Of a stretch of 64,000 nt of DNA, positions 1 through 64,000 are shown one piece after another. Location: positions 124,001 through 188,000 of the forward strand of contig NZ_FOGP01000004.1 of NCBI RefSeq assembly GCF_900111255.1, read 5' to 3'. How positions within the stretch are numbered: position 1 is the stretch's first letter; every line of letters starts with the position of its first letter. This DNA is from Parafannyhessea umbonata. Lineage in GTDB: Bacteria; Actinomycetota; Coriobacteriia; Coriobacteriales; Atopobiaceae. A program made the translations under genes and the position numbers. A model generated the notes under the pieces. The model was not told the DNA's origin, searched no databases, and worked only from the letters and a program-made list of their open reading frames with translations.

Positions 1-210
1 GACAACATCACGTCGTCCTTCACGCCCACCTCGGTAATCAGCAACGTTCTGGGCACCTCTGAAAACGAGAAGGACTCCAAGTCGGAGTCCAAAGCTGATT
101 CCGCCACGAGCTCGACCGAGGCCGCCGCGGCGACGTCGGACGAGTCCGCGACGTCTTCCGACGGAGGTTCCTCGGCAACCGTGGAATCGACCAGCTCGAG
201 CGCCCAGTAA
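1..210 (+). CDS. C-terminal tail of an unidentified protein, 5' truncated
   Basis: An open frame enters from the window edge and stops at 208-210 (TAA). The 69 visible residues begin with DNITSSFTPTSVISNVLG and then become a low-complexity Ser/Thr/Ala/Glu tail with no recognisable domain. Such tails occur at the C-terminus of penicillin-binding proteins and other envelope proteins, but that is only a guess. A strong terminator follows 22 bases later, so this is the end of its transcription unit. The catalytic or structural part lies outside the window. Confidence 0.6.
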   Translation, partial: DNITSSFTPTSVISNVLGTSENEKDSKSESKADSATSSTEAAAATSDESATSSDGGSSATVESTSSSAQ

Positions 211-232
211 GGTTCTCTGCAGGCTATGCAGC

Positions 233-267
233 AAGAAGGCCAGGTCATACGACCTGGCCTTCTTTTT
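233..267 (+). terminator. Rho-independent terminator
   Basis: A perfect 14-bp inverted repeat (233-246 with 251-264) with a 4-base loop runs into a T-tract at 263-267 on the plus strand. It ends the unidentified plus-strand gene and may also stop the converging pyridoxamine kinase transcript, although the minus side has no T-tract. Confidence 0.85.
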
Positions 268-321
268 CAGACAACATGTGCAGTCGAGCGGCTGGCTTTC
301 GGGCGCGTGACTGGCGTGAGG

Positions 322-1194
322 CTAGCGTACGAGGTCGGTAATCTCGCCCAGGACGCTTTCGAAGCTGACTCCGCGCGTCTCGTAGTCCGGCTGCTGGCGG
401 GTTACGATCATGGCATCGTGTACCAGCTTGCCAGCAAAGTTGACGCTGTCGTACAGGCTCTTGCCGCTCATGACCGCAGCCAGAAGGGCGGACGCGAACA
501 GGTCGCCCGTGCCGTGGAGCATGTAGGGAAGCTGCTCTGCGCAGACCTCGCAGGTCTCGAAGTCCTTGCCCGCAACGTAGTTGCGGATGACGCCGTCGCC
601 GTGGGCCACGCCCTTGATGACGACAGTCTTGGCGCCCATGTCCAGTAGGGCCTCCATGTTGCGCTTGATGAACTCAACGTCGACGTCCTGCCCGCGATAC
701 TCGATGCCGGTGATGATGGATGCCTCGGTGAGGTTGGGCGTCAGGATGTCAGCACCCTCGACCAGCTCGGCCGTGGCCTTGCACATCTCGTCGGTGTAGG
801 TGGGGTACTTGCTGCCGCCATCGCCCATGACGGGGTCGACCACGCGCAGCGCCTTGGGATGCGCGTGGTAGATGCGGTTGATTGCCCCTACCTGCTCGGC
901 GGAGCCAAGGAAGCCAGAGTAAACGGCGTCAAGCTCTATGCCCTCCTTGTCCCAGGCGTCCAGATACTCTTCGAGCATCGGCGTGGTGTCATGCATGTAG
1001 AAGAAGGGGAACTTGGTGTGCGCCGAGAATAGGGAAGTGGGCACGGGGCACACGTCGCAGCCGGCTGCGGACAGCACGGGAATCGCGACTCCCAGCGAGC
1101 ACTTTCCGTAGCCGCACAGGTCATGGACGGCTGCGATGCGAGGGATGTAGGCTCCCTCTCGCTTGTACAGATACAGATCTTTGGCATTGCTCAT
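322..1194 (-). CDS. pdxY: Pyridoxamine/pyridoxal kinase (PdxY/PdxK type)
   Basis: A 290-residue ribokinase-fold kinase that phosphorylates pyridoxal or pyridoxamine at the 5' position in the B6 salvage pathway; cytoplasmic. It begins IPRIAAVHDLCGYGKCSLG, carries the conserved VVDPVMGDGG segment and ends with the anion-hole and catalytic stretch HGTGDLFASALLAA, where the Asp is the expected base. The frame is open 77 codons further upstream, but ATG at 1194 is preceded by GAAAGGAAT at good spacing and starts where family members start. It converges on the unidentified gene at the window edge and is transcribed in the same direction as the pilus operon upstream, separated from it by a hairpin at 1334-1363. 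Confidence 0.9.
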   Translation of the reverse strand: MSNAKDLYLYKREGAYIPRIAAVHDLCGYGKCSLGVAIPVLSAAGCDVCPVPTSLFSAHTKFPFFYMHDTTPMLEEYLDAWDKEGIELDAVYSGFLGSAEQVGAINRIYHAHPKALRVVDPVMGDGGSKYPTYTDEMCKATAELVEGADILTPNLTEASIITGIEYRGQDVDVEFIKRNMEALLDMGAKTVVIKGVAHGDGVIRNYVAGKDFETCEVCAEQLPYMLHGTGDLFASALLAAVMSGKSLYDSVNFAGKLVHDAMIVTRQQPDYETRGVSFESVLGEITDLVR

Positions 1195-1333
1195 GGCTAT
1201 TCCTTTCGCATGGACTAATGGACCGATGCCTAAGGCACAAGGATAGCCATTTGCCCGCCCGAAGCGCGACTTGTGCTCGATTGGAAACAGCGCGCGGCGG
1301 CATGATGATTGCCTGCCGAGAAGGCGCGTAAAG

Positions 1334-1363
1334 AAGGCGAGAAGGACAAGTCCTTCTCGCCTT
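1334..1363 (-). terminator. Probable terminator after pilT
   Basis: A perfect 14-bp inverted repeat (1334-1347 with 1350-1363) has only a 2-base centre, so the real loop opens by a pair or two. On the minus strand it is followed by CTTTAC, a weak T-run. It lies between the end of pilT and the start of the pyridoxamine kinase. Confidence 0.6.
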
Positions 1364-1431
1364 AGGCATAATCGTTGTGTCAGCGTCAGCTGACTGAGAG
1401 GTGTCCCGGCCGGCGGCTGGCCCACCCGACT

Positions 1432-2505
1432 CTAGAGGCCGACCGCATTGAACCTGTTCTCGAGCGCCTCTTGGTGAATGGCGTGCTGGAGAGCGACCTC
1501 CTTCGAGACGGTGCCCTGCTTCACCAGGTTGAAGAGGCTCTGGTCCATGGTGCGCATGCCCTGCGTGGAGGAGGAGGCGAGCACCGAGTCGATCTGGTAG
1601 CTCTTCTCCTCACGGATAAGGTTGCGGATGGCGGGGTTGCAGACCATGATCTCGAATGCGGGGACGATCTTCCCATCCGTCGTGGGGACGAGCTGCTCAC
1701 TCACGACGGCCTGGAGGACCATGGAGAGCTGAAGCCGAATTTGACGCTGCTGCGAGGAGGGGAAGGTGTTGACGATGCGGTCCACCGTAGCCGACGCGCT
1801 CGAGGTGTGCATGGTCGAGAGGATGAGTTGGCTCATCTCTGCTGCGGTGACGGCGGTGGCCATCGTGTCCCTATCGCGCATCTCGCCCAGGAGGATGACG
1901 TCCGGGGACTCGCGCAGTGCCGAGCGCAACGCCTCGTCGTAGGTTGCGACGTCGGTGGGAACCTCACGTTGGGTGACGATGCAGGTGCCGTGATGGTGCA
2001 CGTACTCGATGGGGTCCTCCATGGTCACGATATGGCCGGCGCGCTCGTGGTTCAGGCGGTCGACCATGCAGGCGAGCGTCGTCGATTTGCCCGCTCCGGC
2101 GGTACCGGTGACCAGGACGAGACCGCGCTGGAATCTGACCAGGTCGAGCACCTCCTCAGGGATGCCGAACTCGTCAGGGTCGGGCAGGCCGAAGGGGATT
2201 ACGCGGATGACCATGCCGAAGGACCCGCGCTGGCGGAAGGTGTTGGCGCGGAAGCGTCCGAGGCCCGCGATGGAGAGCGAGAAGTCCTCGTCGTGGTTGT
2301 AGTTCGACTCGAAGTGCGAGAAGTCGCGACCCGCAATCTCGTAGATGCGCCTGACCAGAGCCTCCGTGTCGGAAGGCATCAGTCGCTCCGAGTCGGTGCG
2401 ATAGTGCTGACCACTCACCTTGTAGGACAGGGGGAGGCCGGCGATGACGAAGACGTCAGACGCCTTCTTGTCGATCATTTGCCTGAGCATGCTCTCGAGA
2501 TCCAT
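1432..2505 (-). CDS. pilT: Type IV pilus retraction ATPase PilT
   Basis: A 357-residue hexameric secretion-type ATPase, cytoplasmic, expected to power pilus disassembly. Visible motifs in order: Walker A GTAGAGKSTT, Asp box VTMEDPIEYVH, Walker B ILLGEMRD, His box STMHTSSASATVDRI. The C-terminal AIRNLIRE motif is the signature that separates retraction ATPases (PilT/PilU) from the extension ATPase PilB. It is the last gene of the minus-strand pilus operon, 8 bases after the preceding small gene. No PilB-type ATPase occurs in the window, so the extension motor is either encoded elsewhere or absent. Confidence 0.93.
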   Translation of the reverse strand: MDLESMLRQMIDKKASDVFVIAGLPLSYKVSGQHYRTDSERLMPSDTEALVRRIYEIAGRDFSHFESNYNHDEDFSLSIAGLGRFRANTFRQRGSFGMVIRVIPFGLPDPDEFGIPEEVLDLVRFQRGLVLVTGTAGAGKSTTLACMVDRLNHERAGHIVTMEDPIEYVHHHGTCIVTQREVPTDVATYDEALRSALRESPDVILLGEMRDRDTMATAVTAAEMSQLILSTMHTSSASATVDRIVNTFPSSQQRQIRLQLSMVLQAVVSEQLVPTTDGKIVPAFEIMVCNPAIRNLIREEKSYQIDSVLASSSTQGMRTMDQSLFNLVKQGTVSKEVALQHAIHQEALENRFNAVGL

Positions 2506-2513
2506 GGGGACTC

Positions 2514-3014
2514 CTAGTCTTTATTGGAGGCGTCGCCGCCCCAAAGTGAATAGTCGCTGGTATCGCTTTCGGTAACGGTGGAGAGCTCCCATTGCTCGAT
2601 GGTGTAGGAGCGGTCGCCGTTGATGCCAATCTTGATCTTGAGCGTGTGGCCGTGCTTCGTGGTGATGGTTGCGGTCACAGCCGTTCCGTCGATGCTCGCG
2701 CTCACCGACGCGTCGTCCGTGGAGCACTCGCCCGCGAGGCTCGTGAGCTGGCTGGACACGGCGTCGATTGCGCTGTTCTGGTCCTTCGAACCTGAGACGA
2801 TGCCGTCAATCTTGGAGAGCAGCGTCTGTCCCGTGGCCTCTGCCTCGTATCCCTCGGCAGCCATCGTGGCCTGCCTGTTGGCGAGCGAGCTCATCGCGTT
2901 CGAGGTCGAGACGGCGAGCACCGCAAGCACGGCCAGAACGATGATGATTACCAGCGTCAAGATGGTCAGGAGGCCAATGCGCATGTTGCCGCCGGCCTTG
3001 CTGTAACGACTCAT
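2514..3014 (-). CDS. Pilus-operon single-TM protein
   Basis: 166 residues with a short basic N-terminus, one hydrophobic segment (about residues 12-35, rich in Ile/Val/Leu) and an extracytoplasmic region of about 125 residues, with predicted helix then beta strands. The architecture resembles a pilin or minor pilin, but there is no clear prepilin peptidase site. Its ATG overlaps the stop of the preceding gene (ATGA at 3011-3014), so the two are translationally coupled. I do not recognise a named family. Its function is inferred only from its place between the other small pilus proteins and pilT. Confidence 0.75.
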   Translation of the reverse strand: MSRYSKAGGNMRIGLLTILTLVIIIVLAVLAVLAVSTSNAMSSLANRQATMAAEGYEAEATGQTLLSKIDGIVSGSKDQNSAIDAVSSQLTSLAGECSTDDASVSASIDGTAVTATITTKHGHTLKIKIGINGDRSYTIEQWELSTVTESDTSDYSLWGGDASNKD

Positions 3015-3394
3015 GAGCGCTCACCTCCCACGTAGCGCGCCGTATCCATCGAGAAGAGCTCGCTTCCGTCGACCTCGCGTACGGTGATGCGCGCGTGGTA
3101 GAGCGTTCCCCTGGAGGTGGGCTCTGCGGAGACGTCGCTGTCGACTACGAGGCCGCCCTGGGTGTCGCTCGTCTGTCCGACCTTTGGGTCCGCCGAGAAG
3201 GACTCGGCCTCGTTGGACGCCGCGAGGACTGCCTCGTTGAGCCGTGCGCTGTGCTTGCCGGCGACCAGCGCGGACGAGAACAGGGTCGAGAACACCGCCA
3301 GCGTCGCGATGAGGACCATGAGCAGGACGAGTGCCTCGACGAGGAAGGCCGTGTTGCCGCCGCCGACCAGGCGTGCGCTTAGGCGCTTTGTCAT
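3011..3394 (-). CDS. Putative minor pilin (prepilin-like N-terminus)
   Basis: 127 residues. The N-terminus reads RLVGGGNTAFLVEALVLLMV, which looks like a prepilin: basic leader, Gly run, then a hydrophobic helix with a Glu (FLVEAL) in about the place of Glu5 of mature type IV pilins. The spacing from the Gly is 6-7 rather than 5, so the cleavage site is not certain. The rest is a short, probably beta-rich exported domain. It overlaps the next gene by 4 bases and starts 2 bases after the previous one. A minor pilin role is an inference from the motif and the operon. Confidence 0.75.
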   Translation of the reverse strand: MTKRLSARLVGGGNTAFLVEALVLLMVLIATLAVFSTLFSSALVAGKHSARLNEAVLAASNEAESFSADPKVGQTSDTQGGLVVDSDVSAEPTSRGTLYHARITVREVDGSELFSMDTARYVGGERS

Positions 3395-3396
3395 GG

Positions 3397-3930
3397 CTAC
3401 TCACCTCCCTGGACGCTGCGGAGCGCGACGTTTGCGGTCCCGCTGTCGGTCGTAATTGAAAGCAGGCCGTCCTTGTACGAGAACGAGAAGGCCGAGCTTG
3501 CGCCGAGTACTGTCGCCTTCTGGGGCGTGTACGGGGTACCCGCGATGGCATACTCTTCGACGACGTTACCCTGGTAGAGGTAGATGCGCGTCTCGTACGT
3601 GCCACTCTCGAGCTTCTCGATGATGACGAGGGACTCGCCCTCCGGCCCCCTTCCGCGCGCGATGGAGCCTGCGGCATCGTTGGCGCGCACGGTGCTCACG
3701 ACGGGGCCAAGGGCGAGCATGCCCTGCTGGCTGTCGACCTGCGTCTGGTGCAGCGAACGATAGCTTACGGTTGCCGCGGCGATGGCGACAAGGTCGATGA
3801 TGATAAAGCTTGCAAGAAGGATTATCAGGAAGATGCGCATGGGGTCGCGTCGACTTCCCGCATCGATGGCGGCGCTCGCGGCGATGGCTTCGAAGCGCTT
3901 CTCGCCCGATTGGTCGGAAGGGGCTCTCAT
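3397..3930 (-). CDS. Pilus-operon membrane-anchored protein
   Basis: 177 residues: a polar N-terminal stretch of about 30 residues, one transmembrane helix (about 32-54, IFLIILLASFIIIDLVAIAA), then an exported domain with repeated strand-like segments (ETRIYLYQGNVVEEYAIAG and AFSFSYKDGLLSITTD). The layout resembles the DUF4860-type proteins found in Clostridia and Coriobacteriia pilus loci, but I cannot confirm that without a profile search. Its start overlaps the stop of the upstream gene by 4 bases (3927-3930), again suggesting coupled translation. Confidence 0.7.
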   Translation of the reverse strand: MRAPSDQSGEKRFEAIAASAAIDAGSRRDPMRIFLIILLASFIIIDLVAIAAATVSYRSLHQTQVDSQQGMLALGPVVSTVRANDAAGSIARGRGPEGESLVIIEKLESGTYETRIYLYQGNVVEEYAIAGTPYTPQKATVLGASSAFSFSYKDGLLSITTDSGTANVALRSVQGGE

Positions 3931-4253
3931 CGTGGAATCACCACCACGGTTGGCGCGACGTTTCCCGCGTATGCTTCGTAGGTAATGACGTAGTCGTTGT
4001 GGTTGACAACGAGGCCGTAGTTCCGCTCGAGGTAGCCGAGGGAGGTGGGGTAGGACCCCTCGACCGCGCAGCAGTGGTTTGCGGACTCCAGAATCGCCTC
4101 GCGTACCGAGGCGGCGCCCTGCTCAAGCGCACTGCGTCGGTACGCGTTGACGGCAAGACCACAGACCACGGCGAGTACGACGGTCACGACGAGCGAGATG
4201 ATGCGCGCCCGCCGTCTGCTCTTGATGCGCTCCTGCGTAAGCTCGTGGTACAT
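3927..4253 (-). CDS. Pilus-operon small membrane protein, pseudopilin-like
   Basis: 108 residues: basic N-terminus (KSRRRAR), one transmembrane helix (about 18-38), then a helical region and a segment SYPTSLGYLERNYGL, similar in style to pseudopilin C-terminal domains, where a Tyr-Pro-containing loop follows the long helix. Two adjacent Cys residues (NHCCAVEG) sit in the exported part. It starts 9 bases after pilC and overlaps the next gene by 4 bases. No named family is recognised. Confidence 0.7.
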   Translation of the reverse strand: MYHELTQERIKSRRRARIISLVVTVVLAVVCGLAVNAYRRSALEQGAASVREAILESANHCCAVEGSYPTSLGYLERNYGLVVNHNDYVITYEAYAGNVAPTVVVIPR

Positions 4254-4262
4254 CGACGCCCC

Positions 4263-5315
4263 CTATCCGATGGACCTCATGATGCCGATGAGAGGAAGCA
4301 TGACCGAGATCAGGGTCGCACCAACGGCGATGGTGAGGAAGGCCGCAAGCATCGGCTCGACGCGGGCGATCAGCTGGTCGACACGCTCGAGGGCCGCCTC
4401 GAAGAACACCTTCGAGAGCTTGTTCAGAACCGAGTCGACGCTTCCCGTTGAGGATCCGACCTGAATCATGCGCGCGTAGACCGGCTCGAAGATCTCGTGC
4501 TTCGAGATAACTTGTGCGAGGGAGAGCGGCGCCTCGGCATCGCACATGTCCTGGAAGGCGGCATCGAGCTTCTTGCGCAGGATGGGATTGGTAACGAGCT
4601 CCTTGGAACGCGCCATGGAGGTCTCGGTGTCGAGGCCGGAGGAAACGTAGGTGGACAGAGCGGAGGTGAAGCGGGCGAGCGCGAGCTCGTACATGGCCTC
4701 GCGCGTGAAACTGAGCCTCTCGAAGAAGGCGATCGTGCGGTCGCGGCCCCTTTCGGACCCGCTTGCGATCGTCATCGCCGCAACGACCGCGGCCATGACG
4801 ATGGTGACCACCAGAGCGATCCAGCCGATGACAATCGAGATGCCCACGGCGTTGAAGGATCCTGTCGTGAGGGAGCCGGAGATTCTCTCGTAGGAGTCGA
4901 CGAAGACCGGGAGGATGAAGGCGACCGTGAAGGCGAGAATGACGGCCATGATGCACAGGAGGCCCGCAGGGTAGCTGACCGCCGCACGCAACTTTGCGAA
5001 GGCCGTGCTCTTCTCGTCAAAATAGGTGTCGAGGCTCCTGAGGACGTCCTCGATGCGGCCGGACTGCTCGCCTGCCTTGACCATCTCGATGGCGTAGAGC
5101 TGGAAGGCCCCGGTCTCTTCCATGGCGGTGGAGAGGGGCTTGCCTTCGATCAGGTGACTGTAAAGGTCCGCGCAGACGCTCTTGAATCGCGAGTCACTTT
5201 GGTTGTCCGCAAGCATGTGGACCGCCTCGTCCACCTGGATGCCCGCCGAGAGCATGTTTGCCATGCTTCCGCAGAACGCGCTCAGCGCACTGCTGTCCAG
5301 CAACGTGTCTGCCAT
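4263..5315 (-). CDS. pilC: Type IV pilus inner-membrane platform protein PilC/GspF
   Basis: 350 residues. Two T2SS-F type cytoplasmic domains alternate with transmembrane helices: the first F domain covers about 5-110 (LSAGIQVDEAVHMLAD, VKAGEQSGRIEDVLRSL), a TM pair lies at about 115-195, the second F domain at about 210-315 (VSSGLDTETSM, IQVGSSTGSVDSVLNKL) and a last TM at about 320-345. It links the cytoplasmic ATPase ring to the assembling fibre. The frame extends 14 codons further, but ATG at 5315 has GAGGGGG 7 bases upstream and is the likely start. It follows the transglutaminase-like gene by 38 bases. Confidence 0.9.
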   Translation of the reverse strand: MADTLLDSSALSAFCGSMANMLSAGIQVDEAVHMLADNQSDSRFKSVCADLYSHLIEGKPLSTAMEETGAFQLYAIEMVKAGEQSGRIEDVLRSLDTYFDEKSTAFAKLRAAVSYPAGLLCIMAVILAFTVAFILPVFVDSYERISGSLTTGSFNAVGISIVIGWIALVVTIVMAAVVAAMTIASGSERGRDRTIAFFERLSFTREAMYELALARFTSALSTYVSSGLDTETSMARSKELVTNPILRKKLDAAFQDMCDAEAPLSLAQVISKHEIFEPVYARMIQVGSSTGSVDSVLNKLSKVFFEAALERVDQLIARVEPMLAAFLTIAVGATLISVMLPLIGIMRSIG

Positions 5316-5353
5316 AGGACTGCCCCCTCGCATCGTCAGATTGCTGACGAAAA

Positions 5354-6319
5354 TCAATAGATGTACCTGTCAGTATACGTCTTTCCATCACCCACATATT
5401 GGGTTGCGTCGGACGCAGCGGCAAAGGTTAGGTCAACGCGACTCCAGGCGTTTTGCTCGACGGTGAACGAGGCTGTTTGCCAGCTGCCGTCGACGTAGAC
5501 CATCATCCATGCGTGATAGATGTCGCCGGGCGAGACGTAGCCGGTGACGAGCTGTGCCGGGATGCCTTGACTGCGCAGCATTGCGCAACCAAGCGCGGCG
5601 TAGTCAAAGCAGATGCCCCTGCCCGTCGCCAGCGTCTCGTCCGGGTCGGGCACGTAGCCCTTTACGTTCCCGATGGACTGGGCCTTCTGGGTGTCGTATG
5701 AGATGTTGTCTACGATGAAGGCGCAGATCTTCTGGGCGGCCTCGCCCTGGTTCTGGGCGTCTGATACGATCTCGCGCGCCTTGGCGACGCAGGCACTGCT
5801 CTCGCTGTAGTTGCAGTACACGTTGGGCCTCAGGAAGGGTTCGAAGGGGGAGGCCAGCGTGACCGAGACGTTGGCGCTGGTGGTCTCGACGTAGTTGTTC
5901 TCGCTGGTATTACGCATGATTCTGATGACGTAGTCGCCGTCGCCCATGTTGAGGGGGAATACCGTGGGCGTACCGTCTGAGGGAAGGTCGTAGTTGTAGC
6001 TCTGCTCGCCGTGGGTGATTTGGACCTTCAGCCGTGCCTCCGAGGTCGCCGACGCGCTGACATATCCGTCCGAGGTGTGCGAGGCGTCGATGTACCCGTC
6101 GTTTTGTGCGATGGCGGCCTCGCGAACAAACACGGCGTCGCGAATCGACTGGGCTGGCGCGAACGGCGCGCCCTGGGCGCTGCTTCCGCCGCAGCCAAGC
6201 AGGGCGAGACAGCAGAGCAAGACGGCGAGAAGCGCGCGGTGCCATGGGCACGTGGCCGCAGCGAGGCATGCGGACGAACGGCGTGCGATGCGCGACGCTA
6301 TGTGGCGTGCCGAGCCCAT
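5354..6319 (-). CDS. Transglutaminase-like lipoprotein, first gene of the pilus operon
   Basis: 321 residues. The N-terminus is a lipoprotein signal: a hydrophobic stretch ending LALLGC (Cys43), then a Gly/Ser spacer. A strand-rich domain (about 60-190) is followed by a transglutaminase core with Cys in TGRGICFDYAALGCAML, a TGY strand and His in DIYHAWMMVYVDGSW, the Cys-His order of the family. It could be a protease or crosslinking enzyme outside the membrane. ATG at 6319 places the signal peptide normally; the open frame upstream to 6568 runs into the purE promoter region. It lies 38 bases before pilC, so it probably belongs to the pilus operon. Confidence 0.82.
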   Translation of the reverse strand: MGSARHIASRIARRSSACLAAATCPWHRALLAVLLCCLALLGCGGSSAQGAPFAPAQSIRDAVFVREAAIAQNDGYIDASHTSDGYVSASATSEARLKVQITHGEQSYNYDLPSDGTPTVFPLNMGDGDYVIRIMRNTSENNYVETTSANVSVTLASPFEPFLRPNVYCNYSESSACVAKAREIVSDAQNQGEAAQKICAFIVDNISYDTQKAQSIGNVKGYVPDPDETLATGRGICFDYAALGCAMLRSQGIPAQLVTGYVSPGDIYHAWMMVYVDGSWQTASFTVEQNAWSRVDLTFAAASDATQYVGDGKTYTDRYIY

Positions 6320-6495
6320 CAGCCTATGCCCTTCTCGCGAGACGACGGCAGCATACAATGACTCGAATGTTGGTGCCGTGGCAGGATATGAAAATAGTAA
6401 CGCCTTCGCCGCGCTTTTTTGCCACCACCCACGTCCGTCTTTATAAATGCTCTGTTGCAGTTTGCCTGCGGAGTAAAACAGGCGTATGCGCCCTC

Positions 6496-6531
6496 TATAC
6501 TTGTGAAAAGACAGGGCGCTTGGCGCGCCAA
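6496..6531 (+). promoter_or_regulatory. Possible purE promoter -10 and palindromic operator
   Basis: TATACT at 6496-6501 is a good -10 candidate, but no convincing -35 is found 16-18 bases upstream. A perfect 12-bp palindrome, TTGGCGCGCCAA, lies at 6520-6531 between this -10 and the purE ribosome binding site. It would fall in the early transcribed region, where a repressor could block. Confidence 0.4.
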
Positions 6532-6555
6532 CCGTGAAAGGGCTTTGGAGGAGCA

Positions 6556-7017
6556 ATGGCAGAGGCACCGCTCGTGGGAATCATCATGGGGTCCAAGTCG
6601 GACCTTCCGGCAATGGAGGCTTGCACCGAGCAGCTCGACGAGCTCGGCGTTCCCTACGAGCTTGTGATTGCGTCGGCTCACCGCGCGCCGGCGAGGGTTC
6701 ACGAGTGGGCGTCCACCGCTGCGGACCGTGGCATCAAGGTGATCATCGCCGCTGCCGGCAAGGCCGCGCATCTTGGCGGAGTCGTTGCCGCGTATACCCC
6801 GCTCCCCATCGTCGGCGTGCCCATGAAGACGAGCGACCTGGGTGGCATGGATTCCCTTCTGTCCATGGTCCAGATGCCGTCGGGCGTTCCCGTGGCCTGC
6901 GTGGCCATCGGCGGCGCCAAGAACGCCGCGATCTATGCGACCCAGATTCTCGGCGCGACCATGCCCGAGTATCGCAGCAAGATCATAGAGTTCAAGAACG
7001 CGATGGCCGAGGCCTAG
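6556..7017 (+). CDS. purE: N5-carboxyaminoimidazole ribonucleotide mutase, class I PurE
   Basis: 153 residues. Converts N5-CAIR to CAIR in de novo purine synthesis. Class I motifs are present: MGSKSD near residue 11, ASAHRAP (catalytic His) near 40, and the AAGKAAHLGGVVA loop. Length is normal for the class. TTTGGAGG lies upstream of the ATG. It heads the operon purE-srtB-purF-purM-purN. No purK is seen in the window. Confidence 0.95.
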   Translation: MAEAPLVGIIMGSKSDLPAMEACTEQLDELGVPYELVIASAHRAPARVHEWASTAADRGIKVIIAAAGKAAHLGGVVAAYTPLPIVGVPMKTSDLGGMDSLLSMVQMPSGVPVACVAIGGAKNAAIYATQILGATMPEYRSKIIEFKNAMAEA

Positions 7018-7023
7018 GCAGCC

Positions 7024-7863
7024 ATGAAGACGACTCCCGACAACGAGAAGCGCGCAGCCTCCCGCGAGCAGGGGGTCTCTGGTCACAAGGCCCACCGTGC
7101 CCGCAGAATCGTGTCGAACATTCTGATCGCGTGCGGCGTCGCCCTCCTGCTCTACGCGGCCGGAAGCTGGGGCCTTGCCCAGTACAACTATTGGAAGCAG
7201 GACCAGGAGAACAAGAAGCTTGCGACGTATGCGAGCGTGCCGACGAAGGAGTCGGAGGCACCCACCGTTGACTGGGAGGGGCTTAAGGCGGTCAACGGTG
7301 ACGTCGTCGGCTGGCTCGAGGTTCCTGGCACTACGGTCAACTATCCCGTTTACCAGGGGGAAGACAATACCTGGTACCTGAGGCACAGTGCCGAGGGCTA
7401 CTGGACCATCGGCGGACAGGTGTTCATGGACTACCAGAACACCGCTCCTGGCCTGGTAGACAACCAGACCATCCTGTACGGGCACCACCTCAAGGACGGG
7501 TCGATGTTCTACCCGCTCTTCCTCCTGAACGACCAGGCAACCTTCGATGCGACGAATACCGTCTGGTACGTAACCGAGGGCGGCGCCGTCGAGCTCGAGC
7601 CGCTTATGGTCTACTACACCGACCCCAACGACCAGAACGTCCGTCGCTTCCAGTTCGCTTCTGATGATGAGTTCCGTTCCTACCTTATGGGTCTGCTGGG
7701 CAAGTCGGTCACCCGCCGCGCCGACGCCGAGACCATCATTTCCGGAACGAGCCATGTTCTAACCATGTCTACCTGCAACTACTACGAAGGGTACGGTCGC
7801 TCCCTGCTGGTGTGCGTACCCAAGTCCGAGGCTCAGGCGGCAACGGTTGCCGCCTCTGTATAG
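7024..7863 (+). CDS. Class B sortase
   Basis: 279 residues. A polar N-terminus and one membrane helix (about 36-54) precede the sortase domain (about 85-270). Family motifs: VNGDVVGWLEVPGTTVNYPV at the start, TILYGHHLKDGSMF (catalytic His), LTMSTCNYYEG (catalytic Cys) and the Arg of YGRSLLVC. It would join a cell-wall sorting motif to the peptidoglycan cross-bridge or polymerise pilins outside the membrane. It sits 6 bases after purE and ends 8 bases before the purF start, so it is cotranscribed with purine genes. No substrate is adjacent; the SPQTG protein at 38.6 kb is one candidate. Confidence 0.92.
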   Translation: MKTTPDNEKRAASREQGVSGHKAHRARRIVSNILIACGVALLLYAAGSWGLAQYNYWKQDQENKKLATYASVPTKESEAPTVDWEGLKAVNGDVVGWLEVPGTTVNYPVYQGEDNTWYLRHSAEGYWTIGGQVFMDYQNTAPGLVDNQTILYGHHLKDGSMFYPLFLLNDQATFDATNTVWYVTEGGAVELEPLMVYYTDPNDQNVRRFQFASDDEFRSYLMGLLGKSVTRRADAETIISGTSHVLTMSTCNYYEGYGRSLLVCVPKSEAQAATVAASV

Positions 7864-7871
7864 GGGGATTT

Positions 7872-9404
7872 GTGCTAGAGAATTTTACCGGGCTTGACGT
7901 CCGCGAAGACGCCGACACGCTCCACGAGGAGTGCGGCGTCTTTGGCATTTGGGCACCCGACCGCGACGTTGCCCGACTCACCTGCTTTGCGCTCCGCGCC
8001 CTTCAGCATCGCGGACAGGAGTCCGCGGGCATCGCCGTGGGCAATGGCTCTACGGTGCTGGTCCGCAAGGACCTGGGTCTTGTTGCCGAGGTCTTCTCGG
8101 ATTACGATTTGGGGGCTATGCCGGGCAAGCTTGCCGTCGGACACGTTCGCTATGGCACTTCGGGCGCGCGCAGCTGGGAGGCGGCTCAACCTCACCTGTC
8201 CACCATCGACGACGTCATTATCGCGCTTGCGCACAATGGCACCCTGGTGAACTCCGACCATCTCCGCGCGGAGCTCGACCGCGTGGGCGTGCGCTTCAGG
8301 TCCAACACCGACTCTGAGGTGGCCGCGAAGCTCATTGGCTTCTTCACGGGTCACGAGCATCGCATCATCAAGGGCATCAGGCACACGATGAACCTCATCG
8401 AGGGCGGATATGCCATGGCGCTCGCCCGCGAGAACGCGCTGTATGCCTTCAGGGATCCGCACGGAATCAGGCCGCTGGTTCTGGGGGAGCTTCCCGCTCG
8501 CGAGGACGGAACCGGCGCGGGTTGGGTCGTCGCGTCTGAAACCTGCGCCTTTGACATTGTCGGCGCTCGCTTCGTGCGCGAGATCGAACCGGGCGAGATC
8601 ATTCGCATCTCTGAGGACGGCCTGGTCTCCGAGCCCGGCACCCAGGCACGTGCGACGCACAACTGCATCTTCGAAGAGGTGTACTTCTCGCGCCCCGACT
8701 CCATCGTCGACGGCAGCTCCGTGTACTCGATGCGCTACAACATGGGTCGCCAACTTGCCCGTGAGGCACCCGTCGACGCCGACCTCGTCATCGGCGTTCC
8801 CGACTCTGGCCTGCCTCCTGCGGAGGGCTTTGCCGCCGAGCTTGGGCTCAAGTTTGGCGAGGGCCTCATCAAGAACCGCTACGTCGCCCGCACCTTTATC
8901 CAGCCAACGCAGGAGATGCGCCAGATGGGCGTTCGCCTCAAGCTGAACGCGCTGCGCGACAACGTCGAGGGCAAGCGCATAGTCATGGTCGACGATTCCA
9001 TCGTGCGCGGCACCACCTCCAAGCAGATCGTTCGCATGCTCAAGGACGCCGGCGCCAAGGAAGTCCACGTGCGCATCAACTGCCCCGAGGTCAAGTGGCC
9101 CTGCTTCTACGGCATCGACACGGACGTGCAGGCACAGCTGATCAGCGCCACCAAGAACGTCGAGGAGGTGTGCCAGTTCATCGAGGCCGACTCGCTTGCG
9201 TTCCTCTCGCTCGAGGGGCTCGAGAGCTGCGTGCCGAAGGTCGGGTGGTGCAAGGCCTGCTACAACGGCGAGTATCCCGTCGAGGTGCCACCTGCGTTCG
9301 CCGCCGGCAAGTTCGTCGAGGGATTCAAGCCCGTGAGCCTGTATCCGCCGACTGACGGCGCCACGCGCAGCATCGACGAGGAGCTTCAGGTCGAGGTTCA
9401 GTAG
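7872..9404 (+). CDS. purF: Amidophosphoribosyltransferase
   Basis: 510 residues. First committed step of purine synthesis: PRPP plus glutamine gives phosphoribosylamine. An N-terminal nucleophile glutaminase begins at the Cys of HEECGVFG after a short propeptide; RYGTSG and HNGTLVN follow. The C-terminal phosphoribosyltransferase carries the PRPP loop MVDDSIVRGTTS. Cys residues WPCFYGID and KACYNG match the Fe-S-containing (Bacillus-type) class. The frame is open from 7812 inside the sortase gene, but GTG at 7872 has AGGGGG five bases upstream and gives a normal propeptide. Confidence 0.95.
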   Translation: MLENFTGLDVREDADTLHEECGVFGIWAPDRDVARLTCFALRALQHRGQESAGIAVGNGSTVLVRKDLGLVAEVFSDYDLGAMPGKLAVGHVRYGTSGARSWEAAQPHLSTIDDVIIALAHNGTLVNSDHLRAELDRVGVRFRSNTDSEVAAKLIGFFTGHEHRIIKGIRHTMNLIEGGYAMALARENALYAFRDPHGIRPLVLGELPAREDGTGAGWVVASETCAFDIVGARFVREIEPGEIIRISEDGLVSEPGTQARATHNCIFEEVYFSRPDSIVDGSSVYSMRYNMGRQLAREAPVDADLVIGVPDSGLPPAEGFAAELGLKFGEGLIKNRYVARTFIQPTQEMRQMGVRLKLNALRDNVEGKRIVMVDDSIVRGTTSKQIVRMLKDAGAKEVHVRINCPEVKWPCFYGIDTDVQAQLISATKNVEEVCQFIEADSLAFLSLEGLESCVPKVGWCKACYNGEYPVEVPPAFAAGKFVEGFKPVSLYPPTDGATRSIDEELQVEVQ

Positions 9405-9481
9405 GGCATCCCCGGGGGAGAAGAGCCTGGCATCTTAGGTTGTAAATCGGCGGCGACGCCGCCTGGACTAAGGAGTAATGA

Positions 9482-10555
9482 ATGACGACAGAGCAGACCA
9501 AGCACGTCACGTACGCCGACGCGGGTGTCGACGTCGATGAGGGGGCACGTGCGGTCGATGCGATCAAGGACACGGTCAAGGCGACCAGTCGCCCTGAGGT
9601 CATCGGCGGCCTGGGGGGCTTTGGCTCGTGCTTCTCCATGAAGCCATTCAAGGACATGGAGGATCCCGTCTTGGTGTCCGGAACCGACGGCGTTGGCACC
9701 AAGCTCGCCATCGCGCAGCTGCTCGACCGTCACGAGACCGTGGGTGAGGACCTTGTCGCCATGTGCGTCGACGATGTCGTGCCCATCGGCGCCGAACCCC
9801 TGTTCTTCCTGGACTACGTCGCCATCGGCAAGCTCAAGGCCGACCACGTCGCGAAGATCGTCAAGGGTATCGCGAACGGCTGCAAGAAGAGCGGCTGCGC
9901 CCTGGTCGGCGGCGAGATGGCGGAGCATCCCGGCGTCATGAAGGCTGACGACTACGACCTGGCCGGCTTTGTCGTCGGCGTCGTCGACCGACCGAAGATG
10001 ATCGGTCCCGACAAGGTCAAGGCGGGCGACGTCATCATCGGTCTGCCCTCCAGTGGCATCCACTCCAACGGCTACTCCCTCGTGCGCAAGGTCGCCATCG
10101 AGGGCAAGACGATTGAGGAGCTCAACCAACCTCTCGACGAGCTGGGCGGAGAGTCCCTGGCAGATGCGGTCCTTCGACCCACGGCCATCTATGCAGGCGG
10201 CCTCGTCAAGGCACTCAAGGCTGGTGCGCCGATCCACGCAATGGCTCACATCACGGGTGGTGGCATCACCGAGAACCTCAACCGTGCCCTGCCCTCCAAC
10301 GTCGACGCCGTCGTTGACCGCGGTGGCGATGATGGTCCCGCATGGGACGTTCCGCCCATCATCACCTACTGCGTCAAGGCCGCCGGCCTCACGCCCGACG
10401 AGGCCTACAAGACCTTCAACATGGGTGTCGGCATGAGCATCATCTGCGACCCCAACGACGTGGACGAGGTCTGCGGGGACCTAGTCGAGCAGGGCTTCGC
10501 TCCCTTCGTCATGGGCGAGTGCGTCGAGGGCGAGGGCAAGGTGACCTATCGATGA
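9482..10555 (+). CDS. purM: Phosphoribosylformylglycinamidine cyclo-ligase
   Basis: 357 residues. ATP-dependent ring closure of FGAM to AIR. Motifs: TYADAGVDVDEG at the N-terminus, VSGTDGVGTKLAIA and CVDDVVPIGAEPLFFLDY in the N-domain, IGLPSSGIHSNGYSLVR in the middle and ITGGGITENLNRALP near the C-terminus. AAGGAG ends six bases before the ATG. The 77-base gap after purF contains a small GC hairpin (9449-9463). Its stop overlaps the purN start (ATGA), so the two are coupled. Confidence 0.95.
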   Translation: MTTEQTKHVTYADAGVDVDEGARAVDAIKDTVKATSRPEVIGGLGGFGSCFSMKPFKDMEDPVLVSGTDGVGTKLAIAQLLDRHETVGEDLVAMCVDDVVPIGAEPLFFLDYVAIGKLKADHVAKIVKGIANGCKKSGCALVGGEMAEHPGVMKADDYDLAGFVVGVVDRPKMIGPDKVKAGDVIIGLPSSGIHSNGYSLVRKVAIEGKTIEELNQPLDELGGESLADAVLRPTAIYAGGLVKALKAGAPIHAMAHITGGGITENLNRALPSNVDAVVDRGGDDGPAWDVPPIITYCVKAAGLTPDEAYKTFNMGVGMSIICDPNDVDEVCGDLVEQGFAPFVMGECVEGEGKVTYR

Positions 10556-11163
10556 GCATCAAGCTCGGCGTTCTGCTCTCGGGCTCAGGCACCAACCTGC
10601 AGGCTATCATCGACCGCATTGACGCGGGCACGCTCGATGCACAGATCGCGATTGTAATCTCTTCTCGCCCGAGCGCCTACGGCCTCAAGCGCGCCGAGGC
10701 TGCTGGCATCCAGACGATGACCTTGAGCAAGGAGATCTATGCCGACCCGATGACGGCGGACGAGGTGATCGCGTCCGCGCTGAAGCGCGAGGGCGTCGAC
10801 TACGTCATCATGGCTGGATACATGCGAATGGTCCACGCTCCCATTCTGCGTGCGTTCGAAAATCGCGTCGTGAACCTGCATCCAGCTCTGCTGCCCAGCT
10901 TCAAGGGCGCCCATGCCATTCAGGATGCCTACGACTACGGCGTCAAGGTGACGGGCGTGACCGTGCACTTTGCCGACGACAAGTACGACTGTGGCCCAAT
11001 CATCGCGCAGCGTGCCCTGGTCGTTGAGGAGGGATGGGACGTCGATACGCTCGAGTCTCGCATCCACGACATCGAGCACGAGCTCTACCCCGACACCATC
11101 CAGCTGCTGTCGGAGGGTCGCGTGCGCGTTGAGGGCAACAAGGTTGTTGTCGACCCCGCCTAG
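10552..11163 (+). CDS. purN: Phosphoribosylglycinamide formyltransferase
   Basis: 203 residues. Transfers formyl from 10-formyl-THF to GAR. The start is VLLSGSGTNLQAIID; the catalytic block MAGYMRMV and ENRVVNLHPALLPSFKGAHA carries the Asn and His residues of the family, and VTVHFADDKYDCGPIIAQ follows. ATG at 10552 overlaps the purM stop. It is the last gene of the purine operon, followed 45 bases later by a strong terminator. Confidence 0.95.
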   Translation: MSIKLGVLLSGSGTNLQAIIDRIDAGTLDAQIAIVISSRPSAYGLKRAEAAGIQTMTLSKEIYADPMTADEVIASALKREGVDYVIMAGYMRMVHAPILRAFENRVVNLHPALLPSFKGAHAIQDAYDYGVKVTGVTVHFADDKYDCGPIIAQRALVVEEGWDVDTLESRIHDIEHELYPDTIQLLSEGRVRVEGNKVVVDPA

Positions 11164-11207
11164 GGGAGTCGCGAATCGTGCGTCGCGAAATGCGCCACGT
11201 GAAAAGG

Positions 11208-11244
11208 GAAGGGAGGCCGCCCGATGGACGGCCTCCCTTCTTTC
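11208..11244 (+). terminator. Rho-independent terminator of the pur operon
   Basis: A perfect 12-bp GC-rich inverted repeat (11208-11219 with 11229-11240) with a 9-base loop is followed by TTTCT. It lies between the converging purN and dxs genes. Confidence 0.8.
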
Positions 11245-11289
11245 TGTCCATGCCGTGCTGCGCGGACGTGTTTCCCGCGGACGCGCGGC

Positions 11290-13020
11290 CTAGCGCTCGA
11301 GAACCTCGCGGATCTCTTGCGCGATGGTTTCGGGGTTCAGGTGGTAGCGCTTGCGCATGGCCTCGCCGTCCACGCGGTCGAGATACTCTCGACGAGCGCC
11401 ATAGTTGAGCACGCGCATGTCGTCGGCCGAGTAGAACGCGGTCACGGCAGAGCCGAAGCCTCCGGCGAGCATGCCGTCCTCAAGCGTGACGACCAGACGA
11501 TGGTCTCCCTTGAGGGCCTGCAGCAGCTCTGCATCGATGTCGTTTGCGAAGACGGGGTCGATGACGGTGGCGTCGATGTCGCACTTCTCAAGCTCGGCCG
11601 CGACCTCCTGGGCGAGCGCCTGGAAATTGCCGTAGCCCATCAGCGCGACATCGCGACCCATGCGCACGACGCGGTTGCGCTCGACGTCCTCCGTCGAGAA
11701 GCGCTGCGGGCCATGTGTCGCGGATTCGGGAACGTTGATGATGACCGGTCCCTCCTGCTGGTCGATGGCCCAGTCGAGGATGGCATACTCGTCCTCCATT
11801 GAAGAGGGCGAGAAGACCCTTACATTTGGCACGATGTTCTCGAGCGAGGAGATATAGGTGCCGTTGTGAGTCGCGTCTCCCGTGCCTATGGAGGCTCCGC
11901 GGACCAGAATCACGCCGGCGCTGCGGTTGAGGGCGAGGTCCTGCATGAGCTGATCGTACGTGCGCTGCGCAAAGGAACCGCTTACCAGGTAGACCGGTTT
12001 GGCGCCGCCGCGGGCGAGACCCGAGGTGAAGGCAACCGCGTGCTCCTCCGCGATGCCGACGTCGACGAATTGCTTGCCGGCCTTGGCGCGCCACGCGGGT
12101 GTGAGCGACAGACCGCCCGGCGTGCCGGCGTTGATGACCACGACGGAGGGGTCCGCTTGGATCTTCTTTAGGAGGAAGTCGGCGTTGAGCTTGGTCGGGC
12201 TCTCCTCGTCCGACGGCTCGGCGCCCTTGGGGTCAACCCAGTGGCCCTCCTCCCTGTGCTCCTGCGCCCAGTCGGAGCCGAGGCCCTTCTGGGTGCAGAT
12301 GTGTACGACGATGGGGTGGTCGATGTCTTTTACGGCACGCAGCTCCTGGATGAGCGCATCAAGGTCGTTGCCGCTCTCGAGGAAGCGGTACTCGAGCCCC
12401 ATCGCGGTGAAGAAGTTGTTCGAGGCGGTGCCCTTCGTAGCGCGCAGTTCGGCGAAGTTTCGATACATGCCACCCTGGTTGGGCGCAATGGACATGTCAT
12501 TGTCGTTGAACAGGATGATCATGTTCGAGTCGAGCATCGCCGCGTTGTTGAGGCCCTCGAAAGCCTCGCCGCCACTCATGCTCCCGTCGCCGATGACCGC
12601 CACGACGTTGCCCTTCCCGCCCGTCAGGTCGCGGGCCTTGGCCAGGCCGCAGGCAAGCGAGAGTGACGTGGAGGTGTGCCCGACCTTGAACTGGTCGTGC
12701 ACGCTTTCCTCGGGGGCGCTGAAGCCGCTGTAGTCAAGGTACGTCTCGGGTTCGACCATCCCGCGCCGCCCGGTCAGTACCTTGTGCGTATACGACTGGT
12801 GAGAGACATCGAAGACGAACTTGTCGCGCGGGGAGTCGAATACGTAGTGCAGGGCTATCTCGAGCTCGACGGCACCAAGATTGGAGCCGAAGTGCCCTCC
12901 GACGGCCTCTAGGCGCCTGATGAGAGCGGAACGGATTTCCTTCGCAAGCTCGGGAAGCTCAGACTGCGGAATGCGTTTGAGGTCAGCGGGGCTATCGATG
13001 GAATCCAGGTACTTTGACAT
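11290..13020 (-). CDS. dxs: 1-deoxy-D-xylulose-5-phosphate synthase
   Basis: 576 residues, ThDP-dependent, first step of the MEP isoprenoid pathway (pyruvate plus glyceraldehyde-3-P). N-terminal ThDP domain: GGHFGSNLGAVELEIALHYV, SHQSYTHKVLTGR and the ThDP motif GDGSMSGGEAFEGLNNA; Pyr domain with GIAEEHAVAFTSGLA; C-terminal transketolase domain with VTLEDGMLAGGFGSAV. It is some 40-60 residues shorter than typical enzymes, and motifs differ (HQSYTHK rather than HQAYPHK), marking a divergent clade. GAGGAG precedes the ATG. Monocistronic or loosely linked to the genes upstream. Confidence 0.9.
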   Translation of the reverse strand: MSKYLDSIDSPADLKRIPQSELPELAKEIRSALIRRLEAVGGHFGSNLGAVELEIALHYVFDSPRDKFVFDVSHQSYTHKVLTGRRGMVEPETYLDYSGFSAPEESVHDQFKVGHTSTSLSLACGLAKARDLTGGKGNVVAVIGDGSMSGGEAFEGLNNAAMLDSNMIILFNDNDMSIAPNQGGMYRNFAELRATKGTASNNFFTAMGLEYRFLESGNDLDALIQELRAVKDIDHPIVVHICTQKGLGSDWAQEHREEGHWVDPKGAEPSDEESPTKLNADFLLKKIQADPSVVVINAGTPGGLSLTPAWRAKAGKQFVDVGIAEEHAVAFTSGLARGGAKPVYLVSGSFAQRTYDQLMQDLALNRSAGVILVRGASIGTGDATHNGTYISSLENIVPNVRVFSPSSMEDEYAILDWAIDQQEGPVIINVPESATHGPQRFSTEDVERNRVVRMGRDVALMGYGNFQALAQEVAAELEKCDIDATVIDPVFANDIDAELLQALKGDHRLVVTLEDGMLAGGFGSAVTAFYSADDMRVLNYGARREYLDRVDGEAMRKRYHLNPETIAQEIREVLER

Positions 13021-13160
13021 GCAAAAACTCCTCGTCTTTCTTGTATTTCAAAGCGCTGTAGCAAGCGCCGTCGGTGGCAAAATGCACCCTCACTTCAGTA
13101 CCCGCGCGCAAGAGGGTCTATGCCTTTGGCACAAAAGGCACAGGGGAGAAGCGCGCGGCC

Positions 13161-13685
13161 CTACAGGTCGATCCAGTAGCGCTGCTCGATGGTTCCGTCA
13201 GGGAGCGACAGCTCGTTTTCGAGCACGCCGCCATTGTTGATGATGGACTTGGCAGATCCAACGTTGGTCTTGTTGCAGGTCATGAGCACGCGGTCGATGC
13301 CCAGGTCTCTGCATTTATCGAGTGCAAGGCCAATCATCTTGGTGGCGTAACCCTTTCGCCTCTCGCTGGGCCTGATTCCGTCACCAATGTGGCCACCGCA
13401 CTCCAGCAATTCGTCGTTCAGGTGATGGCGGATGTCTACGGCGCCCAAGAGCCGGTCTCGCTCGTCGTCCAGAAGGAAGTATACGGAGTTGGGAACGTGT
13501 CCCTCTGGCACGGGGTTTGGCTCAAGTCCGGCAAGGTAGGAATCGAAGTCGTGGTAGTCGTTCCGGAAGATGGCGTAGGGGGAATGGTCGGCGCCGTTGG
13601 CCTCCTGATCGGCCTTCCACTCGTCTATCATTCGGCCAAGCTTGGTCTCGTACTTGCGGGATAGCTTGATGAGCCTGAGTCCCAT
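13161..13685 (-). CDS. GNAT-family N-acetyltransferase
   Basis: 174 residues with the GNAT fold: RLLGAVDIRHHLNDELLECGGHI (strands 4 and 5) is followed by the acetyl-CoA pyrophosphate loop RPSERRKGYATKMI, and RVLMTCNKTNVGSAKSI ends the core. Similar proteins acetylate small molecules or protein termini; the substrate is unknown. A strong GGAGGAG lies before the ATG at 13685. An imperfectly terminator-like inverted repeat (TGCCTTT at 13121-13127 with AAAGGCA at 13134-13140) lies just downstream. Confidence 0.85.
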   Translation of the reverse strand: MGLRLIKLSRKYETKLGRMIDEWKADQEANGADHSPYAIFRNDYHDFDSYLAGLEPNPVPEGHVPNSVYFLLDDERDRLLGAVDIRHHLNDELLECGGHIGDGIRPSERRKGYATKMIGLALDKCRDLGIDRVLMTCNKTNVGSAKSIINNGGVLENELSLPDGTIEQRYWIDL

Positions 13686-13834
13686 GTACTTCTCCTCCTC
13701 TTTAGCTAGTAGTTCCTCGGGATGTCTAATCCAAGAAGAAGCTCCTTCTTGTGAGAGCTTGTCCCAAAGTCTCTCGCATCATACTCGTGAACGTCTGCCA
13801 GGGAATCCGCAGCAAAGAGAAGCCGGCTGCCCGT

Positions 13835-15031
13835 CTAGCCGCGCTTGGTAAGCAACGCGACAGTCTCGATGTGCTTGGTGTGAGGGAACATGTCGACGGG
13901 GGTCAGCGTGCGCAGGCGATAGCCGCGCCTCTGCAGGTGCTCGATGTCTCGCAGCTGCGTCTTTGGATTGCACGAGACGTAGACCACGGTCTTGGTCCCC
14001 ATGTGCGTGACGCCGTCGAGGAACTGTGGCGTCGACCCCGCGCGTGGTGGGTCCATGACGACCACGTCGAAGCTCGCCTTTCCCGACTCTGCGATTGAGT
14101 TCATATACTCGGTTGCATCCGCCGCCACGAAGCGCGCACGCTGGTCTAGGCTGTTTGCGCGCGCGTTGCGCTTTGCGCAGTCGACCGCGTCATGAACCTG
14201 CTCGACTCCCGTGACGTGTACGGATCCGTCCTGTTTGGCGATGCACATGCCGATGGTTCCGGTTCCGCAGTAGGCGTCGAGCACGTTGAAGTTGCCCTCG
14301 CCTGAGACGGCTGCCTGTTGACAGGCGTCAATCGAGAGCTGGTACAGAACCTCGGTCTGGCGCGGGTTTGTCTGATAGAAGCTGGTCGGGCTGATCTCAA
14401 AGGTGCATCCCAGTAGCTTGTCGTGCATGATGCCGCTGCCAAAGAGCGTCTTGCACTCGCGGCCCAGCATCGCATTCGTGCGACGCTGGTTGATGTTCTG
14501 CGCGATGGAGTTGATCTCGGGGTGCCTCTGGGTGAGCTCAGCGACGAACTCGCGTTCGTGTGGAAGCCACTGCCCGTTGGTGACGAGGGTCAGCAGGATG
14601 TCTTCGGTTGCGTAGCCGCAGCGTACAATGGCGTGGCGCAGCGTGCCGCGGCCGCGGTCTTCCTGATACGCGCGAATTCCCAGACGCTCCGCCACGCGGG
14701 CGACGTCGTTCAGAATGTCGCGTGCGCGGGGGTCCTCCACCAGGCACGAGTCGCAGCGAACGATGCGATGGGATCCCGCCGCAAAGAAGCCGCTGCGAAT
14801 GCGCCCGCCCTTACCGGGCGCGAATGGCGTCGCGGCCTTGTTGCGAAAGGCTCTGGGGTCCTCCATCCCACGGATTGGCTCTATCGTTGCGTGGTCCCTT
14901 TCGGCCGCGGCGGAGAAGAGCTTCTCCACTTCCTTCTGCTTGCGCCTAAGCTGAATGGGGTAGGGCACCGCGAGCCATTCGCAGCCTCCGCATGCCTTTG
15001 CTATGGGGCAGGTGTATGTCTTAAAGCCCAT
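13835..15031 (-). CDS. 23S rRNA (uracil-5-)-methyltransferase, RlmD/RlmCD type
   Basis: 398 residues. SAM-dependent RNA m5U methyltransferase. The N-terminus has the iron-sulfur cysteines CPIAKACGGC (8, 14, 17) and a further Cys in VRCDSC. The methyltransferase core shows LDAYCGTGTIGMCIA (SAM loop), VVMDPPRAG (catalytic acid region) and VYVSCNPKTQLRD, where Cys is the nucleophile. The usual N-terminal TRAM domain is absent, so the protein is shorter than RumA. The exact target (U747, U1939 or a tRNA) cannot be told from sequence alone. GAGGT lies six bases before the ATG. Confidence 0.88.
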   Translation of the reverse strand: MGFKTYTCPIAKACGGCEWLAVPYPIQLRRKQKEVEKLFSAAAERDHATIEPIRGMEDPRAFRNKAATPFAPGKGGRIRSGFFAAGSHRIVRCDSCLVEDPRARDILNDVARVAERLGIRAYQEDRGRGTLRHAIVRCGYATEDILLTLVTNGQWLPHEREFVAELTQRHPEINSIAQNINQRRTNAMLGRECKTLFGSGIMHDKLLGCTFEISPTSFYQTNPRQTEVLYQLSIDACQQAAVSGEGNFNVLDAYCGTGTIGMCIAKQDGSVHVTGVEQVHDAVDCAKRNARANSLDQRARFVAADATEYMNSIAESGKASFDVVVMDPPRAGSTPQFLDGVTHMGTKTVVYVSCNPKTQLRDIEHLQRRGYRLRTLTPVDMFPHTKHIETVALLTKRG

Positions 15032-15225
15032 TGAATACCTCGACTGGTGTCCGCCTTATTCTTGCGTATTGCAAGCTTAGGACTAGAAAACTGCGTGCGG
15101 CTACCCTTGCCTGGGCGGCTGCGCGATACTCACATGAATTCTGTGGCGCCGCCCGCCATCACTGGCGTTTGTCGCTATGTTTCCGCAATGCTTCCGACTC
15201 GTGTGACTGTGGCCTGGCTGGGGGC

Positions 15226-15254
15226 TTGCGCTTTACGATTTACCAGAATATAAG
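15226..15254 (+). promoter_or_regulatory. Promoter for the lactate-type dehydrogenase
   Basis: TTGCGC (15226-15231) and TATAAG (15249-15254) are separated by 17 bases. The -10 matches 5 of 6 consensus bases, and the start codon follows at 15281 or 15293, leaving a short leader. Confidence 0.55.
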
Positions 15255-15280
15255 TTGTTCTGTCCGGAATTATCGAGTGA

Positions 15281-16240
15281 ATGGACGGCATTATGGGTTT
15301 GGTCAGCAAGATCGGCATCATCGGCATCAACCATGTGGGCGCTCATGTCGCCAACGCCCTTCTGTATCAGTCTCTCGCGTCCGAGCTATACATCTGCGAC
15401 ACCAATGAGGTTCTGTGTCGCGCACAGGTGAACGATCTGCTGGACGCCATGTCCTTCTATCCCCATTCTGCGCGCGTGTTCGAGTGCGACGACCGCTACG
15501 AGGAGCTTGCGCAGTGCGACGTCATTGTCAACGCCGCGGGCCATGTGGCTGCAGCCAAGGAGAATCGCGACGGCGAGCTGTTCGTGACGACGGAGGAAGC
15601 CAAGAAGTTCGCGCAGCGCATCGTCGACGCTGGCTTCAAGGGCGTTTGGGTAAGTATTGCCAACCCCAACGACGTCGTCGCGACCGAGATCTGGGGCCTT
15701 ACGGGCTATGACCCCAAGAAGATCATCGGTTCGGGCACCACGCTCGACTCCTCCCGCTTCAAGCACGCCATCGCCAACGTGTGCGGCTACGACCCCCAGT
15801 GCATCAACTCGTGGATGCTGGGCGAGCATGGTCTGTCGGAGTTCGCGCTGTGGTCCCACGTCACGATCGGCTGCCTGACGCCGGAGGAGGTCGAGCGGCA
15901 GGCTGGCGTCAGCTTCGATCGACCCGACCTTGAGGAGCAGGCCCGTCACGGCGGCTACATCACCATGGCCGGCAAGATGTGTACCGAGTATTCCATCTCG
16001 AACGGCGCGGTCGAGATCATTAAGGCGATCGTCCACGACACCAAGCTGGTCACGCCCGTGTCCACGCTCGTTGAGGGCGCCTACGGCGAATCCGGCCTGT
16101 TCTCTTCGCTGCCCTGCGTCATCGGCGCCCAAGGCGTCGAGCGCGTCTTCGTGCCCGAGATGGCCGAGGGCGAAATTGCGAAGTGGCATGCGAGCTGCGC
16201 TCACATTCGGGAGAACATCGAAAAGGTGAAGTGCTGGTAA
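15281..16240 (+). CDS. L-lactate/malate-type NAD-dependent 2-hydroxyacid dehydrogenase
   Basis: 319 residues, or 315 if ATG at 15293 is used, which better fits the family (MGLVSKIGIIGINHVG). The Rossmann domain has GIIGINHVGAHVA and the acidic NAD-binding end CDTNEV; the catalytic part has SIANPNDVV, SGTTLDSSRFKHAIA (Asp and Arg) and MLGEHGLSEF (catalytic His). The substrate loop NAAGHVAAAKENRD differs from the usual Gln or Arg specificity patterns. The enzyme could be an L-lactate or an L-2-hydroxyisocaproate dehydrogenase; lactate formation fits the fermentative context. Monocistronic, bounded by its own promoter and terminator. Confidence 0.85.
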   Translation: MDGIMGLVSKIGIIGINHVGAHVANALLYQSLASELYICDTNEVLCRAQVNDLLDAMSFYPHSARVFECDDRYEELAQCDVIVNAAGHVAAAKENRDGELFVTTEEAKKFAQRIVDAGFKGVWVSIANPNDVVATEIWGLTGYDPKKIIGSGTTLDSSRFKHAIANVCGYDPQCINSWMLGEHGLSEFALWSHVTIGCLTPEEVERQAGVSFDRPDLEEQARHGGYITMAGKMCTEYSISNGAVEIIKAIVHDTKLVTPVSTLVEGAYGESGLFSSLPCVIGAQGVERVFVPEMAEGEIAKWHASCAHIRENIEKVKCW

Positions 16241-16268
16241 GCCCGACCATCCAACTAACTGGCAAGAT

Positions 16269-16299
16269 GCCCGTCCGCATTCGTGCGGACGGGCTTTTT
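16269..16299 (+). terminator. Rho-independent terminator after the dehydrogenase
   Basis: A perfect 11-bp inverted repeat (16269-16279 with 16284-16294) with the stable TTCG loop is followed by TTTTT. Confidence 0.92.
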
Positions 16300-16373
16300 G
16301 TCCCGTGCGGTTGGGGTACGCTTGCGTAAAAGTGCGCATGCTCTTCTCGTCGAATGGGTAAAGAGACTCATAA

Positions 16374-16429
16374 GGTTTTTGAACGCGAGTCAAAAACCGG
16401 GGAAGGGCCCCGGGCTCACGTTTTACGTG
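16374..16429 (+). promoter_or_regulatory. Three consecutive hairpins in the leader of the radical SAM gene
   Basis: Perfect arms GGTTTTTGA/TCAAAAACC (16374-16382, 16390-16398), CCGGGG/CCCCGG (16397-16402, 16408-16413) and CACGT/ACGTG (16417-16421, 16425-16429) follow one another. The last abuts the GGAG ribosome binding site at 16431-16434. The first two share two bases, so they may exclude one another. Confidence 0.5.
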
Positions 16430-16442
16430 GGGAGTGATTGCC

Positions 16443-17915
16443 ATGCAGTCAAAGGTTGCCCATGCCGCCGAGCGCGCAGCTTTCGGACTGGTCGTCGACA
16501 AAATACTCAAGGATGCGTCGGTGGAGGGCCGTGAGGAGAACATCGACCATCTCATCACGATGGCCGGAAAGCTTCTGAAGGACACGTCTCCCGGTGCCAC
16601 CCGGGGTCTGCGAAAGGGAATCTATCCGGGCTCGAAGTGGGAGAGCTTCCTGTTTGATGTAATCGACCATACCGATCACAACGTGCTGAAGACTACCATC
16701 CTCAACGGTGGATACGAGGCCGCCTTCCGCGGTCTTCGCAATACCACGGCCAATGCCGAGAAGTACCAGTGCAACGTGCCCTGGATCATCCTCTTCGACC
16801 CGACGAGCGCATGCAATAAGCATTGCGTGGGCTGTTGGGCCGCCGACTACGGAAACCGCCTCAACCTGACGTATGACGAGATGGACAGCCTGGTATCGCA
16901 GGCGGAGGAGCTTGGCACTCACCTCTTCATGCTAACGGGTGGCGAGCCGCTCGTACGCAAGGCCGATGTCCTACGCCTGGCCGAGAAGCACAACGAGAGC
17001 CTCTTCAACATCTTTACCAACGCCTCCCTTGTGGACGAGGAGTTTTGTGCGAAGGTGGCCGAGCTGGGTAACATTGTGTTCTCGGTTTCGCTCGAGTCCT
17101 ATGAGTCCAGCATCAACGACGGCCGCCGTGGTGACGGCTCCTTCGAGGAGGTCATGCATGCCTTCGACCTCATGCGCGAGCATGGCCTGCTCTTTGGAAC
17201 CTCGACGGCCTACACGCGCGAAAACACCGAGAAGGTCTCGTCTGACGAGTTCTTTGACCTTCTGATTGGCAAGGGCTGCAGGTGGGCGTGGTTCTTCCAC
17301 TACATGCCCGTGGGGGAAGGAGCGAACGCCGACCTTATGCCCACCGTCGAGCAGCGCCGCTACATGTTCCGCCGCATCCGCGAGCTTCGCGCACCGGAAG
17401 GCGGCAAGCCCATCTTCGCGATGGACTTCCAGAACGACGGCGAGTTCGTCGGCGGCTGCATCGCGGGCGGCCGCGTGTACTGCCACGTCAACGCGCGCGG
17501 CGATGTGGAGCCGTGCGTCTTCATCCACTACTCCAACGCGAACTTCAAGAAGAGCGGCAACTGGCTCGAATGCCTGCGCCAGCCCATCTTCCAGGCGTAT
17601 CGCAAGCACTGGCTCTTCAATAAGAACCTGCTGATGCCCTGTCCGATGCTCGAGAACCCCCAGGAGCTTCCCAAGATGGTCGAGGAGTCTGCGGCGCGGC
17701 CTTCTGAGTACGTGGCCCCCGAAAGCGCGAAGGACCTCTGCGCTCGCGTCACCCCGTACGCAGAGGCATGGGCCAAGGTCGCCGACGAGCTGTGGCTCGA
17801 GATGTATCCCACGGGCCAGAAGACCTATGCGGATAAGATGTCGCAGACCGACGTGGACGAGAAGGCCAAGATCATCGCCGAGGAGGACAAGAAGGCGGAG
17901 GCCATCGTGGCATAG
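16443..17915 (+). CDS. Radical SAM protein with SPASM domain
   Basis: 490 residues. A helical N-terminal region of about 110 residues precedes the radical SAM cluster motif SACNKHCVGCW (Cys124, 128, 131) and the SAM-binding MLTGGEPL. The C-terminal half carries SPASM-type cysteines (GGCIAGGRVYCHV, VEPCVFIHYS, MPCPMLENP) for auxiliary Fe-S clusters. Such proteins modify peptides, cofactors or anchor groups; no peptide substrate gene or partner is adjacent, so the reaction is unknown. GTG at 16434 is an in-frame alternative, but ATG at 16443 has GGAG 8 bases upstream. It is preceded by a structured leader. Confidence 0.85.
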   Translation: MQSKVAHAAERAAFGLVVDKILKDASVEGREENIDHLITMAGKLLKDTSPGATRGLRKGIYPGSKWESFLFDVIDHTDHNVLKTTILNGGYEAAFRGLRNTTANAEKYQCNVPWIILFDPTSACNKHCVGCWAADYGNRLNLTYDEMDSLVSQAEELGTHLFMLTGGEPLVRKADVLRLAEKHNESLFNIFTNASLVDEEFCAKVAELGNIVFSVSLESYESSINDGRRGDGSFEEVMHAFDLMREHGLLFGTSTAYTRENTEKVSSDEFFDLLIGKGCRWAWFFHYMPVGEGANADLMPTVEQRRYMFRRIRELRAPEGGKPIFAMDFQNDGEFVGGCIAGGRVYCHVNARGDVEPCVFIHYSNANFKKSGNWLECLRQPIFQAYRKHWLFNKNLLMPCPMLENPQELPKMVEESAARPSEYVAPESAKDLCARVTPYAEAWAKVADELWLEMYPTGQKTYADKMSQTDVDEKAKIIAEEDKKAEAIVA

Positions 17916-18122
17916 GATCCTTCGCAGGGTGTGACATGCGCACGTTCTGGTGGGGCGGGCAGCAACGCTGACAGAAATGTTTCACCTAATCGCCGTCAGT
18001 GACGTCGCGATTGATGGAGGTGGGTTGCACTCGGGTAGAATGCAGATAATCTGCCCGGTTGCGACTCACCTTTTCGCGCTGTGGCGCTGTCGGACGCTGT
18101 CTAGGAGGTTGCGCGAGCGCGC

Positions 18123-19445
18123 ATGGACATAGCCCTTTCAATCTTCGTTACCGTATTGCTCACGCTGGTGAACGGATACTTCTCGATGTCCGAGATGGCC
18201 CTCTCCACCGCGAAGAAGGTCATGCTTGACCACGACGCCGAGCAGGGCGACAAGGCTGCCGCGCGGGCTGCCCGCGTCATCGAGAACCCCACTGGGTTCC
18301 TCGCGGCCATACAGGTTGCGATCACGCTTGTCGGGTTCTTCTCGTCTGCCTTTGCCGCGACGAGCCTGTCCGCTCCGCTGGGTGCCTGGCTGGCGTCCTT
18401 GGGTGCGGACCCCGCGTTTGCCGGGGGCTTGGCTACCGTGCTCATCACCCTGGTGGTCTCGTACTTCTCCATCGTCGTGGGCGAGCTCGTGCCCAAGCGC
18501 ATCGCGATGGCGGAAGCCGAGAAGGTCTCGAAGTCCGTCGCTGGACCCTTGAGCGCCTTCGCGCGCTTTGTCCGGCCGCTTGTCGCGCTCACCTCGGCCA
18601 GCGCCAACGGCCTGGCTTGCGCGTTGGGAATCAAGAGTGCCGATGACCGCCAGGACGTCTCGGAGGACGAGATTCGCTACATGGTGACCGACTCCGACGA
18701 GCTGAGCGACGAAGAGAAGACGATGATCCACGAGATCTTCGACCTGGGCGACGCCAAGGCGCGCGAGGTCATGATTCCGCGCGTCGACCTGACGGCGCTC
18801 GAGGATACCTCCACCTTGTCCGAGGTCCTGGACGTCATGAGGAACACGGGCTTCTCACGCATTCCCATCTTTCACGACGACGTGGACCGCATCGTGGGAA
18901 TAGCCCACATCAAGGACCTCATCGGACCCATGGTCGATCTGGGCGAGGGCGACAAGCCCATCAGTAGGTACATGCGCAGCGCCGACTTCGTCCCCGACAC
19001 CAAGGACATCATCCCGCTGCTGTCCGAGATGCAGAACAGCCGCGACCAGATGGTCATCGTGGTCGACGAGTACGGCGGAACCGCCGGCGTCATCACGATT
19101 GAGGACATTGTCGAGGAGGTCGTGGGCGAGATTGCCGACGAGTTCGATCCCGACAACAAGTACCTGACGCAGCTTTCGGATCGTGAGTGGCTGGTTGACG
19201 GGCGCTTCTCGATCGACGACGCCATCGAGCTGGGATGGCCCATCGAGGATAGCGAGGAGTACGAGACCGTTGCCGGCTTCGTGCTCGAGATTGCAGACGG
19301 GCTGCCCAAGCCCGGCGAGGTCTTCGAGGTCGAGGGGTATCGCTTCAGGGTACAGTCGATGCGCGGGCGACGTCTGGCTCTCCTGCGCGTGACGGCTCCC
19401 GAGCCTCCAGCGGACGCCGCGGATGAGGAGGAAACGGCGGAATAA
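18123..19445 (+). CDS. CNNM/CorC-family membrane protein with CBS pair
   Basis: 440 residues. A CNNM (DUF21) transmembrane domain (about 1-175) contains NGYFSMSEMALSTA and VVGELVPKRIAMAEAEKV, followed by an acidic linker, a CBS pair (about 205-330; REVMIPRVDLTALE, VVDEYGGTAGVITIEDIVEE) and a CorC_HlyC C-terminal domain (about 345-430). Members export Mg2+ or control Mg2+/Co2+ handling; older labels call them hemolysins. GGAGG lies 14 bases before the ATG, slightly long. It lies upstream of a set of further proteins linked to Mg2+ (22.7-25.9 kb). Confidence 0.88.
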   Translation: MDIALSIFVTVLLTLVNGYFSMSEMALSTAKKVMLDHDAEQGDKAAARAARVIENPTGFLAAIQVAITLVGFFSSAFAATSLSAPLGAWLASLGADPAFAGGLATVLITLVVSYFSIVVGELVPKRIAMAEAEKVSKSVAGPLSAFARFVRPLVALTSASANGLACALGIKSADDRQDVSEDEIRYMVTDSDELSDEEKTMIHEIFDLGDAKAREVMIPRVDLTALEDTSTLSEVLDVMRNTGFSRIPIFHDDVDRIVGIAHIKDLIGPMVDLGEGDKPISRYMRSADFVPDTKDIIPLLSEMQNSRDQMVIVVDEYGGTAGVITIEDIVEEVVGEIADEFDPDNKYLTQLSDREWLVDGRFSIDDAIELGWPIEDSEEYETVAGFVLEIADGLPKPGEVFEVEGYRFRVQSMRGRRLALLRVTAPEPPADAADEEETAE

Positions 19446-19533
19446 GGCCGCTAGCAGCAGCGAACGAGGACAAGTAGCCAAGTTTTACTACAATGGCACT
19501 TAAGTATGCATTTCTAGGCGGAAGGCTTCACCA

Positions 19534-21168
19534 ATGGCAAAGCTCATCGAAATCCAGAGGGTCGAGATTGGACTCGAGAATCTCACCGCGCGCGTGCGCA
19601 TTGCCCCCGAAGCCCCGCTGTTCACAAGCGAGGACCTGCAGGGCACCACGCGCATCTACAACCTGATGCCGCACATCATCGACCACGTGTGCCTGGGCGA
19701 CGCCGGCGAGACGTTCAAGGACTGCATGGGAAACACCGAGCTCGCTCACCTGCTTGAGCACGTGACGGTCGAGCTGCTCGCGCAGACCAACGTAGCAGGC
19801 GACGTCACGACGGGCAGGACCTATCCCGTCGAGGGCGAGGAGCGCGGGTTCGACATCGAGCTGTCCTGTCAGGATGACGTCCTCACGGTGGGCGCGCTCT
19901 CGAGTGCCGCATGGATCATCGACTGGGCCTTCACGGGCGGCGAAGATGCCAGCCCCGACGTGGACGCGATCGTCAGCGGCCTGTGCGGGATGATCGACTC
20001 CATGGGCGACGATCCGGCCGACGCCTACGAGCGCTCGGTGATGGAGGAGCTCGACGCCGAGGCGGCTGACCAGCACCAGCGTGCCCTCGAGGAGCGCCAG
20101 CGCGAGATCGCCCAGCGCGAGCAGGAGATCGAGGCCGCGCGCCAGGAGGCCGAGCGTCTGGCGGAAGAGAAGCGATTTCGCCTAGAGCAGGAGCGCCTGC
20201 GCAAGGAGGAGGCAGCCCGTTTGGCCCGCGAGGCTGCCGAGAGGGCCGAGGCCGAGGAGGCTGCCCGCGTTGCCCGCGAGCAGGCAGAGCGCGAGGCTGC
20301 CGAGAGGGAGCGCGAGCGCCGGGCCGAGGAGGAGCGCCTTGTGGCCGAGGCCCATCGCGCCGCAGCCGCACTCGCCGCCTCCGAGGCAGCCGCTGCCGAG
20401 CGTGCCGCCGCCGGCCTGAACGGAGCCTCCTCGTCTGACCCCACCATCTCTCCGGAGGCCTACCAGTCGGCCCATGACGACCCGCTCAAGGCCTTCCCCA
20501 CGGACCTCGTACGTGCCTCGGCGCCGGCCGATCATACCGCGAGCATTCCGGTTGACGCCACTGCCGCCCTCGGCGCATCCGAGACGACGGCCCTTGAGGT
20601 CGTCGACGCGGGCGAGACCTCTGTCATGGCGCCCGTAGGCGTAGACGTTGAGGCGTCCACGGAGGCTGCGCCTGAGGAGGCCCCCGAGGAGCCCACGGAC
20701 GAGCCTGTTACCGTCGAGGCCGCCCCGGAGGAGGATGTCACCGCAGGCGTCGGGCCTGATTCGGCTGCGGAGCCCGAGCCGGTTGCGGAAGACGGGGCGG
20801 ACGAAGCCGAGAAGGGCGAGCCCTTCTCGGCTGAAGAGACCACGGTCATGGATACGACGCTCATCGTTGCCGGAACCCAAGAGGCGGATGCCGACGGCCC
20901 CGACGAGGATGCTGCCGAGGACGTGCCTGCCGAGGACGAGGACATCGTGGACGATCCCGTCGCAGATGAGGCTGTCGTGGGCGCGGACGCTATCGCCGAG
21001 GATGGCTCGGACGAGGGTGCAGGCGCCTCGACCGATGGGTTCGAGGATGACCTCTCGGAGGAGGGTGACCAGGAGGATGTCCCGTCTGACGACTATGGCC
21101 AGAGCTCTCTGTTTGACGTGCCAGTTGAGGAAGAAGAGCATATTCCCGGTCCCCGAAGGGTACGATAG
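19534..21168 (+). CDS. Orphan cyanophycin-synthetase N-domain protein with coiled coil and acidic tail
   Basis: 544 residues in three parts. Residues 1-135 resemble the N-terminal domain of cyanophycin synthetase: NLMPHIIDHVCLGDAGETF, then NTELAHLLEHVTVELLAQ, a GRTYPV turn and a strand-rich end, matching the family pattern of LPGL..HHC, GH..EHVALELQ and GKTR. Residues 165-285 are a charged heptad-rich helix (Glu, Arg, Ala), and 300-544 an acidic, disordered tail. The ATP-grasp and Mur-ligase domains that make cyanophycin are absent, so it cannot be a synthetase. It could bind a polymer or act as a scaffold. Downstream YtxH and PRC-barrel genes run the same way. Confidence 0.75.
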   Translation: MAKLIEIQRVEIGLENLTARVRIAPEAPLFTSEDLQGTTRIYNLMPHIIDHVCLGDAGETFKDCMGNTELAHLLEHVTVELLAQTNVAGDVTTGRTYPVEGEERGFDIELSCQDDVLTVGALSSAAWIIDWAFTGGEDASPDVDAIVSGLCGMIDSMGDDPADAYERSVMEELDAEAADQHQRALEERQREIAQREQEIEAARQEAERLAEEKRFRLEQERLRKEEAARLAREAAERAEAEEAARVAREQAEREAAERERERRAEEERLVAEAHRAAAALAASEAAAAERAAAGLNGASSSDPTISPEAYQSAHDDPLKAFPTDLVRASAPADHTASIPVDATAALGASETTALEVVDAGETSVMAPVGVDVEASTEAAPEEAPEEPTDEPVTVEAAPEEDVTAGVGPDSAAEPEPVAEDGADEAEKGEPFSAEETTVMDTTLIVAGTQEADADGPDEDAAEDVPAEDEDIVDDPVADEAVVGADAIAEDGSDEGAGASTDGFEDDLSEEGDQEDVPSDDYGQSSLFDVPVEEEEHIPGPRRVR

Positions 21169-21249
21169 AGAGCAATGTGGATGGAATGCGGCTGTGCCGC
21201 GTGAGATAGAAATGAGGCTGGCGCTTTCGCCAGGCATGAGGAGGATTTC

Positions 21250-21696
21250 ATGGGCACGAAGGGCGTACTTGGATTCGTGGCGGGCACCATCCTGGGGGCC
21301 GCTGCTGGCGTTACGGCTGGCGTGCTGATGGCCCCGCGCTCCGGTGCGGAGAGCCGTGCCATGGCTGCCGATGCCATGAACGATGCCTGGGACACGGCCG
21401 TCGACTCCTACGAGCGCGGTTCTCGCATCGTAAACGACAGGATCAGCTCCGTTCGTCCGAGCGTGGACGCCACGACCGACGAGCTTCGCGCCAAGGTCGA
21501 CCTTGCCCGCGAGCGCATGGACCAGCTTCGTGACTCGCTCTCCGATGCCGTCACGAGCACTACGGGCCAGGTTCAGGAGGCGGTCACTACGGTTACCGAC
21601 ACGGTCGTCTCTGCTGCTGGCGATGCCGCTGACCTTGGGTCTACTCCGGCCGAGGGCGTGCACGTCGAGGTTGTTGAAGACGGGAATGCCGAGTAG
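21250..21696 (+). CDS. YtxH-domain protein
   Basis: 148 residues. The N-terminus GFVAGTILGAAAGVTAGVLM followed by APRSGAESR is the YtxH pattern: a Gly/Ala-rich membrane or amphipathic helix, then a Pro-x-Ser-Gly turn. The rest is a long amphipathic helix with apolipoprotein-like spacing. YtxH proteins are general-stress associated in Bacillus; the molecular role is unknown. AGGAGG stands at ideal distance before the ATG. A terminator follows the gene. Confidence 0.85.
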   Translation: MGTKGVLGFVAGTILGAAAGVTAGVLMAPRSGAESRAMAADAMNDAWDTAVDSYERGSRIVNDRISSVRPSVDATTDELRAKVDLARERMDQLRDSLSDAVTSTTGQVQEAVTTVTDTVVSAAGDAADLGSTPAEGVHVEVVEDGNAE

Positions 21697-21717
21697 CCAT
21701 CGTTTGTTGAAACTATG

Positions 21718-21752
21718 GGGAGCGTGGTGCGCTGGCACCGCGCTCCCTTTTT
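21718..21752 (+). terminator. Rho-independent terminator after the YtxH gene
   Basis: A 13-bp inverted repeat with one G-T pair (21718-21730 with 21735-21747) is followed by TTTTT. It lies only 15 bases before the PRC-barrel gene, so that gene is reached by readthrough or from an internal promoter. Confidence 0.85.
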
Positions 21753-21766
21753 GATTTGGAGCGGTT

Positions 21767-22741
21767 ATGCAGAGGGTTTCCAACCTGATTGGCGCGAAGG
21801 TATTCAAGAAGAAGGTCGACCGGAAAGGCAAGACGAAGGACGTTCGCCTGGGCAGGATGCACATGGCCGTCTTCTCGCCTGACGGCCGCCGCGTCGTGGG
21901 CTTCCAGGTCATGCAGCCCGACATGGTTGGCGTCGTCAAGAGGCCCGACCTGTTCATGGCGTTCGACTCGTATCGCATCGAGAACGACTACGTATACCTG
22001 AACGAAGGGGAGGCTACCCTGGAGCAGGCCGCCCGAGACCGCCTTGGTCTCGACTGGGACCGCTGCATCATGTGGACCGGCATGGACTGCCAGACGGAGT
22101 CGGGCAAGCAGCTTGGCTACGTCGGCGACTGCATCTTCGACGAGCGGACGGGGGCTGTTCGCAAGCTGTGCGTCGGCGACGGTAGCGTGGCGAAGTCCCT
22201 CGTCGGCCAGCTCGAGATTCCCGTCGACATGCTCAAGGGCTATCGCGATGGCTGGATGATCGTCGACGACGCGGCGCCGAGCCTGCAGCTCTCTGGTGGC
22301 GTTGCGGCGGCGGCGGGCGAGGGCTACGCTCGCGTTAAGCAGGGTGGCCAGAAGGTTGTCGCCAAGGCGTCCGCCGCCTCGGCCAAGGCCGTAGACAAGG
22401 GCTCCTTCGCACTGGGAAAGGCCCTCGGCAAGGCGAAGCGTGCCCTCAGCGATGCCACAGCTGAGCCTGAGGAGCAGATGCCCTCCGCAAAGGCGGGAAA
22501 TGTGCAGGTCTCTCCAGCCGCCGAGCCCGTCAAGCTCAAGGGAGGATCCTCCAAGGTGACCACCTATGCCCCCACAGGCAAGCCCGCGGCGAAGAGGCCG
22601 ACTGCCAAGAAGGGTGTCAGTCCCAAGAAGAAGACCAGCAGCACATCCGACAAGGCCGCAAGATCAGTCGGACGACAGCTGGGCAAGATGGGCGGAATGT
22701 TCGGCTCGTTTATGGACGAGTACAAGAAGGCGAGCAAGTAG
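21767..22741 (+). CDS. PRC-barrel domain protein
   Basis: 324 residues. Two PRC-barrel-like units occupy about 1-85 (NLIGAKVFKKKVDRKG, RRVVGFQVMQP) and 100-175 (GKQLGYVGDCIFDERTGAV, GQLEIPVDMLKGY), then an Ala-rich helix and a long Lys/Ser/Pro tail (PAAKRPTAKKGVSPKKKTS) ending in a helix. PRC barrels bind RNA, protein or membrane partners. The same domain forms the N-terminus of the MgtE-like protein encoded 3 kb downstream on the other strand, but no functional link is shown. GGAG lies six bases before the ATG. Confidence 0.8.
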   Translation: MQRVSNLIGAKVFKKKVDRKGKTKDVRLGRMHMAVFSPDGRRVVGFQVMQPDMVGVVKRPDLFMAFDSYRIENDYVYLNEGEATLEQAARDRLGLDWDRCIMWTGMDCQTESGKQLGYVGDCIFDERTGAVRKLCVGDGSVAKSLVGQLEIPVDMLKGYRDGWMIVDDAAPSLQLSGGVAAAAGEGYARVKQGGQKVVAKASAASAKAVDKGSFALGKALGKAKRALSDATAEPEEQMPSAKAGNVQVSPAAEPVKLKGGSSKVTTYAPTGKPAAKRPTAKKGVSPKKKTSSTSDKAARSVGRQLGKMGGMFGSFMDEYKKASK

Positions 22742-22757
22742 GCGAGAAGAGCCTTCG

Positions 22758-24026
22758 CTACGCTCCGAAGCCCATGGCCTGAAGCACGAACATGATGACG
22801 GTGAGGATGGTCACCGCGATGATGGTGAACCAGGTCAGCGCGGTCCAGGCTCGACCGTTGGCGTTCTGTCCCATGATGTGGCGGTCAGCCGCGATGATTA
22901 CCATGCAAAGCAGAAGAACGGGCAGAAGCACGCCGTTGATCACCTGGGCGGCCATCATGATGCCGAACAGGTTGATATTGGGGACGAGCACCACGGCCGC
23001 CGATATCACCAGGATGATGGTGATCAGGCTGCGGTAGACGGGCGCGTCCTGCCAGCTGCGGTCGGCGCCGCGCTCCCAGCCGAATGCCTCGCAGACGGCG
23101 CTTGCGGTGATTCCCGGCAGTACGCAGGCTGCGAGGAACGACGCGCCGATGAGGCCCGTGCCGAAGAGCGCCTCCGCGTGCGGGCCGGCAAGCGGAGCCA
23201 GTGCCGCGGCGGCGTCCTCGGCGCCGTTCACTGCGACGCCCGCGGGATGAAGGACCGCTCCGGTCGCGAGGATGATGAACCAGGAGATCGCACTTGCCAC
23301 GACCGCTCCGGTCACGGTGTCGATGCGCTGGTAGGGAAGGTCCTCCTCGTCGGCGTTCTTGTCGACGACGTTTGACTGGGCCAGGAAGATCATCCATGGC
23401 GCGATGGTGGTGCCGACGTTTGCGACAAGCAGGGAGATATAGCTGGGGTCACCCGAGATCATCGGGATGACCGTCGCGCGTGCGGCTTCGCCCCAATCCG
23501 GCTTGACCATGAAGCCGGCAACGACGTAGGTCACGAACGCGCACGAGATGGCAAGCAGGATTTTCTCGATGCGGCGATAGGAACCGCTCATGGTGAGCAG
23601 CCAGATAGCCAGCGCCGAGATTGGGACGGAGACATATACGGGAATGCCAAAGAGCGCCATGCCCGACGCGATGCCAGCGAACTCGGAGAGCGTGACGGTG
23701 GTGTTCGAGATGAGAAGCGCAAGCATGGCCAGGGCCGAGACCCTGATGCCAAAGCGCTCGCGAATGAGCGATGCGAAGCCCTTGCCTGTGACGCAGCCCA
23801 TGCGTGCCGCGGTCTCCTGCACGACGATGAGCAGGAAGCACATTACCGGTACGGTCCAGAGCTGGCCGAAGCCAAAGAGAGCGCCTGCGTTCGAGTAGGT
23901 GGCCACGCCGCCGGCATCGGCTCCCGCCAGCGCGGCGACCATGCCCGGGCCCATTGCGCCCAGGACGAGCTTGGGGTCAAGTTTGGTGTGCGGCCGCTTT
24001 TCGACCTGCTTGCGCTTGCTTCCCAT
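22758..24026 (-). CDS. NRAMP-related Mg2+ transporter (NRMT type)
   Basis: 422 residues, about 11 transmembrane helices, SLC11/NRAMP fold. The ion-site motifs are not those of Mn2+/Fe2+ NRAMPs. The helix-1 DPGN motif is DAGG (residues 37-40), and the helix-6 MPHN motif is APWM (209-212, within GTTIAPWMIFLAQS), losing the Asn and the Met that select transition metals. These changes are the hallmark of NRAMP-related Mg2+ transporters such as that described from Eggerthella lenta. ATG at 24026 lies 2 bases after the stop of the MgtE-like gene, so the two are translationally coupled. Confidence 0.85.
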   Translation of the reverse strand: MGSKRKQVEKRPHTKLDPKLVLGAMGPGMVAALAGADAGGVATYSNAGALFGFGQLWTVPVMCFLLIVVQETAARMGCVTGKGFASLIRERFGIRVSALAMLALLISNTTVTLSEFAGIASGMALFGIPVYVSVPISALAIWLLTMSGSYRRIEKILLAISCAFVTYVVAGFMVKPDWGEAARATVIPMISGDPSYISLLVANVGTTIAPWMIFLAQSNVVDKNADEEDLPYQRIDTVTGAVVASAISWFIILATGAVLHPAGVAVNGAEDAAAALAPLAGPHAEALFGTGLIGASFLAACVLPGITASAVCEAFGWERGADRSWQDAPVYRSLITIILVISAAVVLVPNINLFGIMMAAQVINGVLLPVLLLCMVIIAADRHIMGQNANGRAWTALTWFTIIAVTILTVIMFVLQAMGFGA

Positions 24027-24028
24027 GG

Positions 24029-25882
24029 CTACACCAGCAGGATTCCCGGGCCCATGCCGAATGCCGCGACAAGGACGAACACGACGACCGCGACGAGCAT
24101 GGCGACGCACGAGAGCGTGAAGCCCGAGGTCTCCTCGTTACGCTCGTCACGCGTGCGAAGAATCCAGAGGTACACGGGCGAAAGCGCAAACGACACGACG
24201 GTCGAGACGCCTGCGGCGATGAAGCCCGAAAGGATGGCCCTCGACAGCTCGAGATCGCCTGCTCCAGCAAACACGATCTTGTCGAACACGGTCACCAGCA
24301 GAGCGACGACCGCGCCAAACACGATGCCCAGCCCGATGCTCTTGAGCGAGAACCCTAGGAACGAGGGGGATGAGTCGTCGTCGGGGTCGTTCTCGAGGAA
24401 GAAGTTGGTGACATAGTTAATGGAGTCGTCAGCCAGCACGACGGCGACGGGCAGCGCCATGCAGCTCAGCAGGACGTTGAGAAGGGCAACCCTCGGAGCC
24501 GAGGCCACAGACAGGATGCAGACGGCGACGATCCAGATGAAGAACCACAGGTTGCGGCGGATGAGCCAGGCGATGTCGTGGGAGCTTCCGTCGCGCTCGC
24601 CGTCGCTGTTGCTCGCACCGGCAATCTGAAGGTCCTCGGCGTGCTCCTCCTCGAGGACGTCGAGTGCGTCGTCGACGGTGACGATACCCAGCAGGCGCCT
24701 GTTGTCGTCGACGACAGGCATTGCCATCAGGTTGTACTTGGCGATGTCCTCGGCAACGTCCTCCTGGTCGTCGTCGGGGCTTGCGGTAATCAGGTCGTCG
24801 TCGATCGCGATGTTGCGAAGCTGCTCGTTGCTCTCGGCGACGGCCAGCCTGTGAAGGGTGACGAGTCCGGTCAGGCGCTTCTCGTCATCCTCAAGATATA
24901 TGTAGTGGACGGTCTCGAAGTCCTCGTCGAGGTTGCGCAGACGCTCGATGGCCTCGGCTACCGTCGCGTCCTCCGGAATGGAGACGACCTCGGACGTCAT
25001 GATTCGTCCGGCGGTGTCCTCCTTGTAGCCCAGCAGCTGGCGGATGGCCTTCTGCTCCTTGACGCCCATGAGGCGCAGGAGCTTCTCGGCCTTCTCGTAG
25101 TCAAGCTCGCTGACCAGCTCTGCTGCGTCATCGGGGTCCATCTCGGAGAGCATGCGGGACGCGTCGAGCTCCTCCATGTCGCCCATGATCTCCGCGGCCA
25201 TCGCGTCGTCGTCAAACTCGGCCATGGCCTCGGCGGCCTGCTCGTCATCGAGCTGCGCAAAGACCTGCCCGCGCAGGCGCGGGTCCAGGCGCTCGAGGAT
25301 GTCCGCGATGTCGGCGGGGTGGAGCTCGTCGAGCGTCTTGTGCGAGACGGAGAGCTTTACGTTGGAAAGGTCTCGGTCCAGCAGGTCCATGTAGTTCCAT
25401 GCGATGATCTTCTCGGGCATCGGCTTGCCCAGGGCCCTTGCGGCCTTGAGGGCCGCGGCCTCAAGGTGCGGCGACAGCGTGCGTAGCAGTCCACGCGCGC
25501 CGACTTCCGCCCCCAGCAGGCGAAGCTGAGAAGAGCTGGTATCCGAAAGCTTGAGGTCGTTTACGCGAACGACGCGCATGCCTCGGGTGTCGACGATCTG
25601 CTTGTTGAGAAGGTCTCGCGCAATGAGGACCTCATCAGGCTGTAGGTACGAGAAGCGGATGTCGGTTGCGACCACCTTGAGGGTGATCTCGTCCTCGTCG
25701 AATTCATCCACGTACTTGCGCCACGAGATCATAAGTGGAGTGTTTGCGGGACCCTGCACGGCAAGCGCCGTCACGCGGGGGAATACCTCGCCCGTTGCTA
25801 TGCCGAGGTCGCTCACGCGACCGATGCGCTCGCCATTGAGGTCATAAACGGGGTTGCCCAGCAGCTGGGACAGATAGATCAT
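24029..25882 (-). CDS. MgtE-like protein: PRC barrel, MgtE N-domain, CBS pair and divergent membrane domain
   Basis: 617 residues. PRC-barrel units (about 1-140; LGNPVYDLNGERIGRVSDLG) are followed by an MgtE N-domain (about 185-285; LHPADIADILERLDP, MDPDDAAELVSEL), a CBS pair (about 290-410; DTAGRIMTSEVVSI, MPVVDDNRRLLGIVTVDDAL) and five hydrophobic segments (about 440-612). The membrane part lacks the GNAGNQ-like pore motif of true MgtE channels. The acidic MgtE-N/CBS face is the known Mg2+ sensor in MgtE, so this protein may gate or regulate the coupled NRMT rather than conduct. It starts downstream of a structured leader. Confidence 0.82.
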   Translation of the reverse strand: MIYLSQLLGNPVYDLNGERIGRVSDLGIATGEVFPRVTALAVQGPANTPLMISWRKYVDEFDEDEITLKVVATDIRFSYLQPDEVLIARDLLNKQIVDTRGMRVVRVNDLKLSDTSSSQLRLLGAEVGARGLLRTLSPHLEAAALKAARALGKPMPEKIIAWNYMDLLDRDLSNVKLSVSHKTLDELHPADIADILERLDPRLRGQVFAQLDDEQAAEAMAEFDDDAMAAEIMGDMEELDASRMLSEMDPDDAAELVSELDYEKAEKLLRLMGVKEQKAIRQLLGYKEDTAGRIMTSEVVSIPEDATVAEAIERLRNLDEDFETVHYIYLEDDEKRLTGLVTLHRLAVAESNEQLRNIAIDDDLITASPDDDQEDVAEDIAKYNLMAMPVVDDNRRLLGIVTVDDALDVLEEEHAEDLQIAGASNSDGERDGSSHDIAWLIRRNLWFFIWIVAVCILSVASAPRVALLNVLLSCMALPVAVVLADDSINYVTNFFLENDPDDDSSPSFLGFSLKSIGLGIVFGAVVALLVTVFDKIVFAGAGDLELSRAILSGFIAAGVSTVVSFALSPVYLWILRTRDERNEETSGFTLSCVAMLVAVVVFVLVAAFGMGPGILLV

Positions 25883-25887
25883 GCGAA

Positions 25888-25961
25888 CTCCTTAGTTGGT
25901 ATATGCGAACTGTGCCGCGCGTGGCGCGACGGCCTGGGTTACCCCGCGGCGCAACCAACTA
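25888..25961 (-). promoter_or_regulatory. Structured 5' leader of the Mg2+ transport operon, candidate riboswitch
   Basis: Perfect arms TAGTTGGT (25893-25900) and ACCAACTA (25954-25961) close a 53-base domain. Inside are a GC hairpin with one bulge (25914-25933) and a smaller GGG/CCC hairpin (25936-25944). On the minus-strand transcript the closing stem ends at the first A of the AAGGAG ribosome binding site (25888-25893), five bases before the ATG. This geometry suits ligand- or temperature-controlled initiation. It does not resemble the larger M-box. Confidence 0.5.
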
Positions 25962-26227
25962 GGACACACCGGGGGTCATCGACTGTGAGGTCGAGGTTTC
26001 ATCAATGCCCCTTCTCTTCGGTATCGAAAGGCCTTGTGCGGTGTGTGCGCAAGGCAAACCGTATTGTACACGCCCTTGCCCGCGATTGTCTCCGAAGCTT
26101 CCAAGGCGCACATATTCGCATGCAATACCGTCGCCGATTGGTCCTGCCGGACGCCTTGCTGCCGCGATTACAATGGGGCCGTTCTGTGGGCGGCTTGGCC
26201 GTCGGGCTGTTTTGAGAAGGGCGTGCA
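25962..26227. other. Divergent intergenic region between the Mg2+ operon and the aldolase gene
   Basis: Together with the leader this is a 345-base gene-free stretch that should hold both divergent promoters. TACAAT occurs on the minus strand at 26064-26069 and on the plus strand at 26169-26174, each a fair -10, but neither has a clear -35. AGAAGGG precedes the aldolase ATG. No small gene or RNA is recognised. Confidence 0.4.
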
Positions 26228-26905
26228 ATGGATTCGTTTGAGCTTATCATCGACACTGCGGACCTCGACGGGATTAAGGAGTGCGATGACATCCTGAACG
26301 TTCAGGGTGTAACCACAAACCCAACCATCCTCACCAAGACCGGAAAGCCTGCGGAGCAGGCGATTCAGGACATCATCGACTACCTTCGCCCCGACCAGAA
26401 GCTCTTCGTGCAGGTCGTCGCGACGGACTATGAGTCGATCATGGACGAGGCGCGCTACATCGCCCAGCTGCGACCCGAGAACATCTACACGAAGATCCCC
26501 GTCACCCATCCGGGTCTCAAGGCCATCAAGCAGTGCGCGAGGGAGGGCATCCCCACGCTCGCCACGGCAATCTACAGCTCTGATGCCGCGTTCATGGCGG
26601 CGCATAACGGAGCAAACTACCTGGCCCCTTACGTCAATCGCATGTGCAACTATGGCAACGGCGTCCAAGACGTCATCGATCTCATCGACATGCTCGCCAT
26701 ACAGGACTCCGACACCAAGGTGCTTGCGGCCTCGTTCAAGAACGTCGACCAGGCGCACCAGCTCATCGCCGCTGGCGCGCAGGCGCTGACGCTCCCGCCC
26801 GATGTCGCCCTGAACCTCGTTGCCCACCTGGGCACCCAGTTTGCGGTCGACGAGTTCTCGGCCAACTGGGAGCGCGCCTACGGGCGCACGACGCTTCGTG
26901 CCTAG
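26228..26905 (+). CDS. Fructose-6-phosphate aldolase / transaldolase-like protein
   Basis: 225 residues, the short transaldolase family (FSA/TalC) with a (beta/alpha)8 barrel. Features: DTADLDGIKECDD at the N-terminus, VTTNPTIL, the Schiff-base Lys89 in ENIYTKIPVT, and ATAIYSSDAAFMAAHNGANYLAPYVNR. FSA enzymes cleave fructose-6-P to dihydroxyacetone and glyceraldehyde-3-P or act on related sugar phosphates. It faces a DeoR regulator and lies next to a PTS/transketolase operon, so a role in the same pathway is plausible. AGAAGGG lies before the ATG. Confidence 0.85.
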   Translation: MDSFELIIDTADLDGIKECDDILNVQGVTTNPTILTKTGKPAEQAIQDIIDYLRPDQKLFVQVVATDYESIMDEARYIAQLRPENIYTKIPVTHPGLKAIKQCAREGIPTLATAIYSSDAAFMAAHNGANYLAPYVNRMCNYGNGVQDVIDLIDMLAIQDSDTKVLAASFKNVDQAHQLIAAGAQALTLPPDVALNLVAHLGTQFAVDEFSANWERAYGRTTLRA

Positions 26906-26969
26906 CGCTCGTGCTTCTGACACTTAGCAACGTGAGGGCTTCGATGACCGAAGTCGTCGGGCCCGTTTC

Positions 26970-27845
26970 TTACTGAAGGGGAGGAAGGGCGCGGAGGGTC
27001 GGAATGGCAAGCATCTGGAGCTTGCGAAGGACTTCAGGGTCCTGGGCGTCGGTGATGACCGCGGAGAAGTCCGAAAGCGACGCAAAGCGATATGCTCCGC
27101 GCAACTTGAACTTGGCCTCGTCTGCCAGCAGAAACTTGTACGAGGCGTTGTGGATGACGCGCTCCTTGACCGAGCCGCTGTCGATGTTGTTCGAAGTCAC
27201 TGCGGCACGGTCGAGGTCCACTCCGCTGGCGCCTATGAACGCCTTGGCAAACAGGAGCGGCTCAAGCAAACTGACGGTCGCGGACCCCACGAACCCGTTG
27301 AGCTGAACGTTGAGGTAGCCGCCGGTTCCGAGTGCGGTGACATGGGGAAGGTTGGAGAGCGTCCGCAGAATGTCGATCATGTTGGTTGTGACGATGACCT
27401 TCTTGTCGCCCTCGGCGATCAAGCGGGCAAGAATCGCATTGGTTCTCGAGACGTCGAGGAAGACCGAGTCCCCAGGGTTTATCTCTAGGTAGGCGCGCCT
27501 TGCCACTGCAAGTCGGGCGAGGTAGTTGGCCTGGCTGCCCTGGCCGAGCCGCTGGGCGTCGATGTCTGGGGAGACGTCGCCCTGCGCATCCGTTGCATGT
27601 GCCGCGTTCGTAGAGGCATGCGGTGCGTGCTTGGCGTGCGAGCTGGAGCGCGCGTCCTTCTCGTCATCGAGGCGTGTCGCTCCGCCATAGACGCGGATGA
27701 GCTTGCCGGCCTTTGCGAGGTCCTGCAGGTCCTTGCGGATGCTGTCGACGCCCACGCCAAAGAGCCTTGCGAGGTTCTCGACCTCGACATGGCCTTCTCG
27801 ACGGACAATGTCGAGAATCTTTTGGCGTCTCTCACGGCGAAACAC
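26970..27845 (-). CDS. DeoR-family transcriptional regulator
   Basis: 291 residues. An N-terminal DeoR winged HTH (RRERRQKILDIVRREGHVEV, GVGVDSIRKDLQDLAKAG, LIRVYGGA) precedes a sugar-phosphate-binding DeoRC domain (about 110-285; GDSVFLDVSRTNAILARL, KKVIVTTN). Between them lies an unusual Ala/His/Ser/Asp-rich linker of about 45 residues (about 63-105). The start is GTG with AGAGG seven bases upstream. It is divergent from the ascorbate-type PTS operon and shares its control region, which contains paired CTGGAA repeats. It is therefore the likely local regulator, responding to a phosphorylated sugar. Confidence 0.88.
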   Translation of the reverse strand: MFRRERRQKILDIVRREGHVEVENLARLFGVGVDSIRKDLQDLAKAGKLIRVYGGATRLDDEKDARSSSHAKHAPHASTNAAHATDAQGDVSPDIDAQRLGQGSQANYLARLAVARRAYLEINPGDSVFLDVSRTNAILARLIAEGDKKVIVTTNMIDILRTLSNLPHVTALGTGGYLNVQLNGFVGSATVSLLEPLLFAKAFIGASGVDLDRAAVTSNNIDSGSVKERVIHNASYKFLLADEAKFKLRGAYRFASLSDFSAVITDAQDPEVLRKLQMLAIPTLRALPPLQ

Positions 27846-27925
27846 GGCGGACCTCTTTCGCGGGCTTATTGCTGCGGGTCGTCCTTGGGCTTAGCTTGCT
27901 CAAAATACACTTCCCTAATCCAATT

Positions 27926-27990
27926 CTGGAACAATCTGGAAGATTTGTCACAAATCGTTCTTGCAAAACTGGAAAAAACTGGAATAGAAT
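27926..27990 (+). promoter_or_regulatory. PTS operon promoter with paired CTGGAA repeats and a palindrome
   Basis: CTGGAA occurs four times in two pairs with exactly 10-base periods: 27926 and 27936, then 27969 and 27979. Between the pairs is a perfect inverted repeat, GATTTG-TCA-CAAATC (27942-27956). The likely promoter is TTGCAA (27961-27966), an 18-base spacer and TAGAAT (27985-27990), so the second pair lies in the spacer. These are good candidates for DeoR-regulator sites. Confidence 0.6.
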
Positions 27991-28082
27991 GTGACTGTTA
28001 TTTGAAGTGTACGGTTTGAGCTATGTGTCAATCCACAAATCGTCCCCAAACACTAAGTTGCTCAAGAAAGACGGAGGCTCGA

Positions 28083-28535
28083 ATGAGCGCAATGGAAGAG
28101 ATGCTCAAGCGCGAGAACGTGCAGATCGTTCAGTCCTGCATCGATTGGGAGGATGCCGTACACGTGGCCGTGCAACCCCTTGTCGATGGGGGATTTGTTA
28201 CGCCAGCCTACATTGACGGCATCATTCAGAACGCCCACGAGATGGGCCCGTACTTCGTTCTCGTGCCCGACCTTGCACTCCTTCACGCTCGTCCCGAACA
28301 GGGGGTCCTCAAGAAGCAGCTGGCCGTCACGGTCCTGCGCGAGGGCGCCGAGTTCAAGCCGGGCGAGCCCTGCCGCGTTCTCGTGACGCTGGCCGCCGAG
28401 GACTCTGACTCGCACATTGACGTCATGAGGACCCTCGCGATGATGTTCGCCGATCCGGGCAACATCGAGAAGGTCGCAACTGCCCAGACGGCAGACGACG
28501 TCTATCACCTATTCACGGACTTCCCCACGGCGTAA
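28083..28535 (+). CDS. ulaC: PTS ascorbate-family IIA component
   Basis: 150 residues, mannitol/fructose-type EIIA domain. The phospho-accepting His68 lies in VPDLALLHARPEQGV, the usual position in UlaC. It takes phosphate from HPr and passes it to the IIB protein encoded downstream. GGAGG sits seven bases before ATG 28083, which I prefer over the weak in-frame ATG at 28023. First gene of the operon IIA-IIC-IIB-transketolase N-transketolase C. The substrate may be ascorbate or another pentose or pentitol, since specificity lies in the IIC. Confidence 0.88.
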   Translation: MSAMEEMLKRENVQIVQSCIDWEDAVHVAVQPLVDGGFVTPAYIDGIIQNAHEMGPYFVLVPDLALLHARPEQGVLKKQLAVTVLREGAEFKPGEPCRVLVTLAAEDSDSHIDVMRTLAMMFADPGNIEKVATAQTADDVYHLFTDFPTA

Positions 28536-28600
28536 ACGGGGATGCCGTAGGAAGTCATGAAAATAGGAATGTAGCAAGAACGCAAAGTAAAGGGGGAACC

Positions 28601-30073
28601 ATGGCAGTACTCGACTTTATAGTCAACATTCTGTCTACGCCGGCTATTCTCGTCGGCCTTCTTGCCCTTCTCGGCCTCTGCCTCCAGGGCAAGCCCGTGG
28701 AGGACGTCATCAAGGGGACCATTAAGACCATCGTTGGCTTCCTGGTTCTGTCTGCCGGCGCATCTTTCCTGCAGACCGGCTCTCTGCTCGCTTTCGGTGA
28801 GCTCTTCAACTACGCCTTCAACATGCAGGGCGTCGTTCCCAACAACGAGGCAGTCGTTGCGGACGCGCTTCAGAACTTCGGCACCAGCTCGGCCATCATC
28901 ATGGCCCTCGGCATGGTCCTGAACATCGTTCTGGCTCGTTTCTCTCGCATGCCGTACATCTTCCTGACCGGCCATCACACGCTGTACATGGCGTGCATGC
29001 TTGCCGTCATCCTCGGCGGCGCCGGCCACCTCGAGGGCATCCAGCTCTACATCGCTGGCGGCTGCCTGCTCGGCCTCATTATGGTGCTTTCGCCTGCGTA
29101 CTGCCAGGTTACCTTCCGCAAGGTCACTGGCTCTGACGGCGTCGCGCTCGGCCACTTTGGCGGCATCGGCTACGCGTTCTCCGGCCTGGTCGGCAAGCTG
29201 TTCGCGAACGACCCCAACCGCAAGAGCACCGAGGAGATCAACTTCTCCAAGCGCCTTGTGTTCCTGCGTGACACCACCGTCTCCATCTCCATCACGATGA
29301 TGGTCTTCTTCCTCATCGTCGTGGGCGTTGCTGTCAGTAAGGGCCTGCTCGGCCTCGTTCCCGCTGGCACCGATGCCGCTGCAGCCGCCGAGATTCTCGA
29401 GCCCTACGGCATCACCGTTGCCAATTGCGGTGAGCTTTTGAACGTTGGCACCGAGACCACGACCAACTGGGTCGTCTGGGCGCTCACTGCTGGCATGAGC
29501 TTCGCGGGTGGCGTCTACATCATCCTCTCGGGCGTCCGCCTGATCATCGGCGAGATCGTTCCTGCCTTCAAGGGTATTGCCGACAAGCTCGTCCCCGGCG
29601 CCAAGCCCGCACTGGACTGCCCCGTTGCTTTCACCTATGCACCTAACGCCGTCATCATCGGCTTCCTGTGCTCCTTCCTCGGCGGCATCGTTGGCCTGCT
29701 GATCCTCAACGGCATCAACGCCGCCATCCCCGTGGCACTCATCCTCCCCGGCGTCGTGCCCCACTTCTTCTGCGGCGCGACCGCTGGCGTCTTCGGCAAC
29801 GCCGAGGGCGGCCTGAAGGGCTGCGTTGCGGGCTCCTTCGCCCACGGCCTGCTCATCACCTTCCTGCCCATGATCTGCATGCCTGTCTTCAGCGCTCTGG
29901 GCTACGTCGGCACGACCTTCTCGGATGCTGACTTCTCGTGGATGGGCATCGTTTGGGGTAACGCGGTCAACTTCGCTCAGGGTGGCGTCCTTGTTGCCAT
30001 CTGCGTGGTTGTCTATCTGCTCCCCATCATCTACAACTTCGTCGCTCCCAAGAGGGAGGCCAAGGAGGCCTAG
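28601..30073 (+). CDS. ulaA: PTS ascorbate-family IIC permease (UlaA type)
   Basis: 490 residues, an elevator-type PTS permease with about 10-11 helices. Typical UlaA stretches are ALLGLCLQGKPVEDVIKGTI at the N-terminus, MPYIFLTGHHTLYMACMLA (substrate-site region) and PGVVPHFFCGATAGVFGN near the C-terminus. It carries and phosphorylates its substrate together with the IIA and IIB proteins. It starts 65 bases after the IIA gene with AAAGGGGG upstream. Ascorbate is the textbook substrate; the usual lactonase, decarboxylase and epimerase genes are missing nearby, so the true sugar is open. Confidence 0.9.
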   Translation: MAVLDFIVNILSTPAILVGLLALLGLCLQGKPVEDVIKGTIKTIVGFLVLSAGASFLQTGSLLAFGELFNYAFNMQGVVPNNEAVVADALQNFGTSSAIIMALGMVLNIVLARFSRMPYIFLTGHHTLYMACMLAVILGGAGHLEGIQLYIAGGCLLGLIMVLSPAYCQVTFRKVTGSDGVALGHFGGIGYAFSGLVGKLFANDPNRKSTEEINFSKRLVFLRDTTVSISITMMVFFLIVVGVAVSKGLLGLVPAGTDAAAAAEILEPYGITVANCGELLNVGTETTTNWVVWALTAGMSFAGGVYIILSGVRLIIGEIVPAFKGIADKLVPGAKPALDCPVAFTYAPNAVIIGFLCSFLGGIVGLLILNGINAAIPVALILPGVVPHFFCGATAGVFGNAEGGLKGCVAGSFAHGLLITFLPMICMPVFSALGYVGTTFSDADFSWMGIVWGNAVNFAQGGVLVAICVVVYLLPIIYNFVAPKREAKEA

Positions 30074-30106
30074 TCTCCTGAGCTAAGGGCAACAAGCGAG
30101 CTGTTC

Positions 30107-30139
30107 ACCGGGGTCGGGCCGTTTGGGCTCGGCTCCGGT
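30107..30139 (+). other. Intercistronic hairpin between IIC and IIB genes
   Basis: A 14-bp stem with three G-T pairs (30107-30120 with 30126-30139) and a 5-base loop occupies the 192-base gap. There is no T-tract, so it is more likely an RNA processing or stability element than a terminator. Confidence 0.5.
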
Positions 30140-30265
30140 TCGTATGCCGGGCCAAGTTGTGCGTCTATCGCATTTACGACCGCGCTCAGAGCAAAGTGGG
30201 TAGACTATTCAATGTTCTTACATGCTGCCAACGGGGTGGCAATCGTGCCAAAGAAGGAGAACAAC

Positions 30266-30547
30266 ATGGCAATTCGCAAGATCATCTGCGCCTGCGGCTC
30301 TGGCCTCGGCTCTTCGCTCATCGTTCACATGAACACGGAGGAAGCGGTCAAGAAGCTCGGCCACCCCGAGATCGAGGTCGATCACACCACCATTTCCGAC
30401 ATCAACCCCACCGCCGCGGACCTCTTCGTCGTCGGTGCCGACCTTGGTGACTTCATCTCTAACATCCCCGACGAGCAGAAGGTCGTTCTGAGCAATATTC
30501 TTGATAAGGCGGAGCTGGAGGCTAAGCTCGCCGAGCACCTGGGCTAA
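30266..30547 (+). CDS. ulaB: PTS ascorbate-family IIB component
   Basis: 93 residues, a small Rossmann-like IIB domain. The phospho-accepting Cys lies in the N-terminal loop KIICACGSGLGSS. ATG at 30266 has AAGGAG at good spacing; the open frame to 30212 adds no family sequence. A strong terminator follows before the transketolase genes, so IIB marks the end of the high-expression part of the operon. Confidence 0.9.
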   Translation: MAIRKIICACGSGLGSSLIVHMNTEEAVKKLGHPEIEVDHTTISDINPTAADLFVVGADLGDFISNIPDEQKVVLSNILDKAELEAKLAEHLG

Positions 30548-30566
30548 GATTTGGTCGTCACTTTTG

Positions 30567-30598
30567 GCCGGACGCCTTGGTGTCCGGCTTATTTTTTT
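30567..30598 (+). terminator. Terminator between IIB and transketolase genes
   Basis: A perfect 7-bp stem (30567-30573 with 30582-30588) with an 8-base loop is followed by TTATTTTTTT. It lies 28 bases before the next gene, so the transketolase genes would be expressed by readthrough at a lower level. Confidence 0.8.
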
Positions 30599-30625
30599 GA
30601 GTATCGATATGCGAAGGAGTGAAAA

Positions 30626-31480
30626 GTGGAAGAGAAGGAACTCAAGAACGTCAAGCTCCTTGCTGCCAAGGTGCGTCGCGACGTTCTCTCGATGCTCCAG
30701 CATCGTGGCTATGGTCACGTCGGCGGCTCCCTGTCCCTCGTCGAGGCCTATGCGGTTCTCTACGGCAAGCAGCTGAGGTATGACGCCTCGAATCCCCACT
30801 GGGACGAGCGCGATCGCGTCGTCCTTTCCAAAGGTCATGCTGGTCCCGTCATGTACTCGACGCTTGCCGAGTGCGGCTTCTTCCCTAAGGAGTGGCTCAA
30901 CACCCTCAACGATGGTGGCACCAGGCTTCCGTCTCACACCGATCGCCTGAAGACCCCCGGCGTCGACGCCACGACGGGCTCTCTGGGCCAGGGAACCTCC
31001 GAGGCCGTGGGCATAGCCCAGGCCCTTGCCGTGAAGGGTTCCAAGAACTACACCTACCTGTTCGTGGGCGACGGCGAGCTCAACGAGGGCCAGTGCTGGG
31101 AGGCTTTCCAGTACCTCGCCGCCAAGAAGCTCAGCCGCTGCATCGTCCTTATTGACGACAACAAGAAACAGCTCGACGGCACCACTGATGAGGTCATGTA
31201 CAACTTCGACCTTGCCAAGAAGATGGAGTCCTTCGGCTTCAAGACGCAGGTTGTCAACGGTCAGGACGTCGAGGCCATTGACGCCGCCATCGACGTCGCC
31301 AAGCAGAATGCTGAGACTGCCAACTGCATCGTCCTCGACACCATCAAGGGCGCGGGCGTTCCCTACTTCGAGCAGGCCGTCTCCAACCACTCTATGAAGT
31401 GGAACAACGACGAGATCAACAAGGCCACTGATGAGGCTATCGCCAAGCTTGACGAGGAGATCGAAAGGGGTGAGGCGTAA
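30626..31480 (+). CDS. Transketolase, N-terminal subunit
   Basis: 284 residues, the ThDP-pyrophosphate half of a split transketolase. Features: RGYGHVGGSLSLVEAYAVLY, LSKGHAGPVMYSTLAE, GSLGQGTSEAVGIA and the ThDP/Mg2+ motif VGDGELNEGQCWEAFQY with IDDNKK. It forms a heterotetramer with the C-terminal subunit encoded immediately downstream (TAATG overlap at 31478-31482). Start is GTG with GAAGGAG upstream. It converts xylulose-5-P and other pentose phosphates, consistent with a PTS that imports a five-carbon or ascorbate-like substrate. Confidence 0.93.
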   Translation: MEEKELKNVKLLAAKVRRDVLSMLQHRGYGHVGGSLSLVEAYAVLYGKQLRYDASNPHWDERDRVVLSKGHAGPVMYSTLAECGFFPKEWLNTLNDGGTRLPSHTDRLKTPGVDATTGSLGQGTSEAVGIAQALAVKGSKNYTYLFVGDGELNEGQCWEAFQYLAAKKLSRCIVLIDDNKKQLDGTTDEVMYNFDLAKKMESFGFKTQVVNGQDVEAIDAAIDVAKQNAETANCIVLDTIKGAGVPYFEQAVSNHSMKWNNDEINKATDEAIAKLDEEIERGEA

Positions 31481-32439
31481 TGTTTAAGCTCGCTGAGGAT
31501 TGGGGCACCGCTGGAAGGCCCTACCGTGACGCCATCGTCGACACCCTGATCGACATGATGAAGGACAACAAGTCCATCGTTATGCTCGAGGCTGATCTCG
31601 GCGGCGCCTCTGGCACCCTCAAGATCCAGAGGGAGCTGCCCGAGCAGTTCTTCGAGTGTGGTATCTCTGAGGCCAATATGATGGGCATGGCTGCGGGCAT
31701 GAGCTCCGAGGGCCTCATCCCCTTCACGCACACCTTTGGCCCCTTCGCCTCTCGTCGCTGCTTCGACCAGGTCTACCTGTCTGGTGCCTACGCCCACAAC
31801 ACGATTAACATCTGGGGTTCCGATCCTGGCTTCACCGTCGGCGCCAATGGCGGCACGCACACCACGTGGGAGGACGTCGCCCTGATGCGCACCATCCCCG
31901 GCTCCGTCGTCGTCGACGGCGCGGACCCCGTCCAGACCGAGTGGGTCGTTCGCGAGTTCGCCAAGACCGAAGGCGTCCACTATCTCCGTACCGGCCGCAA
32001 GTCTTCTTACAAGATCTACGAGGAGGGCTCCACCTTCGAGCTTGGCAAGGGCAACGTTGTGAGGCAGGGCTCTGACGTCTTGATCGTGACTGCCGGCCAG
32101 CTGCTCAAGGATGCGCTCGAGGCTGCAGAGAGCCTCGAGAAGCAGGGCATTTCCACCGAGGTTATCGACATGTTCTGCATCAAGCCGCTCGACGCCAAAC
32201 TGCTCCTGTCCGAGTCTGCGGGCAAGAAGGCCGTCGTCACCTTCGAGAACCACGGCGTCATCGGCGGCCTCGGCGACGCATGCGCGTCCTGTCTGATGGA
32301 GGCTGGCGTGTCCGTGCCGTTCAAGCGCCATGGCGTGACCGAGTCCTTCGGTCAGGTCGGCACCGCCGACTGGCTGCAGGCTGAGTTCAAGCTTACCGCC
32401 GCAGACCTCGAGGAGACCGTCAAGGCTCTTCTTGCCTAA
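31480..32439 (+). CDS. Transketolase, C-terminal subunit
   Basis: 319 residues: Pyr domain (about 1-175) with the catalytic Glu in ECGISEANMMGMAAG and FGPFASRRCFDQVY, and the C-terminal transketolase domain (about 190-315; VRQGSDVLIVTAGQLL, VTFENHGVIGGLGDA). It pairs with the N-terminal subunit; the start codon overlaps the previous stop, so the two are translated together in equal amounts. Last gene of the PTS operon, followed by a terminator. Confidence 0.93.
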   Translation: MFKLAEDWGTAGRPYRDAIVDTLIDMMKDNKSIVMLEADLGGASGTLKIQRELPEQFFECGISEANMMGMAAGMSSEGLIPFTHTFGPFASRRCFDQVYLSGAYAHNTINIWGSDPGFTVGANGGTHTTWEDVALMRTIPGSVVVDGADPVQTEWVVREFAKTEGVHYLRTGRKSSYKIYEEGSTFELGKGNVVRQGSDVLIVTAGQLLKDALEAAESLEKQGISTEVIDMFCIKPLDAKLLLSESAGKKAVVTFENHGVIGGLGDACASCLMEAGVSVPFKRHGVTESFGQVGTADWLQAEFKLTAADLEETVKALLA

Positions 32440-32488
32440 GCCTCGACAAGACCCGCGCAAAGCAGCCTTCGGCTAGACCAAGCAAGAT

Positions 32489-32516
32489 GCCCGTCTGTAT
32501 TTCAGGCGGGCTTTTT
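32489..32516 (+). terminator. Rho-independent terminator of the PTS/transketolase operon
   Basis: A 9-bp stem with one G-T pair (32489-32497 with 32503-32511) is followed by TTTTT (32512-32516). Confidence 0.85.
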
Positions 32517-32644
32517 GTTTACGCGGTCTCGCTCACTTGCGATGCGAGACCGCTGCGAGGCTGTTCACGGGACGAGAAGTGCTTCCGCATTGGTTGCAAG
32601 GGGTGCCGCCGTCCTAGAATGGTGGCGATGCAGTTTCGGCAAGT

Positions 32645-35600
32645 TTGGGGCATGGCGTGCAGAATAAGGCAGAAAAGGGTCGTGTGCGGAGGGTCGTGGT
32701 GAGGGCCATGGGCGGTCTGCTGCTGGTCGCGGTCGTTGCGGCGAACGTCGTCGCCGTCATGTATGGCGAGACGATCGACTCGTACCTGGGGTCAGATCGC
32801 GTCGACGTGTCCAGGGAGGAGCTGAACGCCCAACAGGCGCGAGACGCCCAACTTGCCGAGGACGTCGAGTCCGAGGGGCTCGTTCTTCTCCAGAACAGGA
32901 ACCAGACGCTGCCGCTCTCCAAGGACGACACTAAGGTCAACGTCTTTGGCTGGGCCTCCACGCAGTGGGTCTCGGGAGGCTCCGGCTCGGGCGGCGTCGC
33001 GGGCGAGTCTGCCGGCCTCCTCGACGCGCTCACGGCCTACGGCGTCTCGTACAACGAGGAGCTCGCGAATGCCTACCGTAGCTTCCAGGGCGAGCGGGCC
33101 AACCTGAGCGCCGGGTCGCTCAACAGCCATGACCGCGACTTCTGCCAGCTCTGCGAACCGCGTATGGACGACAAGACCGTCTATAGCGACCAGGTCCTGA
33201 ATGACGCGAAGAAGTACTCCGACACGGCCATCGTCGTGCTGTCGCGCGTGGCGGGGGAGAGCATCGACTGCCCGCGTGCCCAGTACTGTGTGAACGAGCG
33301 TGGCGGCTCGCCTCGGGAGGTCGCGGGCAGGCAGTACCTCGAGCCGTCCCCCGAGGAGGAAGCGCTCATAAGGTACGTCGCGGCCAACTACGACAAGGTG
33401 ATTGTGCTGGTGAACTCCACCAACCCCATGGAGCTTGGGCTGGTCGAGAGCATCGACGGAGTCGACAGCTGCATGCTCGTGGGAACGACGGGCACCAGTG
33501 CGGCGAGCGCCGTGGTAAAGGCGCTCTACGGCGACGTGAACCCGTCCGGGCGCACGACCGACACCTACCCGTACAGCTTCGAGACCAACGCGAGCTGGGT
33601 CAACTCTGGCGCGGACGGCGAGGGCTCCTACCTCAACGCGCGGGGATTCTATCCTGCGGACGGAACGACGAACTCGAATGTGGGAACCAGTGAGCCGTAC
33701 GACGCGGTGCGCTACGTCGACTACGCGGAGGGCATATACGTCGGCTATCGGTGGTACGAGACGGCTGACGCCGAGGGCTATTGGAGCGACGTGAACGACG
33801 CCTATGGCACGGGGTACGACGGCGTCGTCCAGTATCCGTTTGGCTACGGGCTCTCGTACACCTCGTTCGACTGGAAGGTCGTCGACCGCTCCTTCGCCCG
33901 CGGCGCGCGCGTGGGCGCCGACGACACGCTGAGCATCACCGTCCGCGTCACCAACACGGGCTCTGTGGCGGGAAAAGATGTGGTGCAGCTCTACTACACC
34001 AGCCCCTACACGCCCGGCGGAATCGAGAAGTCCTCGACGGAGCTGTGCGACTACAAGAAGACCAACCTGCTCCAGCCGGGTGCGTCTGAGGACGTGACGC
34101 TTTCGGTCAGGGTGAGCGACATGGCGTCGTACGACTGCTATGACGCAAACCACAACGGGTTTTGTGGCTATGAGCTCGAGCCGGGCGAGTATTGCCTCGA
34201 GCTCAAGCGCGACGCGCACACGCTCGCCCCGTGCAAGGGGGCGCGCAGCAGCGTGAGGGTGGCCAAGGGAATCAAGCTGCAGGGCGACCCCGCGTCGGGC
34301 GCCGAGGTCACTAACCGCTTTACCGGGGACGCCTCCGAGGCGGGTATCTCGGTTGACGGAAGGACCACGGGCGCGAACATCACGTACCTCTCTCGCGCGG
34401 ACTTCAAGGGGACGTTCCCCCGCATGCGTGTGGACGACCGAGAAATGCCCGATTCCCTCAAGCTGTTCAATCGCTATGACTCTGGACAGGCGTATGCGCA
34501 GGACCGCTCCGGAGAGGGCGCGGATGCCGTTGACGTGGCATCCCAGGGTACGAACTCGCTGGGTGCCGGGGCCTGCAACCTGTGCGAGAACGGCAAGCTC
34601 ACCGACCTTGGTCGCGCGTTGGGTCGCGACTACAACGACGAGCGTTGGGACCTCGTGCTCGACCAGCTCTCGCAGAGGGACATGCTGAACCTGGTGCTCC
34701 ACGGCTACTCGAACTCCGCGAAGCTCGACGCGGTGGGCAAGCCGCGCACCAAGGAGCTGGACGGCTCTTCTCAGGCGTCGTCGTTCAACCAGCTGACGTA
34801 TGGCGTCGGCTTCCCCAACCCGACCACCCTGGCCCAGACGTGGAACCAGGACCTTGCGCACGACTTCGGCCGAGCCGTCGGAATGGAGTGCGCGATGCTG
34901 GGGATCGATGGCTGGTATGCGCCGGCCTGCAACATCCACCGCAGCCCGCTTGGAGGGCGAAACTACGAGTACTACTCGGAGGACCCGCTGCTGTCCGGGC
35001 GCATGGCCGCCGCGACCATCCAGGGCTCCGACGAGACCGGAACGTTTTGCTACCTCAAGCACCTGGTGCTGAACGAGCAGGACTCATACAGGGACTCGCT
35101 CTACACCTGGCTGACCGAGCAGTCGCTGCGCGAGCTGTACCTCGAACCCTTCCGCATTGCCGTGGAGGAGGGACATGCGACCGGTATCATGAGCTCGTAC
35201 AACCGCATCGGTGGAATCTGGGCGGGTGGAAGCCACGCCCTGCTGACCGACGTGCTCAGGGGGGAGTGGGGCTTCAGGGGCTCGGTCATTACGGACTACA
35301 GCGACCACCATGCATACATGAACGCTGACCAGATGCTGCGCGCGGGTGGCAGCCTCTACATGGACGGCGTGTTTGCCGACGGCTCGTTCGCCCTGCCCAC
35401 GAACACCGCGAACTTCCAGAGCAACCTGCGGCGCGCCACCAAGGACGTAATCTACGTCTGGCTCAACGCGCGCGCGTGCAACCTTGACTACAACGACGCG
35501 GCTGAGCAGGCGGGCGTGGCGACGATAGACAGGCCCATCAAGACGAGGGGAACCTCGCCGGTGATGGCAGCCATTGCGGTCCTGGACGCGGCTGCGGCGA

Positions 35601-35656
35601 TCGCGCTCTGCTTGAAGCTGCGTCGGGTTCTGAGGCGCAGGCGCGAGGCGAGGTGA
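32645..35656 (+). CDS. Membrane-anchored GH3 glycoside hydrolase with permuted domains
   Basis: Up to 1003 residues. N-terminal membrane anchor (about 22-42) after a basic stretch; GH3 C-terminal (alpha/beta sandwich) domain first (about 70-430; GLVLLQNRNQTLPLSKDD, VQYPFGYGLSYTSFDW), then an Fn3-like domain (about 440-530), then the catalytic TIM barrel last (about 610-960), with the nucleophile Asp884 in GSVITDYSDHHAYMNADQ. A C-terminal helix and Arg-rich tail form a second anchor. This order is reversed relative to most GH3 enzymes and resembles rumen Ruminococcus beta-glucosidases. The start is uncertain: TTG 32645, GTG 32657 or GTG 32699, the last having GGAGG six bases upstream. Confidence 0.85.
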   Translation: MGHGVQNKAEKGRVRRVVVRAMGGLLLVAVVAANVVAVMYGETIDSYLGSDRVDVSREELNAQQARDAQLAEDVESEGLVLLQNRNQTLPLSKDDTKVNVFGWASTQWVSGGSGSGGVAGESAGLLDALTAYGVSYNEELANAYRSFQGERANLSAGSLNSHDRDFCQLCEPRMDDKTVYSDQVLNDAKKYSDTAIVVLSRVAGESIDCPRAQYCVNERGGSPREVAGRQYLEPSPEEEALIRYVAANYDKVIVLVNSTNPMELGLVESIDGVDSCMLVGTTGTSAASAVVKALYGDVNPSGRTTDTYPYSFETNASWVNSGADGEGSYLNARGFYPADGTTNSNVGTSEPYDAVRYVDYAEGIYVGYRWYETADAEGYWSDVNDAYGTGYDGVVQYPFGYGLSYTSFDWKVVDRSFARGARVGADDTLSITVRVTNTGSVAGKDVVQLYYTSPYTPGGIEKSSTELCDYKKTNLLQPGASEDVTLSVRVSDMASYDCYDANHNGFCGYELEPGEYCLELKRDAHTLAPCKGARSSVRVAKGIKLQGDPASGAEVTNRFTGDASEAGISVDGRTTGANITYLSRADFKGTFPRMRVDDREMPDSLKLFNRYDSGQAYAQDRSGEGADAVDVASQGTNSLGAGACNLCENGKLTDLGRALGRDYNDERWDLVLDQLSQRDMLNLVLHGYSNSAKLDAVGKPRTKELDGSSQASSFNQLTYGVGFPNPTTLAQTWNQDLAHDFGRAVGMECAMLGIDGWYAPACNIHRSPLGGRNYEYYSEDPLLSGRMAAATIQGSDETGTFCYLKHLVLNEQDSYRDSLYTWLTEQSLRELYLEPFRIAVEEGHATGIMSSYNRIGGIWAGGSHALLTDVLRGEWGFRGSVITDYSDHHAYMNADQMLRAGGSLYMDGVFADGSFALPTNTANFQSNLRRATKDVIYVWLNARACNLDYNDAAEQAGVATIDRPIKTRGTSPVMAAIAVLDAAAAIALCLKLRRVLRRRREAR

Positions 35657-35798
35657 CGATGGCGGCGCTTGGGGAGAAGGGCCTCCAATCCTGAGGGGCG
35701 AGGCACTTCTCCCTGGGTGCCCTCCGGTCACCTGGCTCGCATCGCCAGGGACACCTGGTGCTTGGCACTTGGTGCATGACTGCAACCGCCACCAATAA
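35657..35798. other. Inverted-repeat-rich spacer after the GH3 gene
   Basis: Contains GGGAGAAG/CTTCTCCC arms (35672-35679 with 35706-35713) enclosing GC-rich sequence, and short CCTGG/CCAGG repeats. It could end GH3 transcription, but there is no T-tract. No gene is seen. Confidence 0.35.
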
Positions 35799-35827
35799 GG
35801 GGGGCACCGACCTGGTCGATGCCCCCC
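35791..35827 (-). terminator. Terminator of lemA
   Basis: A long stem, GGGGGGCA with TGCCCCCC (35799-35806, 35820-35827) plus an inner CGACC/GGTCG (35808-35812, 35814-35818), is followed on the minus strand by TTATT. Confidence 0.65.
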
Positions 35828-35881
35828 CCCTGTCGGTCGCGCCCCACGAAGCGCGCGGCGACGCGTGTGCCTGCGTCGCGG

Positions 35882-36442
35882 CTAGAACTTCACCTGCGGA
35901 GCCTGGCGCGCCGCGGCGTCTGCCACCTCGAAGCCCGCACGGGTCTTGAACTTGCCGCCGCCAAAGAGGCTGGCGACAAGGCTTCCCGGGAAGGTCTCGA
36001 TCGCGTTGTTGTACTCGAGCACGCAGTCGTTGAAGCTCATGCGCGCGTAGCTGATCTTGTCCTCGGTCTGGCCGAGCTCCTCCTGCAGCTGCTGGAAGTT
36101 CGTGTTCGCCTTGAGGTCGGGATAGGCCTCGGCGACGGCGAAGAGCGTCTTCAGCGTTCCGGAGAGCTGGTTGGAGGCCTCCATCTTCTCTTCAGGGGTA
36201 CCCGCGTTGGCGACGGCCGCGCGCGCCTCGGTGACCGCCTGGAGCGTGCCAGACTCGTGTGCCGCGTAGCCCTTGACGGTTTCGACCAGGTTGGGGATGA
36301 GGTCGTTTCGACGCTGAAGCTGCGCGTCAATCGTCTGCCACGCGTTGTCGCAGCGGTTGTCCTTGGTGACAATGCCGTTGTACAGCGAGACGAGCAGGGC
36401 GGCGAGTACGACCAGAACGATGACTACGATGATGAGTGCCAT
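35882..36442 (-). CDS. lemA: LemA family protein
   Basis: 186 residues: one N-terminal membrane helix (about 2-22), then a long helical bundle with the family pattern YNGIVTKDNRCDNAWQTIDA, LQRRNDLIPNLVETVKGYA and YPDLKANTNFQQLQEELGQT and the NDCVLEYNNAIETFPG segment. LemA proteins are membrane-anchored with the helical domain outside or inside depending on species; their biochemical role is not settled. Start ATG at 36442 is preceded by AAAGGGG. Monocistronic with its own terminator. Confidence 0.93.
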   Translation of the reverse strand: MALIIVVIVLVVLAALLVSLYNGIVTKDNRCDNAWQTIDAQLQRRNDLIPNLVETVKGYAAHESGTLQAVTEARAAVANAGTPEEKMEASNQLSGTLKTLFAVAEAYPDLKANTNFQQLQEELGQTEDKISYARMSFNDCVLEYNNAIETFPGSLVASLFGGGKFKTRAGFEVADAAARQAPQVKF

Positions 36443-36535
36443 TTGTGCCCCTTTCTACCTACGCGTCCGCCGCGCGGGTTTCGCTCTCGGAGTCATAGCG
36501 ACAGTATACCCGGCGGATATGTCACCCAATACAAC

Positions 36536-36564
36536 AAAAAAGCGGGTCGCCCTAGGCGGCCCGC
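36536..36564 (-). terminator. Terminator after tRNA-Ser
   Basis: A 10-bp stem with one G-T pair (36542-36551 with 36555-36564) is followed on the minus strand by TTTTTT (36536-36541). It ends the tRNA transcript 10 bases after the CCA. Confidence 0.88.
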
Positions 36565-36573
36565 GAGCAATTA

Positions 36574-36664
36574 TGGCGGAGGGAGAGAGATTCGAACTCT
36601 CGGAACGTTATTCGCGCTCGACGGTTTTCAAGACCGCTGCAATCAACCACTCTGCCATCCCTCC
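36574..36664 (-). tRNA. tRNA-Ser (anticodon TGA)
   Basis: On the minus strand, acceptor GGAGGGA pairs with TCCCTCC; the anticodon loop is CTTGAAA (TGA) within a CGGT/ACCG stem; a long class II variable arm follows, and then GAGAGTTCGAATCTCTC forms the T arm. The discriminator is G, and CCA is encoded (36574-36576). About 91 bases including CCA, normal for tRNA-Ser. Confidence 0.96.
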
Positions 36665-36725
36665 AAGGACGTGAGTGGATATATCCTACCTCATAAGGAT
36701 GCAAACGGAAACGGAGAAGACGCTT

Positions 36726-37301
36726 ATGGTCGATTCTGACGCCTTCCGCCGGGACGCCCAATCTGAGGCTCAGACCGCGCTGGACGAGAAGTACATGCGC
36801 CTCGCGCTCGAGGAGGCTCGTGCCGCAGCTAGCGAGGGCGAGGTGCCCATCGGTGCGGTGGTGGCGTGCGGTGGCGAGGTGGTTGCCCGGGCGCACAACC
36901 GCCGGGAGACCGACCGAGACCCCTCAGCGCACGCGGAGTTCCTGGCGATGCTGGGCGCCTCTCGCAAGTTGGACCGCTGGCGCCTGACGGGGTGCACCGT
37001 ATACGTGACCCTCGAGCCCTGCCTGATGTGCGCGGGGCTCATGGTCAACGCGCGTGTCGACCGTTGCGTGTATGGCGCCGGCGACCCTAAGGGCGGGGCC
37101 CTGGGCACGCTCTTCGACCTGAGTCACGACGAGCGTCTGAACCATGCCTTTGAGGTCACGCCACACGTGCTTGAGGATGAATGTGCTGACGTTCTTCGCT
37201 CATTCTTTCGTGAGTGCCGCCGCAGGCGGAAACGTAGTGCCGCCGAAGCGATCGCAGAGCAGGAGAGCAAGCGTTCTCGCAGGGACGGCGACGATTGCTG
37301 A
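36726..37301 (+). CDS. tadA: tRNA adenosine(34) deaminase
   Basis: 191 residues. Zn-dependent deaminase making inosine at the wobble position of tRNA-Arg(ACG). Motifs: VPIGAVVACGGEVVARAHN, the HAEF catalytic His-Ala-Glu in SAHAEFLAML, and the Zn cysteines in VTLEPCLMCAG. A Lys/Arg-rich tail of about 30 residues (RRRRKRSAAEAI onwards) extends beyond the usual end. GGAG lies nine bases before ATG 36726; in-frame starts at 36675 and 36699 are weaker. The neighbouring tRNA-Ser is coincidental as a substrate. Confidence 0.92.
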   Translation: MVDSDAFRRDAQSEAQTALDEKYMRLALEEARAAASEGEVPIGAVVACGGEVVARAHNRRETDRDPSAHAEFLAMLGASRKLDRWRLTGCTVYVTLEPCLMCAGLMVNARVDRCVYGAGDPKGGALGTLFDLSHDERLNHAFEVTPHVLEDECADVLRSFFRECRRRRKRSAAEAIAEQESKRSRRDGDDC

Positions 37302-37427
37302 CGATTGAGTCTCTTTCGTCAAGATGTGCTACCGCAAGTTGATTATCTGAACGCTATTGGTTATCTTTTGCATTTTTATGCGCTAGATTAGTGGTTGTAC
37401 ATTTTTCGGGCTACGAAGGAGCGGCGC

Positions 37428-38408
37428 ATGAAGGAGTGGTTTACCGCGCAGGGCGTGCGTGATGCCCGCGAGCGCATTCGCAACTACATTCGCGAAACCC
37501 CTCTTGAGGAATCCATCTACCTCGACGACGAGGACCGCCGCTACTTCTTCAAGCTTGAGAGCCAGCAGCTGGGCAGGAGCTTCAAGATTCGCGGAGCCCT
37601 GAACACCATCTCCCAGCTCAGCGAGTGCGAAAAGGCAAGTGGAGTCGGTACGGTTTCGACTGGAAACCATGGCGTGGCCGTCGCCATGGCGGCCAAGGCT
37701 CTGGGCATACGGGACTGCGCCGTGGTCGTGCCGCTTGGCACACCTCACGCGAAGACCGATCGCATTCGCTACTATGGCGCTCGCAGCATGATGCTTGGCG
37801 CCGACTACGACGAGGCCCTGACGCTCGGAATCAACTACATCGACCGCGCCGAGATGTTCTACGTCGACCCCTTCGAGCACGATCCTCGAGTGTATGAGGG
37901 GCAGGGGACCATAGGGTTCGAGATCATGGAGCAGAATCCCCGGATCGACACCATCGTCGCGCCCATTGGCGGCGGCGGCCTCATCACGGGCATTGCCGTT
38001 GCCGCGAAGTCCGTAAACCCTGACGTCCGCATTATTGGCGTTCAGACGAAGGCCTGTCCCGCCATGTCTGATGCGCTTCGCGACGGCGTCTGTTACAGCC
38101 GCTACCCAACCAAGGGCGAGACGGTCTGCGAGGCGATCGTGGGCGGCATTGGTGAGATCTCGTTCGAAATGCTGCCCGACCTGGTCGACGACATTATCCT
38201 CGTTTCGGAGGAGAGCATCGTCGACGCCTTCAAGTTCATGATCGAGAAGGAACAGCTTGCGGTTGAGGCTGGCAGTGCCATGGTGGTCGCTGCGGCCTGC
38301 GAGTACCCCGACCGCATAGGCGGACGAAACATCGCGCTTGTCATCAGTGGCGGCAATATTGATGTCAACATACTCACCAGCGTGTTCCAAGGTCCGCTCG
38401 CGTCCTAG
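37428..38408 (+). CDS. Threonine/serine ammonia-lyase (catabolic type)
   Basis: 326 residues, fold type II PLP enzyme. PLP Lys in GRSFKIRGAL, the phosphate-binding loop PIGGGGLITG, STGNHGVAVA and the C-terminal Ser/Cys-containing ISGGNIDV. It lacks the C-terminal ACT domains of biosynthetic IlvA, like the catabolic TdcB. It deaminates threonine to 2-oxobutyrate and serine to pyruvate; serine racemase is an alternative. AAGGAG sits at ideal distance before ATG 37428. Confidence 0.88.
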   Translation: MKEWFTAQGVRDARERIRNYIRETPLEESIYLDDEDRRYFFKLESQQLGRSFKIRGALNTISQLSECEKASGVGTVSTGNHGVAVAMAAKALGIRDCAVVVPLGTPHAKTDRIRYYGARSMMLGADYDEALTLGINYIDRAEMFYVDPFEHDPRVYEGQGTIGFEIMEQNPRIDTIVAPIGGGGLITGIAVAAKSVNPDVRIIGVQTKACPAMSDALRDGVCYSRYPTKGETVCEAIVGGIGEISFEMLPDLVDDIILVSEESIVDAFKFMIEKEQLAVEAGSAMVVAAACEYPDRIGGRNIALVISGGNIDVNILTSVFQGPLAS

Positions 38409-38504
38409 GATTCCCTCCCAAATCGCTCGCGAGCCGTGCGGGACCTTCCATCGCAACCTGGTCGATACCGTTCTGCTTACGTTATTGTCACATGGCGGAA
38501 TACG

Positions 38505-38549
38505 TGAACACTGGCTCTTTAAGCCAGTGTTCAGGCGTGCTATTTTTTT
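38505..38549 (+). promoter_or_regulatory. Strong hairpin and T-tract upstream of the surface protein gene
   Basis: A perfect 12-bp inverted repeat (38505-38516 with 38522-38533) with a 5-base loop is followed nine bases later by seven Ts (38543-38549). The gap is long for a terminator. It may instead be an imperfect terminator of the ammonia-lyase gene, an operator, or part of the 5' leader of the surface protein. Confidence 0.5.
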
Positions 38550-38601
38550 ATATGTATGTGATTGGGTGTCGTTTCGCATTGTCTCGTGTGAGGAGGTTCC
38601 C

Positions 38602-40230
38602 ATGAAGAAATTGCACGCATGGCTCGCGTTAACGCTGTCGTTTGTTCTGGCTGCTGCCTTGGTGCCATCGGCGGCGTTCGCAGATGACGGGGCTATTGGA
38701 GACGCCTCTGGCCAGGGCCAGGAGGAGCCGACGACGATCGTGGAGGCCGCGTCCGCGGATGAGTCCGCGTCGGCGTCTGCGTCCGCTGTCAATGCAACGG
38801 CGGGTGCGACAGACAGTACGCCAGACGGCCAGGCTTCTACTCCCACTCTTGGCGTTGCGGAGGCTTCGGCTCCCACGCTTGGGCCGGCAGTGGCCGGCGC
38901 GAACTTTACCGTTACGAGCGAGGGCGATGACAAGGGCATTGCCATCGTCACGACCGAGCGCGATGGGGAGACAACGCACTGGTATGACGACGCCGAGATG
39001 GGTGGAGCCACTGATCGCGTCGAGGGTACGGCCGTTCCCTCTAGCACCCTGAATGTTACGGTGGCGTTTGGCTTGATTGCCGATTCCGTAACCATCAACA
39101 ATGAACCATTTGACTTCGATGACCCTACTCACTTTAGCCTTCCGCTCGCAAGCGCGGGTGACTACAACATCCATCTCGTCGCGAAGGTCGACCCTCTCCA
39201 GACCACGCTGATATGGTCTACCGCAAAGAAGCCCGTGCCGGATAAGGATCACTTCGTCGTCAATGGTGACGTGGATGTCCTTAGCGTGACCTACGAGGGG
39301 GTGACGTACTCGCGCGAGGATCTGTACAAGAACGGAGAGGAGGATGGTCCAGATGGATTTACCTCTGGTCGCCCCAGCGGCTCCAAGGGCTCGGATCCAG
39401 ATGACCCCGACTCCATCTCGTTCTATTACTTCCGCATTCCCGCCGGCGCAACGGTAACCATCAAGCTCAAGCCCGAGTACGGCTACCAGTATCTCAAGGG
39501 CGCCCTCAACGGGCAGGCGGAAATCACGCCGCAGCAGGAGATGGGCACCTTCACGTTTGTGATGCCCCGCTGCAACCTTCACCTTGCGGCCCTGTTCACT
39601 CAGGTGGATGATAGCGTCGTAAACAATGACGCGAACATTGCTTCTGGCACCGTCAAGGGCAACGGGAACATCATCGATTCCGGTAACCTCCGCCTCGAGA
39701 TTCAAGAGATGGGTGCGGCGGACAGGGCGACGATGGACCAGAGCAGCGCCGCCAATGGCGGCACGGGCGTTCTCTACCTCGACCTCTCCCTTGACCAGCT
39801 GGTCGCAAAGGGCAATGCGAACTCCGCATGGACCAGCTCACTGAGCGAGCTCAACGACTCCGCGCAGATGAGCTTCGTGCTGTCCGACGAGGCCGCGGCG
39901 AAGATTCCCGACGGCGCTACGGTGTTCGTCGTCCGCAACCACAATGGTGTGACCGAACGTATTCCGGCAACGTATGACGCCGCCACCAAGACACTTACGT
40001 TCAGCTCCGACAGGTTCTCCGACTATGCCGTCTACTTCGAGGAGGGCAAGGCCACGCCTCCCGCCCCTTCCTTTAAGATGGCGGCCGCGACGGCCCCGAC
40101 GACCTCTGCGCCGGGCTCCGAGCGCAGTCCCCAGACGGGTGATCTGTCCACGAACGTGGCACCGATCGTCCTTCTTGCCGTCGGTCTTCTGGCGGTCGGC
40201 CTGTTCGGAAAGGCTAGGGCTCGCGTGTAG
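38602..40230 (+). CDS. Cell-wall-anchored surface protein with SPQTG sorting signal
   Basis: 542 residues. Sec signal peptide (1-27, cleavage after AFA), a Ser/Ala/Thr/Glu-rich stretch (about 28-95), then strand-rich exported domains with a linker GRPSGSKGSDPDDPDS near 253-268. The C-terminus has SPQTG (509-513), a hydrophobic helix and an Arg-rich end, a sortase sorting signal of the LPXTG class in its SPxTG variant. No enzymatic motif is recognised; a stalk or adhesin is plausible. The class B or another sortase would anchor it. GAGGAGG precedes the ATG. Confidence 0.88.
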   Translation: MKKLHAWLALTLSFVLAAALVPSAAFADDGAIGDASGQGQEEPTTIVEAASADESASASASAVNATAGATDSTPDGQASTPTLGVAEASAPTLGPAVAGANFTVTSEGDDKGIAIVTTERDGETTHWYDDAEMGGATDRVEGTAVPSSTLNVTVAFGLIADSVTINNEPFDFDDPTHFSLPLASAGDYNIHLVAKVDPLQTTLIWSTAKKPVPDKDHFVVNGDVDVLSVTYEGVTYSREDLYKNGEEDGPDGFTSGRPSGSKGSDPDDPDSISFYYFRIPAGATVTIKLKPEYGYQYLKGALNGQAEITPQQEMGTFTFVMPRCNLHLAALFTQVDDSVVNNDANIASGTVKGNGNIIDSGNLRLEIQEMGAADRATMDQSSAANGGTGVLYLDLSLDQLVAKGNANSAWTSSLSELNDSAQMSFVLSDEAAAKIPDGATVFVVRNHNGVTERIPATYDAATKTLTFSSDRFSDYAVYFEEGKATPPAPSFKMAAATAPTTSAPGSERSPQTGDLSTNVAPIVLLAVGLLAVGLFGKARARV

Positions 40231-40271
40231 GGTGGGCATCGTTTGACCGTTAGTTAGCGTGACGATGGAAG

Positions 40272-40303
40272 AAAGGGTCCACGGCCAGGCCGTGGACCCT
40301 TTT
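40272..40303. terminator. Bidirectional terminator
   Basis: A perfect 15-bp inverted repeat around one central base (40272-40286 with 40288-40302) has As on one side and Ts on the other. It serves both the surface protein gene and the converging rRNA methyltransferase gene. Confidence 0.85.
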
Positions 40304-40329
40304 CACGTCTTCAGGCTGGGGTGCGTGCC

Positions 40330-41631
40330 CTAGATGACCTGGAAGATGAAGAAGTCCAGGTAGTGCGTCTCGGGCACTCCCCACAGAATGGGGTGATCGG
40401 GAGCCTGCTGCAGCTCCTGCACCTGTTTGAGCTGCACGTTGGCGTTGTGCGCGGCCTCGGCGATGGCCTTGGCCAGAAGGTCACGCGTCATGAAGTGGCT
40501 GCAACTGCAGGTCGCAAGGTAGCCGCCGCGCGGCAGCAGGCGCATGGCGGCCTGGTTGATTTCGCGATATCCCTTCGAGGCGTGGTTGACCGTGCCGCGA
40601 CTCTTGGTGAAGGCGGGCGGGTCGAGAACGATGAGGTCAAAGGGTCCGCCCTCCTCGCGCAGACGCGCCCTGTCCTTTGCGAGCTCGGGAAGGTACTCGA
40701 GCACGTTTGCACAGGTGAATCCCATGGTTGAGTCGAGCTTGTTGAGTCGCGCGTTCTCGCCCGCAAGGTCGATGGCCGCCTGGCTCACGTCAACGCAGCG
40801 CACGAACTCGGCGCCGCCCGCGGCGGCGTTCAGGCCAAAGGGGCCCACGTGGCAAAAGCAGTCGAGCACGTGGCGCCCGCCAGCGATGTCGCGAACGGCG
40901 CGACGGTTGTACTTCTGGTCCAGGAAGAAGCCGGTCTTCTGGCTGTTCTCGATGTCGAGATCAAACGCGATGCCGTTCTCGCGCACCGTGACGCGTGCGC
41001 TGTCAGGCGTGTCCAGCGCAAGGTCGCTCGACGAAAAGTCATACCAACCCTTGTCCAGGCCAAGTCCGTCCTTTGCGCGCGCGGGCGAGTCGTTGCGTTC
41101 GTAGATGCCGCGGATTTCCTGGCCGTCAGCACGCAGCGTCTGGATGATGAGCGGATAGATGGCCCCCTTGAGTCGCTCCATGCCCACGGTTCCCACCTGG
41201 GAGACGAGCACATCCTCGTAGCGGTCGACAATCAGGCCGGGAAGCCCGTCTGCCTCGCTGAAGATGATGCGGCAGCAGTTGGTGTCGGGCCCACAGCCGG
41301 GTAAGGCGCGCCCTCCCATCGCGACCTTGCGATGGTCCCAGGCCCACTGGACCCTGCGACTCCAGAACGCGCTGTCAAAGCGGTCGTTCGCATTGCGGCT
41401 GACAATGCGAACGCGAATCTTTGACTCCAGCGAGATGAGTCCTGCGCCCTGCCAGGTTCCGTTTTCCTCGAACACGTCGACTATGCAGCCGTTCTTGACC
41501 ACGTCGTCGTTGGCGGGGGAGGGCTCCGTCCTGATTACCTCGCCCTCGAACACCCAAGGGTGTCCGCTCTTGAGCGACCGTGCAGCCTTCTTCGTGACGA
41601 TGACTCGGGGGTAGGGACGAACCTGCTTCAT
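40330..41631 (-). CDS. 23S rRNA (cytosine-5-)-methyltransferase, RlmI family
   Basis: 433 residues. An N-terminal PUA-like domain (about 1-85; VTKKAARSLKSGHPWVFEGE) is followed by the SAM methyltransferase domain with LDCFCHVGPFGLNAA, VDVSQAAIDLA, LIVLDPPAFTKSR (catalytic region) and ATCSCSHFMT, which carries the Cys nucleophile. Family members methylate C1962 of 23S rRNA. ATG at 41631 has AAGGAG seven bases upstream; the frame is open to 41751 but without homology. Cytoplasmic, monocistronic. Confidence 0.9.
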   Translation of the reverse strand: MKQVRPYPRVIVTKKAARSLKSGHPWVFEGEVIRTEPSPANDDVVKNGCIVDVFEENGTWQGAGLISLESKIRVRIVSRNANDRFDSAFWSRRVQWAWDHRKVAMGGRALPGCGPDTNCCRIIFSEADGLPGLIVDRYEDVLVSQVGTVGMERLKGAIYPLIIQTLRADGQEIRGIYERNDSPARAKDGLGLDKGWYDFSSSDLALDTPDSARVTVRENGIAFDLDIENSQKTGFFLDQKYNRRAVRDIAGGRHVLDCFCHVGPFGLNAAAGGAEFVRCVDVSQAAIDLAGENARLNKLDSTMGFTCANVLEYLPELAKDRARLREEGGPFDLIVLDPPAFTKSRGTVNHASKGYREINQAAMRLLPRGGYLATCSCSHFMTRDLLAKAIAEAAHNANVQLKQVQELQQAPDHPILWGVPETHYLDFFIFQVI

Positions 41632-41893
41632 GCGTGGCTCCTTGCTGACAGGAATGCGCGTACTTCTCACTGTCATTTTGAGACACCGGAGCCTTCGCAA
41701 GGACGAGGTTGCGGGCATCTGACGGAGGCTACACGACCTCGTTTGTAACAAGAGGGTTCAATTGGCGTTTCTCAATGGTTTCGTTCGGACGAACGGCATA
41801 AAACTGCAGCGTAAACGGCTTTAGCATGGCTGCACTTCGCGTCAGGGCAAGAAAGGCTTGCCAGCGCTCGATCCCCAAGGGGAGGTATGACAC
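41632..41893. other. Divergent promoter region of rlmI-like and cstA genes
   Basis: A perfect inverted repeat CGTTCG-GA-CGAACG lies at 41782-41795, followed by GCATAAAAC, a possible -10 for cstA. No gene is seen. The palindrome is a candidate operator. Confidence 0.4.
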
Positions 41894-43759
41894 ATGAATG
41901 GTTTGGCTGTTATTGTCGTTGCTGCGGTGGTCCTGGTTATTGGATACGTCGTATACGGTCGCTGGCTAGCGAAGTCCTGGGGCGTTGACGCTGACGCCCT
42001 GACCCCCGCGGTTCGCATGGAGGACGACAAGAGCTTCGCCCCTGCGTCACGCTTTACGGTCTTCTCTCACCAGTTCTCCTCTATCTGTGGCGCAGGCCCC
42101 GTGACGGGCACCATCGTCGCCATGATGTTTGGCTGGCTGCCCGTACTGCTGTGGGTTCTCGTGGGTGGCATCTTCTTCGGTGCCGTTCATGACTTCGGCG
42201 CGCTCTACGCGTCCGTCAAGAACAACGGCAAGTCGCTGGCACAGCTCATCGAGAAGTACATCGGCAGGACCGGCCGTCGCCTGTTCCTCCTGTTCAGCTG
42301 GCTCTTCTGCGGCATCGTCATCGCTGCCTTCACCTCTATGGTCGCAGGCACCTTCAAGATGACCGTCGGCGATGCGGGCATCGACTTCGCCAAGTCCTAC
42401 GCCGCCGGTACCGCAGGCACGATTTCGATCCTCTTCACCTTCGTGGCCATGTTCTTCGGCTGGGTCTGCCGCAAGTTCGACCTCAAGGGCGCCAAGGAGT
42501 TCGCCCTCGCGGTTCTGCTCATCGCCGTCATGTTCTTCGCCGGCATGCACTTCCCGATCTACCTCGACATCAACGGCTGGATCGCCGTGGTCATGGTGTA
42601 CCTGGTGCTTGCTTCCGCCATGCCCATCCAGGTTCTGAAGCAGCCGCGTGACTACCTCACGACCATCATGATGGTCGCAATGATTCTCGGCGCCATCGCC
42701 GGCATCTTTGTCCTCGCAATCCACGGTCAGGCAACCATGACCGCCCCGATGATCGCCTCCACCGAGGCCATGGACAAGCTTGCCGCCAGCGGCAACTTCA
42801 TGTTCCCCGTTCTGTTCGTGTCCGTCGCCTGCGGCGCCCTCTCCGGATTCCATAGCCTCGTCTCGTCCGGCACCTCCTCTAAGCAGGTCGCGAATGAGAA
42901 GGACATGCTTTCCGTCGGCTACGGTGCCATGGTCCTCGAGAGCCTCGTCGCCGTCATCGCTATCGTTACCGCCGGAATCATGTACGGCGACATGAACACC
43001 GCCGGCACCGGCGCCCTGAACGGCGGCGTCGCAAGCACCCCGTTCCAGATCTTCGCGGCCGGTCTCGCCAAGGGCATGACCACCATCGGCCTGGACTCCA
43101 CGTTCACGACCGTCTTCATGACCATGAACGTCTCTGCTCTTGCCCTTACCTCCCTTGATGCGGTTGCCCGCATCGGCCGCTCTTCGTTCCAGGAGTTCTT
43201 CTTCAAGACCAACGATGCCCTCCAGTCCGACCAGAAGCAGTCTGGCGCCATGGGGGTCATCACGAACGTCTGGTTCGCGACCATCGTCACCCTGCTGCTG
43301 GGCCTCTCGCTCACCTTTGGTGGCTACCTCAACATCTGGCCGCTCTTCGGCGCGTCCAACCAGCTGCTCGGCGGCATGACCATGATCACGCTTGCCGTCT
43401 TCTGCAAGGCGACCGGCCGTAAGGGTTGGATTCTCTACGCCCCCGTCGCCTTCCTGCTTGTCTGCACCTTTACCTCGCTTGCCATGAGCGTGTACGGCTG
43501 CGCCACCGCCCTTGCCGCGGGCGTCACCGCCGACGTCCTTGCCACCAAGGGCCTCCAGCTCATCTTCGCGGTTCTGCTGATGGTGCTCGGCCTCATCGTC
43601 GCCGTCAACTGCCTCAAGGAGTTCTTCGGTGCCGAGGCTGGCTCGATGCCCGACGAGGAGCCCGAGTGGACCGAGCTCGGTCGCCAGCGCGTTGCGGACG
43701 CCGCAAAGGATGCGCTGCACGACTCCGTGTCTGGTACGGCTGCGCCCGCCGAGGCGTAA
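41894..43759 (+). CDS. cstA: CstA-family carbon starvation / peptide or pyruvate permease
   Basis: 621 residues, about 15-16 membrane helices. The N-terminus (LVIGYVVYGRWLAKSWGVD) and the conserved FGHQFSSICGAGP-type block, here FSHQFSSICGAGPVTGTIVA, identify the family, as does GGIFFGAVHDFGALYASVKN. CstA proteins take up pyruvate or peptides when preferred carbon sources run out. GGGGAGG precedes the ATG. A strong hairpin follows the gene. No btsS/btsR-like two-component genes are adjacent. Confidence 0.92.
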   Translation: MNGLAVIVVAAVVLVIGYVVYGRWLAKSWGVDADALTPAVRMEDDKSFAPASRFTVFSHQFSSICGAGPVTGTIVAMMFGWLPVLLWVLVGGIFFGAVHDFGALYASVKNNGKSLAQLIEKYIGRTGRRLFLLFSWLFCGIVIAAFTSMVAGTFKMTVGDAGIDFAKSYAAGTAGTISILFTFVAMFFGWVCRKFDLKGAKEFALAVLLIAVMFFAGMHFPIYLDINGWIAVVMVYLVLASAMPIQVLKQPRDYLTTIMMVAMILGAIAGIFVLAIHGQATMTAPMIASTEAMDKLAASGNFMFPVLFVSVACGALSGFHSLVSSGTSSKQVANEKDMLSVGYGAMVLESLVAVIAIVTAGIMYGDMNTAGTGALNGGVASTPFQIFAAGLAKGMTTIGLDSTFTTVFMTMNVSALALTSLDAVARIGRSSFQEFFFKTNDALQSDQKQSGAMGVITNVWFATIVTLLLGLSLTFGGYLNIWPLFGASNQLLGGMTMITLAVFCKATGRKGWILYAPVAFLLVCTFTSLAMSVYGCATALAAGVTADVLATKGLQLIFAVLLMVLGLIVAVNCLKEFFGAEAGSMPDEEPEWTELGRQRVADAAKDALHDSVSGTAAPAEA

Positions 43760-43808
43760 CGCTACCTCTCGGACGGCGGCTGCAACGCTTCCCGCCAGCT
43801 AGTGAATG

Positions 43809-43843
43809 GGGCGGCCCGGATGATCCGGGCCGCCCTGGCTTTT
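43809..43843 (+). terminator. Terminator after cstA
   Basis: A 12-13-bp GC-rich inverted repeat (43809-43821 with 43824-43835, the innermost bases shared with the loop) is followed by TGGCTTTT. It also lies at the end of the converging DEAD-box helicase gene. Confidence 0.75.
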
Positions 43844-43893
43844 AGCGAGGCCTTGTTGTCCGCTGTCCCTCTTTGCGTGGGCGAGGGGTGGCT

Positions 43894-45555
43894 CTAGTAG
43901 TGCCTGCCGTAGCGTCCGCCACTCATTCCGCGCCCACGGCTGCGCGAGCCGCTGAAGAGGCTGCGGGTTGGCTTGTTGGTGGAGCGTCTGGCGTTGGGGA
44001 CGATGCGCGACGAGTCGTACTCGAAGCCCTCGAGGTCCCACACCGGCACGAGCTTCTTGGTGAAGTACTCTATCTCGCGCAGCGGGCTGATCTCGTCAGG
44101 TGCGACGAAGGTGTAGGCGTGTCCCGTGGCGCCGGCTCGGCCGGTGCGTCCGATGCGGTGTACGTAGTCCTCGGGGTCCATGGGAACGTCGAAGTTCACG
44201 ACGGCGTCGATGCCGCTGACGTCGATTCCACGGCTCATGACGTCGGTTGCCACCAACACCTGGATCTTGCCTGCGCGGAAGCGCTCCAGCGCTCGCTCGC
44301 GGGCCCTCTGCGGGCGGTCGGCATGCATGACGTCGACCTTCACCCCCGCGTTCTTTAGGTACTTCTCGAGATCGTCGACACGATGCTTCGTGCGGCAGAA
44401 CACCAGCACGCGCTCTGGTCGCTCGCCGGATGCCGCGCCGGCCAGGAGCTGCTCGAGCAGTTGCGTCTTCTGCCCCTGGGTGACGGGGCACAGGTGCTCC
44501 TCGACGGTGTCGGCGGTCTCGCCCACGCGAGCGATCTCGACGACTACGGGCTCGTGGAGCATCGCGTTGACCGTTCCCTTGATGGAGGGAGGCAGCGTTG
44601 CCGAGAAGAGCAGGGTCTGGCGCTTCTGGGGGAGTGCTGCGATGATGCGTCGGACGCTGGGCCAGAAACCCATATCCAGCATGCGGTCGGCCTCGTCGAG
44701 CACGAAGACCTGGACGTCTTTCAGGTTCACGTGGTCGTGCTCCATCAGGTCGATCAGACGGCCTGGCGTGGCTACCAGGAGGTCGCAGCCCTCCTCGAGC
44801 TCGCGAATCTGGCGTTCGAACTTGGTACCGCCCATGACGACGACGGACTTCTGGTTCGTGTGCTCGCATACGGTGGTGACGACCTTCTCGATCTGGGAGG
44901 CGAGCTCACGCGTGGGCGTAACGACCAGCGCGAAGGGTCCGAATGGCTTGGCGTTGGGGTCGGCCGCGCGCGTCTCGGCAGCGCTGCTCCTTGAGGATGC
45001 CTTCCTCTTGCGACGGCGCTTCGGCTTGGGGGCTTGGCCCTTCTCGCCTGTCTTTGCAGAGCGATCGGATGGCTTGCGGGTGCGCGTGCGCCTCTTGTCG
45101 GAGCTCTCGGACGCCTCGTCGGATGCGTTGGCGGATGCGCCCGGTGCCTTCCTGTGGTGACGCCTGCGCCTGCGCTTGGGGCGCTCGATCCTGCCGTCGG
45201 AGTCGACGCCGGCGGAAACCGATGCGCCCGCGCCTCCCGCCTCGTCGGCGATGACGTCGGGCGTGTCGCTATCGCCCTCGTTTGGGGGCAGGTCTTCCTG
45301 CGGCGCGTCGCCCTCGACGTCGCGCGCCTGTTCCTCTCGCGCGGCGCTGGAGAAGGGCTCGATCACCTGGAGGAGGGGCAGCGCGAACGCTGCGGTTTTT
45401 CCCGTACCCGTCTGGGCGGATGCTATGACGTCTCTGCCGGCGAGGACGGCGGGGATTGCTTGCGCCTGAACGGGGGTGGGCGTGGTAAAGCCGAGGGCTG
45501 CGACGCCCTCGAGTATGTGCTCGTTTAGCCCGAGCTCGGCAAATGTGGTGTTCAT
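43894..45555 (-). CDS. DEAD-box ATP-dependent RNA helicase with large charged insertion
   Basis: 553 residues. Motifs: Q motif (TPTPVQAQAIP), I (AQTGTGKT, 47-54), Ia (PTRELA, 214-219), DEAD variant VLDEADRMLDMGF, SAT, then a second RecA domain with CRTKHRVDDLEKYL, TDVMSRGIDV and HRIGRTGRAG. Between motifs I and Ia lies an insertion of about 135 residues (about 69-205), acidic at first and then very basic (RPKRRRRRHHRK, KPKRRRKRKASS), where typical helicases have 20-30 residues. AGGAG is only 2 bases from the ATG at 45555. Likely role in ribosome assembly or RNA decay. Confidence 0.92.
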   Translation of the reverse strand: MNTTFAELGLNEHILEGVAALGFTTPTPVQAQAIPAVLAGRDVIASAQTGTGKTAAFALPLLQVIEPFSSAAREEQARDVEGDAPQEDLPPNEGDSDTPDVIADEAGGAGASVSAGVDSDGRIERPKRRRRRHHRKAPGASANASDEASESSDKRRTRTRKPSDRSAKTGEKGQAPKPKRRRKRKASSRSSAAETRAADPNAKPFGPFALVVTPTRELASQIEKVVTTVCEHTNQKSVVVMGGTKFERQIRELEEGCDLLVATPGRLIDLMEHDHVNLKDVQVFVLDEADRMLDMGFWPSVRRIIAALPQKRQTLLFSATLPPSIKGTVNAMLHEPVVVEIARVGETADTVEEHLCPVTQGQKTQLLEQLLAGAASGERPERVLVFCRTKHRVDDLEKYLKNAGVKVDVMHADRPQRARERALERFRAGKIQVLVATDVMSRGIDVSGIDAVVNFDVPMDPEDYVHRIGRTGRAGATGHAYTFVAPDEISPLREIEYFTKKLVPVWDLEGFEYDSSRIVPNARRSTNKPTRSLFSGSRSRGRGMSGGRYGRHY

Positions 45556-45722
45556 GGCTCCTAGTATCCAACAACTGGTCGTTTTCTGCATCCCGTGAGG
45601 TGGGCGTCGCGCGCATCTCCACATGTGTATGGAGGTCGTTTTCGCTGATGCCGCATGCGTTGCCGCGCCGAGCATAGGAGAAAAGCTGATAATCTAAGTG
45701 CACGAACCAAGAAGGAGCTAGC

Positions 45723-46694
45723 ATGCCCATCAACATCCCCGACGGTCTGCCCGCAAAGCGCATCCTGAGCCAGGAGCGCATCTTTGCCATTGAGGAAGAG
45801 GTTGCGACTAGGCAGCAGATTCGACCGCTGCACGTTTTGATCCTCAACCTGATGCCGACCAAGATAGAGACCGAGACGCAGATACTCCGTCTCATCTCTA
45901 AGTCGCCGCTCCAGGTGAGCTGCGACTTCATGCGCGTCTCGAGCCATGAGTCGACGCATGTCTCGGCGGACCATCTGGTCAAGTTCTACGAGACCTTCGA
46001 CACGCTTGAGGGCAACAACTACGATGCGCTCATCGTCACGGGCGCACCGGTCGAGAAGCTGCCGTTCGAGCAGGTGGACTACTGGGACGAGCTCTGTCGG
46101 ATTCTGGATTGGAGCCAGGAGCACGTCTTCAGCACGATGTTCCTGTGTTGGGGTGCCCTTGCCGGTCTGTACCACCTCTACGGCATCCCCAAGAAGCAGC
46201 TGGGGCAGAAGCTGTTCGGCGTCTTCCCGCAGCGCCTTTGCGATGAGTACAGCTTCCTGACCAACGGCTTCGATGAGGTCCACAACATGCCGCACTCGCG
46301 TCACGCCGCGATTGACACCCTTGAGCTTGCCAACCACCCGGAGCTGCACGTGCTCTCCGAGGGCTTCAAGACCGGCCCCGCCCTCATCGCCACGCGCGAC
46401 TTTCACGAGATCTACGTCACCGGTCACTTCGAGTATGGGCGCGACACCCTTGCCGGTGAGTACTGGCGAGACTTCAAGAAGGGGCTGCCCATCCGCGTGC
46501 CCGAGAACTACTTCCCGGACGACGACCCCGAGCGCCAGCCCATCTTTACTTGGCGTGCCCATGCGAACCTTCTGTATCGCAACTGGCTGAACTGGGTCTA
46601 CCAGATGACTCCCTACGACCTCGCCGCCATCCCTCGCACCATCGCTGCTCTCAGGGCGGACTCCGATGGTATGGTTGACAAGTTCGAGGCCTAG
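45723..46694 (+). CDS. metA: Homoserine O-acetyltransferase (MetA family)
   Basis: 323 residues. Activates homoserine for methionine synthesis. The glutamine-amidotransferase-like fold has nucleophile Cys142 (FLCWGALAG), catalytic His in VTGHFEYGRDTL and Glu nearby. Residue 111 is Glu (TGAPVEKLPFEQVDYW). In this family Glu111 is known to favour acetyl-CoA and Gly111 succinyl-CoA, so I predict an acetyltransferase despite the common succinyltransferase label. AAGGAG precedes the ATG. No SAM riboswitch or other methionine leader is recognised in the 167-base upstream gap. Confidence 0.93.
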   Translation: MPINIPDGLPAKRILSQERIFAIEEEVATRQQIRPLHVLILNLMPTKIETETQILRLISKSPLQVSCDFMRVSSHESTHVSADHLVKFYETFDTLEGNNYDALIVTGAPVEKLPFEQVDYWDELCRILDWSQEHVFSTMFLCWGALAGLYHLYGIPKKQLGQKLFGVFPQRLCDEYSFLTNGFDEVHNMPHSRHAAIDTLELANHPELHVLSEGFKTGPALIATRDFHEIYVTGHFEYGRDTLAGEYWRDFKKGLPIRVPENYFPDDDPERQPIFTWRAHANLLYRNWLNWVYQMTPYDLAAIPRTIAALRADSDGMVDKFEA

Positions 46695-46869
46695 TCCCAT
46701 CTCAAATTGCTCGTCTTGGGGCGCCTTCCCCTTGGCGGTGGCCTGACGTGTCGCCGCCGACGGCGATGGCGCCGTATGCGGGTTTTAACGTTTAGGCAAC
46801 AGCTCACGGGATATCTTCTCCTTACTTCCGCGCGACAGGCGTCGCGGGTCTTCTGCGAGAGGATGTGCC

Positions 46870-48534
46870 GTGGCAGTCACCATCGATACCGACCTTACCG
46901 TCGTCGACTACCTTCGACGCAACGCCCGCGAGCACGGTGACGACGTCGCTCTGGTCGAAATCAATCCGCAGCGCCCCGAGAACCGTCACATTACCTGGCG
47001 CGACTACGACCTGATCGAAACCACCAACGACGAGCCCCTCCGCCGCGAGATTACCTGGTCCGTTTTCGACGAGAAGGCCAACAGGTTTGCCAACCTGCTC
47101 CTGAGCCGAGGGGTGCGTAGGGGCGACAAGGTTGCCATCCTCCTGTACAACTGCATCGAGTGGCTGCCCATCTACTTTGGCGTCCTCAAGACCGGCGCGA
47201 TTGCCGTGCCCCTCAACTTTCGCTATGCGGCTGACGAGATCAGCTACTGCATCGACAAGGCCGACGTGAACGTCTTGGTCTTCGGCCCCGAGTTCATCGG
47301 TCGCCTCGAGAGCGTCGTGGACAAGGTGCAGCCGGGCCGGCTCCTGCTCTACGTTGGCGATGACTGCCCCACGTGGGCCGAGCCCTACCAGGAGCTGGCA
47401 AGCCTCTGCTCGAGCGTCGACCCCGACGTGCCGATTTCCAACGAGGACGACGCCGCCATCTACTACAGCTCGGGAACGACGGGCTTCCCCAAGGCCATCC
47501 TGCACCAGCACCAGAGCCTGACCCAGGCCGCCCAGATGGAACAGGTGCACCACGGCCAGACGAGGGGCGACGTGTTTTTGTGCATACCGCCCCTCTACCA
47601 CACCGGCGCAAAGTTCCACTGGATGGGGTCGCTCGTGAGCGGAGGCAAGGCAGTCCTGTTGCGCGGCGTCTCGCCGCAATTCATATTCGACACCGTCAGC
47701 AAGGAGCGCTGCACCATCGTCTGGCTGCTCGTGCCTTGGGTCCAGGACATTCTCACGGCCATCGAGCGCGGAGAGCTGCGGCTGGAAGACTATCACCTCG
47801 ACCAGTGGCGGCTGATGCACGTCGGCGCCCAGCCGGTGCCCAAGAGCCTCATCCAGCGCTGGCGCGAGGTCTTTCCCCGGCACGATTACGACACCAACTA
47901 CGGCCTGTCCGAATCGACTGGCCCCGGCTGCGTGCACCTGGGCGTCCAGAACGTCGATCACGTGGGCGCCATTGGCGTGCCGGGATATCGCTGGGAGTGC
48001 AAGATTGTGGACGAGAAGGGCATTCCCGTTGCCCCAGGGGAGGTTGGCGAGCTCTGCGTTCGTGGCCCCGGACTCATGAAGTGCTACTACGGGGACCCTG
48101 TCGCCACGGCCGAAGCCCTTGTCGACGGATGGCTGCTTACGGGTGACATGGCCCGACGCGACGACGATGGCTTCTACTGGCTGGTCGACCGCAAGAAGGA
48201 CGTGATCATCACGGGCGGAGAGAACCTCTATCCCGTCCAGATAGAGGACTTCATGAGCTCGTACGACGCCATACAGGATGTGGCCGTCATCGGTCTGCCC
48301 GACGAGCGCCTGGGCGAGGTCGCCGCGGCCATCGTCGAACTCAAGCCAGACTACGTCGGCAGGGTGGGTGAGGAGGAGGTGCTCGACTTCTGCCAGGCCC
48401 TGCCGCGCTACAAGCGCCCGCGAAAGATCATCTTTGCCGATGTTCCGCGCAACGCGACCGGAAAGATCGAGAAGCCGCTTCTGCGCAGACGCTACGGGGC
48501 CTCCGGGCTCGTGGACAAAGAGAACCGGTCCTGA
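46870..48534 (+). CDS. AMP-forming acyl-CoA synthetase
   Basis: 554 residues, ANL superfamily. The P-loop YYSSGTTGFPKAILH lies at about 198-212; NYGLSESTGPG, GYRWECKIVDEKG and the hinge GWLLTGDMARRDDDGFYWLVDR follow, and the catalytic Lys is in RNATGKIEKPLL near the C-terminus. It activates a carboxylic acid, probably medium or long chain, to the CoA thioester; the substrate is not evident. Start GTG at 46870 with GAGAGG upstream. No fatty-acid oxidation or polyketide genes are adjacent. Confidence 0.88.
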   Translation: MAVTIDTDLTVVDYLRRNAREHGDDVALVEINPQRPENRHITWRDYDLIETTNDEPLRREITWSVFDEKANRFANLLLSRGVRRGDKVAILLYNCIEWLPIYFGVLKTGAIAVPLNFRYAADEISYCIDKADVNVLVFGPEFIGRLESVVDKVQPGRLLLYVGDDCPTWAEPYQELASLCSSVDPDVPISNEDDAAIYYSSGTTGFPKAILHQHQSLTQAAQMEQVHHGQTRGDVFLCIPPLYHTGAKFHWMGSLVSGGKAVLLRGVSPQFIFDTVSKERCTIVWLLVPWVQDILTAIERGELRLEDYHLDQWRLMHVGAQPVPKSLIQRWREVFPRHDYDTNYGLSESTGPGCVHLGVQNVDHVGAIGVPGYRWECKIVDEKGIPVAPGEVGELCVRGPGLMKCYYGDPVATAEALVDGWLLTGDMARRDDDGFYWLVDRKKDVIITGGENLYPVQIEDFMSSYDAIQDVAVIGLPDERLGEVAAAIVELKPDYVGRVGEEEVLDFCQALPRYKRPRKIIFADVPRNATGKIEKPLLRRRYGASGLVDKENRS

Positions 48535-48844
48535 TGGCGCAAGGGGCCGTTGCCTTCATTCTGTCCATTACATAGTTGCGGCAAAGGATGCGGACGTACT
48601 TCTCACCGTCGCCCGATGATTGCGTATTGACATGTGAAGGTTGGCTATCAATACGTGTACAAGATGGTGCAAAAAATGAACATTCTGGAATGGTCAATGC
48701 GTTTCATCGCATGAAAATAGGTAATTCTTGTGTCATTGAGACGTTTCTTCTGTGTAAATCACGCATACAATTGTCCCTGTCGAACGCAAGCATGACATCA
48801 CTGCGGACCCCGCTAGTGATGCAAGGCAAGACAAAGGAGGAACA
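48535..48844 (+). promoter_or_regulatory. adhE control region and leader
   Basis: 310 bases without a gene. TTGACA (48627-48632) is a perfect -35 but has no good -10. TACAAT (48766-48771) is the best -10 near the gene. Inverted repeats: TTTCAT-CGC-ATGAAA (48702-48716) and CATTC-TG-GAATG (48681-48692). A strong leader hairpin (CATCACTGCGG at 48796-48806 with CCGC at 48810-48813 and AGTGATG at 48815-48821, one bulged T) lies just before AAAGGAGG. No clear Rex site is seen. Confidence 0.5.
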
Positions 48845-51529
48845 ATGTCCGAAGAGGCCAAGGTCACTCAGGCCGAGACCGTCAGCGACGCACCCGCAAT
48901 CGTCGTTCACAGCGACGAGGAGCTCTCTGACAAGCTCGCGCTCATGCGCGAGGCCCAGAAGAAGTTTGCAACGTTCTCCCAAGAGCAGGTCGACAAGATT
49001 TTCAAGGCTGCAGCTCTTGCCGCTAACGCGCAGCGTATTCCCCTCGCCCAGCTTGCCGTCGAGGAGACGGGCTACGGCGTCATGGAGGACAAGGTCATCA
49101 AGAACCACTACGCTGCCGAGTTTGTGTACAACAAGTACAAGGACACCAAGACCTGCGGCGTCCTCGAGGAGGACAAGGCCGGTGGCATGACCAAGGTCGC
49201 CGAGCCCGTTGGCATTGTCGCGGCGGTCATCCCGACCACCAACCCCACCTCCACCGCCATCTTCAAGGCACTGCTCTGCCTCAAGACGCGCAACGCCATG
49301 ATGATCAGCCCGCACCCGCGCGCGAAGAAGTCCACCACGGCCGCGGCGCGCATCGTGCTCGAGGCTGCGGTCGAGGCCGGCGCTCCCGAGGGAATCATCG
49401 GCTGGATCGAGAACCCCTCACTGGTCGCCACAAACACGCTCATGTCCGAGGCCGACATCATCCTGGCGACCGGTGGCCCCGGCATGGTCAACGCCGCCTA
49501 CAGCTCCGGCACTCCGGCCCTCGGCGTCGGTCCGGGCAACAACCCCGCCATCATCGACGACTCCGCCGACATTCTCATGGCCGTCAACTCCATCATGCAG
49601 TCGAAGACCTTCGACAACGGCATGATCTGCGCGACCGAGCAGAACGTGATTGTTCTCGACGGGGTCTACGACGCCGTCAAGGAGGAGTTCGCCAAGCGCG
49701 GCGCCTACTTCCTGAGGGGCGATGAGATCGACAAGGTCGGCAACACCGTCATCGTCAACGGTGGCGTTAACGCCAAGATGGTCGGCCAGCCTGCTCCCAC
49801 CATCGCCAAGACCGCCGGCGTCGAGGTTCCTGCCTGGACCAAGGTGCTCATCGGCGAGACCGAGTCCGTCGAGCCCTCCAACCCCTGGGCTCACGAGAAG
49901 CTGACCACCATCCTGGGCATGTATCGCGCCTCTGACTTCGAGGACGCACTCGCCAAGGCCTCCCGCCTCGTCGCTGACGGCGGCTACGGCCACACCTCCT
50001 CGCTGTTCATCGACACGCGTGAGACCGAGAAGATGGAGGCTCACCGCAGTGCGATGAAGACCTGCCGCATTCTCATTAACTGCCCGGCTGCGCAGGGTGG
50101 CATCGGTGACATCTACAACTTCCAGCTGACGCCCTCGCTCACGCTCGGCTGCGGCTCATGGGGTGGCAACTCGTTCTCGGGCAACCTCGATGTCCATCAG
50201 CTGCTTAACGTCAAGTCGGTCGCAGAGAGGCGAGAGAATATGCTGTGGTTCCGCACTCCCGAGAAGGTCTACTTCAAGAAGGGCTGCATGCCCGTCGCCC
50301 TGCGCGAGCTCGGCGAGGTCTACGGCTGCAAGCGCGCCTTCATCGTCACGGACAGCTTCCTGTACAAGAACGGCAACACCCAGCCGATCGAGCGTGCCCT
50401 CGACGAGATGGGCATCGTCCACAGCTCCTTCTGGAACGTCCAGCCCGACCCCACGATCCAGTCTGCCCGCGAGGGCCTGAAGCAGATCGTCGCCTTCGAG
50501 CCTGACGTGATCATCGCCATGGGCGGCGGCTCCGCAATGGATGCCGGCAAGATCATGTGGACCATGTACGAGCACCCGGAGGAGAAGTTCGACGACATGG
50601 CCGTCGACTTCATGGACATTCGCAAGCGCGTCTATCGCTTCAAGAAGATGGGCGAGAAGGCCAAGTTCGTCGCGATCCCGACCTCCTCGGGCACGGGCTC
50701 CGAGTGCACGCCGTTTGCCATCATCACGGATGCGGAGACCGGCATCAAGTGGCCCATCACCGACTACGAGCTCATGCCGACCATGGCCATCGTCGACACC
50801 GACAACATGATGACTCAGCCGCGCGGCCTGACCTCCGCGTCCGGCATCGACGTCCTCACGCACGCCATCGAGGCATACGTCTCGATCATGGCCTCCGACT
50901 ACACCGACGGTCTCGCTCTGCGTGCGGCCAAGCTGGTCTTCGACTACCTGCCAACCGCCTACAACGAGCCAACCAACGTCGAGGCTCGCGACAGGATGGC
51001 AAACGCGTCCTGCCTCGCCGGCATTGCCTTTGCCAACGCGTTCCTGGGCGTCAACCACTCCATGGCACACAAGCTCGGTGCCTACCATCACATTCCCCAC
51101 GGCTGGGCCAACGCGGTCATCCTCACGCGCGTCTGCCGCTACAACGCAGCCGAGCGTCCGACCCGCATGGGCACCTTCTCGCAGTACCAGTACCCTCACG
51201 CCAAGGCGCGCTACGCCGAGATGGGCCGCTACTGCGGCTTCGCCGGCAGGGACGACGACGAGGTGTTCGAGAACTTCATGGCGGGCATCGAGGACCTCAA
51301 GAAGACCATCGGCGTGAAGGAGACCATTGCCGACTACGGCGTGGACGAGCAGTACTTCCTCGACACCCTCGACGAGATGTCGCTTAATGCCTTCAACGAC
51401 CAGTGCACGGGTGCCAACCCGCGCTACCCGCTCGTGGAGGAGATCAAGTCCATGTACATGGATGCCTACTACGGACGCCCGGCCACCTCTTACGAGGACA
51501 AGGGCCTGAGCATTCGCGATTCTGAGTAG
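48845..51529 (+). CDS. adhE: Bifunctional acetaldehyde-CoA/alcohol dehydrogenase
   Basis: 894 residues. The N-terminal CoA-acylating aldehyde dehydrogenase (about 20-450) has the nucleophile Cys262 in GMICATEQNVIV. The C-terminal iron-dependent alcohol dehydrogenase (about 465-880) has AMGGGSAMDAGKIMW (NAD binding), TSSGTGSECTPFAII and metal-ligand histidines in GVNHSMAHKLGAYHHIPHG. It reduces acetyl-CoA to ethanol, regenerating two NAD+. Such enzymes polymerise into spirosomes. AAAGGAGG before the ATG predicts high expression. It has a long control region with a leader hairpin. Confidence 0.97.
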   Translation: MSEEAKVTQAETVSDAPAIVVHSDEELSDKLALMREAQKKFATFSQEQVDKIFKAAALAANAQRIPLAQLAVEETGYGVMEDKVIKNHYAAEFVYNKYKDTKTCGVLEEDKAGGMTKVAEPVGIVAAVIPTTNPTSTAIFKALLCLKTRNAMMISPHPRAKKSTTAAARIVLEAAVEAGAPEGIIGWIENPSLVATNTLMSEADIILATGGPGMVNAAYSSGTPALGVGPGNNPAIIDDSADILMAVNSIMQSKTFDNGMICATEQNVIVLDGVYDAVKEEFAKRGAYFLRGDEIDKVGNTVIVNGGVNAKMVGQPAPTIAKTAGVEVPAWTKVLIGETESVEPSNPWAHEKLTTILGMYRASDFEDALAKASRLVADGGYGHTSSLFIDTRETEKMEAHRSAMKTCRILINCPAAQGGIGDIYNFQLTPSLTLGCGSWGGNSFSGNLDVHQLLNVKSVAERRENMLWFRTPEKVYFKKGCMPVALRELGEVYGCKRAFIVTDSFLYKNGNTQPIERALDEMGIVHSSFWNVQPDPTIQSAREGLKQIVAFEPDVIIAMGGGSAMDAGKIMWTMYEHPEEKFDDMAVDFMDIRKRVYRFKKMGEKAKFVAIPTSSGTGSECTPFAIITDAETGIKWPITDYELMPTMAIVDTDNMMTQPRGLTSASGIDVLTHAIEAYVSIMASDYTDGLALRAAKLVFDYLPTAYNEPTNVEARDRMANASCLAGIAFANAFLGVNHSMAHKLGAYHHIPHGWANAVILTRVCRYNAAERPTRMGTFSQYQYPHAKARYAEMGRYCGFAGRDDDEVFENFMAGIEDLKKTIGVKETIADYGVDEQYFLDTLDEMSLNAFNDQCTGANPRYPLVEEIKSMYMDAYYGRPATSYEDKGLSIRDSE

Positions 51530-51569
51530 GCTTGTCTCAACGACGTACGATTGAGGAGATGACTGCATC

Positions 51570-52334
51570 ATGGAACTGCCCCAAGACAAGAAGGTCATCA
51601 AGGTCCGCGCGAACAAGGTCGTCTATGACTGCGGAGACTTCGTTGCCAAGGTCTACAACGCGACCAAGCCGCCGGCGGGCGTCTTTAACGAGGCTCTCAA
51701 TCTGACTCGCGCCGAGCAGTCTGGCCTGGACGTGACCCCGATTGTCGAGGTCAGCAAGGTCGATGGGTCGTGGTCTCTCATCACGAAGAAGGTTGAGGGA
51801 AAGACCATGCGCGAGCTTGGTGACGAGGACCACGAGCGCCGCCCCGAGCTCACGCGCCAGTTCGTCGAGCTGCAGCTGGACGTCCACAAGTACACCAACG
51901 ACCTCATGCCGCGCCAGCAGGACAAGTACACGCGCATGATTAACTCGGTCACCGAGGTCCTCGACGAGTCGACGCGCTACGACCTGCTGATGAGGCTGGA
52001 TGGCATGTCCAACCACCAGAACATCTGCCACGGCGACTTCGTTCCCTCGAACGTCATCGTCCGCGAGGATGGCAGCTACTGCATCTGCGATTGGGCCCAT
52101 GCCAGCCAGGGTGACGGCGCGGCCGACTGCGCGGTCTCGTACCTGCGCTTCAAGCTGCGCGGTGCGGACGAGTTCGCCGAGAACTACATCCGCACCTACT
52201 GCGAGCTCTCCGGCACCAGCATGGAGACGGTCGAGAACTGGTTCCCCATCGTTGCGGGCGCCGAGCTTGCGCGCGGTCGCGTGATCGAGAAGGACTTCCT
52301 TCTGAGCTGGATTGACATCGCCTCCGTCGACTAG
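51570..52334 (+). CDS. APH-like small-molecule kinase
   Basis: 254 residues with an aminoglycoside phosphotransferase/choline kinase fold. Catalytic loop ICHGDFVPSNVIV (His154) and metal-binding Asp in CICDWAHASQGDGAADCA; an N-lobe with VVYDCGDFVAKVYN supplies the ATP Lys. The natural substrate may be a sugar, choline or other small molecule; antibiotic resistance need not be implied. It starts 40 bases after adhE with TTGAGGAG upstream, so it may be partly cotranscribed. Terminator follows. Confidence 0.82.
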   Translation: MELPQDKKVIKVRANKVVYDCGDFVAKVYNATKPPAGVFNEALNLTRAEQSGLDVTPIVEVSKVDGSWSLITKKVEGKTMRELGDEDHERRPELTRQFVELQLDVHKYTNDLMPRQQDKYTRMINSVTEVLDESTRYDLLMRLDGMSNHQNICHGDFVPSNVIVREDGSYCICDWAHASQGDGAADCAVSYLRFKLRGADEFAENYIRTYCELSGTSMETVENWFPIVAGAELARGRVIEKDFLLSWIDIASVD

Positions 52335-52358
52335 CTTCCTCTCGCAAGAGCCAGGAGC

Positions 52359-52398
52359 GGACGCGCGGGACGGCTTCGGCCGACCGCGCGTCCTTTTT
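52359..52398 (+). terminator. Rho-independent terminator
   Basis: A 10-bp arm pair (52359-52368 with 52384-52393) with an inner GGC-TTC-GGCC-type stem is followed by TTTTT (52394-52398). It ends the adhE/APH-like transcript. Confidence 0.88.
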
Positions 52399-52595
52399 CT
52401 GTGCGTGCGTCAGCGCGGTGTGACTGACCTGGCGCATTCGCCTCGAATTGGTGGGGCGGTCCTTCTCCGATGCGCCATTCCCACCGTTCGCCGTTCGCCG
52501 GAACCCTGTTGTTCCGTTCGAAACACGGCTGACCGAAAATGTGTGGACGCTTGTTTCGGCCGCACGGCGGGACTGCGGTGAGAGAGGGGATTCGA

Positions 52596-54365
52596 ATGGG
52601 AAAACAGCTGCTCTCGGGTAACGAGGCCATCGCTCAGGGCGCATGGGAGGCGGGTGTCGCGGTCGGCACCGGATATCCCGGCACCCCGTCGACCGAGACG
52701 TTGGAGAACCTGGTCGAGAAGGACGGCGTCTACTGCGAGTGGGCTCCCAACGAGAAGGTTGCCCTCGAGGTCGCCATCGGCTCCATGATGGGGGGCGCCC
52801 GCTCGATGGCTACCATGAAGCACGTGGGGCTGAACGTCGCCGCAGACCCGTTCATGTCGGTCGCCAACACGGGCGTGAACGCCGGCCTGGTCATTCTGGC
52901 CGCAGACGACCCCTCGTGCTACAGCTCCCAGAACGAGCAGGACTCCCGCAACTACGCGGCGTTCGCGCGCGTGCCGTGCCTTGACCCCAGCGACTCGCAG
53001 GAGGCTTACGAGTTCTCCCGGAAGGCCTTCGAACTGTCCGAGCGCTTTGACACCCCTGTCATGCTGCACGAGACGATGCGCGTGGCCCACACCAAGACCA
53101 TGGTCGACGTTGCGGGAGGGCGTGCCGCCGTCGCGCCCCGCGACTACAAGACGCAGATTTCCAAGTACGTGATGATGCCGGCGATGGCCGTCGCGCGCAC
53201 GGCGGCCACGAACGCACGCGAGGACGCGCTTTGCGAATACGCGGAGAAGTGCGAGTTCAACCGTGTCGAGATGCGCGACCGCGGCGTGGGCGTCGTCGCC
53301 GCCGGGGCGCTCTACAACCATGTGCGCGAGGCGCTGCCTGATGCCTCGACGTTCAAGCTTGGCCTTACCTGGCCGCTTCCCGCCCGCGCCCTGGCGGACT
53401 TCGCCGCCTCGGTCGACAAGCTCTACGTTGTGGAAGAGGCCTGCACATACTTCGAGACGCGGGTTCGTGCGCTGGGCATCGAGGTCTCCGAGCCGCCGGC
53501 TGGCCGCCTGCCGCGCTCGGGGGAGGTCCTTCCGGCCCACATCCGCGCGTCTTTCTCGCAAGGCGAGCCTCCCCACCTGCCAAACGCCGAGGGCCTGCCG
53601 CCCCGTCCCCCCGCGTTCTGCGCGGGCTGCCCGCATCGCCTTGTCTACGTCGAGCTGCGGCGCATGAAGGCGATCGTCACGGGCGACATCGGCTGCTACA
53701 CCCTTGGCGCGGTCGCGCCGTATCGCGCCGTCGACTCTGTGATTGACATGGGAGCCTCGCTCTCGATGGCGCATGGCATGGAGCTGGCGGGCGCACCCGA
53801 GCGCACGGGGCGCCCCGTTGTGGGCGTCATCGGCGACTCGACTTTCGCCCATTCGGGAATCACGAGCCTCCTGGGCACGGTCTACAACGGCGGCAAGGGG
53901 ACCATCTGCATTCTGGACAACCGGACCACTGCCATGACCGGAACGCAGGGCAACCCCGTAAATGGCGTCACGCTCTCGGAGCAGATGGCCGGCAAGTCGC
54001 CACTCGACGAGCCCAGTGGCAAGCCGCTCGACCTTGAACGACTTTGCCGCGCCATAGGCGTCGACGAGGTCGCAACCATCGACTCGCGGGACGCCAAGTC
54101 CATTCGCGCAGCGCTCAAGGATGCGATCGGTCACGAGGACAAGCTGTCCGTCCTCATCTTCCGGTCTCCTTGCCGCTTGATTGACCGCTCGCGCAGGCCC
54201 ATGCCCGTCATACGAGACTGCCGCCGCTGTGGTACCTGCGTCCAGATAGGCTGCCCCGCGCTCGGAAAGGACAAGACCGGGCACGCAGTCATCGATCCCG
54301 ACCAGTGCATCGGCTGCGGCCAGTGCGTGCAGTCCTGTCCCTTCGGCTGCATCGAGGAGGAGTAG
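52596..54365 (+). CDS. iorA: Indolepyruvate:ferredoxin oxidoreductase, alpha subunit
   Basis: 589 residues. Oxidises aryl 2-oxoacids from aromatic amino acids to aryl-acetyl-CoA, reducing ferredoxin. N-terminal pyrimidine-binding domain (GTGYPGTPSTETLENL), ThDP domain with CAGCPHRLVY, GDIGCYTLG and GDSTFAHSGITSL, and a C-terminal 2[4Fe-4S] domain (CRRCGTCVQIGC and CIGCGQCVQSCPFGC). ATG 52596 follows GAGAGGGG. It is 2 bases upstream of iorB. The small ferredoxin encoded at 58.7 kb could be an electron acceptor. Confidence 0.95.
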   Translation: MGKQLLSGNEAIAQGAWEAGVAVGTGYPGTPSTETLENLVEKDGVYCEWAPNEKVALEVAIGSMMGGARSMATMKHVGLNVAADPFMSVANTGVNAGLVILAADDPSCYSSQNEQDSRNYAAFARVPCLDPSDSQEAYEFSRKAFELSERFDTPVMLHETMRVAHTKTMVDVAGGRAAVAPRDYKTQISKYVMMPAMAVARTAATNAREDALCEYAEKCEFNRVEMRDRGVGVVAAGALYNHVREALPDASTFKLGLTWPLPARALADFAASVDKLYVVEEACTYFETRVRALGIEVSEPPAGRLPRSGEVLPAHIRASFSQGEPPHLPNAEGLPPRPPAFCAGCPHRLVYVELRRMKAIVTGDIGCYTLGAVAPYRAVDSVIDMGASLSMAHGMELAGAPERTGRPVVGVIGDSTFAHSGITSLLGTVYNGGKGTICILDNRTTAMTGTQGNPVNGVTLSEQMAGKSPLDEPSGKPLDLERLCRAIGVDEVATIDSRDAKSIRAALKDAIGHEDKLSVLIFRSPCRLIDRSRRPMPVIRDCRRCGTCVQIGCPALGKDKTGHAVIDPDQCIGCGQCVQSCPFGCIEEE

Positions 54366-54367
54366 AA

Positions 54368-55006
54368 ATGGCACATGCAATCGCGTCGGACGCCGCGTCG
54401 ACGGTGACGCTGGGCGCACGGGTGGAGGTCGAGAAGACCAAGACCGTCCTTCTGGTTGGCGTGGGCGGACAGGGCACGATTCTCGCTGGCAACATACTCG
54501 CGATGTGCGCCGCCGAGGCCGGCCTGGACGTGAAGGTCTCCGAGATCCATGGCATGTCCCAGCGTGGTGGCTCGGTGTCGACCGTCATTCGCATGGGCAA
54601 CAAGGTTGACTCCATGGTCTGCGACCCGGGCTGCGCTGACGTGGTCGTCGCGTTCGAGGAGCTCGAGGCGCTCAGGGCCCAGCAGTACCTGCGCGAGGGC
54701 GGCAAGCTGTTCGTGAACGACGAGACCATTGTGCCTGTTCCCGTGAACATCGGGAACGCGCGCATGCCCGAGCGCATCTCGAAGCGGCTTGACGAGATGG
54801 GGGCTATCCGCATCGATGCCGGCTTCATTGCACGTCAGACGGGGAACCCGCGCTCGGCAAACGTCGTTCTGGTGGGTGCGCTCTCCACCGCGTTGCCGTT
54901 CGACGAGACCGCCTGGCATGATGCAATCTGCAAGCGCGTGCCGCCCAAGACCAGAGGGACGAACCTCGAGGCCTTCGCGCGCGGTCGCGACGCCGCCCTT
55001 CAATAG
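54368..55006 (+). CDS. iorB: Indolepyruvate:ferredoxin oxidoreductase, beta subunit
   Basis: 212 residues, the gamma-type (pyruvate:ferredoxin oxidoreductase gamma-like) subunit: VLLVGVGGQGTILAGNIL, KVSEIHGMSQRGGSVSTVIR and a C-terminal SANVVLVGALSTALPF. It completes the IorAB heterodimer. GGAGG overlaps the end of iorA and the ATG lies 2 bases after the iorA stop. ATG 54368 is preferred over the frame-internal start at 54305, which overlaps iorA. Confidence 0.95.
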   Translation: MAHAIASDAASTVTLGARVEVEKTKTVLLVGVGGQGTILAGNILAMCAAEAGLDVKVSEIHGMSQRGGSVSTVIRMGNKVDSMVCDPGCADVVVAFEELEALRAQQYLREGGKLFVNDETIVPVPVNIGNARMPERISKRLDEMGAIRIDAGFIARQTGNPRSANVVLVGALSTALPFDETAWHDAICKRVPPKTRGTNLEAFARGRDAALQ

Positions 55007-55103
55007 CAAGGCCGCCGGACGGGCCGTCGCCATGGCGTCGGCCTCTTAACGAAAGGTGGATGTCGTGGGACAATGGCCCGTAAGAACGCGAAAGGGCCGA
55101 ACC

Positions 55104-55598
55104 ATGTCTTCAATCTCAAACCATAGCCAGTCCTCGTCCCTGGAGGACGAGCCCCTGACTGAGGAGCTGCTGAAGCGCCTGCTTGCCAGCACTTCTCCCG
55201 AGGCATATCTCGATCGCGAGCAGATTGTCGCATGCGACTTTTCGCAGGCGATTACCGCTTTGGCAAAGGAGAAGGGCCTTTCGCGCGCGACGGTGCTCAG
55301 GCGAGCCCACGTGGCCGCGTCCTATGGCTATCAGGTCTTCGGCGGGGAGCGCCACCCCCATCGAAACGTCGTGATTGCGCTGTCGTTCGGCCTGCAGTGC
55401 AGCCTCGTAGAGACCCAGCGTCTGCTCAAGCGGGCCGGGTACTCCGAGCTCTACTGCAAGGACCGCCGCGACGCGATCATCATCTCGTGCGTGAATCGTC
55501 GTCTCGAAATCGATCGCTGCGACGACGAGCTCTATCGGTTGGGAGAAGACACGCTGCTGGATGAAAACGGTTACGTCAGACGTAGTTCCGCTCGATAG
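55104..55598 (+). CDS. HTH-like protein 1, paralogue of HTH-like protein 2, next to a Ser/Thr kinase
   Basis: 164 residues. An acidic N-terminus of about 55 residues precedes a lambda-repressor-like helical core: SRATVLRRAHVAASYGYQVF, GERHPHRNVVIALSFGLQC, then LVETQRLLKRAGYSELY and RRDAIIISCVNRRLEIDRCD. From YGYQ (74) to RRD (121) the distance is 47 residues, exactly as in the 137-residue protein encoded at 57028, and the core aligns without a gap, so the two are paralogues. They may bind DNA or act as kinase substrates. AAAGGG precedes the ATG. It lies 14 bases before the kinase gene. I know no described function for the family. Confidence 0.8.
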   Translation: MSSISNHSQSSSLEDEPLTEELLKRLLASTSPEAYLDREQIVACDFSQAITALAKEKGLSRATVLRRAHVAASYGYQVFGGERHPHRNVVIALSFGLQCSLVETQRLLKRAGYSELYCKDRRDAIIISCVNRRLEIDRCDDELYRLGEDTLLDENGYVRRSSAR

Positions 55599-55612
55599 GG
55601 GGTTCCTCTGTC

Positions 55613-56914
55613 GTGACTGATGAAGAGCTGCTTGCGACCCTCGACGCTGACGACTCCTATACGGTCCTGAACGTGCTTGCGCACGGTGAGGCCGGCGAGA
55701 CCCAGCTGGTCTGCCTTCCGGACTCCACGCTGCGATGCCTTGGGTCGGGACTTCCGGTCGTGGTGGCCGACAAGCTGCTGGTCCGCAAGTACATTCGCTC
55801 CGAGTTGGAGAACAGGGGCGTATGGGAGGCCGTGGCGGCGCTCGATGACCCACGCCTCCCTCGCGTGCGACAGATCTACGAGCTTCCCGACAGGCTGGCC
55901 GTGGTGTATGACTACGTTCCGGGCGAGACGCTTCGCGAGCGAATCAAGCGCGCCGGTGCCATGGGCCCGCGCGAGGTGGCCGACGTGCTTGCCGAGCTTT
56001 GCCAGGTCCTCTCTCGCCTGCATGGGATTGGTCTGGTGCACCGTGACGTGACCCCAGGCAACGTTGTACTCGCCTCGGACGGCGTGCACCTTATAGACAT
56101 GGGCATCGCCCGCAAGAAGGTTTCCGGAGCGACGCGCGACACGATGCAGCTTGGCACCTGGGGCTTTGCGTCCCCGGAGCAGTATGGCTTCGGCCAGACC
56201 GACGCGCGCTCGGACGTCTATTCGCTTGGTCGCCTGCTTGGCTATCTTCTGAGCGCCACCGAACCCTCCGACCCCAGCTTCGACCAGCGTGTCCGTGAGG
56301 CAACGGGGGGAGCGTCTGCCCTGCTAAAGGTGTTTGAGACCGCATGTGCCCTTGCGCCGGACGATCGTTTCCAGAGTGCCGAAAAGTTCTCCCGCGCCCT
56401 TCGAAAGGCCCTGCCGCCACAGCCGAAGAGGGGCGCCTCGAGGGGAGGCACGGAGCACTTCTCTGCTGCGGGGAAACGCGCTCACGACAGGAACCACGCT
56501 GATGCCAGGCGTGGCCTGGCGAGAAGTGCGCGCGACTACCTTGTCGAGACTCCGCGCGCGTTCGCTGCCGCAGCGGCGTCGACGCACGGTTGGCGACGCC
56601 TGGTCTTGGTCATGGTCCTTCTGGTTGCCGTCTTTGAATGCCTCTTATTCGTGGGCTCCGGGGTGATGTTGATCGTCAGTCCGAAGGAAGCCACGGACCC
56701 CGCCTCTGGAATCCTGTCCTTTCTTGCCGCGGCCTATTTTGTGTACGCCGTGGTGATGGAGCCTACGCTGTGCGCCCTTGGCTGGGGGCCATATGACGGG
56801 GGCGGGCGTGCGCGCGTGCTCGGTAGGCGCGAGGCGTATCTGCTGGGTCTGCTAGTCGTCGCGGAGCTTGCCCTCGTCTTTCTGTCGTTGTTCGCCGGTG
56901 CGGTGACGAGGTGA
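55613..56914 (+). CDS. Membrane Ser/Thr protein kinase with C-terminal multi-TM domain
   Basis: 433 residues. Hanks-type kinase domain (about 15-270): Lys59 in LVRKYIRSELE, catalytic loop LVHRDVTPGNVV (Asp145, Asn150), Asp162 in IDMG in place of DFG, activation segment GTWGFASPEQYG, and SDVYSLGRLL. The glycine loop is poorly conserved (LAHGEAGETQ). A basic linker leads to three predicted membrane helices (about 330-356, 362-386, 408-430). There are no PASTA or other sensor repeats. Start is GTG at 55613. It is flanked by two paralogous HTH-like proteins, possibly its targets. Confidence 0.88.
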   Translation: MTDEELLATLDADDSYTVLNVLAHGEAGETQLVCLPDSTLRCLGSGLPVVVADKLLVRKYIRSELENRGVWEAVAALDDPRLPRVRQIYELPDRLAVVYDYVPGETLRERIKRAGAMGPREVADVLAELCQVLSRLHGIGLVHRDVTPGNVVLASDGVHLIDMGIARKKVSGATRDTMQLGTWGFASPEQYGFGQTDARSDVYSLGRLLGYLLSATEPSDPSFDQRVREATGGASALLKVFETACALAPDDRFQSAEKFSRALRKALPPQPKRGASRGGTEHFSAAGKRAHDRNHADARRGLARSARDYLVETPRAFAAAAASTHGWRRLVLVMVLLVAVFECLLFVGSGVMLIVSPKEATDPASGILSFLAAAYFVYAVVMEPTLCALGWGPYDGGGRARVLGRREAYLLGLLVVAELALVFLSLFAGAVTR

Positions 56915-56954
56915 CGGCTTCTGTTGTCGGATGGCTGCGTTTTTTAAAAATGAT

Positions 56955-56984
56955 TTGAATTCAATCGTTTCTTATTTGTAAACT
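56955..56984 (+). promoter_or_regulatory. Candidate promoter and operator of HTH-like gene 2
   Basis: An AT-rich stretch contains TTGAAT (56955-56960), an 18-base spacer and TAAACT (56979-56984). The -35 is part of a perfect palindrome TTGAATTCAA (56955-56964), which could be a self-regulatory site. The region is far more AT-rich than its surroundings. Confidence 0.45.
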
Positions 56985-57027
56985 AGTTCAGTCTGTTATG
57001 TGCTAAAGGCTAGGACTAGGGATTCAG

Positions 57028-57441
57028 ATGACAACGGATTGGCACTTTCTTCAGGAGGCCTCGAGCGCCGAGGACGCCGTGGCCGCGGCGAACATAAGCA
57101 ACGTCACGCTCAAGGCCTGGATCAACGCAAAGCTCGAGGAGCTTGGCGTCCGCAAGAATGTCGTCGTGGCGCGCTCGGGCCTCAACCAGACGTACGGCTA
57201 CCAGATCATGGCCGGCCTGCGCACCGCATCGCGCGACAAGCTGATCCAGCTGGCCTTTGGACTCGGCCTGGATGTCGGCGACTGCTCGACCATGATGTCG
57301 CTGGGCGGCGTGTCGCCTCTGAGTGACTCCTGCCGACGTGACGTAATTATTGCCTGGGCCATCCAGAAGGGGCTCGACGTCACCGACTGCAACTCGACCT
57401 TGAAGCATCTTCGCGAGAAGCCCCTGGTGGAGCATCGCTAG
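57028..57441 (+). CDS. HTH-like protein 2, paralogue of HTH-like protein 1
   Basis: 137 residues. The helical core VVVARSGLNQTYGYQIMAG, LRTASRDKLIQLAFGLGL, DVGDCSTMMSLGGVSPL and SCRRDVIIAWAIQKGLDV matches the 164-residue protein encoded at 55104 across about 80 positions without gaps, with YGYQ and RRD 47 residues apart in both. The N-terminus is shorter and different. SRDKL..LAFGLGL resembles an XRE recognition region, so DNA binding is plausible but unproven. It has its own promoter candidate and is separated from the kinase gene by 113 bases. Confidence 0.8.
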   Translation: MTTDWHFLQEASSAEDAVAAANISNVTLKAWINAKLEELGVRKNVVVARSGLNQTYGYQIMAGLRTASRDKLIQLAFGLGLDVGDCSTMMSLGGVSPLSDSCRRDVIIAWAIQKGLDVTDCNSTLKHLREKPLVEHR

Positions 57442-57469
57442 GGATTACAGCGATAACTGAGGCAAATGA

Positions 57470-57498
57470 AGGGGCGGTCGCCACGGCGTGTCGCCCCT
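57470..57498 (+). terminator. Weak terminator after HTH-like gene 2
   Basis: AGGGGCG (57470-57476) pairs with CGCCCCT (57492-57498) around an inner GCC/GGC pair. Only GTT follows, so termination may be partial. Confidence 0.5.
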
Positions 57499-57637
57499 GT
57501 TCATATCAATAATCAAATTACGCTCCCAGCGGAAGACTTTCTCTCCTCTTCTCCCTATCATCGTGCAAACGCACGCAAGCGTTGCTTCGAGTCGCATTGG
57601 ATCAAGTCGCATAAAAGAAGAATCGAGAGGAAGCACC

Positions 57638-58129
57638 ATGAGAGTCGCATCAATCGCAGCGCCAACGATCCTCGCCGCTACCTTGGCCCTTTCGCTGGGC
57701 GCATGTGGGGCGTCTTCGGGAAGCTCGAACCAGGACCAGGGGCAGTCGTCTGAGCCCGAGGCCGCCCAGAAGGCCCCCGAGTCATCCGTCGCCGTCACGA
57801 TCGACGGTGTGACTACCACCACGGACTATGAGGGAAAGCCCTGCGCGGTGGTGAGCTATACCTTCACCAACGTTTCGAGTGACGAGGCACAGGCCTTCTC
57901 CACCTCGACGTACCAGGAGGTCTATCAGGGCGGCGTGCAGTGCGACGTCACCATGGCGACGGACGGCAGTGCGGACGGGCAGTCGTCGCTTACCAAGGTC
58001 AAGGCGGGCAACTCCGTTTCGGTCAAAATCGCCTACGAGCTTAAGGACAACTCCGACCTCGAGGTGAACGTCTACCCGATGGACTTCAGCGGAAACCCGC
58101 TCGCGAGCAAGACGTTCACGCTCTCATAA
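57638..58129 (+). CDS. Lipoprotein with DUF5067-like domain
   Basis: 163 residues. Lipoprotein signal: hydrophobic stretch then LSLGAC with the acylated Cys at about residue 24, followed by a Ser/Gln/Glu linker. The exported domain (about 55-163) is an immunoglobulin-like sandwich typical of DUF5067/DUF4352: CAVVSYTFTNVSSDEAQAFS, VYQGGVQCDVTMA, KVKAGNSVSVKIAYEL. These proteins often accompany surface kinases or sensors in Gram-positives; the ligand is unknown. GAGAGGAAG stands before the ATG at 57638. Confidence 0.78.
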   Translation: MRVASIAAPTILAATLALSLGACGASSGSSNQDQGQSSEPEAAQKAPESSVAVTIDGVTTTTDYEGKPCAVVSYTFTNVSSDEAQAFSTSTYQEVYQGGVQCDVTMATDGSADGQSSLTKVKAGNSVSVKIAYELKDNSDLEVNVYPMDFSGNPLASKTFTLS

Positions 58130-58185
58130 GCGTTGCCGTGTCTTACCGCAGCTGAAACGTTCGACGATTTTCGAAGGTGATATGT

Positions 58186-58527
58186 ATGAAGAAAAGCAAG
58201 CTGCTGCTCGTCGCCCTCATCCTGGGCGCATTGTACGTTTTCTATAGCGCATGGTATTGGCTGGGCGGGGGAGTGGATTCCTCCAACGCGGGCGCTGCGA
58301 TTGCAACGGTCTTGGTCGCTCCGCACCTTTTCTGCACGGCAATGGCCGTGCTTTTCAACGCGCTAGGCTACTTCATGGCTCGTCGAGCCTTCGCGCTCAC
58401 CGCCGGCATCCTCTATGCCGTGGCCATGGTGCTCTTTCCGGTCTACTTCTTCTTCGTTCTGATCCAGATGATCCTGTGCTTCGTGGCGTTTGCGAAGATG
58501 TCGAAAGCTAGCTCCGTCACGGCGTAG
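58186..58527 (+). CDS. Small membrane protein, three or four helices
   Basis: 113 residues with hydrophobic segments at about 4-22, 38-57, 62-78 and 84-104, and a short polar tail. No family is recognised. It starts 56 bases after the lipoprotein gene with AAGGTG seven bases upstream of ATG 58186, so the two may be one operon with the HTH/kinase genes. Followed by a strong hairpin shared with the ferredoxin gene. Confidence 0.7.
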   Translation: MKKSKLLLVALILGALYVFYSAWYWLGGGVDSSNAGAAIATVLVAPHLFCTAMAVLFNALGYFMARRAFALTAGILYAVAMVLFPVYFFFVLIQMILCFVAFAKMSKASSVTA

Positions 58528-58574
58528 CCCAAGGCCCATTGGCCCAAGCAGAACAAGTCGCATCGGCAAAAGCG

Positions 58575-58604
58575 AGGCGGCCGACCCGGAAGGGTCGGCC
58601 GCCT
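58575..58604. terminator. Bidirectional terminator between small membrane protein and ferredoxin genes
   Basis: A perfect 13-bp GC-rich inverted repeat (58575-58587 with 58592-58604) with a 4-base loop. The minus side continues CGCTTTTG, so it ends the ferredoxin transcript; the plus side has TTGGC. Confidence 0.75.
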
Positions 58605-58635
58605 TGGCTGTCTCTACGAGATGGCCTTGCGAGGA

Positions 58636-58818
58636 CTAGTCCTCGGTGACCTCGATGGCACCCACGGGGCAGGTGTCCTGGCAGGCGCCGCAGCCGACGC
58701 AATCGTCGGAGTTGGCGGCGGTGGCGACGTCCTCGACCTCGATGACGCCAGCGGGGCAGGCGTCTGCACACGCGCCGCAGGCGATGCAGGCGTCGGTATC
58801 GATAACCGGCTTAGACAT
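58636..58818 (-). CDS. 2[4Fe-4S] ferredoxin
   Basis: 60 residues, complete. Two clusters are bound by CIACGACADACP and CVGCGACQDTCP, the clostridial-type arrangement; acidic otherwise. It transfers low-potential electrons, probably from pyruvate- or indolepyruvate:ferredoxin oxidoreductases to hydrogenase or other acceptors. GAGAGGAACC precedes the ATG. A terminator follows. Confidence 0.97.
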   Translation of the reverse strand: MSKPVIDTDACIACGACADACPAGVIEVEDVATAANSDDCVGCGACQDTCPVGAIEVTED

Positions 58819-58985
58819 GATGGTTCCTCTCCTAGTAATTGCTTACGCGCGAGACCGGCAAGCCCTTCCGCTGCAGGTCCACTTTTTTATGAGGTTACTA
58901 AAGTGCCGCCCGCGCGCAAGCATCATTTTCCGAATAGGTCCCCGAACGTCCCTTAACGGTAATGGCGCTTGCGCCGCACCGGTCT

Positions 58986-59555
58986 CTACTGCAGCAGGAT
59001 GTGCTCGAACCTCCCGTCTTGGTAGAGGCCATAGCTGTGCGTCCCGTCCTTGGGGATCCCGACGCTGCCGGGGTTGAAGCACCAGACGGCGGGGTTGGCC
59101 GCGCTCTTCTCGCTGACCTTCTTATGCGTGTGCCCGTACGCGATCGCCGCCCCGGCGGGCAGCGTCGGCATGCGGTCCACGGAGTTGTGGATTCCCGGGC
59201 CCCAGATGTGGCCGTGGGTCAGGAAGAGCTCTCGACCCGTGCTTCCGGTATGGGGGTTTGTGGCGTCGGGATCCCACAGGGTGTTGTAGTCGGCCATGCA
59301 GGGGAAGTCGAGCACCATCTGGTCGACCTCGGCCTCGCAGTTTCCCCTGACCGCGACGATGGAATCCGCGATGCCATTGAGCATCGCGATGACCTCCTTG
59401 GGGGCGTAGTCGGCAGGCAGATCGTTTCGGGGGCCGTGGTACAGCAGGTCGCCAAGAAGAACAACTCTGTCGGGCTGGCGCTCGTCGATGGCCTGCATGA
59501 GCTTGCCGCACCACGACGCGGCTCCGTGAATGTCAGAGGCGATGAGCAGCTTCAT
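58986..59555 (-). CDS. YfcE/MJ0936-type metallophosphoesterase
   Basis: 189 residues. Calcineurin-like motifs: ASDIHGA (metal Asp, His), VLLGDLLYHGPRND, VRGNCEAEVD, LTHGHIWGPG and YGHTHKK, with a C-terminal NPGSVGIPKDG segment. Such enzymes hydrolyse phosphodiesters and are often assigned to nucleotide or cyclic nucleotide substrates; the biological one is unknown. ATG at 59555 is preceded by GGGAGGATGAC. It precedes the ferredoxin gene on the same strand across a 167-base gap. Confidence 0.88.
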   Translation of the reverse strand: MKLLIASDIHGAASWCGKLMQAIDERQPDRVVLLGDLLYHGPRNDLPADYAPKEVIAMLNGIADSIVAVRGNCEAEVDQMVLDFPCMADYNTLWDPDATNPHTGSTGRELFLTHGHIWGPGIHNSVDRMPTLPAGAAIAYGHTHKKVSEKSAANPAVWCFNPGSVGIPKDGTHSYGLYQDGRFEHILLQ

Positions 59556-59886
59556 GTCATCCTCCCATGAGATTGGTTCGCCTCTTGGGATTATCCGTCT
59601 ATCTGCTCTTTCCGCCAGCGAGACGCGCGGGTTTTGGCGTCATCGGAAATCTTTCGGGACAATGTGAGGCGCGGATCAAGCTCTGGGCATGCGGTGGGCG
59701 GGGCTATGCCTATGACCTGCATATTCCTTGCGTTGTGAAAGATTAAAAAATCTAATGTGTCTAGACTTAGATAATGTATAGAATCAAAACGCATGGGAAC
59801 AATGCTAGACGTACAACAAGGAAACAAGCCTCGCGCAGCCCTGGCAGGAAGTCACGGCGCCCAAGGCAGAAGAAAGGAACAGCACC
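59556..59886. promoter_or_regulatory. Heat-shock operon control region with HAIR-like element
   Basis: 331 bases without a gene. TTGCGT (59728-59733), a 17-base spacer and TCTAAT (59751-59756) form a likely dnaK promoter. Overlapping the -10 is an inverted repeat ATCTAA (59750-59755) with TTAGAT (59767-59772) in the 7-7-7 geometry of HspR-associated inverted repeats, with GTCTAGAC in the centre. The rest, about 170 bases near the phosphoesterase gene, shows nothing clear. Confidence 0.55.
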
Positions 59887-61779
59887 ATGGGCAAGATTCT
59901 TGGTATCGACCTTGGCACCACGAACTCCGCTATGGCGGTCCTCGAGGGTGGCGAGCCTACGATCATCGTTAACGCCGAGGGCGACCGCACCACGCCGTCC
60001 GTCGTCGGCTTCCGCGCCGACGGCGACCGCATCGTCGGCAAGGCCGCAAAGAACCAGGCGGTCACCAACCCGCAGAACACGGTCTTCTCCATCAAGCGCT
60101 TCATGGGCCGTCGCTACGACGAGGTCGGCTCCGAGCTCAAGACCGTTCCGTACAGCGTCAAGAGCGGCACCGGCAACCGTGCCGTCGTCGAGATCGACGG
60201 CGAGGAGTACACGCCAGAGCAGGTCTCCGCAATGACGCTCGCCAAGATGAAGGCTGACGCCGAGAAGTATCTGGGGGAGCCGGTCACCGACGCCGTCATC
60301 ACCGTCCCCGCCTACTTCAACGATGCCCAGCGTCAGGCAACCAAGGACGCCGGCAAGATCGCCGGTCTCAACGTCCAGCGCATCGTCAACGAGCCGACTG
60401 CGGCCGCACTGGCCTATGGCCTGGACAAGAAGGACATCGACCAGAAGGTTCTCGTCTTCGACCTTGGTGGCGGCACCTTCGACGTCTCCCTGCTTGACCT
60501 TGCCGACGGCGTGGTCGAGGTTCTGGCAACCAGCGGCGACAACCACCTGGGCGGCGACGACTGGGATCAGAAGGTCATCGACTGGATGGCTGACAAGTTC
60601 CAGCAGGAGAACAACATCGACCTGCGTAAGGACCCCATGGCACTCCAGCGTCTCAAGGAGGCCGCCGAGAACGCCAAGAAGGAGCTCTCCTCTGCCCAGC
60701 AGGCCGACATCAACCTCCCGTTCATCACCGCTGACGCGACCGGCCCCAAGCACCTCAACTACACGCTGACCCGTGCGGAGTTCGAGCGCATCACCCGCGA
60801 CCTCCTCGACCGTTGTAAGGAGCCCGTCACCAAGGCCCTGCGTGACGCGAACCTCCAGATCTCCGATGTCAACGAGGTCATTCTCGTCGGCGGCTCCTCT
60901 CGTATGCCCGCCGTCCAGGAGCTCGTCAAGACCATGACCGGCAAGCAGCCGAACATGTCCGTCAACCCTGACGAGGTCGTTGCCGACGGCGCGGCTGTCC
61001 AGGGCGGCGTCCTTACCGGTGACGTCTCTGGCATCCTGCTGCTCGACGTCACGCCGCTCTCCCTGGGCGTCGAGACCATGGGCGGCGTCATGACCAAGAT
61101 GATCGACCGCAACACCACCATCCCGACCTCCAAGACCGAGGTCTACTCCACCGCTGCGGACAACCAGACCTCCGTTGAGATCAACGTCCTCCAGGGCGAG
61201 CGTGAGATGGCCGCCGACAACAAGAGCCTTGGCAAGTTCAACCTGACCGGCATCCCTGCCGCACGTCGCGGCGTCCCTCAGATCGAGGTTACCTTCGACA
61301 TCGATGCCAACGGCATCGTCAAGGTTACCGCTAAGGACAAGGGCACCGGCAAGCAGCAGCAGATCACCATCTCCGGCTCCACGGCCCTGTCCGACGACGA
61401 GGTCGACCGCATGGTGAAGGACGCTGAGTCCCATGCCGAGGAGGACAAGAAGCACAAGGACGAGATTGAGGTCCGCAACCAGACCGACTCGCTGTGCTAC
61501 TCCACCGAGCAGACCCTGAAGGACCTCGGCGACAAGGTTCCCGCAGACATGAAGTCCGAGGTCGAGGCGGCCGTTGCCGACGCCAAGAAGGCCCTCGACG
61601 GCTCTGACATCGACGCCATCAAGACCGCTGGCGAGAAGCTCCAGGAGGTTGGTCACAAGCTCGCCGAGATCGTCTACTCTGACGCGCAGGCGCAGACCTC
61701 TCAGGACGGCCCCGCCGCAACGAGCAACCCCGATGACGTTGTCGATGCCGACTACGAGGTCGTTGACGACGACAAGTAA
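59887..61779 (+). CDS. dnaK: Chaperone DnaK (Hsp70)
   Basis: 630 residues. ATPase domain with [32 protein letters not shown] and [16 protein letters not shown]; substrate-binding domain (about 385-500; [17 protein letters not shown]) and a helical lid; the acidic tail ends [14 protein letters not shown], similar to the usual EEVD-like terminus of bacterial DnaK. Folds and refolds client proteins with GrpE and a J-protein encoded downstream. AAAGGAAC lies before the ATG. First gene of dnaK-grpE-dnaJ-hspR. Confidence 0.98.
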
Positions 61780-61807
61780 TTCCGGCTATTGCAGTAGCAA
61801 GACATTG

Positions 61808-61833
61808 CGGGGCGGCCTTTCGGGGCCGCCCCG
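61808..61833 (+). other. Hairpin between dnaK and grpE
   Basis: A 10-bp GC-rich inverted repeat (61808-61817 with 61824-61833) with a 6-base loop and no T-tract, likely an RNA stability or attenuation element that lowers grpE relative to dnaK. Confidence 0.5.
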
Positions 61834-61856
61834 TCGACACCACGAAGGAGTGTGAC

Positions 61857-62609
61857 GTGAAAGTGCCCGTCGAAGACGAGGAGAACAAGAACGTCTCGCC
61901 CGAAGCCGAGACCGAGGCACCCACGGCTGACGTGGAGCTTGACGATGAGTCCGCGCAGGTCGAGGCCGCCAAGCGCGCCGGCGAGGCTGCGGCGGAGGCT
62001 GACTTCAAGGCCGAGGCCGAGAAGGCCGCAGGCGAGCGTGATGACCTTCAGCAGCAGCTCGACGATGCCATGGGACAGGTTGAGGTTGCCAAGAAGGAGG
62101 CCGCTGACGCGGTCGACCGCCTCGCGCGCCTCCAGGCTGACTGGGACAACTACCGCCGCCGTACCGCGCAGGAGCGCCTCGACGAGAAGCAGCGCGCCGC
62201 AGAGAAGCTCGTGCTGAACCTGCTTCCCGTGCTTGATGACATGGAGCGCGCGTCGGAGCATGCCGCCAAGACCGCTTCTGACGACGAGAACCTGATGCAG
62301 TTCGTCGACGGCGTCAATGCGGTCCACGACAAGATGCTCTCGATCCTGAACAAGGAGGGCGTAGAAGTCATCGATCCCGCAGGCGAGGCGTTTGATCCCA
62401 TGAACCACCAGGCGGTGGGTCGCGAGGAGAACGCTGACGTTTACGACGAGACCGTCGCGCAGGTCTACCAGAAGGGCTATTCGATGGGTGGCAAGACCAT
62501 TCGCAGCGCGATGGTCACGGTTACCTTTGGAGGCCCTAAGCGCCCGGCTTCGTCTGACGGGGACGAGAAGGGCGACGCAGAGTCTGCTTCGGACTCTGAC
62601 GCAGAGTAA
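61857..62609 (+). CDS. grpE: Nucleotide exchange factor GrpE
   Basis: 250 residues. A long acidic, coiled-coil N-terminus (about 1-90) leads to the dimer helix (LARLQADWDNYRRRTAQERL), a helical bundle (LLPVLDDMERASEHAAK) and the beta head (FDPMNHQAVGREENADVYD, QVYQKGYSMGGKTIRSAMV). The head inserts into DnaK and releases ADP. Start GTG at 61857 with GAAGGAG upstream. Acidic Ser/Asp/Glu tail. A hairpin (62622-62647) separates it from the J-protein gene. Confidence 0.96.
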   Translation: MKVPVEDEENKNVSPEAETEAPTADVELDDESAQVEAAKRAGEAAAEADFKAEAEKAAGERDDLQQQLDDAMGQVEVAKKEAADAVDRLARLQADWDNYRRRTAQERLDEKQRAAEKLVLNLLPVLDDMERASEHAAKTASDDENLMQFVDGVNAVHDKMLSILNKEGVEVIDPAGEAFDPMNHQAVGREENADVYDETVAQVYQKGYSMGGKTIRSAMVTVTFGGPKRPASSDGDEKGDAESASDSDAE

Positions 62610-62621
62610 AGCGTAAGACGA

Positions 62622-62647
62622 GCGCCCGGACCGACAGGTTCGGGCGC
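62622..62647 (+). other. Hairpin between grpE and dnaJ genes
   Basis: An 11-bp stem with one G-T pair (62622-62632 with 62637-62647) and a 4-base loop. No T-tract follows, so transcription probably continues. Confidence 0.5.
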
Positions 62648-62675
62648 AGCCATTGAAAGGGGGCGTTAGCTTCGC

Positions 62676-63644
62676 ATGGCAGACAAGAGAAATTACTACG
62701 ACGTGCTGGGCGTCAAGCGCGATGCCAACGCCGATGAGATAAAAAGGGCCTTTCGCAAGCTTGCGGCGAAGTACCATCCTGACGCGGGTGGCGACGAGCG
62801 TAAGTTCAAGGAGGTCAGCGAGGCATACACCACGCTGTCTGACCCGCAGAAGCGGCGCGAGTACGACCAGATGCTGATGTTTGGCGGCATTCCCGGTGCG
62901 GACTTTGGCGGATCCGGTGGCCGCAACCGTACGTATACCTACACGGGCGGTGCGGGTGCCGACTGGTCGGAGATCTTCGACAACATCCGCGCCGGCGACG
63001 GTGCCTTTGGCGGCTTCGACTTTTCGAGCATCTTTGGCGGACAACCGGGCGGGCGTCAGTCCACGAGGCCCGTCAAGGGCGGCGATCTCACCATGGTCAT
63101 CGAGGTCGATGCGGACGAGGCCTTTTCCGGCGCACAGCGCAAGGTGAGTTACACCATCCCCTCGACCGGCGAGAAGCAGTCCCTTACCGTTAAGGTGCCT
63201 GCGGGCGCTGTTGACGGTGGCAAGCTTCGCTATCGCGGCCGCGGCGAGTACGGTATGAACGGAGGGGCCCGTGGCGACCTTGTCGTCACGACGCGCGTTG
63301 CGGAGCACCACCTGTTCAAGCGTGATGGTGCCGACGTTCGCATGGAGCTTCCCATCAGCGTGTTCGAGGCGGCCCTAGGTGCCACGGTCGACGTGCCGAC
63401 GCCCGATGGGACGGAGGTCAGGCTCAAGGTTCCGGCCGGAACCCAGGACGGGAAGACCTTCCGCTTCCGTGACCTTGGTGCACCTGACGTCAAGCACAAG
63501 GGCGTTCGCGGTGCCCTGTACGTGAAGGTCCGGGTCCAGGTTCCCACGCGACTGAGCACGAAGGAGCGCGAGGCTCTCGAGGCGCTTCGCTCTGCGGATG
63601 CGCGCAACTACAGGAAGGATGTTGAGCGCTATGGCACAAAGTGA
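62676..63644 (+). CDS. DnaJ-family co-chaperone without zinc finger (type B, CbpA-like)
   Basis: 322 residues. J domain (1-70) with the HPD motif in [13 protein letters not shown]; a Gly/Phe-rich linker (about 75-130); then two C-terminal beta domains (about 135-310; [56 protein letters not shown]). The four CxxCxGxG repeats of DnaJ are missing, so it is a type B J-protein like CbpA. It stimulates DnaK ATPase. Its end overlaps the start of hspR by 14 bases. Another zinc-finger DnaJ may exist elsewhere. Confidence 0.93.
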
Positions 63645-64000
63645 GGCAGAGGGCAAGAACAAGCCCCTCTACATGATCAGCGTGGCCGCCGAGCTGACCG
63701 GCATGCATCCCCAGACCCTGCGCGTCTACGAGCAGAAAGGCCTTGTAACACCTGGTAGGTCGCGGGGCAACACGCGCCTTTACTCCCAGGGCGACATCGA
63801 GCGCCTGAACCTGATCAGCAAGCTTACGGACGAGGGCATCAACCTTGCCGGCGTGGTCAGGATTCTTGACATGCGAGAGCGCGCGGTCGAGCGCGACAAG
63901 CAGATCGATCGCCTGCGTGAGCGCGTACGCGAGCTCGAGGACGAGGTGCACGAGTTCAAGATGCGCGAGAAGATCACGGCTCTCGCGCGCTATGACGGTG
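63631..64000 (+). CDS. hspR: HspR-type MerR-family repressor, 3' truncated
   Basis: 123 residues visible; the window ends before the stop. N-terminal MerR winged [63 protein letters not shown], then a coiled coil ([15 protein letters not shown]). This is the HspR arrangement, a repressor of its own dnaK operon that binds HAIR elements and uses DnaK as corepressor. It is the fourth gene of the operon, and its ATG lies inside the end of the J-protein gene. Confidence 0.88.

Follow-up and report, generated by a model that had tools for sequence, protein, structure and literature searches.

A Hanks-type kinase paired with a Cro/C1-type protein in Parafannyhessea umbonata: a candidate Ser/Thr signalling system of gut bacteria and Listeria

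A 64 000-nucleotide stretch of the Parafannyhessea umbonata genome (contig NZ_FOGP01000004.1; hereafter the window) contains a row of five genes, all on the forward strand, between positions 55104 and 58527. The row opens with HTH-A (55104–55598; 164 aa), a Cro/C1-type protein, followed 14 nt later by a Hanks-type Ser/Thr kinase with a GTG start (55613–56914; 433 aa). An A+T-rich gap of 113 nt (56915–57027), which may carry its own promoter, separates the kinase from HTH-B (57028–57441; 137 aa), a paralogue of HTH-A. Downstream lie a lipoprotein of the DUF5067 family (PF16729; 57638–58129; 163 aa) and a PHROG 31229-like small membrane protein with three hydrophobic segments (58186–58527; 113 aa), the latter found alongside the other genes in some family members. 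These coordinates agree with the gene order and shared direction given in the initial annotation, which had proposed a signalling module here. No histidine kinase or receiver domain occurs among the five proteins, and the locus is thus not a two-component system. An Rfam search of the window returned nothing beyond one tRNA, no inverted repeats stood out in its gaps, no sigma-70 consensus was found in the gap before HTH-B, and computation identified no operator for the HTH proteins.

HTH-A and HTH-B align without gaps over 125 residues at 28% identity (E 2e-16), with a Smith–Waterman score of 137 against a maximum of 46 across 1000 shuffles, and each protein has the motifs YGYQ and RRD at a spacing of 47 residues (positions 74/121 in HTH-A; 56/103 in HTH-B). 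The paralogy and motif spacing first noticed in the sequence are thereby confirmed. AlphaFold models the helices of the HTH at residues 46–110 of HTH-A (55239–55433) as a five-helix Cro/C1 fold, with pLDDT >90 over the domain, and adds two further C-terminal helices (121–131 and 136–145). Foldseek matches this model to C.AhdI, SinR and DdrO, among others (probability about 1.0; E 0.02–0.12), with superpositions of rmsd 1.5–2.0 across about 60–66 residues. Both proteins of the window score below the cut-off of 27 for Pfam HTH_31/HTH_3 (19.4 and 15.8 bits), and one relative (L077) exceeds the Pfam HTH cut-off at 35.6 bits. Going by the structure predicted for HTH-A, both proteins have a diverged domain of the Cro/C1 (XRE) type, extended by two C-terminal helices. 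The earlier remark that neither is a recognised regulator is corrected in that, for all their low Pfam scores, the HTH domains can be recognized as Cro/C1-type, and the module idea survives the fold comparison. Residue conservation singles out no shared phosphosite in the HTH-A family: S73 is serine or threonine in 98% of HTH-A sequences, as the same position is in many HTH proteins, and T150 is threonine in 96% of them and is not conserved in Bacillota.

The kinase scores 77 bits against PF00069 (cut-off 31.7), has PknB as its best Foldseek match (E 3e-17) and is one of only three Hanks kinases in this genome. It retains its catalytic residues, with the β3 lysine (K59), the HRD aspartate (D145), the catalytic asparagine (N150), the aspartate of the DFG position (D162) and the APE glutamate (E189) all present. 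Across 137 relatives, the D/N/D residues are invariant and the lysine is present in 130. The IDMG sequence in place of DFG, initially regarded as distinguishing, was rejected as a special feature, given that this motif is mostly DFG or DLG in the same relatives and its catalytic aspartate never varies. Other reported traits were recovered, namely three C-terminal hydrophobic segments (residues 330–348, 364–382 and 410–428, predicted to span the membrane; 56600–56896) and the lack of a PASTA domain, for which Pfam gave no match. The kinase also falls far short of the NCBIfam PASTA-kinase model NF033483 (108 bits; cut-off 450). It hence shares its fold with PknB, PrkC and Stk1 but differs from them in having no PASTA domain. 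PD-T4-6 models from PADLOC also hit this protein, over its generic kinase domain only (best E 2e-36), as would be expected of an anti-phage defence kinase of that type; this origin is hardly probable at all, since the matching models are those of generic Hanks kinases, hits are obtained with mad6 and MkoA models of other systems as well, the module is chromosomal and frequent, and no defence island was recognized in the regions read, the genes of which were not systematically annotated.

Association of the two protein families extends well beyond this locus. A homologue of the HTH family adjoins a kinase in 54/63 loci of Coriobacteriia, in 30/37 of Lachnospiraceae and in 77/81 named loci, among which are those of Listeria. 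Counted from the kinase side, all 30 family kinases of Atopobiaceae have an adjacent HTH gene, 13 of them on both sides. Neighbour frequency, on which the initial annotation staked the module, hence stands at about 80–95% of sampled loci, and the idea survives this comparison too. In P. umbonata itself, the only two members of the HTH family flank the same kinase. HTH and kinase distances are correlated (Mantel r 0.84; permuted maximum 0.16), with r inflated by the species tree. Where a genome contains two pairs, the closest relatives of an HTH protein and of its kinase generally come from one and the same subfamily. HipBA systems also encode a kinase with an XRE-type protein, and the order in the window, XRE then kinase 14 nt apart, would suit a toxin–antitoxin pair composed of an XRE antitoxin and a kinase toxin. 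Such a pair is very improbable here: HipA represents another kinase family whose models match nothing in the module, and the kinase is Hanks-type with transmembrane (TM) helices, common across Atopobiaceae (93/121 genomes have an HTH homologue), divergent in Bacillota and linked to a lipoprotein.

Gene arrangement varies between lineages, with HTH and kinase on one strand in Coriobacteriia, divergent across a shared intergenic region in 25/30 Lachnospiraceae loci, and ordered as HTH, divergent kinase and DUF5067 in Listeria. XRE-type regulators commonly control neighbouring genes, and HTH-A might be an autorepressor of the ordinary kind, governing how much kinase and lipoprotein is made. Regulator and kinase would then be linked through transcription only, with the kinase acting elsewhere, on proteins of the envelope or of division, and leaving HTH-A unmodified. 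The divergent layout of Lachnospiraceae is the usual one for a local regulator and the Listeria promoters of HTH and kinase form an inverted repeat. This explanation is nonetheless rather unlikely, as a transcriptional link alone less strongly predicts the match between HTH-A subfamily and kinase subfamily within two-pair genomes, and the same-strand kinases of Coriobacteriia often have a dedicated promoter beside the start codon. With a separate promoter in many cases, the kinase need not be co-expressed with the HTH protein. Two operator candidates were discarded: the Listeria inverted repeat looks like two −10 boxes, and the proposed shared operator TGCTATAAT/TATAGCA, where it precedes Coriobacteriia kinases, is better read as an extended −10 element 6–9 nt upstream of the ATG.

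The two HTH proteins, treated alike in the initial annotation, are not equivalent. HTH-B sequences form a single clade (support 100/100) inside an otherwise kinase-linked family, confined to Atopobiaceae and present also without the kinase, as in two genomes (G002 and G049) that keep HTH-B and in which no family kinase was found. As HTH-A is co-inherited with the kinase, including where a genome has two pairs, its sequence relationships mark it as the ancestral and cognate kinase partner, and HTH-B as an Atopobiaceae-specific duplicate for which the kinase is dispensable. The C-terminal motif form K-x-R-R-D-A-I-I-I, kept in HTH-A and largely in Bacillota homologues, is lost from HTH-B. This loss would be consistent with HTH-B serving as a kinase decoy and not as an independent regulator, comparable to EmbR2, which inhibits the PknH/EmbR pair (PMC4601284). 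Such a role, though compatible with the signalling system favoured below, is unlikely; HTH-B survives in G002 and G049 and retains its HTH residues, and must therefore have a kinase-independent role.

The lipoprotein has a signal segment followed by an LGAC lipobox, as read in the sequence, scores 80.4 bits against PF16729 (cut-off 27) and is the sole DUF5067 copy of the genome. In one relative, DUF5067 is fused behind a kinase and a TM segment. DUF5067 genes lie near 37/65 multi-TM kinases versus 0/12 kinases with their own outside domain, a contrast whose p of 2e-4 overstates independence, because these single-TM kinases belong mostly to one clade; near 28/65 multi-TM kinases DUF5067 is absent. 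Homology of the single-TM outside domain to DUF5067 was not supported (hhalign probability 2.6%). The DUF5067 lipoprotein is the probable extracytoplasmic partner of the kinase.

The preferred reading, considered slightly probable on balance, is a dedicated, two-component-like Ser/Thr signalling system of lipoprotein, kinase and XRE regulator, with a postulated phosphorylation step, DNA targets, signal and role for HTH-B. In its support stand the conserved pairing and co-inheritance of HTH and kinase, the retention of catalytic residues, the fold of HTH-A and the DUF5067–kinase link. The lipoprotein, outside the membrane, would act as sensor or ligand binder together with the three-TM kinase, which would control HTH-A, most likely through phosphorylation. 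HTH-A would in turn bind DNA and alter how its own locus, and perhaps other loci, are expressed, and the duplicated HTH-B of Atopobiaceae may provide a second output or a decoy tuning HTH-A or the kinase. A broader version is plausible yet short of probable: Coriobacteriia, Lachnospiraceae and Listeria may share a widespread Ser/Thr counterpart of two-component systems, with one regulator to each kinase. Its sensor would be an outside lipoprotein or an outside domain fused to the kinase, the kinase would be of the PASTA-less Hanks type, and the dedicated Cro/C1 regulator would face the kinase with its C-terminal pair of helices, a duplicate of the regulator serving as decoy or second output in Atopobiaceae.

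In Mycobacterium tuberculosis, embR and pknH are adjacent in the genome. EmbR is a transcription-factor substrate of the Ser/Thr kinase PknH, and its paralogue EmbR2 is reported to be unable to accept phosphate (PMC4601284). The P. umbonata module likewise combines a Ser/Thr kinase with a regulator paralogue, regulator phosphorylation here being presumed; EmbR, however, has OmpR-type and BTA domains and FHA kinase recognition, whereas the module's regulators contain a small Cro/C1-like HTH only, with no FHA or OmpR-type DNA-binding domain found. In Streptomyces, the Ser/Thr kinase AfsK acts on a dedicated regulator, AfsR. The latter, with its SARP/NOD/TPR architecture, is large (PMC10936776), unlike the Cro/C1 proteins of 137–164 aa described here. 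A further counterpart is the Listeria region lmo0617–lmo0618–lmo0619, which likewise encodes a DUF5067 lipoprotein, kinase and HTH protein but has a single HTH gene, divergent from the kinase; the first two numbers agree with published ones (PMC5736727; PMC3091722) and lmo0619 follows from gene order. The papers searched describe no kinase–XRE pair like this one and none links lmo0618 to an HTH protein, so that the pairing was rightly called undescribed within that literature; the kinase lmo0618 itself, in contrast, had already been deleted in a screen, among ten mutants of which all but one grew 5–10 fold less in cells (PMC3091722).

According to the literature, Gram-positive bacteria have few Hanks-type kinases, and these act pleiotropically and are not tied to one regulator each, unlike single-partner histidine kinases (PMC4601284). 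A kinase family almost always beside one regulator family, spanning two phyla and including gut bacteria, would be an exception to this picture, and both the input (DUF5067) and the output (HTH) of such a system are named and testable. The model also provides functional hypotheses for proteins annotated as hypothetical or DUF5067, including lmo0617–lmo0619 of Listeria. Conservation of the kinase–regulator pair in Listeria and in numerous gut bacteria points to a sensing switch that is widespread but has received little study.

The five genes at 55104-58527 (+) lie on a single strand at the positions given in the initial annotation, in the order HTH-A, membrane Hanks-type kinase, HTH-B, DUF5067 lipoprotein and small membrane protein. 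The paralogy proposed for the two HTH proteins holds: a gap-free alignment spans 125 residues (28% identity, E 2e-16; shuffled controls far below), and in each protein 47 residues separate YGYQ from RRD. The kinase, as described, has three hydrophobic segments C-terminal to its kinase domain and no PASTA domain. Pfam searches recognized the kinase (PF00069) and the lipoprotein (DUF5067, PF16729; 80 bits), and neither HTH protein reached the Pfam cut-off.

A profile of the HTH family found its best, weak matches among PDB sequences in Cro/C1-type proteins (8bny, 1y7y). AlphaFold predicts for HTH-A a confident five-helix domain (46-110) followed by two more helices (121-131 and 136-145), and Foldseek matched this five-helix part to Cro/C1-type regulators at prob 1.0, although the small size of the domain kept E values at 0.02 or higher. 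L077, a more typical relative, exceeds the cut-off for both HTH_31 and HTH_3. HTH-A and HTH-B are therefore diverged members of the XRE type, marked by a C-terminal element that holds RRD (RRDAII in HTH-A); the fold of HTH-B would follow from its homology to HTH-A. A domain related to the HTH plus two-helix unit also ends macro-domain proteins of 340-440 aa, usually one per genome (L093:3335-4444 (-) and L106:1191-2204 (+), both with PF01661 confirmed; L089; L091; and L249, L252 and L253 of Lachnospiraceae), and the unit seems to be a module common to different signalling proteins. Two Lachnospiraceae proteins, L248:2484-3512 (-) and L250:2711-3820 (+), hold two tandem HTH units in a single chain; the L248 gene lies two genes away from a kinase, paralleling the twin arrangement of HTH-A and HTH-B.

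The HTH family is present in 93/121 Atopobiaceae genomes (28/35 genera) and 67/149 genomes of Coriobacteriia, with just a few weak matches elsewhere in the phylum; a scan of named genomes placed it in Coriobacteriia, Listeria, Lachnospiraceae, other Eubacteriales and one Peptococcaceae MAG. The neighbourhood count proposed in the initial annotation supports the module, as a kinase adjoins the HTH gene in 54/63, 30/37 and 77/81 cases in three samples that overlap in species and were picked by HTH score, making percentages approximate. Several loci with no adjoining kinase are near contig ends or represent HTH-B. Conversely, all 30 family kinases in a selected, best-scoring set have an adjoining HTH, and 13 of them are flanked by two, like the window kinase. 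The P. umbonata genome encodes exactly two family members, which flank one of its three Hanks kinases. The other two, just past the window and about 15-23 kb downstream (L055:6468-16143), have no adjoining HTH of this family and probably form a PknA/PknB-type cell-envelope cluster of the usual kind.

A tree built from 171 HTH proteins places HTH-B in a single, fully supported clade restricted to Atopobiaceae, with nine members downstream of a kinase and six not, versus 142/156 proteins outside the clade that adjoin one. HTH-B also occurs in two genomes (G002, G049) devoid of any kinase-family match. HTH-A is therefore the kinase's partner and HTH-B a later duplicate. Within the C-terminal motif, K119, A124 and I127 are kept in HTH-A and largely in Bacillota homologues but not in HTH-B, a weak hint that this element may face the kinase. 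Distances among HTH-A proteins correlate with those among their partner kinases (0.84), part of which would be expected from common descent alone. The sorting of pairs in two-pair genomes is the stronger point: pairs within one genome are unlike each other, and in each well-sampled case the closest relatives of the HTH and those of its partner kinase belong to one and the same subfamily. The L102 pair of G173 gives no information on this point, as the set contains nothing closely related to it. Among described systems, PknH-EmbR, with EmbR2 as inhibitory paralogue (PMC4601284), comes closest to a kinase whose regulator is duplicated; the same review describes Gram-positive eSTK targets as pleiotropic rather than exclusive.

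DUF5067 occurs once in the P. umbonata genome; across 41 Atopobiaceae genomes, coordinates put 10/16 DUF5067 places no more than about 2 kb from the module. At a further place, L306:2257-3540 (-), a kinase domain of the module family, one TM segment and DUF5067 are fused in a single frame (427 aa, interrupted by the contig end). Family kinases are either multi-TM, lacking an outside domain, or single-TM, with an outside portion of about 240 residues; a DUF5067 gene lies within 2.5 kb of 37/65 multi-TM loci versus 0/12 single-TM loci, a contrast whose p value is unreliable at face value given that the 12 are mutually related. Together, this suggests that DUF5067 supplies an outside function to kinases lacking an outside domain of their own.

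The three gene types (DUF5067, kinase and HTH) also adjoin in Listeria monocytogenes, where the HTH gene is divergent. Its kinase gene, lmo0618, was among ten deletion mutants, all but one with five- to tenfold lower intracellular replication (PMC3091722); lmo0617 was reported as a DUF4352 lipoprotein (PMC5736727), and residues 1-115 of Lmo0618 were reported to resemble TraE1 (PMC4379056). Literature searches found no paper connecting kinase and HTH. The Listeria HTH/kinase intergenic region (L075, about 5895-6000) contains an inverted repeat, ATTATAGCA-29 nt-TGCTATAAT, conserved in distant Listeria species; its arms look like the -10 boxes of two divergent promoters. A gene of this module, otherwise chromosomal-looking, is also carried by a Listeria 'plasmid' record and several 'Listeria phage' records (NZ_LR134399.1, OR848110.1, OR846727.1), whose labels may be wrong.

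The 130 nt preceding the module kinase gene contain an extended -10 element, TGNTANNAT, in 56/104 Coriobacteriia loci (control genes: 15/443), mostly 6-9 nt 5' of the kinase ATG (e.g. L158, L177, L051); no kinase promoter of this type was seen in the window. From this spacing, module kinase transcripts in these loci are probably leaderless and would start at the kinase's own promoter. Such a promoter is compatible both with the main rival explanation, that HTH-A merely regulates transcription of its own locus, and with signalling through the kinase; neither a phosphosite nor an operator was established for the module in this computational analysis. The module genes very probably constitute one functional unit. 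Within it, a signal would pass from the lipoprotein to the kinase, and the kinase would in turn act on HTH-A, a full chain that we favour with slightly better than even confidence.
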